The notes under the pieces were generated by a model. It was given only the letters and a program-made list of their open reading frames with translations, did not search any database and had not been told where the DNA came from. Shown piece after piece: positions 1-38,073 of a stretch of DNA of 38,073 nt. Within the stretch, counting starts at the first letter, position 1. Each line of letters starts with the position of its first letter. The translations under genes were made by a program, and so were the position numbers. This DNA comes from Lewinellaceae bacterium (GTDB lineage: Bacteria > Bacteroidota > Bacteroidia > Chitinophagales > Saprospiraceae): the NCBI GenBank assembly GCA_947459655.1, contig CANHEE010000015.1:1-38073 (forward strand). The letters are read 5' to 3'.

Positions 1-3000
1 GGCGTAGTCTACCTCCTGGGCTTCGAGGCCCGTAACAAGTAAATCGTTGGCCACAACATTGAGCAATTTCTCAGGAATAAGCATATCGATACCTGCCATC
101 ATGTCAACAAATGCCTTGTTGTCAACACTTTGCAGGGACATTGTATCTGAAGTTGGCGCAGCGAAAATGGCTTCACCACGTCCTGCAGCATCGATGTTCA
201 GTGCTTTTGCTCCCTTACAGATGTTAAATTTGCCCTCAAAATTGACTTTGCCACTCACATTCTGAAGTACCAAAAGATTGCCCCTTCTCACTTTTGAAGG
301 ATCATTTACTTTGGATGAGTCCCCAAATAAAAATTGATCGGTTTTGCTATTGTATTTGAGCAAGCCACGAGTATCTATGATTGCCCTGTCTTTTCTGGCG
401 TACAACTGCATCATCGCACTGGGATAGGCGGCCGAACTTTCCTTACTGATGAACAGACCGGTGCGCATTGGCTCTCCTGCATAATTTTTAGGCTCATCGA
501 ATGGAATAGCCAGATCCTTTTTGTCCGCTTCACAGTTTATGCTAAACCATTCCTTGTAAGGTAGTTTGGGCGCATTCAAACTTGCAAAGCCCTCAAACTT
601 TAGGTTTCTTGATGAGGCAAAAAGACTGATCTTTCCCCTGTAATCAATTTTTTGATCGATCAAAAAGCTATCCTTTTCTTCAACCTCACCAGTAGCTCGG
701 GTCTCGGTTCTCTTCTCACTGCTCTGTCCCTTTCCTACCCTTGCACCAACAATATTGGAAAAAAGAATTTCCTGTTTTCGGTTGCCAATTGGGTAATCGT
801 AATATCCCGTTGCTGTGTAATTTTTTCGTCCTTTAATATCAACAGTTGCCCTATTTATGATATGGTATTTATTGACTGTATCTGCAACAATCTGCGCATT
901 CTCCAATGTGCTCATGATTCCACCCGGCTGAATGTCTACATTGCCTTTTTCTGTGTAAATGAACGCATCGCAGGACTGGATAAATGGTACTCCTCCGATT
1001 TTCAAAGCGTAGGTTTTCAAATTATAGAAAGCTGATTTACCTCTGAACGTAAGAGAATCCTGAGCAGGATCGGTAGTCTGAAATGTCGCTAGTTTGTCTT
1101 TGTCTGTTTTGAAATCGACGGTTTCATTTTTCATGTCCCACGTAAATTCAGACATGGAGGTCTGGTATTTGTTGTATGGCATAGAGGTGGAAATCTCATC
1201 GGTATTGGCCTTAAATTTACCAATCTGCTCATCGAAGTCGACCTTTCCACGGATGTTGTGGGTATCAAAGGCAAAGACATCCTCACCGATTACCTTAATT
1301 TTCATATCCATCGTATCCGATTGGGCGGAATAGGCTCCAAATGATAGCAATTTTGATGACATGGTGCCTTTTGACCAGTCAAATAGTCCCCGCCCTTTTA
1401 CTCCTTTTGGCGTGAGAATGAGCATTCCCTTCAGCGTATGGTCAGCCGCCTTGAAAAGATCAAATGGCTTTTCTTTTGTCGTGATATACATACTGTCTTT
1501 GTAGGGACGCCAATTGATGTTAACATCTGTTCCCATTACTTGCGGAACCTGTATAGCCGATTTGCGGTCCTCTGTGAGGTCAAATCGCTTTGCGGAAGCC
1601 AGCATTTGCTTCGGCTTGAAAATAATGTCTTCAGAATTGATTTCTGCTCCGAGGTAATTAACCTGACCTTTACCCAAGAAACCGGCATTGCTGAGAAAAA
1701 TCTGCCCCTTGTAATTTCCCTTTCCGGTATAAGCGGGATATCCTGCTGCAGGTGTCTGGGTGATAAAACCAAGTGAAGTATCTGCTTGAATGTTTATGGT
1801 TTCAGGGAAATCCGGAAAAATATTTGAAGAAACCATCGTTCCTTTAAACTGTATATCGTCCTTCACATAATTGTCCATGTGGTTGAAACTGAACTTATCA
1901 AGTGTAAAGTAAAACGAATCGCGACGGTAAACACCGTTCATAATTTTTCCGTCGTCGTAAAAGACATATGCATTACCACGGCTCTGGAAGGAAGGAAACA
2001 ATGGAATATCATCTCTTCCCGATTTGTTGTTGGGTGCATCTATGAGCACTACTCCTGTTGTATTTTCAATTCGGGAATTGATGCCTTTTGCTATGGGCTC
2101 ACCTTCAGGTGTTTTTTCACCTGTAGGGATAAACAAATCAAAAAATTTGACGGAATCCATCTCCACCTGAAATTTATTATAGTCGAAATGGTAGCCTTTA
2201 CCTGTTAACACACCAAATCCTGAATACAGCCTTCCGTCTAGGTCCATATCACGATTTTCCTTCATCACGAGCTTCTGGTTGTCAGGTCTGATGCCTACCT
2301 TTTGCCTGGAGCTAAACTGAAGACTACTCACACCCAGCATAGACATTTTCTTGTCTTTTAGGTTAAAAGACATATTTGATTTGTCTGTTTCAGAAACAAT
2401 TTTCAGTACATCATAATCCACCTTTTTCAAACTGGCATTGGCATAATGCATCACCTTTTCCTTAATGATGACGCGTTCTTTGTCTGCATCATAATCGATA
2501 AACCCCTTTGATACTAGATCGTATAAAAGTGTATTGATGGACTGAATATCAAAATTTGGATTCAAAGCTTTTGCAACAACAGTCGCGTCGAGGTCATATG
2601 AGCGTTCGCGTTCGGCGAGTAATTTCAATACAGCAACGGGGTTGGTACTGGCAATCGACTGCAGTTTGCGGTACTCCGTTTCATCAAAATACTTGAATGA
2701 CTCAAGCTGCACTTTATTGGCAACATTGCTCAGGGAAAACTTCCTTTCGCCAATGACAATCGAATCCTTATCGAGATACCAGTCCAAATTGTTGCAGTCT
2801 ATCAAAGATTTGTGGAATGAGTCGGAAAATGGATTTCTGTCAGAACCGCGCTCACCACGGGTAAGGTGCAACTCTCGCTTCACTACGTCAAATTTAAAAT
2901 TGACGGATGGGTGAAATATGGAGTCCGTTCCGACATATATGACAGACTGCACACGTTCACCAGCAACAAGTTCTCCCTTTCTAATGGCAAAACCTTCGGC

Positions 3001-4008
3001 AACCGCTTTGAATTTTAGGTTCTGCTTTTCATCCAGGATATTGATCTGAGCCTTTACTTTTTTGGATCCATAGCCACGCACAGTTGTGCCCTCCAGCCTG
3101 AAACCACCAACAAATTCTACACCTTGCCCAAGGTTTTTGATTTTTAGTACAGCCTCAGCAGACCTGAATCGCGGGTATGATGCTTCGTTTCTATTTTCGG
3201 TAACTAATTTGTCCTCGAAACTACCGCTGATGTCTCCCTCTGGAAAAAGGGTTGGATAATGCAGAAAACCCTTTTCGATTTCATAGCCCCCTTTTTTCAT
3301 TTCAATGACATAGTCGCCTTCAAACTTACAGTAAACATCTTTAAGCGCAAACCTATCCCACTGTGCCTTCCCGTTTTGTCCTCTAAAAATCTGCTCTAGT
3401 GGATAAAATTTACCACCGGTGTCGTAGATAAAAATGGAATCTTTCTTGTTTTTACACACCAGATTCAGTTTATCGTAAACAATGAATGGAGCTTTATTTT
3501 CATATTTCAATTCAAAAACATTGGTTCCGGCCATCCAGATTGTACCACCGTCACTTAATCGAAGTGCATTTTTATCAAAAAAATCAAAAGAGAAACTCAG
3601 GAAAGTCTGAACAGGAGTGAGTTTTCTTTTTTCAATATCTTTGAGCATGGCACTTACAACCTCATGCCAGCGGATAAAACGCTTTTCGCCAAATTCGCCT
3701 TTTTTTATTGCCTGCAAAGTTCTCAGATAGTCTTTGAAAAACGGATTGGGTGTCAGTTTTTGCGTCAACATTTCATTTGACAACTCAATGATTTTAGCAA
3801 TTTCGTTTTCTGAAAACGCCTCTGATTTCCATTGCTTTTTAAAGGTCTGATACAAGTCTTCCATCTCAGTTGTTTTACTTACTGTGATGAAATCTTCCAT
3901 CTGTTTGATAAACTCACCCTTGTCGCTTGAAAACTTATCAATGCGGGTCTGCGCTGATATTGCAGAGAAAAACAAACCAAAACCAAGTAGTATTGAAAAT
4001 CGTAACAT
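1..4008 (-). CDS. Giant exported protein of unknown function, C-terminus beyond the window
   Basis: An uninterrupted minus-strand frame starts at ATG 4008 and stays open to base 1, giving 1336 codons with no stop, so the C-terminus lies outside the window. The first 20 residues (MLRFSILLGFG..., ending AISAQ) look like a Sec signal peptide, so export to the periplasm or outer membrane is likely. After about 400 mixed residues comes a short helical stretch (about 450-515), then a long beta-rich region of alternating polar and hydrophobic residues. That region has recurring phrases of the GKGNYKG, GKGQVNY and VKGRGLFDW kind, reminiscent of beta-taco or AsmA/LptA-like proteins; this likeness is only an impression. 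A charged insert (SSEKRTETRATGEVEEKD) sits near residue 1100. There are no catalytic motifs I recognise. It lies 123 bases downstream of prmA on the same strand, with no clear promoter between. I do not recognise the family; confidence applies to the gene being real. Confidence 0.9.
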   Translation of the reverse strand, partial: MLRFSILLGFGLFFSAISAQTRIDKFSSDKGEFIKQMEDFITVSKTTEMEDLYQTFKKQWKSEAFSENEIAKIIELSNEMLTQKLTPNPFFKDYLRTLQAIKKGEFGEKRFIRWHEVVSAMLKDIEKRKLTPVQTFLSFSFDFFDKNALRLSDGGTIWMAGTNVFELKYENKAPFIVYDKLNLVCKNKKDSIFIYDTGGKFYPLEQIFRGQNGKAQWDRFALKDVYCKFEGDYVIEMKKGGYEIEKGFLHYPTLFPEGDISGSFEDKLVTENRNEASYPRFRSAEAVLKIKNLGQGVEFVGGFRLEGTTVRGYGSKKVKAQINILDEKQNLKFKAVAEGFAIRKGELVAGERVQSVIYVGTDSIFHPSVNFKFDVVKRELHLTRGERGSDRNPFSDSFHKSLIDCNNLDWYLDKDSIVIGERKFSLSNVANKVQLESFKYFDETEYRKLQSIASTNPVAVLKLLAERERSYDLDATVVAKALNPNFDIQSINTLLYDLVSKGFIDYDADKERVIIKEKVMHYANASLKKVDYDVLKIVSETDKSNMSFNLKDKKMSMLGVSSLQFSSRQKVGIRPDNQKLVMKENRDMDLDGRLYSGFGVLTGKGYHFDYNKFQVEMDSVKFFDLFIPTGEKTPEGEPIAKGINSRIENTTGVVLIDAPNNKSGRDDIPLFPSFQSRGNAYVFYDDGKIMNGVYRRDSFYFTLDKFSFNHMDNYVKDDIQFKGTMVSSNIFPDFPETINIQADTSLGFITQTPAAGYPAYTGKGNYKGQIFLSNAGFLGKGQVNYLGAEINSEDIIFKPKQMLASAKRFDLTEDRKSAIQVPQVMGTDVNINWRPYKDSMYITTKEKPFDLFKAADHTLKGMLILTPKGVKGRGLFDWSKGTMSSKLLSFGAYSAQSDTMDMKIKVIGEDVFAFDTHNIRGKVDFDEQIGKFKANTDEISTSMPYNKYQTSMSEFTWDMKNETVDFKTDKDKLATFQTTDPAQDSLTFRGKSAFYNLKTYALKIGGVPFIQSCDAFIYTEKGNVDIQPGGIMSTLENAQIVADTVNKYHIINRATVDIKGRKNYTATGYYDYPIGNRKQEILFSNIVGARVGKGQSSEKRTETRATGEVEEKDSFLIDQKIDYRGKISLFASSRNLKFEGFASLNAPKLPYKEWFSINCEADKKDLAIPFDEPKNYAGEPMRTGLFISKESSAAYPSAMMQLYARKDRAIIDTRGLLKYNSKTDQFLFGDSSKVNDPSKVRRGNLLVLQNVSGKVNFEGKFNICKGAKALNIDAAGRGEAIFAAPTSDTMSLQSVDNKAFVDMMAGIDMLIPEKLLNVVANDLLVTGLEAQEVDYA

Positions 4009-4131
4009 TAATAATTGAGAGTTAGTGATTAGAAACCAAGCCAATTAGAAAAATTCATTCAGGGTTTTGTTCCCAACGCAGGTATTTTGAAAAATATTTT
4101 GTTAGATATTGACGAAGAGCGCTCATTTTAA

Positions 4132-4974
4132 TCAAATGTCCGTCAGTTGTTTCTCCGCACGAATGCTAATCCAATCTCCTTCCTTCATGGTATTCTGGTA
4201 TACCAATCCATTTTGCAGGAGTTCATTTTTAACATGCATTTCATCAGAGCCCAAAAAACCAGAAATAATAAGCTGCCCACCGGGAACCAATTTTTCCCTG
4301 AGGGTTTGCAACGACGACACAACAATATTGCGGTTGATATTGGCAAGTATGACATCGAAGTCTCCGTAGTGGACGTCAAGGAGTGTACCATGAATGGACT
4401 TTACCTGCGGAGTGGAATTCATCTCTGCATTTCTTAAGCAACTTTCAAAGGCCGGCCATTCGTTGTCCACTGCAATGACCTCTGTAGCACCCATTTTTGA
4501 AGCGAGAATGGACAAAACCGCAGTTCCGCATCCAAAATCAAAAACACGTTTGTTTAAGAAGTGATTTTTGCGCATTTGCTGTATCATCAGTCGGGTTGTC
4601 TCGTGATGTCCTGTTCCGAAAGCCATATTGGGTTCAATAACGATTTCGTAGTGGACATTTTTCATCGGCTCGTGAAAATCTGCCCGAATTGCGCAGAAGT
4701 CATCTATTTGTAAGGGCTGAAAACCTGACTCCCATAATTCATTCCAGTTTTGAGACTCAATTTCCTGCATACTACATTTAATTTGCAACTGACCATGTAA
4801 TCTCTTTACTTCTGCCTCTATTCCTTCGTTGTAGTCTGTAACTCTAATGTACGCACTTATACCATCCTGATGTTCTTCAAAAGTATCAAAAGGCAAATCA
4901 CTCAGCAATGCAATAATGATTTCATTTAGCTCAGGATTGTTGTCAGTACGTATACAGTAGTAGTTATTGTTCAA
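4132..4974 (-). CDS. prmA: Ribosomal protein L11 methyltransferase PrmA
   Basis: PrmA transfers methyl groups from S-adenosylmethionine to ribosomal protein L11 in the cytoplasm. The 280-residue product shows the PrmA hallmark AFGTGHHETT (about residues 118-127), followed by the SAM-binding motif FDFGCGTAVLSIL (about 145-157) and the ILANINRN active-site segment near residue 210. GCGTAVL, rather than GCGTGVL, is to my knowledge a normal variant in this phylum. The N-terminal substrate domain is shorter and more divergent than in E. coli. The start is a TTG at 4974. No ATG lies between it and the pgk stop, and the frame is continuous with that of pgk across the pgk TAA (57 bases upstream), so TTG is the best start, though not certain. 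Gene order and spacing suggest cotranscription with pgk. Confidence 0.93.
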   Translation of the reverse strand: MNNNYYCIRTDNNPELNEIIIALLSDLPFDTFEEHQDGISAYIRVTDYNEGIEAEVKRLHGQLQIKCSMQEIESQNWNELWESGFQPLQIDDFCAIRADFHEPMKNVHYEIVIEPNMAFGTGHHETTRLMIQQMRKNHFLNKRVFDFGCGTAVLSILASKMGATEVIAVDNEWPAFESCLRNAEMNSTPQVKSIHGTLLDVHYGDFDVILANINRNIVVSSLQTLREKLVPGGQLIISGFLGSDEMHVKNELLQNGLVYQNTMKEGDWISIRAEKQLTDI

Positions 4975-5031
4975 AAGTAAAGGTTTATTGTCGAGAATGA
5001 AGTAAAATCGGTTGGTATTGATCAGAATAAT

Positions 5032-6234
5032 TTAATCTAGGATAGCTTTTACTCCCGGAAGTTCTTTTCCCTCAAGAAATTCCAGCATGGCACCTCCACC
5101 GGTAGAAACAAAACTCACCTCATCTGCTTTTCCTGCTTTATTGATTGCCGAGGCAGAATCACCACCGCCAATCAGAGAGAAGGCACCATTACTTGTAGCC
5201 CTTACAACGGCATCTGCTATGGCATTTGTCCCTTTTGCAAAATTGGAAAACTCAAATACCCCCATCGGTCCATTCCAAAGTATTGTTTTGCTTTCCAGAA
5301 TAGCCTCCGTGAATGTTTTGATTGATTCCGGACCAATATCCAGTCCCATCCACCCTTCGGGAATTTCTCCCATAGCGGCTATTTTTTGATTGGCCTCGTT
5401 ACTGAATCCATCTGCGACAACATTGTCGACTGGCAACAAAAGTTCAACACCCTTTTCCCTCGCTTTTTTTATGATCGCAACTGCTGTTTCTAGTCGGTCG
5501 GACTCCAGAAGTGAGGTTCCAATATTCCCTCCCATAGCTTTTGAAAATGTATAGGCCATTCCGCCTCCGATTATGAGTGTATCAACGCTGTCAAGCAGTT
5601 TCTCCAGAAGCAATATTTTATCAGATACCTTTGCTCCTCCAACAATGGCAACGTAGGGCCTGGCAGGATTTTTCAATACTTTGCTACCATTCCGCACCTC
5701 TGCATCCATCAGGTAGCCAAAACATTTGTGATCTCTGTCAAAATATTGTGCAACCGTAGTTGTTGAGGCATGGGCACGGTGAGCAGTGCCAAAAGCATCA
5801 TTGACATAAACATCGCCCAAAGAGGCCAATTTTTTCGCAAATTCGACATCACCTTTCTTTTCCTCCTTGTGAAAACGGGTATTTTCAAGCATCAACACCT
5901 CTCCGGGTAGCAACGCTGCAGACATGGTACTGGCTTTCTCTCCTGTGGTTTCTTCACAAAACTTAACTTCTACACCCAGCACTTCAGAGAGATGTGGTAT
6001 CAAATGCTTCATAGTAAACCGACCGTAATCAATAGAACCATCCGGTAAAAGTTTTTCATCAGGTCGTCCAAAATGGGACATCAGGATAATGGATCCACCT
6101 TCCTTCAGAATGTGCCTAAGCGTTGGCAAAGCTGCCTGTATCCTCGTATCATCGGTAATGCGAAACTGCTTGTCAACTGGAACATTGAAGTCTACACGTA
6201 CCAGTGCTCTTTTGCCTTTAAAATTGATGTTCAT
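5032..6234 (-). CDS. pgk: Phosphoglycerate kinase
   Basis: Phosphoglycerate kinase converts 1,3-bisphosphoglycerate and ADP to 3-phosphoglycerate and ATP in glycolysis, and runs in reverse in gluconeogenesis. The 400-residue protein is full length. It begins with the characteristic [14 protein letters not shown] stretch (about residues 7-20) and has the SHFGRP substrate motif near residue 54, an [13 protein letters not shown] segment, GGAKVSDKI, and the C-terminal [13 protein letters not shown] and [15 protein letters not shown] nucleotide-binding loops. ATG 6234 is the only reasonable start because a TAA lies in frame four codons upstream. The N-terminus is a few residues shorter than many relatives. 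It sits between ctlX (77 bases upstream) and prmA (57 bases downstream), all on the minus strand. I see no exact -7 box in the upstream gap; TAATATTG near 6270 is one base off. Confidence 0.98.
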
Positions 6235-6294
6235 AAATGTCTCTATTTAAATTTGTCTCTCAGCAATATTAGGAATGGCAGAAATGTCTATTGA

Positions 6295-6314
6295 TAAAGC
6301 GGGTGGGCGCTTTA
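6295..6314 (-). terminator. Short hairpin over the ctlX stop codon, possible weak terminator
   Basis: Perfect 7-base arms (TAAAGCG at 6295-6301 and CGCTTTA at 6308-6314) enclose a 6-base loop and include the ctlX TAA. No T-run follows on the minus strand, so it may slow transcription or protect RNA between ctlX and pgk rather than terminate efficiently. Confidence 0.3.
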
Positions 6315-7256
6315 AATTGCATGCTCCATTTTTCGTTGGCAAAACACTTCAGCCATCATACAACGAACTGAGCCCCCACCGTATTTTTCAATGGTATAAA
6401 TGGGTACAGTGAGTATTTTACAGTGTTTTTTAATCTGTGCTATCTGATGGTCACTCAAAGATTTACATGCCTGCTCGGACATGACGAGATATCTTTCACC
6501 GGCATCATTTCTGACCTGCAGCATGTTACCTGCAAAATGCATCATCTGATGCATACTGATTTCAACAATTTCTTTTTGTGTATCCGTTAGTGTAGCAACG
6601 ATTAGTTCTCGTTCTGAAATGTCCGGAATAGTATCCAAACATATGACACAGAAAGATTCTCCGAGTGCCATCATCACGTTGGTGTGATAGATTTCTTTAC
6701 CCTGACCATCAGTTGCACTGAAAACAATCTTTTTAAAATCGGTAACCTGACAAAAACGATCCAATATTCTCTCATCGGTTCGCGGACTAAGACAGGCATA
6801 GACTATTTTATTTTGGCGATCAAAAATCATTGAGCCGGTACCTTCCAAAAAGCGGTTTTCTGATTCAGCGGTCTCAAGGTGCACCCATTGATCAGTTACG
6901 AACTCAGATTTTATCAGATTGATGATGGATTCCTGTCTTTCCAGTCTGCGCACAGGCGCATACATGGGATAAGTTATGATGGTACCGTCCTGATGAAAAC
7001 TCACCCAGTTGTTGGGAAAAATGGCATCAGTTTTCACCGGACTTGCGCTGTCTTCTGCAACAATTACATGTACACCGGCGTCTTTGAGTTGTCGAACAAA
7101 AGCGTCAAATTCTGCTACTGCCGCCTTTTTGATTTCCGTTACTGATTTGCTGGTATCATTTGTCTGAAAAGCATTGCTTTCTGCCGTCTCCTCATTGAAT
7201 CCGAAGTTGGCAGGCCGTACCATCAGAATATGGTTTGAGGTTTGAAAAACTTCCAT
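6312..7256 (-). CDS. ctlX: Citrulline utilization hydrolase CtlX (amidinotransferase fold)
   Basis: CtlX belongs to the guanidino-group-modifying fold of arginine deiminases and amidinotransferases. Its characterised members are reported to hydrolyse citrulline, releasing ornithine. The 314 residues contain the family landmarks: FPNNWVSFH (about 80-88), the acidic EGTGSM loop (Glu138), the catalytic His191 in YHTNVMM, and the catalytic Cys299 in GGGSVRCMMAEVF near the C-terminus. All three expected active-site positions are present, so the enzyme should be active. In many Bacteroidota ctlX is near an ornithine aminotransferase; no such neighbour is here, and pgk lies downstream instead. ATG 7256 follows a minus-strand -7 box by about 25 bases. 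An older annotation would be amidinotransferase. The exact substrate in this organism is inferred from family membership. Confidence 0.88.
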   Translation of the reverse strand: MEVFQTSNHILMVRPANFGFNEETAESNAFQTNDTSKSVTEIKKAAVAEFDAFVRQLKDAGVHVIVAEDSASPVKTDAIFPNNWVSFHQDGTIITYPMYAPVRRLERQESIINLIKSEFVTDQWVHLETAESENRFLEGTGSMIFDRQNKIVYACLSPRTDERILDRFCQVTDFKKIVFSATDGQGKEIYHTNVMMALGESFCVICLDTIPDISERELIVATLTDTQKEIVEISMHQMMHFAGNMLQVRNDAGERYLVMSEQACKSLSDHQIAQIKKHCKILTVPIYTIEKYGGGSVRCMMAEVFCQRKMEHAI

Positions 7257-7279
7257 TTTAATCGCGTTGTTGAGGTGGG

Positions 7280-7287
7280 CAAATATA
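7280..7287 (-). promoter_or_regulatory. -7 promoter box for ctlX
   Basis: On the minus strand this reads TATATTTG followed by CCC, an exact match to the Bacteroidota -7 consensus TAnnTTTG. It is 24 bases upstream of the ctlX ATG. No TTG is present at the usual -33 distance, so support is from the -7 box only. Confidence 0.5.
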
Positions 7288-7321
7288 GAAAAAATACTGA
7301 ACTGGAACGACGGAGAAGCAC

Positions 7322-7356
7322 AAAAAAACGCCGGTCTGCGCTGCAGGCCGGCGTTT
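7322..7356 (-). terminator. Rho-independent terminator of the DUF5689 lipoprotein gene
   Basis: Perfect 9-base GC-rich arms (AAACGCCGG at 7326-7334 and CCGGCGTTT at 7348-7356) enclose 13 bases. On the minus strand the stem is followed by seven T. It lies just after the stop of the lipoprotein gene and before the ctlX promoter. Confidence 0.9.
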
Positions 7357-7374
7357 GCAAATAGTACTTATCAA

Positions 7375-9417
7375 TCAATTGATGTCGTTTTCGCTTCTCA
7401 ACTGCAACTGGTAACCATTACCGACAGTCGCAGTACCTTTAAATTGTCCAACTATTGCCGTAACCGACTTTGTACCAACCGGTGGAACTGAACCGGCGAA
7501 AGTAGCTGCTGTAGCTGTAAAAAGGTCAATTTCTCCTGTTCCATCATTGAGTTTTATGGCTCCCAAAAATGAGGCAGCAGGAGGTATGGTGGCATTCTTA
7601 ACTTTTACCAGCGTAGACTCGTAATTTTCAAAACCGGCAATCAAATCTGCAATCGTGATCTGCGTCGGATTTACCGTACCTGTTCCAGTCTTAGATGCAT
7701 TACCCAATGGAACTTTGTTGAGTTGAAGCAATTCGTTGTAAGTGCTCAGTTCCTGATTGGAGACGATGACTTTTACTTCATCTCCAAGTGAAAAGTTATG
7801 CACTGCACTGAAACGCACCAGAATTCCTTTTCCATCGGCACCTTGTATGACAACGTTCTGCGCATTGAGATTTTTGGTATCCTTGTCAGATATTACAATT
7901 CCCTTGATAAAGCTATTGGCCGGTGCCTTGGTTGCAGTACCAGCATAGAGAGCGCGAATTTCACCAATGGATTTTTGGGTCTCATTTCCTCCCGTTCCAC
8001 CCCCGGTTCCACTTGTCACATCGGCAGCATTGCGCGGCTGGATTTGCAGGGTGGCATTGAACTGAGAGACAATTCCAACCACATTCACAACAGCGTTGGG
8101 AAGCGGAGTATTGGCAAATGATGCTGCAGATGTAGTGTACATTACTGCTCTTCCACCTGAAGCATCAGACAGATTTACAGAGCCACCAAACTTTGCAGTT
8201 GTAGATGCAGTAGCATCTACAACATTAACCAATGTAGACTCCATATCTTCAAAGCCGGATTCAAATTCCTTCAGAGTTACTTTCTTTGCTGTAACCGCCA
8301 AAGTTCCGATTTTTTTCGCATTAGATAGCGGTCCGGCACTAACCTGTAAAGCTCCGGCGTACTCACTTAGGGTTCCACCACCAACATTCACCTCCACCAG
8401 ATCGCCAAGCGCAAAAGAAGGAGCGGATGAAAAACGAACAATTATTCCCTTTCCATCATCTCCCTGCAAGACCAAATTCTGAGCTTGTATGTTTTTACCG
8501 TCTTTATCGGAGATGATAGAACCGACTATTTTGTTTCCCTTCTGAACTGCTGTCTGTCCGTTTGCGAATGCAGTCCTGAGAGACCCAATGCTAACAGTCG
8601 TACCACCACCGGTACCTCCACCGCAACGCGCATCAGCCATCTTCACATCTTCAGTGTTGCGGATGTAGAATTGATTATCTGTTCTGAAAACGGAATATAT
8701 TCCTGTTAATGTTCCTTTTCCTGCAGGTGTCTGATCGTTCGCAAAACTGCAGTATCCGCTTGTACGCAACAGAACAGCTAGTCCGTCACAATCCTCCACA
8801 TTCCTGTTTAGTGTTAGTTTACGGGCAGCATCTGCGTAGGTCTGTCCTGCATCAGCGTCCGAGAACTGCACATCTTTCAGTGTGACCAGCGTGCTGACCA
8901 TATCAGATGTTAATTCGCCTATTTTTACCACTTTTGGCGTGACAAACTGATTTCTCTCACCTTTGAACAAATAGTTTGGTATGAGCAACTCTTCGATATA
9001 TGCCAACTGATCGTTTCCATTTTTGTCCTTGCTAATTCCTCCTCCGAGTTGAATCAAGCCATTGTAGTCACCCAGGACAAGTCCCTTCAGTTTGATGTAA
9101 ACTTTTCTGCCAATCGGGTAATTGTTGTACAAACTATTTGCGTTCAATTTTACATCAATTCCCGCTGTAGCATCCTGAATGACAATGGTTTTGTAGTAAT
9201 TTCCTGACTGATCGTCTGCTACCACCACAGCTTCAATAATCCAATCTTCAGCAATCGTTTCAAAAGCACCCGTTGCATGTATTGCCTTCAGTTCTTTAAT
9301 GGTTTTGTTTGCAACAAGATTGGTAATTTTGCCTTCTGCAGGCGGTTCGTCAAACTCTTGCTTTACACATGAGAAAAGCAAGAGAGCGGCAAAAAGAAAA
9401 AGAGAAAATCTTTTCAT
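7375..9417 (-). CDS. DUF5689 lipoprotein with three tandem related units
   Basis: The 680-residue product starts with a lipoprotein signal (MKRFSLFLFAALLLFSC), with the lipidated Cys at position 17, so it is anchored to a membrane and probably surface-facing. Residues about 30-265 match what I know as the DUF5689 region. By eye, two further units follow at about 275-468 and 482-680, separated by Gly/Thr-rich linkers (CGGGTGGGTT and GTGGGTGG). All three units share the same order of phrases: a starting [ST]I[GK]ELR-like strand, a [VI]ISD turn, a [VL]VIQ strand with DGKGI, a GD-V-V strand, a STLV segment, a DGTG-like turn and a final RN-DV. This suggests OB-fold-like beta barrels. No catalytic residues are evident. 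DUF5689 proteins are often near TonB-dependent receptors or secreted nucleases, but no such partner is in this window. Function unknown; binding or adhesion is plausible. Confidence 0.85.
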   Translation of the reverse strand: MKRFSLFLFAALLLFSCVKQEFDEPPAEGKITNLVANKTIKELKAIHATGAFETIAEDWIIEAVVVADDQSGNYYKTIVIQDATAGIDVKLNANSLYNNYPIGRKVYIKLKGLVLGDYNGLIQLGGGISKDKNGNDQLAYIEELLIPNYLFKGERNQFVTPKVVKIGELTSDMVSTLVTLKDVQFSDADAGQTYADAARKLTLNRNVEDCDGLAVLLRTSGYCSFANDQTPAGKGTLTGIYSVFRTDNQFYIRNTEDVKMADARCGGGTGGGTTVSIGSLRTAFANGQTAVQKGNKIVGSIISDKDGKNIQAQNLVLQGDDGKGIIVRFSSAPSFALGDLVEVNVGGGTLSEYAGALQVSAGPLSNAKKIGTLAVTAKKVTLKEFESGFEDMESTLVNVVDATASTTAKFGGSVNLSDASGGRAVMYTTSAASFANTPLPNAVVNVVGIVSQFNATLQIQPRNAADVTSGTGGGTGGNETQKSIGEIRALYAGTATKAPANSFIKGIVISDKDTKNLNAQNVVIQGADGKGILVRFSAVHNFSLGDEVKVIVSNQELSTYNELLQLNKVPLGNASKTGTGTVNPTQITIADLIAGFENYESTLVKVKNATIPPAASFLGAIKLNDGTGEIDLFTATAATFAGSVPPVGTKSVTAIVGQFKGTATVGNGYQLQLRSENDIN

Positions 9418-9598
9418 TATGAGTATGTTAGTGATTACGAATTCATAAAAAAAACCTTACCTACCGACTAATGTAGAAACGGGTCTAATTTCGGCTACAA
9501 AGAAAAGACAAATTACTTATTTGAAAGGACTTTAATTGTAAAAATTGTTCGGCCGTATTTTTTTCAATAAATATTGAGACATGATCAAGAGGTTCAAC

Positions 9599-9634
9599 AA
9601 AAAAATCCCGAATATTTATAAAAAATATCCGGGA
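9599..9634 (-). terminator. Rho-independent terminator of icd
   Basis: Arms TCCCGAATATTT (9606-9617) and AAATATCCGGGA (9623-9634) pair over 12 positions with one G-U wobble. On the minus strand the stem is followed by a seven-T run (9605-9599). It lies 29 bases past the icd stop. Confidence 0.85.
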
Positions 9635-9662
9635 CTGCAATTCAACAATAAACGCTATGTTC

Positions 9663-10934
<1,272 letters not shown>

Positions 10935-10982
10935 AAAAATATGTTATACAGTGTATTTAAAAATGTTATTTAAAAATCGCGG

Positions 10983-10990
10983 CAAAGGTA
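10983..10990 (-). promoter_or_regulatory. -7 promoter box for icd
   Basis: The minus strand reads TACCTTTG followed by CCGCG, an exact TAnnTTTG match with the GC-rich extension seen at other promoters in this window. Transcription would begin about 40 bases before the icd ATG. No TTG at the -33 distance. Confidence 0.6.
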
Positions 10991-11030
10991 AGACAATTAA
11001 GGAATGAATTACCCCTATCTGCTCAATATT

Positions 11031-11585
11031 TTAATGTTTCTTGTGATTTCCGGACGTTTTATAGAGGATTTTGTAGGCATGAAGAATATTGCTTTCCCTA
11101 TTCTTCATTTGTTTGCCTCTAACGTAGTGCAGTGACTCTATCTGTCCGCCCGCATCAAGACTGATTCGAATTTGCAGCAGATAAAACCTTCTTGCTCTGA
11201 TGATTTCCGAGGCAGGCGCACCTGTTTTGAAATCGCTGTGGTAGAAGGTCAGTTCCTTCCATTTTTCCTGTTTAGAACCTTCGGTTTTTAATCCATAGTC
11301 CTCTTCCCATGAAAATTCTCCGTCGGGGGGGAGTTTTGCATGCAGCGTATCGATCATCGACCGGAAGGCTCCCCAGTCCATTGGAGCATACGGTTTGATT
11401 TTCCTGGAATTTCTAAGCATATCAGGTTCTCTTACCAGAAATGCCTTGGTTACCACAGATGCGGTGGCTCGCTCTGATTCGGTGTTTAGATTGCAGTCAA
11501 GTGTAAAAATACGCCACGGGCTTTGGGCTTTCAGCACACAACAACTACAAAACAAAATGAATGTAATACAAATAAAATATCTCAT
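11031..11585 (-). CDS. Small exported protein of unknown function
   Basis: This 184-residue protein begins with a typical signal peptide (MRYFICITFILF... ending VLKAQ), so it is probably periplasmic or surface-located. The mature part is soluble in composition, with many Lys and Arg residues towards the C-terminus. It contains no motif I recognise; Trp-rich phrases such as PMDWGAFRSMID and EFSWEEDYGL are visible. The C-terminal third (IRARRFYLLQIRISLD, HYVRGKQMKN) looks like paired beta strands. It lies 96 bases upstream of icd on the same strand, but the icd -7 box sits between them, so they are probably separate units. Upstream is a 326-base intergenic stretch shared with the divergent TerC-family gene. 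The intact signal peptide and clean length argue that it is a real gene. Confidence 0.75.
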   Translation of the reverse strand: MRYFICITFILFCSCCVLKAQSPWRIFTLDCNLNTESERATASVVTKAFLVREPDMLRNSRKIKPYAPMDWGAFRSMIDTLHAKLPPDGEFSWEEDYGLKTEGSKQEKWKELTFYHSDFKTGAPASEIIRARRFYLLQIRISLDAGGQIESLHYVRGKQMKNRESNILHAYKILYKTSGNHKKH

Positions 11586-11911
11586 TTGGAGAGGATTTCA
11601 CCTAATTAAAACACTAATGAATGATTTGCTAACGCAGGTCTGCATCAGCAAATTGTTTATGTATCAGGCGAGCCTTAATCGCAATGCGCATCATCCAATT
11701 TCGTTCCAAAAATGGACAGCAACCTTGAATAAAACGCTATGAGTGAAAAAGATTTACTCTATGTGGAAACCACATCCAACATTTCTCACAATTGCGTGTT
11801 TGGTTGCTATATTTAGGCTGAAAGTATATTTCTTTGCAGCAAAATACATAAAGTGATCCTACTGCCTTGCTGTGCAGACATCCCTTTTTCAACTCCATTT
11901 TCCAAAAAAAG
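11586..11911. other. Intergenic region between divergent genes, with a weak plus-strand promoter
   Basis: No gene is supported in these 326 bases. A candidate plus-strand promoter for the TerC-family gene is TTG at 11804-11806, a 22-base spacer, and TTTCTTTG at 11829-11836, which deviates from TAnnTTTG at one base but is followed by the GC-type extension CAGC. A small perfect hairpin ATGTGG/CCACAT lies at 11761-11775. I could not recognise a manganese riboswitch (yybP-ykoY type), which precedes some TerC genes in other phyla. Confidence 0.4.
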
Positions 11912-12706
11912 ATGACAGAATTATTTCAGGATATTATCAATAACCCGCAGTCCTCTATTGCCATTGTTCTTAACCTCATTCTTATTGAGAGTTTGCTCTC
12001 GATTGACAATGCAGCGGTGCTCGCAGTGATGGTAATGGATCTTGATGAAAAACAGAGAGAACGAGCACTGAAATATGGAATCATCGGTGCATACGTTTTT
12101 CGCGGAATCTGTCTAATTTTTGCGGCCTGGCTGATTCAGTTCTGGTGGCTAAAACCGATTGGTGGACTGTACCTGCTGTACCTTACTGCCAACTACTTCC
12201 GCACGAAGGCTACTCCAAAGAAATCGGATGACACGCTCAATAAGGATCAAAATTGGCTATACAGAACCACCATGGGTTGGATGGGTAATTTCTGGTCTAC
12301 AGTAGTACTGGTGGAGGCAATGGATCTCGCATTTTCGCTGGACAACGTATTCGCTGCTGTAGCCTTTTCCAGAAATATTATTCTGATTTGGACAGGTGTA
12401 TTCATAGGCATACTGGCCATGCGTTTTGTGGCACAGGTCTTTGTAAAATTACTGGAGAAATTTCCTTTCCTGGAGATTTCTGCATTCCTGGTAATTGGCG
12501 TACTCGGATTAAAACTGCTGTTCTCTGTTTATGCACATTACTACCCTACAGATGCCATTTCAATTTTCATGGATGGAGCACCACATGTGGAAGGAACGCC
12601 TCATTCGATGGCAAAGGGCGAGATCATGACTTCAGCGCTCACGCTCGGCATCTTTTTATTTCCAATCTTGTGGCAAATCCTTTTAAAAAAAATTAAACGG
12701 CAATAA
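11912..12706 (+). CDS. TerC-family integral membrane protein, possible metal-ion exporter
   Basis: TerC-family proteins are multi-pass inner-membrane proteins. Several bacterial members export manganese or help load metal onto exported proteins; others are tied to tellurium resistance. From ATG 11912 the product has 264 residues with about seven hydrophobic segments. The two family hallmarks are present: ESLLSIDNAAVLAVMV with Asp32 early, and AMDLAFSLDNVFAAVAF with a second conserved Asp near residue 144. The region EISAFLVIGVLGLKLL near residue 190 is also typical. An upstream in-frame ATG at 11867 would add 15 residues that do not fit the family start, so I prefer 11912. The gene converges on pnp at a shared hairpin. 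The metal substrate is inferred from family only. Confidence 0.88.
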   Translation: MTELFQDIINNPQSSIAIVLNLILIESLLSIDNAAVLAVMVMDLDEKQRERALKYGIIGAYVFRGICLIFAAWLIQFWWLKPIGGLYLLYLTANYFRTKATPKKSDDTLNKDQNWLYRTTMGWMGNFWSTVVLVEAMDLAFSLDNVFAAVAFSRNIILIWTGVFIGILAMRFVAQVFVKLLEKFPFLEISAFLVIGVLGLKLLFSVYAHYYPTDAISIFMDGAPHVEGTPHSMAKGEIMTSALTLGIFLFPILWQILLKKIKRQ

Positions 12707-12724
12707 CCATATTTACTTGGCAAC

Positions 12725-12767
12725 AAAAAAAGGGCGGAATTTCAATCCAGGATTAAAATTCCGCCCT
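12725..12767 (-). terminator. Strong hairpin terminator between the TerC-family gene and pnp
   Basis: Arms AGGGCGGAATTT (12731-12742) and AAATTCCGCCCT (12756-12767) pair perfectly over 12 bases, with further inner pairing. On the minus strand seven T follow, ending pnp transcription just after its stop. On the plus strand the trailing TATCTATTTAT is a weaker T-tract, so it may also end the convergent gene. Confidence 0.9.
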
Positions 12768-12773
12768 ATCTAT

Positions 12774-15017
12774 TTATCTGCGAGGACCTCTTCTATCACG
12801 GTCGCCACCTCCGCGACGATCACGATCTCTGTCACCTCCACGTCTATCGGTGCGTTCTTCGCGTGGACGCTCAGGACGCTCGACATATCCCTCCGGTTTC
12901 TCAAGAAGAACCTTTCGACTCAATCTCATTTTACCGGTTCGTGAATCTATTTCTACGATTTTTACCTGGACAGGATCACCTACATTGTAGGCATCTGCGA
13001 CATTTCCAACACGGTTCCAGTCCATTTCAGAAACGTGCAGTAATCCGGACTTACTGCCGAATTTCACAAACACACCATAATCCTGAACACTGTCTACGGT
13101 TCCATCCACGATATCGCCTTCTTTTGGATCATAAGTGATATCGGTGATGCGGGCCAATGCAGCATCAAGCGCGTCCTTGTTGACACCAAATATATTGATG
13201 TAACCTTTTCCTTCCTTTTCTTCGATATTGATGGTTGTTCCGGTTGTACGTTGAATTTCCTGAATAACTTTTCCACCAGGGCCGATTACTGCACCAATGA
13301 AAGATGAATCGATCACCACCTCTACAATTCGAGGTGCGTGAGGCTTTAGATCCGGATTCGGCGCTGCAATGGTTTTATTCATCTCATTCAGGATGTGCAA
13401 CCTGCCTTCCTTCGCTTGATCAAGGGCTTTTGAAAGCACTTCATAACTCAAACCATCTACTTTCATGTCCATTTGGCAACCAACAATGCCATTTGTTGTA
13501 CCGGTGACTTTAAAGTCCATGTCTCCAAGTGCGTCCTCATCACCAAGGATATCGGTCAGAATGGCAATCTTACCTCCTTCTGCAATCATACCCATTGCAA
13601 TACCTGCAACGGCAGATTTTACGGGTACACCCGCATCCATCAGCGCCATGGAACCCGAGCAAACTGTTGCCATAGAAGAGGAACCGTTAGACTCAAGAAT
13701 GTCAGAAACAATTCGCATCGTGTATGGAAAATCTGAAGGAAGGACCTTTCTCAGACTTCTTGCAGCGAGATTCGCATGACCTACCTCTCTTCTTCCGGGT
13801 CCACGGTTCGGCTTGATTTCGCCAACAGAAAAAGCAGGAAAATTGTAATGAAGGATAAATTTATCAAAACTCATTTCCAATGCGGTATCAACCATGAGCT
13901 CATCCAATTTTGTACCCAGGGCCAAAGATGCCAGCGCCTGTGTTTCTCCTCTGTTGAAAACAGCGGAACCGTGAGCTGCAGGGAGGAACTCTACTTCCGT
14001 CCAAATTGGTCTTACCTGATTGAGCGCACGTCCGTCAAGACGCTTGCTTTCATTCAGTATTACAGATCTGACCAATTCTTTTTTCAATTTATCGAAGTAA
14101 TAGCTCACGAAAGAGCCATTTTCTTTCATCCAATCTTCACCCATTTTCTCTAAAAGCGTGGCCTGAAGAGATTTGCCAATTTCCTTGAAAGTGTTTTTTC
14201 TGGTAGTTTTGTCTGAGGCTGAGCGGGCAAGTGCAAGAACAGGTTCTGTGCAGATATCTGCAACCATCTTCTTCACTTCCTCATTCTGTAGAACCTCGGG
14301 AACAACTCTTTTCACCAGGGCCTTTTCACCGACCATCTTGGCCAGTTCAAGTTGCGCCTGGCAGTGTTTTTTAATTTCTTCATGACCAATTTTGATGGCC
14401 TCCAGCATTTCAACTTCCTGACATTCTTTCGCCTCTCCCTCAACCATTAGTATATTGTCCAGTGAGCCTGCGACGATAAAATCAAGTGTAGCATCTGCAA
14501 GTGCCGAGCGTGTAGGATTAATTACGTATTCTCCATTGATTTTTGCAACCCTGACTTCAGAGATAGGGCCATCGAAGGGAATATTTGATACTGCCAGTGC
14601 AGCAGAAGCAGCCAGACAAGCAAGTGCATCCGGCATGGTTTCCTTATCTCCTGAAATTAGTGTGACACCAATCTGTGTCTCGTTCATGAAACCATCAGGA
14701 AAGAGAGGACGAATCGGGCGGTCGATCAAACGTGAAATCAGAATTTCATAATCATTGATCCTTCCCTCACGACGGAAAAAGTTGCCCGGAATGCGGCCTG
14801 CAGCAGCGAATTTCTCCTGGTAATCAACGGAAAGTGGAAAAAAGCTCTGGTCAGGTTTTGATTCCAAAGCGCAACATACTGTCGCCAGTATCATGGTGTT
14901 GCCCATTCTGAGCATCACCGAACCATCAGCCTGGGTGGCAAGCTTACCTGTTTCCAGGGTAATTTTGCGGCCATCCGGCAGATGAAATGAGTGTGAAATT
15001 GGGGTTTGCATTCCCAT
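12774..15017 (-). CDS. pnp: Polynucleotide phosphorylase
   Basis: PNPase degrades RNA 3' to 5' by phosphorolysis and is a core mRNA turnover enzyme in the cytoplasm. The 747-residue protein has the full domain order: a first RNase PH domain (about 15-150, with SVDYQEKFAAAGRIPGNF), an all-alpha linker, a second RNase PH domain (about 325-545, with FNRGETQALASLALG and the catalytic-site phrase SNGSSSMATVCSGSMALMDAG), a KH domain containing the GXXG-type loop IGPGGKVI (about 575), and an S1 domain (about 635-705, DYGVFVKFGSKSGLLHVSEM). The C-terminus is a low-complexity RGG/RD-rich tail of about 30 residues that probably adds RNA affinity. The start may be M1 or M3 (MGMQTP). No rpsO gene precedes it in this window, unlike in E. 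coli; a 354-base non-coding stretch does. Confidence 0.97.
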   Translation of the reverse strand: MGMQTPISHSFHLPDGRKITLETGKLATQADGSVMLRMGNTMILATVCCALESKPDQSFFPLSVDYQEKFAAAGRIPGNFFRREGRINDYEILISRLIDRPIRPLFPDGFMNETQIGVTLISGDKETMPDALACLAASAALAVSNIPFDGPISEVRVAKINGEYVINPTRSALADATLDFIVAGSLDNILMVEGEAKECQEVEMLEAIKIGHEEIKKHCQAQLELAKMVGEKALVKRVVPEVLQNEEVKKMVADICTEPVLALARSASDKTTRKNTFKEIGKSLQATLLEKMGEDWMKENGSFVSYYFDKLKKELVRSVILNESKRLDGRALNQVRPIWTEVEFLPAAHGSAVFNRGETQALASLALGTKLDELMVDTALEMSFDKFILHYNFPAFSVGEIKPNRGPGRREVGHANLAARSLRKVLPSDFPYTMRIVSDILESNGSSSMATVCSGSMALMDAGVPVKSAVAGIAMGMIAEGGKIAILTDILGDEDALGDMDFKVTGTTNGIVGCQMDMKVDGLSYEVLSKALDQAKEGRLHILNEMNKTIAAPNPDLKPHAPRIVEVVIDSSFIGAVIGPGGKVIQEIQRTTGTTINIEEKEGKGYINIFGVNKDALDAALARITDITYDPKEGDIVDGTVDSVQDYGVFVKFGSKSGLLHVSEMDWNRVGNVADAYNVGDPVQVKIVEIDSRTGKMRLSRKVLLEKPEGYVERPERPREERTDRRGGDRDRDRRGGGDRDRRGPRR

Positions 15018-15371
15018 AATTAGTAAATTGACTTTTGTGATGCCCTTTTGCCGCTTATTTAAAGTAAAAAGGTAAAAAATGCAACCAAACGATATGATTA
15101 CAGAGCATCGGTTTATAAAACAAATATTATATCCTGATTTTCAATGCCGGACATCAATCCATTCAACATCTATTCAATGTCAAAGTCCTGCATAATAAAG
15201 CTTTTTCTAGGACGTTTCTCGTTCGAAAAAGCAGTGCAAAGATAGGTTTAAAATTTGAAAGAAAGAGAGGGATGATTTGTTTTTCTCCAATATTAAATTT
15301 TCGACGTACTTTTGTGAAAGCATCATCAAATACCTTTTCCGACAACCAAATTACTAATCTACAGAACACCG
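15018..15371. other. 354-base intergenic region upstream of pnp and of the DUF6503-like gene
   Basis: No coding sequence is supported here. A GTG-started 68-codon minus-strand frame lacks a plausible start and protein character. A hairpin with perfect 8-base arms GCTTTTTC (15200-15207) and GAAAAAGC (15225-15232) sits in the middle, with no T-run beyond it. The right end holds a plus-strand -7 box (15307-15314). I could not find an exact -7 box for pnp on the minus strand. Confidence 0.6.
15307..15314 (+). promoter_or_regulatory. -7 promoter box for the DUF6503-like/yciH/msrB/rsmI run
   Basis: TACTTTTG is an exact TAnnTTTG match, 57 bases before the ATG at 15372. The nearest upstream TTTG (15276-15279) is 27 bases away, longer than the usual 19-23, so the -33 element is uncertain. 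Confidence 0.5.
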
Positions 15372-16157
15372 ATGACGATGATTAAATGCCGCTCCCTCCC
15401 AAGATATTTCTTGTTCACTATTCTGTTTTTTTCCGGATTCTTACAGGCCCAAGAAAAAACCAAAATGAAAGGAATTGATGTTCTCAACAAATCCATTTCA
15501 TACCACGACCCCGAAGGACAGTGGCCTAAATTTCATCGTGAATTGTTTTTCCATGCCAAAGAACCTGGTGACACAGCTATTTACGAGCGCGTTTTTCTCG
15601 ACAACCGCTATTCTTTTTTTGGACACATCAGCAATGTAGACAGCAACCGTATTGAAAAGGGAATTTGCGACACAATGTTTTTCAGTAGGATCAATGGTGA
15701 CAGTTCCATCTCAGCAGACAACAGAAAGAAGTACCGCCTTTCAAAAAGGGCGATAACCTCAGCCAGAAATTCCTACATTTTCCTTTATGGTCTTCCGATG
15801 AAAATGAAAGATCAAGGCATTACGATTCGCCCGGAAGTGGAGACGGACACCTTCAACCACAAGAATTGTTATGCCATCAGAGCTGATTTTGATAAAAAAG
15901 TAGGCAACGACACCTGGATACTGTACATAAACACTTCGAATTACGCACTGGAAGGCTATCGCTTCCACCATAACAGAAAACCCAATGACGGTGAGTATAT
16001 CATCTGCCAGGGCATTATCAAAATTCAAAAAATAAAAATCCCACAAATACGCTATTGGTACTCTAATGAAAACGGAGAGTACATCGCTACAGATATCGTA
16101 GAGCGGTCTCGGCCTTTCAGCTGGAAAAAGAAGAATGGCACGACATTGCCGAGGTAG
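15372..16157 (+). CDS. Secreted DUF6503-like protein
   Basis: The 261-residue product has a signal peptide (hydrophobic core RYFLFTILFFSGFLQAQ), so it is exported. The first mature stretch GIDVLNKSISYHDPEGQW followed by FHRELFF resembles the start of the DUF6503 family of the Bacteroidota, a family without known function that may share a LolA/lipoprotein-carrier-like beta fold; the fold is my inference. The C-terminal half alternates hydrophobic and charged residues in beta style (TWILYINTSNYALEGYRF) and ends in a basic tail (WKKKNGTTLPR). ATG 15372 or ATG 15378 could be the start; both leave the signal peptide intact. It heads a plus-strand run with yciH 24 bases downstream, but a functional link to translation genes is not evident. 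Confidence 0.72.
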   Translation: MTMIKCRSLPRYFLFTILFFSGFLQAQEKTKMKGIDVLNKSISYHDPEGQWPKFHRELFFHAKEPGDTAIYERVFLDNRYSFFGHISNVDSNRIEKGICDTMFFSRINGDSSISADNRKKYRLSKRAITSARNSYIFLYGLPMKMKDQGITIRPEVETDTFNHKNCYAIRADFDKKVGNDTWILYINTSNYALEGYRFHHNRKPNDGEYIICQGIIKIQKIKIPQIRYWYSNENGEYIATDIVERSRPFSWKKKNGTTLPR

Positions 16158-16181
16158 GCGATCTTTCAAACAGATTTTTTT

Positions 16182-16523
16182 ATGAAAAAAAACAAAAGTG
16201 GCGTTGTTTATTCAACCAACCCCGACTTTAAGTACGAGTACGAGGAAAGTACAGAGGCTGAAACATTAAGCCCTGACAAACAAGAACTCCGAATCTGGCT
16301 TGACCGCAAAAACAGGGGTGGCAAGGAGGTAACCCTCGTTAAGGGATTTATCGGCACCGAGGCAGATCTTGATAGTTTAGGCAAATTGTTAAAGAGCAAA
16401 TGTGGAACTGGAGGTTCTGCCAAAGATGCTGAAATCATCATCCAGGGAGACAACAGGGATAAGGTTTTGGATCTGTTACTCAAAATGGGTTACAGAAGAT
16501 CAAAAAAAGCAGGTGGAAATTGA
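16182..16523 (+). CDS. yciH: SUI1/eIF1-family translation factor YciH
   Basis: YciH is the bacterial relative of eukaryotic eIF1 (SUI1). It is thought to affect start-site fidelity on the 30S subunit, especially under stress. The 113 residues carry a compact SUI1 domain from about 33 to 108: a leading strand LRIWLDRKNRGGKEVTLVKGF, in which the RKNRGGK loop is the conserved basic feature, then the helix DLDSLGKLLKSKCGTGGSAK with the CGTGG turn, the strand EIIIQGDNR, and the closing DLLLKMGYR. The N-terminal 30 residues are variable and charged, as is usual for the family. The stop codon TGA (16521-16523) lies 14 bases before the msrB ATG, and a TTG overlapping it is an alternative msrB start. 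Confidence 0.93.
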   Translation: MKKNKSGVVYSTNPDFKYEYEESTEAETLSPDKQELRIWLDRKNRGGKEVTLVKGFIGTEADLDSLGKLLKSKCGTGGSAKDAEIIIQGDNRDKVLDLLLKMGYRRSKKAGGN

Positions 16524-16537
16524 GCAAATCTAGTGGC

Positions 16538-16933
16538 ATGATACAAAAGACAGAACAGGAATGGCGGGAACAACTCAACGAACTAGAGTATGAAGTACTG
16601 CGCAAAAGCGGAACGGAACGACCGTTTACAGGTAAATACACCGACCTTTTTGAAAAGGGCATTTATCTGTGCAATGCCTGCAACCATCCGCTTTTTGAGT
16701 CGGAACACAAATACCACTCAGGCTGCGGCTGGCCGGCTTTTATGGGAGAACTTGATACAGCCAACATTACCAGAAAACCGGACAACAGTTGGGGCATGAA
16801 ACGGGTTGAGCTGCTTTGCTCAAATTGCGGCTCCCACCTCGGACATGTTTTTGAAGATGGCCCACCACCGGCTTTTGAGCGCTACTGCATTAATTCAGTC
16901 TGTCTGAAATTTGTACCACAAACAACAGAATAA
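16538..16933 (+). CDS. msrB: Peptide-methionine (R)-S-oxide reductase MsrB
   Basis: MsrB reduces the R-epimer of methionine sulfoxide in proteins, using thioredoxin as reductant. From ATG 16538 the product has 131 residues. Two zinc-binding CXXC pairs are present (CNAC, about 45-48; CSNC, about 94-97). The catalytic Cys is in ERYCINSVCLKF (about 117), and a probable resolving Cys is in HSGCGWPAF (about 63). RPFTGKYTDLFEKGIYLC and SHLGHVFEDGP are also typical. There is no signal peptide, so the enzyme is cytoplasmic. An upstream TTG at 16520 overlaps the yciH stop (TTGA) and would give 137 residues; I prefer ATG because the extra MSKSSG is not conserved in type. It is tightly packed between yciH and rsmI (13-base gap), so cotranscription is likely. 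Confidence 0.96.
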   Translation: MIQKTEQEWREQLNELEYEVLRKSGTERPFTGKYTDLFEKGIYLCNACNHPLFESEHKYHSGCGWPAFMGELDTANITRKPDNSWGMKRVELLCSNCGSHLGHVFEDGPPPAFERYCINSVCLKFVPQTTE

Positions 16934-16946
16934 CCTGTCAACTTCA

Positions 16947-17621
16947 ATGCTTTACATCGTACCCACGCCGATTGGAAACCTTGACGACATCACCATTCGA
17001 GCATTAAATGTTTTAAAATCTGTTGATTGTATTTTGGCAGAGGATACCAGAACTTCACAGAAACTACTGAATCATTACCAGATCAGTACTAAGTTGCGTT
17101 CTTACCATGCCTTCAATGAGCACAACATCGTACAGAACATCGTTAGTATACTGCAAGCCGGAGCGACCTACGCACTGATATCGGATGCGGGCACACCGGG
17201 TATCTCTGATCCCGGTTTTCTGCTGATCAGAGAATGTATCCGGCACAATGTGCAGGTAAGCTGTCTTCCCGGCGCAACTGCTTTCGTACCGGCACTGGCT
17301 TCAAGCGGACTCCCCTGTGACTCCTTTCATTACGAGGGTTTTTTACCCCACAAAAAAGGCCGGCAAACACGGATAAAATACCTTGCTTCACTGGAAAACA
17401 CATTTGTGTTGTACGAATCACCACACAGACTTATAAAATGCCTAGAATCGCTCGCCGAATTTTGTGGAGAAGAACGAAAAGCCTGTGTCTGCAGGGAAAT
17501 CAGCAAGATTCACGAAGAATTCAAAAGGGGTAGTCTTGCCGAACTTATTCTCTACTACAGTGAAAAAGGCGAGGGATTTGCAAAGGGCGAAATTGCCATT
17601 GTTGTCGCAGGTAAGTCTTAG
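16947..17621 (+). CDS. rsmI: 16S rRNA (cytidine1402-2'-O)-methyltransferase RsmI
   Basis: RsmI methylates the 2'-OH of C1402 in the decoding centre of 16S rRNA, using SAM. The best start is ATG 16947 (MLYIVPTPIGNLDD), which gives 224 residues; an upstream in-frame ATG at 16911 lies inside msrB and would add 12 unconserved residues. The tetrapyrrole-methylase fold is evident from VPTPIGNL at the start, AEDTRTSQKLL, SDAGTPGISDPG, LPGATAFVPALASSGLP, and FVLYESPHR. The protein is slightly shorter than E. coli RsmI (286 residues) because it lacks the C-terminal extension, which is common in Bacteroidota. It is the last gene of the run, followed by the promoter of the next operon at 17672. Confidence 0.96.
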   Translation: MLYIVPTPIGNLDDITIRALNVLKSVDCILAEDTRTSQKLLNHYQISTKLRSYHAFNEHNIVQNIVSILQAGATYALISDAGTPGISDPGFLLIRECIRHNVQVSCLPGATAFVPALASSGLPCDSFHYEGFLPHKKGRQTRIKYLASLENTFVLYESPHRLIKCLESLAEFCGEERKACVCREISKIHEEFKRGSLAELILYYSEKGEGFAKGEIAIVVAGKS

Positions 17622-17671
17622 AGCATCGTCTGACATTAGCCCAACAGATGAAAAATCAACAAAGAACGGCA

Positions 17672-17702
17672 TTTGAAATAGCACCATATTATCTTATCTT
17701 TG
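17672..17702 (+). promoter_or_regulatory. Bacteroidota-type promoter (-33 TTTG, -7 TATCTTTG)
   Basis: TTTG at 17672-17675, a 19-base spacer, and TATCTTTG at 17695-17702 match the consensus fully. GCCGC follows the -7 box. Transcription would start about 17709, roughly 28 bases before the ATG at 17737. Confidence 0.8.
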
Positions 17703-17736
17703 CCGCAAATCCGATTTCCTGAAATCAGCGCAATAC

Positions 17737-19122
17737 ATGTTGAAGAACACTGCTTTTTTTCCTAACGAGATACTGCTCATTGTACTGACAGGAATGCTCT
17801 GCTGCTGCACGATTTTCACTTCACTTAAGGCGCAGGAAATCAGAGAGTTAAAAAAAGGCGAATACATCATCCTTTACCCGGATGGTACACTAAGTGCCTA
17901 TGATGTTCTTAACCCAGTTCACAAACGCCTTCTTAAGGACTTTGAAGAGGGAAACATCAGAAATAAAAACCTGAAGCAAAAATCGGAGGTGACGACTCCA
18001 CTAATTTCAGACCCCGAAAAAAGAAAATTACACATCGCAGAAATGCTGCGAATGGTAAGTCTTGAGTTGGAAAAAGGAATAAAGGTAGATACTGCATTTC
18101 AGCAGCGGAGGACCATTGAAAAACGTTTCTGGAAAGAACAGAAAAATCGAAGACCTGATTTTGCAAAATCCAAGTCGCTCGCAAAAGCAGTACGCAAAGC
18201 AAGGTCAGTAGAAAAAAAGGCTATTCGCGAATTTCAAATCGTTTCCAAATCTTCGGCCCATGCAAGAACTGAACTGAAAAAATATCAGTTTGACGTATCA
18301 GGGCAGCCGCCCTATCAACCTCTGTATAAAAAAAAGAAATTGGTCTTCGCAGTTTCCTCAAGTGTCAATTACCTCGGGGTTAAAATTGCAGCTAAATTGA
18401 AGCCTGTGAAACGTTTAGCCATCAAGACAGCAGACTCTTCTTCAAGAATAATTGAAAAATCCAAGGTTTACGGCACTAGACTATTGAACTACAAAAAGAC
18501 TGCCCCCACGCCAATCAGAGCCGAAATTGTAAAAGCTCAGGAAGAAGTTTATGTTTTACCGGATAAAATAATACGTCTTAAGCCAGTTGATGATGTAATG
18601 CAAAATCCTCCGCTGGCGAGATGTAAAGTAATTTTCGAAGGAAAAGACGAGTTTTCTGGTAAATACCGCAAAGAGTTGAGTCCGGTGACTGTTTTCAGTT
18701 ACACCGACGTTTCCATGAAGAAATTCTATGAAAAAGATGACTTCCTGACCTGTGAGGCTTATTTTTCGGTGATCGAAAACAGTTACAAGTACCTCACTTT
18801 TCAGTTCACCATGGCTTCGGAAAATGTGCAGACCTCCTACGGGTGGCTGGAGAAGGACAATCTCATTCAAATTAGATTTCTGGACGGTAGTACATTGAAT
18901 CTTTACAATACGAGAACCGATAGAGGCACTGTGAATACCGCTACACACAGTACCAGTTACAGAGCATACTGTGTCATTGGATCAAGGGAGGAGAAAATGC
19001 TGCTGAATGCTGAAGCAGATGCCATTCGGGTACAGTGGAGCACGGGAACAGAAGATTACGAAATCTTTGATGTGGATATTTTTTCAGACCAGGTCCGATG
19101 CCTTACTGAAAAAACAAAATAG
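17737..19122 (+). CDS. Large basic exported protein of unknown function
   Basis: This 461-residue product starts with a hydrophobic segment (ILLIVLTGMLCCCTIFTSLKAQ) that looks like a signal peptide cleaved near residue 33. The mature N-terminus KKGEYIILYPDGTLSAYD resembles short beta motifs found in several surface proteins of this phylum. Residues about 110-190 are highly basic and helical (RTIEKRFWKEQKNRR, SLAKAVRKARSVEKKA), and the last 180 residues look beta-rich (DFLTCEAYFSVIENSYKYL, IQIRFLDGSTLNLYN). I do not recognise the family and see no enzyme motif. It leads an operon with miaE (9 bases downstream) and gpsA, from the strong promoter at 17672. The close spacing suggests cotranscription but says little about function. 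Confidence 0.75.
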   Translation: MLKNTAFFPNEILLIVLTGMLCCCTIFTSLKAQEIRELKKGEYIILYPDGTLSAYDVLNPVHKRLLKDFEEGNIRNKNLKQKSEVTTPLISDPEKRKLHIAEMLRMVSLELEKGIKVDTAFQQRRTIEKRFWKEQKNRRPDFAKSKSLAKAVRKARSVEKKAIREFQIVSKSSAHARTELKKYQFDVSGQPPYQPLYKKKKLVFAVSSSVNYLGVKIAAKLKPVKRLAIKTADSSSRIIEKSKVYGTRLLNYKKTAPTPIRAEIVKAQEEVYVLPDKIIRLKPVDDVMQNPPLARCKVIFEGKDEFSGKYRKELSPVTVFSYTDVSMKKFYEKDDFLTCEAYFSVIENSYKYLTFQFTMASENVQTSYGWLEKDNLIQIRFLDGSTLNLYNTRTDRGTVNTATHSTSYRAYCVIGSREEKMLLNAEADAIRVQWSTGTEDYEIFDVDIFSDQVRCLTEKTK

Positions 19123-19131
19123 CGAAAGTTT

Positions 19132-19755
19132 ATGTCGAAAAATAAAGTGGTCACAGAGGACCACAAGCATGTGCTTGGACTTCAATTGCCTACGGATCCC
19201 AGGTGGGTAAATCTGGCAGAAATCAGTTTGCAGGACATCCTTACAGACCATGCCTACTGTGAGCAAAAGGCCACAACCTCCTGCATTACACTTATTCAGG
19301 CATACCCGAATAGAACAGAACTTGTCAATGCCCTCTCTCCTGTAGTGACAGAAGAATGGGGACACTTTCGGTTGGTTCTTGCTGAACTGCACAAAAGAGG
19401 TCTTCAACTGGGTGAACAACGACGTGACGACTACGTAAACGGACTGCTTGCTTTCCAAAAAAAAGGTGTAGGAAGCAAAGAAGACCGAATGATGGAAAAG
19501 TTGTTAACCTGTGCCTTGATTGAAGCAAGAAGTTGCGAGCGTTTCAGGTTGCTCTCCCTTTACATTGATGACGAACAGCTGCGGGATTTTTACTACAAAT
19601 TCATGGTGGCAGAAGCCGGGCATTACAGGATGTTTATTGATCTTGCCAAACGCTACAGCGGTGAGCAGAAAACCCTGGAAAGATGGAAGGAGTACCTTGA
19701 ATACGAAGCGGAACTCATATCTTCCCTTGAAGTACGGGGTGACCGCATGCATTAG
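19132..19755 (+). CDS. miaE: tRNA-(ms2io6A)37 hydroxylase MiaE
   Basis: MiaE is a non-haem diiron monooxygenase that hydroxylates the isopentenyl group of ms2i6A at position 37 of certain tRNAs. The 207 residues have the ferritin-like four-helix layout and the diiron ligands in the expected order: Glu44 (DHAYCEQKA), Glu75 and His78 (EEWGHF), Glu131 (LIEARSCERF), Glu161 and His164 (EAGHYRMF). The length matches bacterial MiaE. It needs MiaA and MiaB products as substrate; neither gene is in this window. The start ATG 19132 is nine bases after the preceding stop. gpsA follows after 36 bases. Another ferritin-like oxygenase is the alternative, but the ARSCERF and HVLGLQLPTDPRW phrases favour MiaE. 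Confidence 0.92.
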   Translation: MSKNKVVTEDHKHVLGLQLPTDPRWVNLAEISLQDILTDHAYCEQKATTSCITLIQAYPNRTELVNALSPVVTEEWGHFRLVLAELHKRGLQLGEQRRDDYVNGLLAFQKKGVGSKEDRMMEKLLTCALIEARSCERFRLLSLYIDDEQLRDFYYKFMVAEAGHYRMFIDLAKRYSGEQKTLERWKEYLEYEAELISSLEVRGDRMH

Positions 19756-19791
19756 ACCAGAAAACAGTAATTATTCCTAAAATAAATTGTA

Positions 19792-20820
19792 ATGAAACCC
19801 ATAGGTGTCATAGGTGCAGGTAGCTTCGGTACTGCGGTTGCGGATTTGCTCTCAAAGAACAGCGATGTGCTTATATTCAGCAGGCAGCAGAAGGTCATTC
19901 ATGCTATCAATATTGACAGACGACACTATGATGTTCAGTTCAACGATCGGGTACGCGCAGTTGGCGACCTTCAGGAAATCGCAAGACAATGCGAGCTGAT
20001 ATTCCCTATCGTCCCCTCTCATGCCTTCAGACGGACCATCAGAGCCATCGCACCATATCTACATCCCTATCACTTTGTCATTCATGGAACCAAAGGATTT
20101 GATACAGACGAAATCGATGAGGCAGATTTTGTAAAAGGGCTTTCTCGACGGACGGTCCACACCATGAGTGAGGTAATCCGCCAGGAAACCAGCGTAGTGC
20201 GCATTGGTTGCTTCGCAGGGCCAAATCTCGCAAAGGAAATCATTCAGGGACAACCAACGGCTGCAGTAATTTCCAGTCCTTTCGAGGAAGTCTTCAGAGC
20301 CGGCAAAAAAGTATTGGACAGTGAGCGTTTTCACGTTTTTTACAATGATGATATCATAGGAACAGAGACGGCAGGCGCGCTAAAAAACATCATTGCACTT
20401 GGCTCAGGTATCATCAGCGGAATGGGAATGGGCAAAAACCTTCAGGCCATGTTGATCACCCGTGGATTGGTTGAGATGATCGTTTTTGGCAAAGCACTTG
20501 GCGCAGGAAATGAAGCATTCCTTGGGACGGCAGGTATCGGTGACCTGATTGCTACCGCGACAAGCAGCGACAGTCGCAACTACTCAGTGGGGTTCAGAAT
20601 TGCAAAAGGAGAATCGGTACGGGAAATCAATGCCAGTATGGTGGAAACAGCGGAGGGACTTAGAACATTAAAGATTGCGAGACAACTTGCCCGGCATTAC
20701 AAACTGAAAGTACCGATAACAGATATCATTTACAAGGTTATATACGAAGGCCTAGATCCCAAAAAAGCGCTGGAATATCTGATTACTTTCCCATATGATG
20801 TGGATGTGGATTTTATCTGA
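19792..20820 (+). CDS. gpsA: NAD(P)H-dependent glycerol-3-phosphate dehydrogenase
   Basis: GpsA reduces dihydroxyacetone phosphate to sn-glycerol 3-phosphate, the backbone for membrane phospholipids. The 342 residues begin with the Rossmann motif GVIGAGSFGTAVADLL (about 4-19) and continue with FPIVPSHAFRR, HGTKGF, CFAGPNLAKEI, and ETAGALKNIIALGSGI, which includes the catalytic Lys region. LGTAGIGDLIATATS and SRNYSVG, near residues 243-264, are also family hallmarks. A stretch around residues 104-130 (TDEIDEADFVKGLS and following) is longer than in E. coli, a variation I have seen in relatives. It ends the unknown-miaE-gpsA operon; its stop lies within a hairpin at 20815. Confidence 0.96.
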   Translation: MKPIGVIGAGSFGTAVADLLSKNSDVLIFSRQQKVIHAINIDRRHYDVQFNDRVRAVGDLQEIARQCELIFPIVPSHAFRRTIRAIAPYLHPYHFVIHGTKGFDTDEIDEADFVKGLSRRTVHTMSEVIRQETSVVRIGCFAGPNLAKEIIQGQPTAAVISSPFEEVFRAGKKVLDSERFHVFYNDDIIGTETAGALKNIIALGSGIISGMGMGKNLQAMLITRGLVEMIVFGKALGAGNEAFLGTAGIGDLIATATSSDSRNYSVGFRIAKGESVREINASMVETAEGLRTLKIARQLARHYKLKVPITDIIYKVIYEGLDPKKALEYLITFPYDVDVDFI

Positions 20821-20833
20821 TTATAAATCAGAT
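20815..20833. repeat. Perfect inverted repeat over the gpsA stop codon
   Basis: ATCTGATT (20815-20822) and AATCAGAT (20826-20833) flank a 3-base ATA loop. No T-run follows on the plus strand, so this is a weak terminator at best. It sits between the convergent gpsA and porin genes, which are only 45 bases apart. Confidence 0.4.
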
Positions 20834-20865
20834 TAGAGCGCACTCTGCACTTGAAGCTAATGGCA

Positions 20866-21975
20866 TCAGAATTTTTTATTCAGTGAAACCATCAGCATCA
20901 TATTTTTCCTAAGCACATCAGTGCCATTCTGAAAATAAGGGCTTGGTGACCGGAAAACCCTCCCTTCAAACCTAAGTAGTGCCCCATCGCCAAAGTTGTA
21001 ATCTAAATTGCAGGATATGCCCGCCATGTTGAACGCAACACCGTTTACTGCACGGGTGACCGCCTCAAAATCATCTCTAAAATATTCCCCCCTGAATGCG
21101 GCGTTCCATCGGTCAAAAAGTCTCCTTTGATAAACTAGGGAGGAAGTCATCCAGATCTTATCTTGACTTATCGGTTTCGACCCATCCTGATAACCGATAT
21201 CAAAAGAAACGATAAACTGGTCTTTTTCATTAGCCTTCCAGTTCAGAAAGAGATTGTTGTAAAATCTCAGCTCCGACGCGGTATTGTATTTCACATTTCC
21301 CAACATCGTATTCCAGCTGAGAAGCGTATTGCTGTTCAACTGAACATTGAATTGCGTGCCCAGTGATGGAAGCGGACTGCTGTTGTTACTAAAAATTCGA
21401 TTCCAGCCATTCAGAAGCAGGCCTGAGAATTGAACGCTGTTTTTCCTGTACGCTATTTTGGCCCCACTCAGAAAATATGGCGTCAGCTCTGAAGCAAGTG
21501 AACGACCTGCACACCAGTTATCTGCAGCGATAGCTGATTCATAACCGATGTGTGAGGGGAAAACACCTATATCAATCCACAAATTATTCTTACGGTTGAG
21601 AGAAAACCCTGCGTATGCCTCCTGCATAAACCGGAATTTTCTGTCTGTTGGCGTTTCATAATTGTCATCGGCAAAGCTACCTGCCTGAAGTTTGGCCTTG
21701 GCACGCCAATTTTTCTTACCCAGTTCTACTCCGGCCATAGCCAGATTCAGACCCATGAGGTTATGTCTGTTGTGAGATACCAAAAACGGTAATCGTACAG
21801 CACTGGTGGGTTTGTTGAAATCGTATCCGTAATAGAAATCGAAATATCCACTGAACCGACACACCAGACTATCACGCTGTTGCGCCGTTGTGAAGGTTAA
21901 AACCATCGAAGATAAGACGATTATCAAACCAAATTTCAATAAAGCAAGAGTGTTTCTGTTAAAAAAATACACCAT
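20866..21975 (-). CDS. Outer-membrane beta-barrel porin-like protein (BBP2 type)
   Basis: The 369-residue product has an N-terminal signal peptide (hydrophobic core, ending LTFTTAQ) and then alternating strands typical of an outer-membrane barrel. It begins FSGYFDFYYGYDFNKP, has QEAYAGFSLNRKNNLWIDIGVFPSHIGYES and closes with the usual terminal aromatic, MMLMVSLNKKF. Phrases such as GYFDFYY and AYAGFSL recall the putative beta-barrel porin-2 (OmpL-like) family of Bacteroidota. It may let small solutes through the outer membrane; the substrate is unknown. It lies 24 bases downstream of the superoxide dismutase gene on the minus strand, so the two are probably cotranscribed. The start ATG 21975 gives a long but acceptable signal; a later Met (at M24) is possible. 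Confidence 0.85.
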   Translation of the reverse strand: MVYFFNRNTLALLKFGLIIVLSSMVLTFTTAQQRDSLVCRFSGYFDFYYGYDFNKPTSAVRLPFLVSHNRHNLMGLNLAMAGVELGKKNWRAKAKLQAGSFADDNYETPTDRKFRFMQEAYAGFSLNRKNNLWIDIGVFPSHIGYESAIAADNWCAGRSLASELTPYFLSGAKIAYRKNSVQFSGLLLNGWNRIFSNNSSPLPSLGTQFNVQLNSNTLLSWNTMLGNVKYNTASELRFYNNLFLNWKANEKDQFIVSFDIGYQDGSKPISQDKIWMTSSLVYQRRLFDRWNAAFRGEYFRDDFEAVTRAVNGVAFNMAGISCNLDYNFGDGALLRFEGRVFRSPSPYFQNGTDVLRKNMMLMVSLNKKF

Positions 21976-21999
21976 AATGATTGGTAGCCGTAAATATCT

Positions 22000-22701
22000 T
22001 TAGCGGAGCAACTGCGCAACTTTGTTCCAATTCACCAGGTTCCACCACGCATCGATATACTCTTTTCTTCTGTTCTGGTATTTTAAATAATAGGCGTGCT
22101 CCCATACGTCCAATGCCAATACAGGTTTGCCTTTGAAGGGCGATATATCCATAATAGGATTGTCCTGATTGGGTGTTGAGCCAATCTGCAGTTTCCCTTG
22201 CTCATCCATTACCAGCCAAGCCCATCCTGATCCGAATCGTTTCATAGCAATTTCATTGAAGGCATCTTTCATTTGGCTCACAGACCCAAAAGCAGCATTT
22301 ATGGCGTTTTCGGTATTACCATCAGGCCTTGAAGCTGGTACAGGCTGCATAATTTCCCAGAAAAAACTATGATTGTAATGACCTCCTGCATTGTTGCGTA
22401 TCACATCGTTGTTTAAAGAGCCTGTTTTTCTGCAAAGATCCTCCAACGAATTCCAGATTTTTTCTTTTCCGACAAGGGCCTTGTTCAGATTATTTACATA
22501 AGCCTGGTGGTGTTTGGTATGGTGTATTTCCATTGTCATTTTATCCACGAATGGTTCCAGTGCATCATATGCATAAGGTAATTTAGGCAGTGTAAACTCC
22601 TCCAAAGCTGCGGTGACATTTGATCCAAGCACCTCAGTTCCTGCCATTCCAATGCCAATTGTGGTCAGTAAACTGTTTTTAATAAAGCTTCTTCTTTTCA
22701 T
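22000..22701 (-). CDS. sodA: Exported Mn/Fe superoxide dismutase with a twin-arginine signal
   Basis: This enzyme converts superoxide to hydrogen peroxide and oxygen. After a leader of about 30 residues the 233-residue protein is a normal Mn/Fe SOD. Its metal ligands are His60 (TMEIHHTKHH), His111 (NHSFFW), Asp198 and His202 (DVWEHAYY). The GGHYNHS motif and the Gln in STPNQDNP are the pattern of Mn-type enzymes, though cambialistic use is possible. The leader MKRRSFIKNSLLTTIGIG has a twin-arginine motif (RRSFIK) and a hydrophobic stretch, which suggests Tat export of a folded, metal-loaded enzyme to the periplasm. Most SODs of this family are cytoplasmic. It sits 59 bases after a DUF7309/DUF6930-type gene and 24 bases before a porin gene. 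The Tat signal is an inference from the sequence pattern. Confidence 0.93.
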   Translation of the reverse strand: MKRRSFIKNSLLTTIGIGMAGTEVLGSNVTAALEEFTLPKLPYAYDALEPFVDKMTMEIHHTKHHQAYVNNLNKALVGKEKIWNSLEDLCRKTGSLNNDVIRNNAGGHYNHSFFWEIMQPVPASRPDGNTENAINAAFGSVSQMKDAFNEIAMKRFGSGWAWLVMDEQGKLQIGSTPNQDNPIMDISPFKGKPVLALDVWEHAYYLKYQNRRKEYIDAWWNLVNWNKVAQLLR

Positions 22702-22760
22702 TTCTTAAAAATTTTTAGTTAAAGGACTGAACTTTATAAAGATAGGAAACTGAATTGACT

Positions 22761-23864
22761 TCAGGAAATATCCTGGAAGAATTGGGTGAATTCACCGAAG
22801 CAATCAAGGAAATTCTCATCCTCCGGGTCAACATATACATCAATACCATATAATTCTGCATGGGCATCCAGCCAAGTGGCGGTCAGATCCATGTTGACAA
22901 GGACCTGTGATGGGATGTACTCCAGGGAGCCGAATACCTCCAGCAGCACCCGTTCAAAATCAGGCTTCATTTCTTCATATCTATACAACTCCTGCCTCAA
23001 AATACGCTTCTGACCGTAAAGCAAATAGACCAATAGAATGGTTAGATATGGTGCATCTTCCTCAGCTTCCTGAATGGGTGCAGGAATAACCATCATTCCT
23101 ATCATCAGACAAGTATCCTTTTGGGAAAGTTTTTCCCGTAATGAGGCTGCTGCGATGGAAGGCGTAATCCGTCCGGATGCATCCATCTCAACACTCATGG
23201 TGCTAATATCGGTAGGAACATCATACCAATTTAATTTTCCATCGGGACGTCTATCTGCCTTTCTAAAAACCAGCATGGTATCATCATATGTTTCATCTAA
23301 ATTCTCATCTGACAAAGCCCTCGCTTGATATTTTGGGTTGGACTGGTGCAGAAAAGCTACATCGTCCTCGGCACGCAATGCAATTTCAAAAAACTGATTA
23401 ATGCAGGTGGTAATAAAAACTACGTCATCCTCTGATACATACCAGGGCAACAAACCCGGTTTGCGGTCGGTTATATCAATCCAGTTACCTTTCCCGCTGT
23501 ACTTGATGCCGAGTTCTTTCAACTGATTTTTTGATGAGCGTTGCATGTCAGCTGCTGAAGTAAATTCCACCATCCAGCACGACTGTAAAAAACCGACATT
23601 AATCATGTAAACCCGATTTTCAATACCAGCCGAATTTCTGAGGTTTACATAACTATCGTAACCCTCCCAACCTTTGTAAATTGCGAGTGCAGTAAAATTT
23701 CCCTCACTGCCAAGAATAGAGCAAAATCCGATTTCTGTTGGATTATCGGGGTTTACTACTGCAAAAATATCATCCTCCTCCATCCACTGCCAGGCTTTGA
23801 GATCCCGTACACGCTCAGCCGCCTTGTACATCTCCAACCAGAGCTCTTTTTTCGCAATTATCAT
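22761..23864 (-). CDS. DUF7309/DUF6930-type protein
   Basis: The 367-residue protein has no signal peptide and no membrane segment, so it is probably cytoplasmic. Its N-terminal part (AWQWMEEDDIFAVVNPDN, EIGFCSILGSEGNFTALAIY) resembles the DUF7309 region, and its C-terminal part (PSQVLVNMDLTATWLDAHAELYGIDVYVD, LDCFGEFTQFF) resembles DUF6930. Both are found together in bacterial proteins of unknown role, sometimes with SEC-C metal-binding motifs; none is visible here. The sequence is acidic and rich in Trp. It heads the minus-strand group with sod and the porin, and diverges from penicillin acylase with abutting promoters. I am fairly sure of the family likeness but know no function. Confidence 0.75.
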   Translation of the reverse strand: MIIAKKELWLEMYKAAERVRDLKAWQWMEEDDIFAVVNPDNPTEIGFCSILGSEGNFTALAIYKGWEGYDSYVNLRNSAGIENRVYMINVGFLQSCWMVEFTSAADMQRSSKNQLKELGIKYSGKGNWIDITDRKPGLLPWYVSEDDVVFITTCINQFFEIALRAEDDVAFLHQSNPKYQARALSDENLDETYDDTMLVFRKADRRPDGKLNWYDVPTDISTMSVEMDASGRITPSIAAASLREKLSQKDTCLMIGMMVIPAPIQEAEEDAPYLTILLVYLLYGQKRILRQELYRYEEMKPDFERVLLEVFGSLEYIPSQVLVNMDLTATWLDAHAELYGIDVYVDPEDENFLDCFGEFTQFFQDIS

Positions 23865-23893
23865 AAAATAAATAAAATGTATGAACTAAAGTA

Positions 23894-23901
23894 TAACTTT
23901 G
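23894..23901 (+). promoter_or_regulatory. -7 promoter box for the penicillin acylase operon
   Basis: TAACTTTG is an exact TAnnTTTG match followed by C. It lies 76 bases before the ATG at 23977 and directly abuts the minus-strand -7 box at 23902-23909. No -33 TTG is evident. Confidence 0.5.
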
Positions 23902-23909
23902 CAAATGTA
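23902..23909 (-). promoter_or_regulatory. -7 promoter box for the DUF6930-sod-porin operon
   Basis: The minus strand reads TACATTTG followed by C, an exact TAnnTTTG match, 38 bases before the ATG at 23864. It abuts the plus-strand box so that the two form an imperfect palindrome; no -33 TTG is evident. Confidence 0.5.
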
Positions 23910-23976
23910 AACTTTTTCGTCGTTTTCCTATTCTTAAACACCGCATTTCCCATATTATTGCGAAAGTAACTGCTCC

Positions 23977-26415
23977 ATGAGAATTTTAAAATTTACTGGC
24001 TCACTTATACTCACACTGGGCTTGTGTGTGTCCTTATCTGTACAGTTTAAAGCAAACGGTCAATATCTTCCTTCTTTCGGTTGTTTGTTAAATCCATTTA
24101 GTGGTTTTTGGCAGAATGCAGAATCTTTGAACGTCAGCAGTGAAAATGCAGTAAAGATACCGGGATTAAAGGGGAGAGTAAGTGTCATTTACGATGACCG
24201 TGAAGTACCTCATGTTTTTGCCGAATCTGTAAATGATGCCATCAGAGTACAAGGGTATCTGCACGCAAAAAACCGACTTTTCCAGATGGATATTTCATCG
24301 CGTTCCGCTGCGGGAAGGCTATCTGAAGTAATTGGTGAAAAAACCCTTGAGTACGACCAGACTGAAAGAAGGTATGGAATGATAAAAGCGGCCGAAAACG
24401 CAGTAAATGGTTGGAAAAAAAACCCGGAGGCCTATGCAATGATGGAGGCTTATGCAGAAGGTGTAAATGCCTATATTTCACAACTTTCTGACAAAAATCT
24501 ACCTCTTGAGTACAAAATAATGGGTTTCCGTCCTGAAAACTGGACTCCACTGCACAGTGCCTTGTTTTTCAAATCGATGTGCAGAACACTCGCAAGAAAT
24601 GACCTGGATGCAGAGCTGAGTAATACGCTGTTAAAATTGGGAGAAGCAGAATTCACAAAACTATTTCCTGACAGTCATCCGCTGCAAACGCCGATTATAC
24701 CATCAGGAATAAAATGGAATTTCAAAGCACTTGATGAGCAGATTGCGTCCACCACAGGTCTGAATATCAGCGGATTAATCGATAAAAAGGACAACAGCGA
24801 CAAGGAGCCCGGAACGGGCAGTAACAACTGGGTTGTTGGTCCTTCCAAAACAGTTAACGGCCACCCAATTCTTTGCGGGGACCCGCACCTCAACTTAACC
24901 TTACCTTCAATATGGTACGAAATTCAGCTTTGTACTCCCGAATTCAACACCTATGGCGTTTCTCTGCCGGGAATGCCCCTCACGCTCATCGGTTTTAACA
25001 GTGATATCGCATGGACAGTTACCAATTCGCAGCATGATGTGGCCGACTGGTATAGGATGGATTGGGCAAATGCCGAAAAGACTGCATATCGTTTTAATGG
25101 AAACAACATGCCCGTGGTAAAGCAGGCAGAAGCCATAATGGTTAAAGGCAAAGGAGTGATCTGGGATACGGTAAGGTACACTCATATAGGCCCCATTGTT
25201 TTCGAGGACAAAAGTAGGATCCAAAATGACCTCGCTTTTCATTGGGTTGCTGCCGAAGAAAATCCATATGATCTAAAAGCATTGTACGGCATCGCAAAAT
25301 CGAAGAATTTTGAGGAGTTTAGTTTTGCATTGAAAGACTATTCATTTCCGATGCAAAATTTTGCCTTCGCCTGTAAGAACGGCGATATCGCAATGAGAAC
25401 GCAGGGTTGGATGCCCATCAGAAGTCGGGGGGCAGGGCAACTTGTACAGGATGGTAACAGTTCAGGAAACATGTGGAAGGGATATGTTCCCTTTGAACAT
25501 CTTCCACAGATAAAAAATCCCAAAAGCGCATTTGTGATGTCTGCAAATCAGAACACAACCGATGCGACGTACCCCTACAAATATTACAGCCGTCAATTCG
25601 ACAATTTCAGGGGGCGCCGGCTAAATGCACTTTTGTCCGCAGATAAAAAATTCAGCATTGATGAACTCAGAAAAATGCAATACGATTCCTACGGACTGGA
25701 TGCAGAGGAGTATACGCCTGTGATCAGATCTGTAATGCAGGAATCAGCGATGAGTGAAAGTGAAAAGGTAATCTACAATAGTATTCTGGGATGGGATTTT
25801 AATTACGAAAAAACATCTGTCCCCGCCATGTACTTCAGGGCCTGGATGGAACAAATGAAAAAACAGACCTGGGATGAATTATATGTCAAAGAGAAGAACA
25901 ATCCATTCGCACTACCCCACCTCTGGCGAACCATTAAGTTACTGCAGGAGGAGCCAAACAGTATTCATTTTGACAAAGCTGACACACCTCAAAAGGAAGA
26001 TGGCAAGGACATTCTTCTGATGAGTTTTAAAGCGGGCATCGCGGATGTTGAAAGTGAAAAGGCTAAACGGAATGATCAGAATCTTGATTACGGGAAATTT
26101 ATAGACTGCAGAATCGAACACATTGCCCGCATTCCGGGATTTGGGGAAAAAATATACACCTCAGGAAATGAAAATGCCGTTAATGCAACAAGGGGCAATA
26201 AGGGCCCATCGTGGAGAATGGTCGTGGAAATGGGTGATGAACCACGCGCATATATAGTATATCCCGGCGGAGAATCTGGTAATCCAGGAAGTCTGTGCTA
26301 CAATCAATTTGTTGAACGATGGGAAAACGGAAACCATTATGAGGCAGTTTACCTCAAGAATGAAAATTCAACAAGCGAACGACTGGTCAGAAAAGTTATT
26401 TTCAGTGCAAACTGA
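23977..26415 (+). CDS. Penicillin acylase family N-terminal nucleophile hydrolase
   Basis: Members are exported amidases made as a precursor that cuts itself into alpha and beta chains; they act on penicillins, N-acyl-homoserine lactones or other amides. The 812-residue protein has a signal peptide (LKFTGSLILTLGLCVSLSV), an alpha chain starting with IPGLKGRVSVIYDDREVPHVFA, and the self-cleavage site PGTGSNNWVVGP, with Gly281 before the nucleophile Ser282. The beta-chain phrases GDPHLNLTLPSIWYE, GFNSDIAWTVTNSQHDVADWY and HIGPI, and a late YPGGESGNPGS, are all family hallmarks. Length matches the family. The substrate cannot be read from the sequence. It is followed after 59 bases by a small membrane protein and then lolD. 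Confidence 0.96.
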   Translation: MRILKFTGSLILTLGLCVSLSVQFKANGQYLPSFGCLLNPFSGFWQNAESLNVSSENAVKIPGLKGRVSVIYDDREVPHVFAESVNDAIRVQGYLHAKNRLFQMDISSRSAAGRLSEVIGEKTLEYDQTERRYGMIKAAENAVNGWKKNPEAYAMMEAYAEGVNAYISQLSDKNLPLEYKIMGFRPENWTPLHSALFFKSMCRTLARNDLDAELSNTLLKLGEAEFTKLFPDSHPLQTPIIPSGIKWNFKALDEQIASTTGLNISGLIDKKDNSDKEPGTGSNNWVVGPSKTVNGHPILCGDPHLNLTLPSIWYEIQLCTPEFNTYGVSLPGMPLTLIGFNSDIAWTVTNSQHDVADWYRMDWANAEKTAYRFNGNNMPVVKQAEAIMVKGKGVIWDTVRYTHIGPIVFEDKSRIQNDLAFHWVAAEENPYDLKALYGIAKSKNFEEFSFALKDYSFPMQNFAFACKNGDIAMRTQGWMPIRSRGAGQLVQDGNSSGNMWKGYVPFEHLPQIKNPKSAFVMSANQNTTDATYPYKYYSRQFDNFRGRRLNALLSADKKFSIDELRKMQYDSYGLDAEEYTPVIRSVMQESAMSESEKVIYNSILGWDFNYEKTSVPAMYFRAWMEQMKKQTWDELYVKEKNNPFALPHLWRTIKLLQEEPNSIHFDKADTPQKEDGKDILLMSFKAGIADVESEKAKRNDQNLDYGKFIDCRIEHIARIPGFGEKIYTSGNENAVNATRGNKGPSWRMVVEMGDEPRAYIVYPGGESGNPGSLCYNQFVERWENGNHYEAVYLKNENSTSERLVRKVIFSAN

Positions 26416-26474
26416 TTTTACTCATAATCTGTATAAAAACATCTTTCACCCTTTTCAAATTTGGAAAAATCCAG

Positions 26475-26864
26475 ATGAGTAAATTTATCACCGCTGTGTG
26501 GCGCATAACAATTAATCTGATTCCGATAGTAGCCATAGGTTTCATGGCAGGCTATACCATGGCGTGGTGGACAATCGCCCCAATAGCATTTGTATTCACA
26601 GCCCTAAAAAAACAGTATTCCCCACTGAATGGCTTTCTGACCACTTTTACTGCAGGATTTTTGCTTTGGATGGGATATGCTGCAGTGCTCAACTACGGCA
26701 ATAATGGAGTACTCGCGGCGAGAATTGGCAGCATGCTGGCAGCCGGAAATCAGGGAATGCCACCTGTAGGATTGTTGTTGCTGACCGGACTGATTGGCGG
26801 ACTTATGGCAGGACTTGCTGGCATTACCGGCGTTTATGCCAGGGAGTTAAAACAACCCAATTAA
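26475..26864 (+). CDS. Small multi-pass membrane protein of unknown function
   Basis: The 129-residue protein is very hydrophobic, with about four membrane-spanning segments (INLIPIVAIGFMAGYTMAWW, IAPIAFVFTAL, LTTFTAGFLLWMGYAAVL, and VGLLLLTGLIGGLMAGLAGITGVYA). The loop KKQYSPLNG is basic, and the last segments are Gly-rich. Similar short proteins occur in other Bacteroidota, but I know no function for them. It lies between the penicillin acylase gene (59 bases upstream) and lolD (40 bases downstream) and is probably cotranscribed with both. A role in the cell envelope is suggested by its neighbours only. Confidence 0.8.
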   Translation: MSKFITAVWRITINLIPIVAIGFMAGYTMAWWTIAPIAFVFTALKKQYSPLNGFLTTFTAGFLLWMGYAAVLNYGNNGVLAARIGSMLAAGNQGMPPVGLLLLTGLIGGLMAGLAGITGVYARELKQPN

Positions 26865-26904
26865 ACACATATAATTAGTTAACAATCTGTAGCACAGTAG
26901 TCTG

Positions 26905-27549
26905 ATGATCAGTGCAAGAAACATACACAAAAAATACGATTCCCTGGAAGTGCTTAAAGGTGTAAGCATGACTGTAGAAAAAGGTGAATTGGTAACGATA
27001 GTTGGAAAATCAGGTGCAGGCAAAAGTACTTTGCTGCACATTCTCGGCACCCTGGATAATGCGGACTCGGGAGAAGTAATGATAAATGACACCAACATCG
27101 GTAAACTCAACAAAAATGAACTTGCAGATTTCCGAAACAGAAACATTGGGTTTGTTTTTCAGTTTCACCATCTGCTGCCCGAATTTACAGCACTTGAGAA
27201 TGTGTTGATGCCCTCCCTGATTGCCGGTAACAAGAAATCAGAGCCCCGTGCCAAAGAATTGCTCGATTACCTTGGATTACAGGACCGCTTTGAGCACAAA
27301 CCGGGTCAACTTTCAGGTGGAGAAGCACAAAGGATTGCAGTAGCACGAGCTCTTATGAACAAGCCTTTGGTGGTCTTTGCAGACGAACCTACCGGAAATC
27401 TCGATTCGCAGTCATCAAGAGACATGCATCAGCTTTTTCTCCGGCTAAAAAAGGAACTTGGACAGACATTCGTGATTGTTACCCACAATATCGAACTGGC
27501 TGAACTGAGCGACCGCAGTTTAAGAATGGCGGACGGACTGATGCTATAA
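26905..27549 (+). CDS. lolD: LolD-type ABC transporter ATP-binding protein
   Basis: LolD is the ATPase of the complex that releases outer-membrane lipoproteins from the inner membrane to the carrier LolA. The 214 residues have Walker A GKSGAGKST (about 34-42), the Q-loop FVFQFHHLLPEFTALENV, the signature LSGGEAQR (about 136-143), Walker B VVFADEPTGNLDS, and the H-loop VTHN. The HHLLPEFTALENVLMP segment is typical of LolD and the related MacB/FtsE group. No LolC or LolE permease gene follows; lone lolD genes are common in Bacteroidota. It could instead serve another MacB-like permease. It probably closes the acylase operon; the gene after it has its own promoter. Confidence 0.92.
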   Translation: MISARNIHKKYDSLEVLKGVSMTVEKGELVTIVGKSGAGKSTLLHILGTLDNADSGEVMINDTNIGKLNKNELADFRNRNIGFVFQFHHLLPEFTALENVLMPSLIAGNKKSEPRAKELLDYLGLQDRFEHKPGQLSGGEAQRIAVARALMNKPLVVFADEPTGNLDSQSSRDMHQLFLRLKKELGQTFVIVTHNIELAELSDRSLRMADGLML

Positions 27550-27651
27550 TCAATACACTAGAACAAATACCTCCAACGCAAATACAAGCATTATTCGGTT
27601 ACAATTTTCGTAGGAAATAATGCAGCCGGAGCACTTTTCAATTGATTTGTT

Positions 27652-27659
27652 TACTTTTG
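27652..27659 (+). promoter_or_regulatory. -7 promoter box for the DUF5606 gene
   Basis: TACTTTTG is an exact TAnnTTTG match, followed by TGACC, 26 bases before the ATG at 27686. No TTG is present at the -33 distance. Confidence 0.5.
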
Positions 27660-27685
27660 TGACCGTAAAAATTATAAAAATATAG

Positions 27686-28120
27686 ATGAACTTAGAGAAT
27701 TTAGTAGCAATTGCCGGCATGCCAGGCATTTACAGGGTAATCACCAACAAAGGAAATGGTATAATCGTTGAGGACGTCAAGGACAAAAAGAGACAATTTG
27801 TCTCCGGACGACAGGGTGCAGTCACGCCTCTGGAAACCATTTTCATTTACATCGATGATGCAGAAGAAGAGTCTACCCCACTAAAGAATATTTACAGTTC
27901 GATGCTAAAGCAGCAGACGACAACGCCTCCTCCACCAGCCAAAGCAGATGACAAGGCGATCAAGAGTTATTTCCATACAGTATGCCCGAATCTGGATCGC
28001 GAACGGGTTTATGTAAGTGATATGAAGAAAATGCTGAAATGGTTCCATTTTCTCAATGAACTGAATTTGCTTTCGTTGGAAGAAACAGCAGAAGCAGAAA
28101 TGGAAAAATCTGAACAATAA
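27686..28120 (+). CDS. DUF5606 family protein
   Basis: The 144-residue protein matches what I know as DUF5606, a small soluble family common in Bacteroidota. The start NLENLVAIAGMPGIYRVI followed by NGIIVEDVKDKKR, and then SGRQGAVTPLETIFIYIDD, is the characteristic N-terminal beta domain (residues 1 to about 55). A Pro-rich linker (TTTPPPPAK, about 76-84) leads to a C-terminal helical part (DKAIKSYFHTVCPNLDRERVYVSDMKKMLKWFHFLNEL) and an acidic tail. It has no signal peptide, so it is cytoplasmic. The function is unknown. It is probably monocistronic, with its own -7 box and a terminator directly after its stop. Confidence 0.9.
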   Translation: MNLENLVAIAGMPGIYRVITNKGNGIIVEDVKDKKRQFVSGRQGAVTPLETIFIYIDDAEEESTPLKNIYSSMLKQQTTTPPPPAKADDKAIKSYFHTVCPNLDRERVYVSDMKKMLKWFHFLNELNLLSLEETAEAEMEKSEQ

Positions 28121-28126
28121 TCTTCG

Positions 28127-28161
28127 AAAATAACCGCCCGAGTGTGCTCCGGCGGTTATTT
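28127..28161. terminator. Bidirectional terminator between the DUF5606 and EamA genes
   Basis: Arms AAATAACCGCC (28128-28138) and GGCGGTTATTT (28151-28161) pair perfectly over 11 bases. The plus strand continues with GTTTTTATT, and on the minus strand the stem itself ends in TTTT. The hairpin includes the stop of the minus-strand transporter gene. Confidence 0.85.
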
Positions 28162-29043
28162 GTTTTTATTCAAAATGTATATCCCGCCAATTACCAGAAC
28201 CATTCCAAGGATTTGAGGTAAAGAGAGCAACTCACCATCGAGCACCCCCCAGAAAATTGCCACGATTGGAATAAAATAGGTTATTGCACTTGCAAAAACG
28301 GGAGTGGTTAGTTGCAAGAGGTTGTTAAAAACCATTTGAGCAAGTGCTGTCCCCATGACACCTAGAAGGAACATTGCGCCAAAGGACCATGGATGCTCCA
28401 TACCATTTTGTAACAGGTGTGGAAAACTTCCATTCCATATCATCAGAAGCAGAGATGACATCCCCGCAATGGCAACCGTAATTGCGCTCAGCTGAAAGGT
28501 CGGAATATCAATCAATTTTGTCTTGACCAGGTTAACATTTGTTCCGTAGCAGATGGTTGCCAGCAATACCAGGAATGCATATTCATTCAGAGAAAGCTCT
28601 CCGCTGGAATTGACCATTATAAGAAGCGCCGTTCCAATAAAGCCGACTATTAATCCGAGGGCCTGCATACTTCTCATGGGCTGCCTGAAAGCGAGAATTC
28701 CAACAATGAAAGTCGTTGCCGGTGTCAGTGCATTGAGGATACTTACTATTGAGCTTTCATGTATGTGAACCTGTGCCGTTGAAAAAAGATAGGCTGGAAA
28801 AAACATACTCAGCCACGCTGAGATCACGAGGTACCCAAGTTTATCAACCGGTATCCTGCGAATGTAAAAGAGCGCTGGAACCATAAGAACCAGCATAGCC
28901 GACATCATTCTCGTAGATGCCACTTCATAGGCCGAAAAGCCTCCCTGCAAGGCGCGTTTGACCAACATAAAAGAACTGCCCCAGGCTAGCGTAAGCATCA
29001 GAAAGGAAGCCCAGATGATCAGTTTTTTTCGATCTTCAGTCAT
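28156..29043 (-). CDS. EamA/DMT-family transporter
   Basis: Drug/metabolite transporters of the EamA type are inner-membrane carriers for amino acids, nucleotides or other metabolites. The 295-residue protein has about ten hydrophobic segments in two halves, each an EamA domain (about 12-140 and 155-290). Typical phrases are LTLAWGSSFMLVKRALQGGFSA near the start, LNALTPATTFIVGILAFRQPM at the end of the first domain, and FIPIVAIFWGVLDGELLSLPQILGMVLVIGGIYI at the end of the second. The substrate cannot be inferred. It diverges from ndk, with a -7 box 13 bases before its ATG. It converges on DUF5606. Confidence 0.92.
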   Translation of the reverse strand: MTEDRKKLIIWASFLMLTLAWGSSFMLVKRALQGGFSAYEVASTRMMSAMLVLMVPALFYIRRIPVDKLGYLVISAWLSMFFPAYLFSTAQVHIHESSIVSILNALTPATTFIVGILAFRQPMRSMQALGLIVGFIGTALLIMVNSSGELSLNEYAFLVLLATICYGTNVNLVKTKLIDIPTFQLSAITVAIAGMSSLLLMIWNGSFPHLLQNGMEHPWSFGAMFLLGVMGTALAQMVFNNLLQLTTPVFASAITYFIPIVAIFWGVLDGELLSLPQILGMVLVIGGIYILNKNK

Positions 29044-29056
29044 TTTTAATTTTGTG

Positions 29057-29064
29057 CAAAGGTA
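29057..29064 (-). promoter_or_regulatory. -7 promoter box for the EamA gene
   Basis: The minus strand reads TACCTTTG followed by CAC, an exact TAnnTTTG match, only 13 bases before the ATG at 29043, so the leader would be very short. No -33 TTG is evident. It lies next to the divergent ndk promoter. Confidence 0.5.
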
Positions 29065-29072
29065 ATTTTTTC

Positions 29073-29103
29073 TTGATAATCTATCTGTTTATACCTACCT
29101 TTG
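29073..29103 (+). promoter_or_regulatory. Bacteroidota-type promoter of ndk
   Basis: TTG at 29073-29075, a 20-base spacer, and TACCTTTG at 29096-29103 match both elements; GCGGC follows. Transcription would start about 29110, leaving an A/T-rich leader of about 90 bases before the ndk ATG. Confidence 0.8.
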
Positions 29104-29199
29104 CGGCACGTTTAAAAAATAAAAAATACAATTTACTCAATTTCAGCAAATTAAGTTTTTTTAAAAGAAAATAATTAATCACAATTCAAAAAAAATTCA

Positions 29200-29622
29200 A
29201 TGGCTACCAACAGAACATTCACAATGATCAAACCAGATGCAGTAGCAGACGGACATATCGGCAATATCCTGAAAGACATCATCGCTGGAGGCTTTAAAAT
29301 AGTTGCAATGAAATACACCAAACTTTCTCCTGAAAAAGCGGGTGAATTTTACGCAGTACATGCAGAAAGACCGTTTTATGGTGAATTGTGCGAATTCATG
29401 TCCAGCGGGCCAATCGTAGCTGCAATCCTTGAGAAGGACAATGCTGTTGCGGATTTCAGAACGCTGATCGGAGCAACCAACCCTGCTCAGGCTGCCGAAG
29501 GTACGATCCGCAAAAAATATGCGAAAAGCATTGGTGAAAATGCCGTTCATGGATCAGATAGTGATGAAAATGCCGCAATTGAGAGTGCATTCCACTTCGC
29601 AGGCACTGAAATTTTCTCTTAA
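29200..29622 (+). CDS. ndk: Nucleoside diphosphate kinase
   Basis: Ndk transfers the gamma phosphate between nucleoside triphosphates and diphosphates, through a phosphohistidine, to balance nucleotide pools. The 140 residues are the usual length. The sequence begins [16 protein letters not shown] with Lys11 of the nucleotide site, and continues with [21 protein letters not shown] and the signature ENAVHGSDS, with the catalytic His117. The final FHFAGTEIF is also conserved. The upstream promoter and the downstream terminator suggest a single-gene transcript, and its long A/T-rich leader would suit strong expression. It diverges from the EamA gene. Confidence 0.98.
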
Positions 29623-29641
29623 GCAAAAAAATATTGCTCAG

Positions 29642-29678
29642 AACTCCCCTTTTTGCATTGCAGAATGGGGAGTTTTTT
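29642..29678 (+). terminator. Rho-independent terminator of ndk
   Basis: Arms AACTCCCC (29642-29649) and GGGGAGTT (29667-29674) pair perfectly and are followed by six T (29673-29678). It is 20 bases past the ndk stop. Confidence 0.85.
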
Positions 29679-29746
29679 ATTGCAGATACAACAACGAAAA
29701 CCAAGGTTTTGGTGCTGATTATTTTCCACAACTGCTGTATTTTTAA

Positions 29747-29754
29747 TACCTTTG
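29747..29754 (+). promoter_or_regulatory. -7 promoter box for the pterin synthase-fabD-rsmD run
   Basis: TACCTTTG followed by CCACGC is an exact TAnnTTTG match, 20 bases before the ATG at 29774. The -33 region has only TTTTCC. It probably drives the six genes up to rsmD. Confidence 0.6.
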
Positions 29755-29773
29755 CCACGCAATTATTTTAAGA

Positions 29774-30184
29774 ATGGTATATTTGACTAGAATTGAGCGA
29801 TTCAATGCCGCGCACAAACTCTGGGTAAGTGAATGGTCGGATGAAAAGAACCTAGAGGTCTTTGGTAAATGTGCAAACAAGAATTGGCATGGACACAACT
29901 ACTCCCTTCACGTCACAGTCAAAGGAGTGCCCGATCCGGTAACCGGTTTTATTTTCGACGCAAAAAAATTGGGTAAACTGGTCAGAGATATTGTCACAGA
30001 CAAACTCGATCATTCCAATCTCAACCTTGATGTAGATTTTATTCCGGAAAATTTACAGCCTACAACCGAGAACCTCATCGTGCTCATATGGAAGGAACTG
30101 GAGCCGCATATAAAAGGCTGTAAATTGCATCGACTTAAACTGGTTGAGACAGATACCATATACGCCGAATACTTTGGTGAGTAA
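29774..30184 (+). CDS. 6-pyruvoyltetrahydropterin synthase (PTPS)-family protein
   Basis: PTPS enzymes convert 7,8-dihydroneopterin triphosphate to 6-pyruvoyltetrahydropterin; their relatives QueD make the queuosine precursor. In the 136 residues the zinc ligands are His14, His39 and His41, the catalytic Cys is Cys33, and Asp79 and His80 complete the usual triad. The spacing is Cys-X5-His-Gly-His (CANKNWHGH), the form of animal PTPS, rather than the Cys-X3-His-Gly-His of QueD. The later phrases KLDHSNLNLDV and PTTENLIVLIWKELE also resemble the animal enzyme. Glu125 of VETDT is the expected substrate-binding Glu. It is the first gene of the run leading to fabD. The activity (biopterin or queuosine side) is inferred from motifs only. 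Confidence 0.9.
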   Translation: MVYLTRIERFNAAHKLWVSEWSDEKNLEVFGKCANKNWHGHNYSLHVTVKGVPDPVTGFIFDAKKLGKLVRDIVTDKLDHSNLNLDVDFIPENLQPTTENLIVLIWKELEPHIKGCKLHRLKLVETDTIYAEYFGE

Positions 30185-30223
30185 CAACCTGGGGGCAATT
30201 TGAACAAATAAAATGGTGTATTT

Positions 30224-31105
30224 ATGAAAAAAGCTTATGTTTTTCCGGGTCAGGCATCTCAATTTGAAGGGATGGGAAAAGACCTTTATGAAAATTTCAC
30301 ATCAGCACGCGAACTGTTTGATCAGGCAAATGATTTGCTGGGGTACCGCATAACCGATGTCATGTTTCATGGTAGCGCAGAAGACCTGAAACAAACCAAA
30401 ATCACACAACCCGCTGTATTTCTGCATTCTGTAATCAAGGCTCGTGTGTCAGGTATACTACCCGACGCAACTGCTGGACATTCCCTTGGTGAGTTTTCGG
30501 CGCTCGTTGCAGCAGGAAGCCTCAGTTTTGAAGATGGACTGTTGCTCGTACAGCAAAGGGCACTTGCAATGCAAAAAGCCTGTGAAATGGAACCCGGAAC
30601 CATGGCTGCCATTCTCGGACTGGATGACGAGATTGTCAAAAATATATGCAATGACATCACAATTGAAACAGTCATTGCGGCCAACTTTAACTGCCCCGGG
30701 CAGATTGTAATTTCCGGCTCGGTAAAAGGTGTTGAAATTGCGTGCGAAAGACTAAAAGAGGCCGGAGCAAAAAGGGCTCTTGTCCTTCAGGTAGGTGGTG
30801 CATTTCATTCACCACTGATGGAACCCGCAAGAACCGAGCTTGCCAAAGCCATTGCCCAAACGCATTTTTCTGCAGCCATTTGTCCGGTTTACCAGAATGT
30901 TAACGCGCGCCCTGCAACTGAACCGGAGGTCATTAGACGCAATCTCATTGACCAGCTCACCGCACCGGTTTTATGGACACAATCCATTCAGCAAATGATT
31001 GCCGATGGATTTGACCATTTCTATGAAGTAGGAGGTTCTGGAGGGGTATTAACAGGCATGATCAAAAAAATCAATAGGGAGGTATTTGCGGAAAACCTGA
31101 ACTAA
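30224..31105 (+). CDS. fabD: Malonyl-CoA:ACP transacylase FabD
   Basis: FabD loads malonyl groups onto acyl carrier protein for type II fatty acid synthesis. The 293-residue protein has the N-terminal AYVFPGQASQFEGMGKDLY, the nucleophile elbow GHSLGEFSA with Ser87, the carboxylate-binding Arg112 in QQRALAMQ, and the catalytic His195 in GGAFHSPLM. The C-terminal FYEVGGSGGVLTGM phrase corresponds to the family's E-[IV]-GP-[GS] loop with GGSGGV in place of GPGKVL; this variant recurs in Bacteroidota as far as I recall. Length is near the usual 300. It lies between the pterin synthase gene (39-base gap) and yqgE (12-base gap). Confidence 0.97.
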   Translation: MKKAYVFPGQASQFEGMGKDLYENFTSARELFDQANDLLGYRITDVMFHGSAEDLKQTKITQPAVFLHSVIKARVSGILPDATAGHSLGEFSALVAAGSLSFEDGLLLVQQRALAMQKACEMEPGTMAAILGLDDEIVKNICNDITIETVIAANFNCPGQIVISGSVKGVEIACERLKEAGAKRALVLQVGGAFHSPLMEPARTELAKAIAQTHFSAAICPVYQNVNARPATEPEVIRRNLIDQLTAPVLWTQSIQQMIADGFDHFYEVGGSGGVLTGMIKKINREVFAENLN

Positions 31106-31117
31106 GCGAAACAAAAT

Positions 31118-31675
31118 ATGGACAAGCAAAACCTCAGGGGGAAAATTTTACTGGCTGAGCCCTTCTCTCAGGATGGCTTCTTCCATCGCTCTGTCGTGCT
31201 TGTTTGTGAACACGATGACGAAAGCGGAACTGTAGGTTTTTGTCTGAACAAACCGCTTGATATTATGCTCAATGATGTGCTGGATGATTTTCCCGAATTT
31301 GAAACAAGGGTATTCTGTGGGGGACCAGTAAAGAAAAGAGCCTTGTTTTTCCTTCACGGATATGGCGATCTGATAGAAGAGAGTAAATTAATCAGCACCG
31401 GCGTTTGGTGGGGTGTCAATTTTGAAGCCCTTAAAGTGCTCATTACACAGGGATTGGTGACCCCTGACAGGATTCGTTTCTTTGTCGGGTATTCAGGCTG
31501 GAGCGAGGGCCAGTTGAAAGAAGAAATGACTTCCGGCTCGTGGATTACAGCTGAAATGCATGCAAATTACATGTTTAAGGATGCCCCGGAACATTTGTGG
31601 CAGCACACGATGGAAAACAAGGGCAGCAATTTCGCTGTCATCGCTGCAATTCCGGATTCAATGTTGCTGAATTAA
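31118..31675 (+). CDS. yqgE: YqgE/AlgH family protein
   Basis: YqgE/AlgH proteins are small soluble proteins of unclear role, first linked to alginate regulation in Pseudomonas. The 185 residues include the family phrases GKILLAEPFSQDGFFHRSVVLVCEHDDE, SGTVGFCLNKPL, FCGGPVKKRALFFLHGYGDL, ISTGVWWGVNFEALK, and RFFVGYSGWSEGQLKEEMTSGSW. The domain covers almost the whole protein. There is no signal peptide or membrane segment. The gene sits 12 bases after fabD and 42 bases before the bactofilin gene, and is probably cotranscribed with both. No active site is known for the family. Confidence 0.95.
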   Translation: MDKQNLRGKILLAEPFSQDGFFHRSVVLVCEHDDESGTVGFCLNKPLDIMLNDVLDDFPEFETRVFCGGPVKKRALFFLHGYGDLIEESKLISTGVWWGVNFEALKVLITQGLVTPDRIRFFVGYSGWSEGQLKEEMTSGSWITAEMHANYMFKDAPEHLWQHTMENKGSNFAVIAAIPDSMLLN

Positions 31676-31717
31676 TTCCAGGAGTTCATACTATTTTACA
31701 TATTAAATTTATAAAAA

Positions 31718-32104
31718 ATGGCATTGACAAGCAACAACGTTAAAACAGCGTCAAGCAGCAACGTTTCACCGGGTGATGCAGGCCTGACCTGCGTTATCGC
31801 AGAGGGTACAGTAATAGAGGGCACTTTTATCTGTACTGAAAATGTCCGATTGGATGGTAAAATCAATGGAGAAGTCAAAGTTGACAAAAGGCTCGTAATG
31901 GGCAATAGTGGCGTTATTGAAGGCAGTGTAAGTGCCATGAATACGGCCATCCAGGGCAAAGTAGAAGGTGATATCACCGTAACCGAAACCATTCAGATCA
32001 TGTCTACAGCTACGGTGAGAGGCAACATCAGTGCAGGCTCTATAGGCATAGAAGAAGGTGCAATGTACAACGGAAAAATCACTACCGCAGGAAAGAAAAA
32101 GTAA
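31718..32104 (+). CDS. Bactofilin (polymer-forming cytoskeletal protein)
   Basis: Bactofilins form stable filaments without nucleotide and act in cell shape, polarity or stalk and envelope structures. The 128 residues have a disordered Ser/Asn-rich head (about 1-24), followed by the beta-helix core. The repeating short strands include VIEGTFICTENVRLDGKINGEV, KRLVMGNSGVIEGSVSA, AIQGKVEGDITVTETIQIM, and TATVRGNISAGSI. The Gly/Ile/Val spacing of about 17-18 residues is the bactofilin pattern, and the short basic tail (GKKK) is typical. The gene sits between yqgE and the DUF3822 gene in the same run. Membrane attachment, if any, is not visible. Confidence 0.93.
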   Translation: MALTSNNVKTASSSNVSPGDAGLTCVIAEGTVIEGTFICTENVRLDGKINGEVKVDKRLVMGNSGVIEGSVSAMNTAIQGKVEGDITVTETIQIMSTATVRGNISAGSIGIEEGAMYNGKITTAGKKK

Positions 32105-32125
32105 AACTGCCAGACAGGCTTCTAA

Positions 32126-32959
32126 ATGGCGAAAATAGTCTATGATATTTTTGATGATTATGTACTGAGCAACAGCAGCTACGTGTATAAAATGCGTATG
32201 TTTATCAGTAATCATGCCTGTACCTATCTCATTATTGACGGCGACCGATGGATGGCATACAGAAGCTATGCACTCGATTGCGGCAATAGAGCATTGTTCA
32301 GCATTAGAGATGAAATAGAAATGCTGAAGAATACAGATAAAATGCTGCAATTGTCCTTCAGTGAAGTCCGAATTTCCCTCCTGTCTCAGGCTTTTACAAT
32401 GGTTCCTGAAGAGCTGTACAGTGATAAAAACCCTTATGCATATCTGAATTCAGTTTGCCCATCTCCGGCATCTGAGATAGTGCGAACGGAAACCTTTACT
32501 TCGGAAATAAGGAACCTTTACCTAATAAAAATCGATCTGCTTCAATTTCTCGAAAAAAGTTTTCCAGGAGTAGCCATAACGCATTTTTTTACGGGAATGG
32601 TTTCCGGAATATTTTCAGAAAATAGAAATCAGGGGACAGCCCTTTTTATAAATTTCCATCAAAATCAGATGCAGATTCTGGTTTGTGATGCTCAGCGAAT
32701 ACTTCTCGCCAACAACTACGATTTTCAAAGTACAGGGGATGTTGCCTATTTCATCATGCTGATCATCAACCAACTTTCACTTGATCCTGAAACTGCAATG
32801 GTGTACTTAAGCGGACACGTCAACAGCAGTGCAGAACTTTACAACACCATAGCCCGTTATATACGCAACGTGCATTTCAGACATACGCTTTTTTCCGAAT
32901 TCCCGAGGGAATCTGCCTTTGCCACTTATCCACTGCACACATTTGCAGATGTCGGATAG
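32126..32959 (+). CDS. DUF3822 family protein, possible actin-like (ASKHA) fold
   Basis: The 277-residue protein fits DUF3822, a Bacteroidota family usually directly upstream of rsmD, as here (23-base gap). Its halves look alike: an N-terminal part with CTYLIIDGDRWMAYRSYAL and a C-terminal part with ALFINFHQNQMQILVCDAQ, followed by LLANNYDFQSTGDVAYFIM and MVYLSGHV. A strand, a turn and an N-[DF]-x-S-x-x-D-V-x-Y helix recall PilM/actin-like proteins, but I see no convincing ATP-binding phosphate loops, so it may be a degenerate version. There is no signal or membrane segment. It follows the bactofilin gene by 21 bases. The fold is inference; family membership is fairly secure. Confidence 0.85.
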   Translation: MAKIVYDIFDDYVLSNSSYVYKMRMFISNHACTYLIIDGDRWMAYRSYALDCGNRALFSIRDEIEMLKNTDKMLQLSFSEVRISLLSQAFTMVPEELYSDKNPYAYLNSVCPSPASEIVRTETFTSEIRNLYLIKIDLLQFLEKSFPGVAITHFFTGMVSGIFSENRNQGTALFINFHQNQMQILVCDAQRILLANNYDFQSTGDVAYFIMLIINQLSLDPETAMVYLSGHVNSSAELYNTIARYIRNVHFRHTLFSEFPRESAFATYPLHTFADVG

Positions 32960-32982
32960 CAATGCTGATTTAAAAAGAAAAT

Positions 32983-33543
32983 ATGAGAATTATTTCAGGA
33001 AAATTCAAAGGCAGAAAATTCAACCCGCCTGCTGATGATTGGCCTACCAGACCAACCACAGATTTTGCAAAAGAAGGTCTGTTCAATATCCTCAACAACA
33101 ACATTGATTTTGAAGAGACAAAAATGCTGGACTTGTTTGGTGGCACCGGCAACCATAGTTATGAGTTTGTATCAAGGGGATGTACGCAGGTAACCTACGT
33201 AGACAAGTTCCCGGGATGCCTCAATTTTGTCCGTAAGATGGCTGCACAGTTGAAAGTGGAAGATGAAATCAGGATTTTTCAGATGGATGTATTCCGTTTC
33301 ATTGAAACCACACGCGAAAAATACGATTACATTTTCGCAGGCCCGCCCTATGGCATGCCTGCACTCGATTCGCTACCAGATAAAATTTTTCAGTTCAAGT
33401 TGCTGAACCCGGATGGATGGTTTGTGTTGGAACACAATCCCAATCACCATTTTGAGAAACACCCTAATTTTATGGAAATGCGGACATACGGAAAAACGCA
33501 TTTCAGCTTTTTCGAAAATCTGCGGGAGAATACTGAAGAGTAA
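32983..33543 (+). CDS. rsmD: 16S rRNA (guanine966-N2)-methyltransferase RsmD, with an altered catalytic motif
   Basis: RsmD methylates N2 of G966 of 16S rRNA with SAM during 30S assembly. The 186 residues start in family style (MRIISGKFKGRKF, RPTTDFAKEGLFNIL) and carry the SAM motif MLDLFGGTGNHSYEF (about 48-62). The catalytic motif, normally (D/N)PP(Y/F), reads GPPY at 120-123 (codon GGC at 33340-33342). All other regions look intact, including the C-terminal WFVLEHNPNHHFE. Loss of that Asp would be expected to impair catalysis, so the enzyme may be weakened, altered in role, or the base may be an error (one G-to-A change at 33341 restores Asp). It ends the run that begins at 29774. Confidence 0.9.
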   Translation: MRIISGKFKGRKFNPPADDWPTRPTTDFAKEGLFNILNNNIDFEETKMLDLFGGTGNHSYEFVSRGCTQVTYVDKFPGCLNFVRKMAAQLKVEDEIRIFQMDVFRFIETTREKYDYIFAGPPYGMPALDSLPDKIFQFKLLNPDGWFVLEHNPNHHFEKHPNFMEMRTYGKTHFSFFENLRENTEE

Positions 33544-33559
33544 TCCATTTCAGATTACC

Positions 33560-33600
33560 TCTTAACTTCAAGGGGAGGCAATTACATCTCGTAGTTAAGA
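33560..33600. terminator. Possible hairpin between convergent rsmD and DUF2490 genes
   Basis: Arms TCTTAACT (33560-33567) and AGTTAAGA (33593-33600) pair perfectly around a 25-base loop. There is a T-rich stretch after it on the plus strand (TTCTCT) but no true T-run, so termination strength is uncertain. Confidence 0.35.
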
Positions 33601-33613
33601 TTCTCTACAACAA

Positions 33614-34372
33614 CTATTTCTTTTTCCTGTAAAAGTCCAAGGTCGAACTCAAAGTAACGGCAAGGGTGTGGTTGTTTTCGATTCTGATTCCATCAGATTT
33701 CATCAACAGTTGGTTCAGGTAACCAAGTTCGAGTCTTCCTACACCTGGCAGTTTGTATCCCAGACCAATATAAGCTCGGTTCTGATCGAAAATATTGTAT
33801 TTCACCTCCTTACCAAAATTGATGAAAAACTCGTCATAGGCTGTAATGTAAAGGGATTTGTCTTCAATTTTCTGCCCTTTTAACGGGACAGAAAACCGCT
33901 GCATTAGTCGGAACCGATTGGTATAAACCGTTGGCCCCTCGGAATAATTGCCTGGTGCTCCATTAATGGAGTTTACATACCGCTGTTCCAATCTGAAACG
34001 ACTGATATATTCGACAATTTTCAGCTGGTTTTTGATCTGTATCTGCTCCCAGAAACGATGCTCAGAGAAATCCCTTGCTACCGGAAATTTTCCGTACGGA
34101 TGGGTCTCAATAAAGGCATAACCGGCTGTCGCAAATACCTGATTATTAAAGTAATAGTTGATTCCTGGTCGAAACAGCAACTGCTGTGGTTTGGAAACTA
34201 TTTCGCTTCTTCGAAACTGCGCTTCAAGATGTACTCCCCACTTATCAGATACCTTGTGATCACCCAAGTACATGATCCAACCATTACTATTATCGGCAAC
34301 TTGGTGAAGTTGCGCTAATGCCTCGTAAACTGACGAAAGCACAAATGCTGTGATTATCACAATTCTTTTCAT
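33614..34372 (-). CDS. DUF2490 outer-membrane beta-barrel-like protein
   Basis: The 252-residue product has a signal peptide (MKRIVIITAFVLSSVYEALAQ, split here by its cleavage near residue 21) and then strands that alternate in barrel fashion. WGVHLEAQFRRSE, QLLFRPGINYYFN, YAFIETHPYGKFP and EHRFWEQIQIKN are the DUF2490 landmarks as I know them. It ends with LAVTLSSTLDFYRKKK. It lies convergent to rsmD and 158 bases downstream of the SulP gene on the same strand. The start ATG 34372 fits the signal peptide. The role of DUF2490 proteins is unknown; they are presumed to sit in the outer membrane. Confidence 0.87.
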   Translation of the reverse strand: MKRIVIITAFVLSSVYEALAQLHQVADNSNGWIMYLGDHKVSDKWGVHLEAQFRRSEIVSKPQQLLFRPGINYYFNNQVFATAGYAFIETHPYGKFPVARDFSEHRFWEQIQIKNQLKIVEYISRFRLEQRYVNSINGAPGNYSEGPTVYTNRFRLMQRFSVPLKGQKIEDKSLYITAYDEFFINFGKEVKYNIFDQNRAYIGLGYKLPGVGRLELGYLNQLLMKSDGIRIENNHTLAVTLSSTLDFYRKKK

Positions 34373-34530
34373 GTTCCAATTTTAATAATCTCACATTCAG
34401 ACATTTACAACCAACATGATATGTGAAACGGAAAGATATGATTAAAAATATCTGTTCGCAACCGATAACAATGCGGCGAATCCCATAAGCTTAACAAGAG
34501 TATCTCAAACGGACATTACCTATACAATAT

Positions 34531-36111
34531 CTACTCAGTTACAGAAGATTTTCTTGGTTTCTTTCTGGCCGCAAGGCGATGATTTGAGGCTGGCTTATGG
34601 TTATCCAAATCCATTAAATATACCTTTCCCCCATCTTTTGCTTCGTAATCATGCTTAAAATGATGTATATTCTCCATCACCGAATGGTCGATAATGTCTG
34701 CATTGTTGAAATCTATATACACACTGGCACCAAAAGGAATGGCATCCAGTTCTTTCTTGATGCCTAGCCAGTTGGTAAACACCGCTGCCTTGTGGATTCG
34801 GACATAAAAGTCACCCTGCTGATCCAGTACTTCAACGTTTGCCTTGAATAAACTTTTAATAGATTTACCCGAGGCAGCTTGAATGATAATCTTTAATGTT
34901 ATCCCAGCAGCTACACCTACCAGCAAATCTACAGAAAGTGTAAAAATGATTGTAGTTACAAACATTGCGAGCTGGTCCTTGCCAATGTGTAAGGTGTGAA
35001 TGAACTCCCTTGGATGCGCAAGCCTAAAACCTACTCCAATCAGCAACGCTGCAAGTGCAGCGTTGGGAATCATTTGTATGACCGGTGTCAGGAACAACAT
35101 GAACACCAGTAAAAAAGCGCCGTGGAAGAAATTGGCCCAACGGGATTTTGCTCCGTTGTTGACATTGGCTGAGCTGCGAGCTACCTCCGAGATCATTGGC
35201 AAACCTCCGAGAATCCCTGACAATATATTGCCGGCACCAACAGCAATCAAATCGCGGTTGCTATTTGATTTGATGCGTGCGGGATCCATAATGTCAATGG
35301 CCTTCACAGTAAGTAGGGACTCCAAACTGCCAATCACAGCAAAAAGAATGACATATTTGACAAATACTCCCGTCTTTTGAAAGCCATCAAAATTGACATT
35401 CATCCCTACAATTTCAGTAAAAGGCTTATCAAACCTGATAAGACCATCCTTAATGCTGCCCAAACCAAGTAATACACCCAACGGAACGGCAGCGAGCAAG
35501 ACAAACATCGGGACAGGTATACGTTTTAACCAACGAAAAGGAAGAAGAGGAATGCCAAAAACAAGCAGCAGACAAATCAAGCCGGTAATTACGATAGGCA
35601 TTCGATCAGCAACCGTTGCTATTGTGTGCGGAAGGGCTTCCAGCAGTGCGATAGGTTCGACAATAGGCTTGCCGTCAATACCAATGGGGTTGACCCCCAA
35701 AAGCATATGGATTTGCTTTGAAATGATAATCAAACCGATGGCTGCTAGCATTCCACGTATTACAGAAAGTGGAAAAAAATCTGATAATTTCCCCAGTTTC
35801 AGCACACCAAAGATTATCTGCAAAATACCCGCCACGACGATGGATCCCAACGCAAATTTCCAACCCATTTCACCACCGCCAAATTCAGAGACGGCACCGG
35901 CTATAATCACAATTAATCCTGCCGCAGGACCTTTGATGGTGAGTCTTGAACCAGCTATTAGACTGACCAGCATACCGCCGATTATGGCCGTCAGAACGCC
36001 GTACATGGGGTTGGGAAAATCACTTGCTCTTGCAATTCCGAGACTCAAGGGAAGCGCAAGCAGGGAAACCATAAATCCCGAGAGGATTTCGCTACTGAAA
36101 TTTGTTTTCAA
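34531..36111 (-). CDS. SulP-family inorganic anion transporter
   Basis: SulP transporters move sulfate, bicarbonate or other anions across the inner membrane. The 526-residue protein has about 11-12 membrane segments (14 to about 405), with typical phrases LLALPLSLGIARASD, KGPAAGLIVIIAGAV, ESLLTVKAIDIMDPAR and GGLPMISEVARSSANVNNGAKS. A C-terminal STAS domain follows from about 430 (FGASVYIDFNNADIIDHSVMENI). The tail is basic (AARKKPRKSS). The start is a TTG at 36111: KTNFSSEIL fits the family N-terminus, and the first in-frame stop upstream is at about 36147, with no ATG in between. A -7 box ends five bases upstream of it. Bicarbonate or sulfate are both possible substrates. Confidence 0.94.
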   Translation of the reverse strand: MKTNFSSEILSGFMVSLLALPLSLGIARASDFPNPMYGVLTAIIGGMLVSLIAGSRLTIKGPAAGLIVIIAGAVSEFGGGEMGWKFALGSIVVAGILQIIFGVLKLGKLSDFFPLSVIRGMLAAIGLIIISKQIHMLLGVNPIGIDGKPIVEPIALLEALPHTIATVADRMPIVITGLICLLLVFGIPLLPFRWLKRIPVPMFVLLAAVPLGVLLGLGSIKDGLIRFDKPFTEIVGMNVNFDGFQKTGVFVKYVILFAVIGSLESLLTVKAIDIMDPARIKSNSNRDLIAVGAGNILSGILGGLPMISEVARSSANVNNGAKSRWANFFHGAFLLVFMLFLTPVIQMIPNAALAALLIGVGFRLAHPREFIHTLHIGKDQLAMFVTTIIFTLSVDLLVGVAAGITLKIIIQAASGKSIKSLFKANVEVLDQQGDFYVRIHKAAVFTNWLGIKKELDAIPFGASVYIDFNNADIIDHSVMENIHHFKHDYEAKDGGKVYLMDLDNHKPASNHRLAARKKPRKSSVTE

Positions 36112-36115
36112 GCCG

Positions 36116-36123
36116 CAAATATA
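36116..36123 (-). promoter_or_regulatory. -7 promoter box for the SulP gene
   Basis: The minus strand reads TATATTTG followed by CGGC, an exact TAnnTTTG match. The initiation site expected about 7 bases downstream would fall at the TTG start codon itself, implying a leaderless or nearly leaderless transcript, or a start site further downstream. Confidence 0.5.
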
Positions 36124-36255
36124 AGTTGAATAGACTGTTTTTTTTCAGTAAGGTGGTTAATTGTAATGAATTCAAATGGAATTAACTGGAAGTTGAGTCA
36201 TTTTGAATAAATCTGAAGCGCTTATGCTAATAAAACAATGAAAAAAATCTTTAAC

Positions 36256-36297
36256 AAAAAATGCAGGGTGATGAAATGGCAGATAGTTATTCACCCT
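36256..36297 (-). terminator. Rho-independent terminator of the efflux operon
   Basis: Arms AGGGTGA (36265-36271) and TCACCCT (36291-36297) pair perfectly; on the minus strand GCA and then six T follow. It lies just past the stop of the TolC-family gene. Confidence 0.75.
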
Positions 36298-36303
36298 ATC
36301 AAT

Positions 36304-37731
36304 TTACCTCCACCCTCCACCCAAAGCTTTGTAAATATTGACTTCTGTATTGAGTAGCTTTTTTCTGGTCTCCAGCAACTCCATTTTTGCCTCAAGTGCT
36401 TCTCGTTGCGTAAACAATACCTCTGTGTAATCGGCCCTTGCTGATATGAAAAGGCTGTTGGATATTTCAATTGAATTACTTGAAATTTCTACTTGCTTAG
36501 ATTTGGTGGCAAAACTTTCTGTGTAATTTTTATTGCCTATTAACTGATTCATCACCTCCAAATATGCATTTAACACAACCTGTTCATATTTATGTATCGC
36601 CTGAATTTGCCTTTCATTAGCGTTATGATAATTTGCTTTAACTGCATTTTTATTAATTAGGGGTTGCACTAAATCACCCAAAAAGTTGAAAGCGATTGAT
36701 TTAGGATTGACCAGAAAAATTGGATTAAACGCTTGCAAACCGATTCCCGCTCGCAAGGTGATGTTGGGATAAAAATTGGCTCTTGCCACCGAAACATCCA
36801 ATTTTGCAGCCTCCAATTCCTGCTCTGCCTGACGAATATCGGGGCGATTAGCTAAAAGCTGTGCCGGAATTCCGGTAGAAATCTTCAAAAATTGAGCAGT
36901 ATTGAGGTTGGAAGAATTGCGTTTAATTTCCTGAGGGTATCTCGCCGTCAAAAAATTAATACGGTTTTCATTTTCAGTGATTTGCTGTTGAATCTCAAAT
37001 TTGAGGTTTTCAGTGTTCAGAAGCTGTGCCATAAAACGATTGACCGCCAATTGATTGACTCTCGCAGCATCTTTTTGAACCTTCACCATTTCCAAAGCAT
37101 CTTTCTGAGTAGTAATGTTTTGCTGAACAATTGCCAACTGATTATCCAGTACCATCAGTTCGTAATACGAACTGGCAATTTCAGCAATAAGATTTGTCAT
37201 CAAAAAATTTCTACCTTCATTTGCTGCCATGTATCGTTTTACTGCAGCATCTTTTGCATTGTGAAGTTTTTTCCAAGGGTCAAGTTCCCAAGAGAACGTA
37301 GCCTGCAGCATCTGGTCGCCAATATAGCGAGGAAGTTTATCAGCTCTTGTTTTTGCATCTTCTTCTGAAACGCCGTTCCATGTATAATGTCCCGATTTAT
37401 CGCCACCCAGACTTCCGGCCAAAAAGCCAAATGGCTGATACTCCCCTCTCCGAGCCATGATTTCATTTCTACTGATTTCAATTTCACGTAGCATGATGTT
37501 CAACTCCTGATTGTTTATCAGCGCTTCATCTATCAGTTTGATTAAATTAGTATCAACAAAATACTTTTTCCAAACAATGGTCTCTGTTATTGACGAGTCT
37601 CTATTAAAACTGTATTTAGAAGGAATATTGTTGCTTATTGACCTGGACGGAAGCGTTGCCACCGTACAACCTAGCATTCCAACCATGAGAACGAAGAAGA
37701 TACCGAAACCAATTATTAATCTACTTTTCAT
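36304..37731 (-). CDS. TolC/NodT-family outer-membrane efflux lipoprotein
   Basis: This is the outer-membrane channel of an RND-type efflux system, the tube through which the pump expels its substrates. The 475 residues begin with a lipoprotein signal ending LMVGMLGC, with Cys22 as the lipidation site. Long helical repeats follow, typical of TolC barrels: NNQELNIMLREIEISRNEIMARRGEYQPFG, EIASSYYELMVLDNQLAIVQQN, and LLANRPDIRQAEQELEAAKLDVSVARANFYPNITLRAGIG (in two adjacent phrases). The last is the diagnostic RPD motif region. The C-terminus (LETRKKLLNTEVNIYKALGGGW) is also characteristic. The gene overlaps the end of the upstream RND pump gene by 11 bases, so they are translationally coupled. 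Substrate (drugs or metals) is not decided by this protein. Confidence 0.95.
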   Translation of the reverse strand: MKSRLIIGFGIFFVLMVGMLGCTVATLPSRSISNNIPSKYSFNRDSSITETIVWKKYFVDTNLIKLIDEALINNQELNIMLREIEISRNEIMARRGEYQPFGFLAGSLGGDKSGHYTWNGVSEEDAKTRADKLPRYIGDQMLQATFSWELDPWKKLHNAKDAAVKRYMAANEGRNFLMTNLIAEIASSYYELMVLDNQLAIVQQNITTQKDALEMVKVQKDAARVNQLAVNRFMAQLLNTENLKFEIQQQITENENRINFLTARYPQEIKRNSSNLNTAQFLKISTGIPAQLLANRPDIRQAEQELEAAKLDVSVARANFYPNITLRAGIGLQAFNPIFLVNPKSIAFNFLGDLVQPLINKNAVKANYHNANERQIQAIHKYEQVVLNAYLEVMNQLIGNKNYTESFATKSKQVEISSNSIEISNSLFISARADYTEVLFTQREALEAKMELLETRKKLLNTEVNIYKALGGGWR

Positions 37732-38073
37732 TTCGTTTCAAAAATTTTTCAATTAGGTTTTTTAATTTGCTTTCAGTCTTGGTTTCTGAGTACTCATGTA
37801 CCAAATTTTCACTCAGAGGTATTAGATCTTCATCTTTTATCAGTTTTTTACCTTCAATCATTTTACTACAAATATAATACAGACCCGGTACGACTAAAAT
37901 GCCGAAAATGGTACCGAACAACATCCCACCCATAGCCGATGCCCCGATGGTCTTGTTGCCCACCGCCCCTGCACCGGAAGCCCTTACGAGAGGAATCATA
38001 CCTGCAATAAATGCGAAGGAGGTCATCAGAATTGGTCTAAATCGCTCTTTTGCGCCTTCAATTGCAGCTTCCA
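37721..38073 (-). CDS. RND efflux pump, C-terminal end only (partial)
   Basis: The open frame enters from the right edge and ends with TAG at 37721-37723. The visible 116 residues are the last two membrane helices and cytoplasmic tail of an AcrB-like inner-membrane RND pump. The sequence EGAKERFRPILMTSFAFIAGMIPL, and then AVGNKTIGASAMGGMLFGTIFGILVVPGLYYI, corresponds to the conserved end of HAE-type drug exporters (split here around the loop). The first in-window ATG (38026) is internal, not a start. An 11-base overlap with the TolC-family gene shows an operon. The tail is long and charged, with many Lys and Glu residues (SETKTESKLKNLIEKFLKRNEK). Substrate unknown; the periplasmic adaptor would be further upstream, outside this window. 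Confidence 0.95.
   Translation of the reverse strand, partial: EAAIEGAKERFRPILMTSFAFIAGMIPLVRASGAGAVGNKTIGASAMGGMLFGTIFGILVVPGLYYICSKMIEGKKLIKDEDLIPLSENLVHEYSETKTESKLKNLIEKFLKRNEK

Follow-up and report, generated by a model that had tools for sequence, protein, structure and literature searches.

Gene Content and Completion of the Gene

The window, that is, the whole stretch of DNA that was analysed (38,073 bases), is an entire contig (G000:C15) of the source assembly. Its left end is occupied by the 5' part of a giant gene on the minus strand, in which a frame starting with ATG at 4008 runs without a stop as far as base 1 and comprises 1,336 codons, or 1,348 if counted from an upstream TTG. 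The frame of at least 1,336 codons reported by an earlier, sequence-only reading as still open at the window edge was therefore confirmed, base 1 being the contig end. The features of the locus are:

4132..4974, minus strand: prmA (ribosomal protein L11 methyltransferase), directly upstream of the giant gene (PF06325, E = 8.7e-50)
1..4008, minus strand: giant gene, 5' part (1,336 codons; open frame, continuing on contig G000:C70)
3949..4008, minus strand: probable signal peptide, residues 1-20, no lipobox (sequence and hydropathy scan)
3571..3921, minus strand: predicted six-helix domain at the N-terminus, residues 30-146 (model residues 10-126 of AF2 model A)
2689..3261, minus strand: predicted first LptA/LptC/LptD-N-like beta unit, residues ~250-440 (VIA-align, model A)
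2419..2685, minus strand: predicted winged-helix insert, residues 442-530 (VIA-align MarR matches; weak TFIIE-alpha sequence matches)
2146..2385, minus strand: internal repeat A, residues ~542-621, the match reaching back to ~505 (hhalign within the family profile)
1516..1758, minus strand: internal repeat B, residues 751-831, GKG-rich (hhalign)
1246..1482, minus strand: internal repeat B', residues 843-921, VKGRG (hhalign)
898..1446, minus strand: predicted second LptA/LptC-like beta unit, residues ~855-1037 (VIA-align, models A and B)
748..1044, minus strand: internal repeat A', residues ~989-1087 (hhalign)

Since the window is a whole contig, the gene is truncated by a break in the assembly. 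When the C-terminal sequence of a homologue was used to search this genome, the remainder, which the earlier reading had lacked, turned up at the extreme end of contig G000:C70 (170 residues, E = 3.1e-40; 15711-16223, minus strand). The two pieces are separated by a gap of ~5 residues, as judged by eye against homologue L003 with the contigs left unjoined, and the sequence thus suggests a full-length protein of about 1,511 residues. The frame is not a product of chance, because relatives carry long homologues with 28-52% identity. A scan for sigma-70-type promoters and terminators at 3900-4300 found none; Bacteroidota-type promoters lie outside its scope.

The giant gene's neighbours in the window are prmA, which lies 123 bases away on the same strand, and pgk. 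Of the 79 named loci, 74 extend at least 400 nt upstream, and 68 of these carry prmA before the homologue; an ORF-based count over all 79 gave 63. Among loci from other genomes, prmA preceded the homologue in 27 of 37 (G006 counted twice; flanks of at most ~1.5 kb). The linkage is old and carries no functional hint. No transporter gene was found among the neighbours scanned in the window (PrmA, PGK, and four more), and no lpt gene, lptB and lptC included, adjoins the giant gene there.

A Conserved Family Without a Name

The giant protein belongs to a real, conserved family that has no name. Searches of Pfam, NCBIfam, and PDB sequences with the window protein returned nothing at E<=10, in keeping with the sequence-only reading, which had recognised no family. 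When 18 diverse members were compared with Pfam and NCBIfam, the matches were weak and scattered, with no Lpt-type Pfam family at E<=1; the signature of PF13100 and the related OstA/LptA/LptC models was absent from the window protein and all 18 members, as was any Pfam match to TamB (PF04357) or AsmA. The most sensible of the weak Pfam matches, seen in 2 of 18 members (best E = 0.0053), was to a winged helix of TFIIE-alpha type, which agrees with a winged helix in the predicted model described below. A weak match to RIG-I_C (E = 0.0063) was also seen in 1 of the 18. Family profiles gave only weak matches against the PDB, namely the winged helix 1q1h (E = 0.33) and antibody chains (E = 1.6-1.7), and an open-licence literature search returned nothing on the family.

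In a protein search of the source genome and 39 relatives, the giant was matched in 32 of the 40 genomes, the long matches having the 28-52% identity given above; the eight without it were G002, G004, G007, G012, G013, G017, G019, and G024. The distribution across Bacteroidota, which the sequence-only reading had put forward as a check, was followed by profile searches that matched 310 of 396 genomes of the class, 152 of 298 of the order (source included), and, among genomes drawn phylum-wide, 15 of 392 (source included), fractions that are not comparable with one another because the draws were sampled differently. Family f17 was missing from the 152 matching rows of the order draw, and 14 f17 genomes in the phylum-wide draw had no match. 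A search for named homologues, of which the best 80 of 372 confirmed stretches (79 loci) were examined, showed the closest among these to be mostly labelled Saprospiraceae, e.g., Flavilitoribacter nigricans DSM 23189. Homologue open frames were mostly ~1,450-1,800 residues among the matches listed, and a few genomes had second copies (G016; G015, in two pieces). Two sets of short matches were not accepted as members: a single 50-residue match in G293 (E = 1.2e-4), which was not seen again with an improved profile, and stretches of only 43-58 residues in 3 of 293 genomes from another class of the phylum.

Predicted Export Signal and Absence of an Anchor

Residues 1-20 of the giant protein (MLRFSILLGFGLFFSAISAQ) resemble a type I signal peptide, with cleavage likely at A19|Q20, and the protein is accordingly predicted to be exported. 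In a Kyte-Doolittle scan of the window part, the sole 19-residue window at >= 1.6 begins at residue 1, and no membrane-like segment was found beyond the signal peptide. A membrane-like window after residue 150 occurred in 3 of 75 homologues, an observation that we counted against a soluble protein. The window protein has no lipobox cysteine after the signal peptide, and a lipobox-like pattern was present in 1 of the 75 homologues (L051). No Pfam match to a type IX C-terminal sorting domain was obtained with the window part (E<=10) or the 170-residue C-terminal piece (E<=0.001). The giant thus has, as read from its sequence, the secreted, soluble, anchor-free character of LptA/OstA proteins and, by hydropathy, a signal peptide with an A|Q site where AsmA/TamB proteins have an N-terminal inner-membrane anchor. 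These data uphold the signal peptide of the sequence-only reading and speak against its suggestion of a surface scaffold, there being neither a type IX tail (window part and C-terminal piece) nor a lipobox. A periplasmic location would fit them.

Internal Duplications and Predicted Structure

The GKG and VKGRG phrases noticed in the sequence-only reading are real and form part of an internal duplication. Self-comparison of the family profile with hhalign aligned repeat B with B' (751-831 vs 843-921) at 61-73% probability within the whole profile and 92% between separate segments, and repeat A with A' (~505-621 vs 956-1087) at 38-39 and 76-78%, respectively; reversed-sequence controls reached at most 0.3%. 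Therefore, the rod described below probably grew by duplication.

Two overlapping stretches of the family were modelled with AF2. Model A covered window residues 21-1200 (79 sequences, mean pLDDT 89.9, pTM 0.62), and model B covered homologue L035 from ~window residue 640 to the C-terminus (74 sequences, pLDDT 90.0, pTM 0.62). With pTM at only 0.62, how the rod runs as a whole is uncertain. The parts follow in the order signal peptide, six helices, beta region, winged helix, beta rod, and alpha/beta end domain, with the rod extending to ~residue 1,310 and the alpha/beta domain at the C-terminal end. The models, with a mean pLDDT of 90, support the extended beta protein that the sequence-only reading had envisaged and that it had proposed to examine with AlphaFold.

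VIA-align comparisons predict an LptA-type beta-jellyroll fold, with Z of 8-13 at two places in two models. In model A, the first unit matched LptD 9a39 (Z 13.1, over model residues 230..536), LptA 2r1a (Z 11.8, rmsd 2.9, 121 residues, model 274..419), and LptC 6mit (Z 11.1). The second unit matched LptC 4b54 (Z 9.5, at 859..992) and LptA 8bss (Z 8.3, at 887..1017) in model A, and LptA 2r1a (Z 11.4, rmsd 2.6, 120 residues) as well as LptC and LptH in model B. Among the listed rows with Z >= 8, LptA, LptC, LptH, or LptD made up 19 of 20 in model A and all 10 in model B, counting 4q35, which we take to be LptD; the model B row for 9a39 (rmsd 38.9) is uninformative. The first non-Lpt row was the CPAP G-box (Z 8.4, rmsd 6.8) for model A, followed by winged helices at Z 6.7 and below, and 8glv (Z 6.1) for model B. 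The winged helix of the giant matched MarR structures 7kym (Z 6.7) and 2co5 (Z 6.6), values below 8 that may reflect a common arrangement, and, since the LptD alignments extend beyond it, it seems to be inserted into a rod that carries on past it. Generic beta rods such as OspA sit lower in the structure-match lists. The TamB beta-taco, or repeating beta-groove, was absent from the VIA-align rows listed, an absence that excludes nothing.

Foldseek returned LptA and LptC chains with probability 0.99-1.00 and target TM-scores of 0.48-0.66 at E-values (0.03-0.12) that are not significant; its long LptD rows had large rmsd. The lowest E-values were those of teneurins, ApoB100, Rhs, and a Tc toxin chain, mostly with probability 0.1-0.4 and tiny TM-scores, and LptD rows likewise ranked ahead of LptA and LptC. 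We set aside teneurin, the Tc toxin chain, and Rhs for their very low probability and TM-score, and the lipid-binding protein ApoB100, which had a probability of 0.77 but a TM-score of 0.11.

Strands account for 55% of residues in model positions 128-1180. The 41 strands of at least 6 residues had an amphipathicity of 0.365 vs 0.258 in within-strand shuffles, 1 of 2,000 of which reached 0.365; strands of this kind would be expected in any fold rich in beta structure. Model A has 79 strands of at least 3 residues. LptA has 16 strands, about one-fifth as many, so a rod reaching across much of the periplasm is possible. For E. coli, PMC6791001 draws the periplasm as 20 nm wide.

Coexistence With Lpt and TamB Genes

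Among the 40 genomes, matches were found to LptF/G in 40, TamB in 39, LptD_2 in 38, OstA_2 in 37, LptC in 37, and the giant in 32. The source genome has matches above the cut-offs to LptF/G (2), OstA_2 (a separate gene, C1:93775-94254), LptD_2, and TamB, together with a sub-threshold match to LptC (E = 9e-4, 19.7 bits). Because these coexist with the giant, we rejected the idea that it replaces an Lpt part; it is an added component beside Lpt and TamB. All eight genomes without the giant have OstA_2, LptD_2, and LptF/G matches, indicating that basic LPS export can do without it. Carriers G030 and G033 (75 and 92% complete) matched neither OstA_2 nor LptD_2, and carrier G008 (89% complete) did not match OstA_2, which may be explained by incomplete assemblies. 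From these three carriers and the eight non-carriers, the giant does not strictly follow Lpt. TamB was unmatched in G019, which lacks the giant. LptC was unmatched in G012, G024, and G037, the first two of which also lack the giant, numbers too few to interpret. We also considered whether the giant is paired with an additional LptF/G permease and saw no clear sign of this, carriers and non-carriers alike having mostly 2-3 matches, some of them split.

Alignment of the giant's profile with 10 OstA-like proteins by hhalign gave a probability under 1%, and alignment with two partial TamB sequences (985 and 988 residues) gave at most 0.6%. The latter is a weak test because these sequences are cut at locus ends and a comparison of OstA with TamB also gave nothing.

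Possible Function and Alternatives

To explain these findings, we propose that the giant is a soluble periplasmic rod of LptA type whose role is to carry or shield a hydrophobic client, a lipid or otherwise, between the membranes, a reading by model and analogy to which we give about an even chance. After cleavage of its signal peptide, the ~1,511-residue protein would be soluble in the periplasm. Its middle ~1,000 residues would form a long beta rod containing two or more units of LptA/LptC/LptD-N type together with internal duplications that have diverged, with a winged-helix domain inserted in the rod, the helical domain capping the N-terminus, and the alpha/beta domain capping the C-terminus. 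If the analogy with LptA, LptC, and LptD-N holds, a hydrophobic inside, presumably an open groove, might carry or shield LPS, another envelope lipid, or some other hydrophobic client, and the end domains might dock the rod to partners. In favor of a soluble periplasmic rod we counted the signal peptide, the lack of a later membrane-like segment, and the lack of a type IX tail, and in favor of its LptA-like nature the Lpt rows at the top of the lists, the two matching units, the duplications, and the amphipathic strands. Counted against it were the lack of a profile relation to OstA, the Foldseek ranking, the pTM of 0.62, prmA rather than an lpt gene as the neighbour, and a distribution that does not strictly follow Lpt. 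Lipid transport is a plausible candidate role. In a bolder form, a single chain would by itself span the periplasm and move an envelope lipid separately from Lpt, TAM, and AsmA, having been ancestral to the class and lost in some lineages; we regard this as improbable.

The same architecture could serve a different client. A periplasmic chaperone or assembly scaffold, in which the amphipathic rod holds unfolded beta proteins (outer-membrane or secreted) instead of lipids, as proposed for TamB, seems to us unlikely. Long hydrophobic beta rods have been proposed as outer-membrane protein chaperones in TAM, according to PMC12045153, and the winged-helix and end domains of the giant may point to protein-protein contacts. 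However, the nearest solved folds are Lpt proteins, and TamB is matched separately in 39 of the 40 genomes, including the source. A purely structural envelope or surface protein with no part in transport, whose likeness to LptA would reflect convergent beta-jellyroll packing, would accord with the missing sequence match to Lpt proteins and with the presence of generic beta rods such as OspA lower in the lists. Against it, Lpt proteins outrank almost every other row at two places, across the two models; the conservation across many families and the lack of any surface-sorting signal found also weigh against it, and we hold it to be quite unlikely. Least of all do we favor a divergent AsmA/TamB-like repeating beta-groove protein that has lost its inner-membrane anchor, which we likewise consider quite unlikely. 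Its length, beta rod, and repeats with G.G motifs recall TamB, yet the signal peptide appears cleavable with no anchor, Pfam gives no AsmA/TamB match, the hhalign comparison with partial TamB sequences (a weak test) was negative, and Lpt rather than TamB heads the structure lists, although being absent from such a list excludes nothing. Of the AsmA/LptA style proposed in the sequence-only reading, therefore, the LptA part holds as a predicted fold and the AsmA part does not, given the missing anchor, Pfam match, and profile match to the two partial TamB sequences.

For the still open problem of how lipids besides LPS traverse the periplasm, the LptA-like rod proposed here offers a concrete candidate: a class-wide, conserved, unnamed protein of ~1,500 residues with a predicted Lpt-type fold, encoded mostly in genomes that also carry Lpt and TamB genes.

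Comparison With Known Systems

The system that the giant most resembles is the LPS transport bridge. The OstA-type beta-jellyroll of LptA, LptC, and the LptD N-domain is the predicted fold shared by its two units (Z up to 13.1), and LptA, like the giant, has a secretion signal without an anchor and forms a multi-strand rod. The giant differs from Lpt proteins in being a single chain ~10 times longer than the matched LptA chains (132-141 residues), in its winged-helix insert and helical and alpha/beta end domains, in having no sequence-profile match, and in not lying beside lpt genes in the window. The OstA-like proteins of Bacteroidota (PF13100, OstA_2) share with it a signal-like N-terminus, internal repeats, and mostly the same genomes, whereas the 10 examined are ~500-700 residues long and align to it in hhalign with a probability under 1%. 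TamB/AsmA-like proteins likewise form large beta rods in the periplasm and are comparable in length, with TamB frames of mostly ~1,555-1,780 residues in relatives; unlike the giant, they are anchored in the inner membrane, as stated in PMC12045153. TamB is present as a separate match in the source genome, and the two partial TamB sequences have no profile match to the giant. From the models, we predict that the giant represents a greatly enlarged version of the fold used by the Lpt bridge.

Variation and matches of the giant protein

In several genomes of families f23-f25 (loci L117-L126), profile matches to the giant, the exported protein with a predicted LptA-like fold, were split, with the N-terminal part (profile positions ~10-158) lying apart from the rest. 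Since the two parts form separate matches, these homologues, whose frames comprise 1,575-1,857 residues, contain an insertion between them. C-termini at L021, L026, and L029 are charged or proline-rich tails, a feature of some families. A 43-residue match to the giant (E 5.2e-9) was also found at a contig edge in a genome of another class (L157, G938:C32), possibly reflecting contamination or a remote relative.

Neighboring frames

Among the 79 named loci, taken from the best 80 of 372 stretches, 11 (L073, L036, and nine more) carry a very large, giant-related frame downstream on the same strand. At these loci, the median gap between the giant and this frame is 100 bases, and the downstream frames reach up to 1,797 residues inside the locus bounds.

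Pfam searches of two window frames returned no matches at the thresholds listed:

17737-19122, +, 461-residue frame (E<=1e-5)
11031-11585, -, 184-residue frame (E<=0.001)

The former has a gene of the tetrapyrrole-methylase family on one side and one of the miaE family on the other. On C70, the contig with the giant's C-terminus (locus L033), the next frame on the giant's strand encodes a PKD-domain protein, and two further genes were identified:

L033 6923-9451, +, type IX secretion cargo gene (Por_Secre_tail)
L033 9479-11620, +, type IX secretion cargo gene (Por_Secre_tail)

One of these two cargo genes includes a reprolysin-like peptidase domain.
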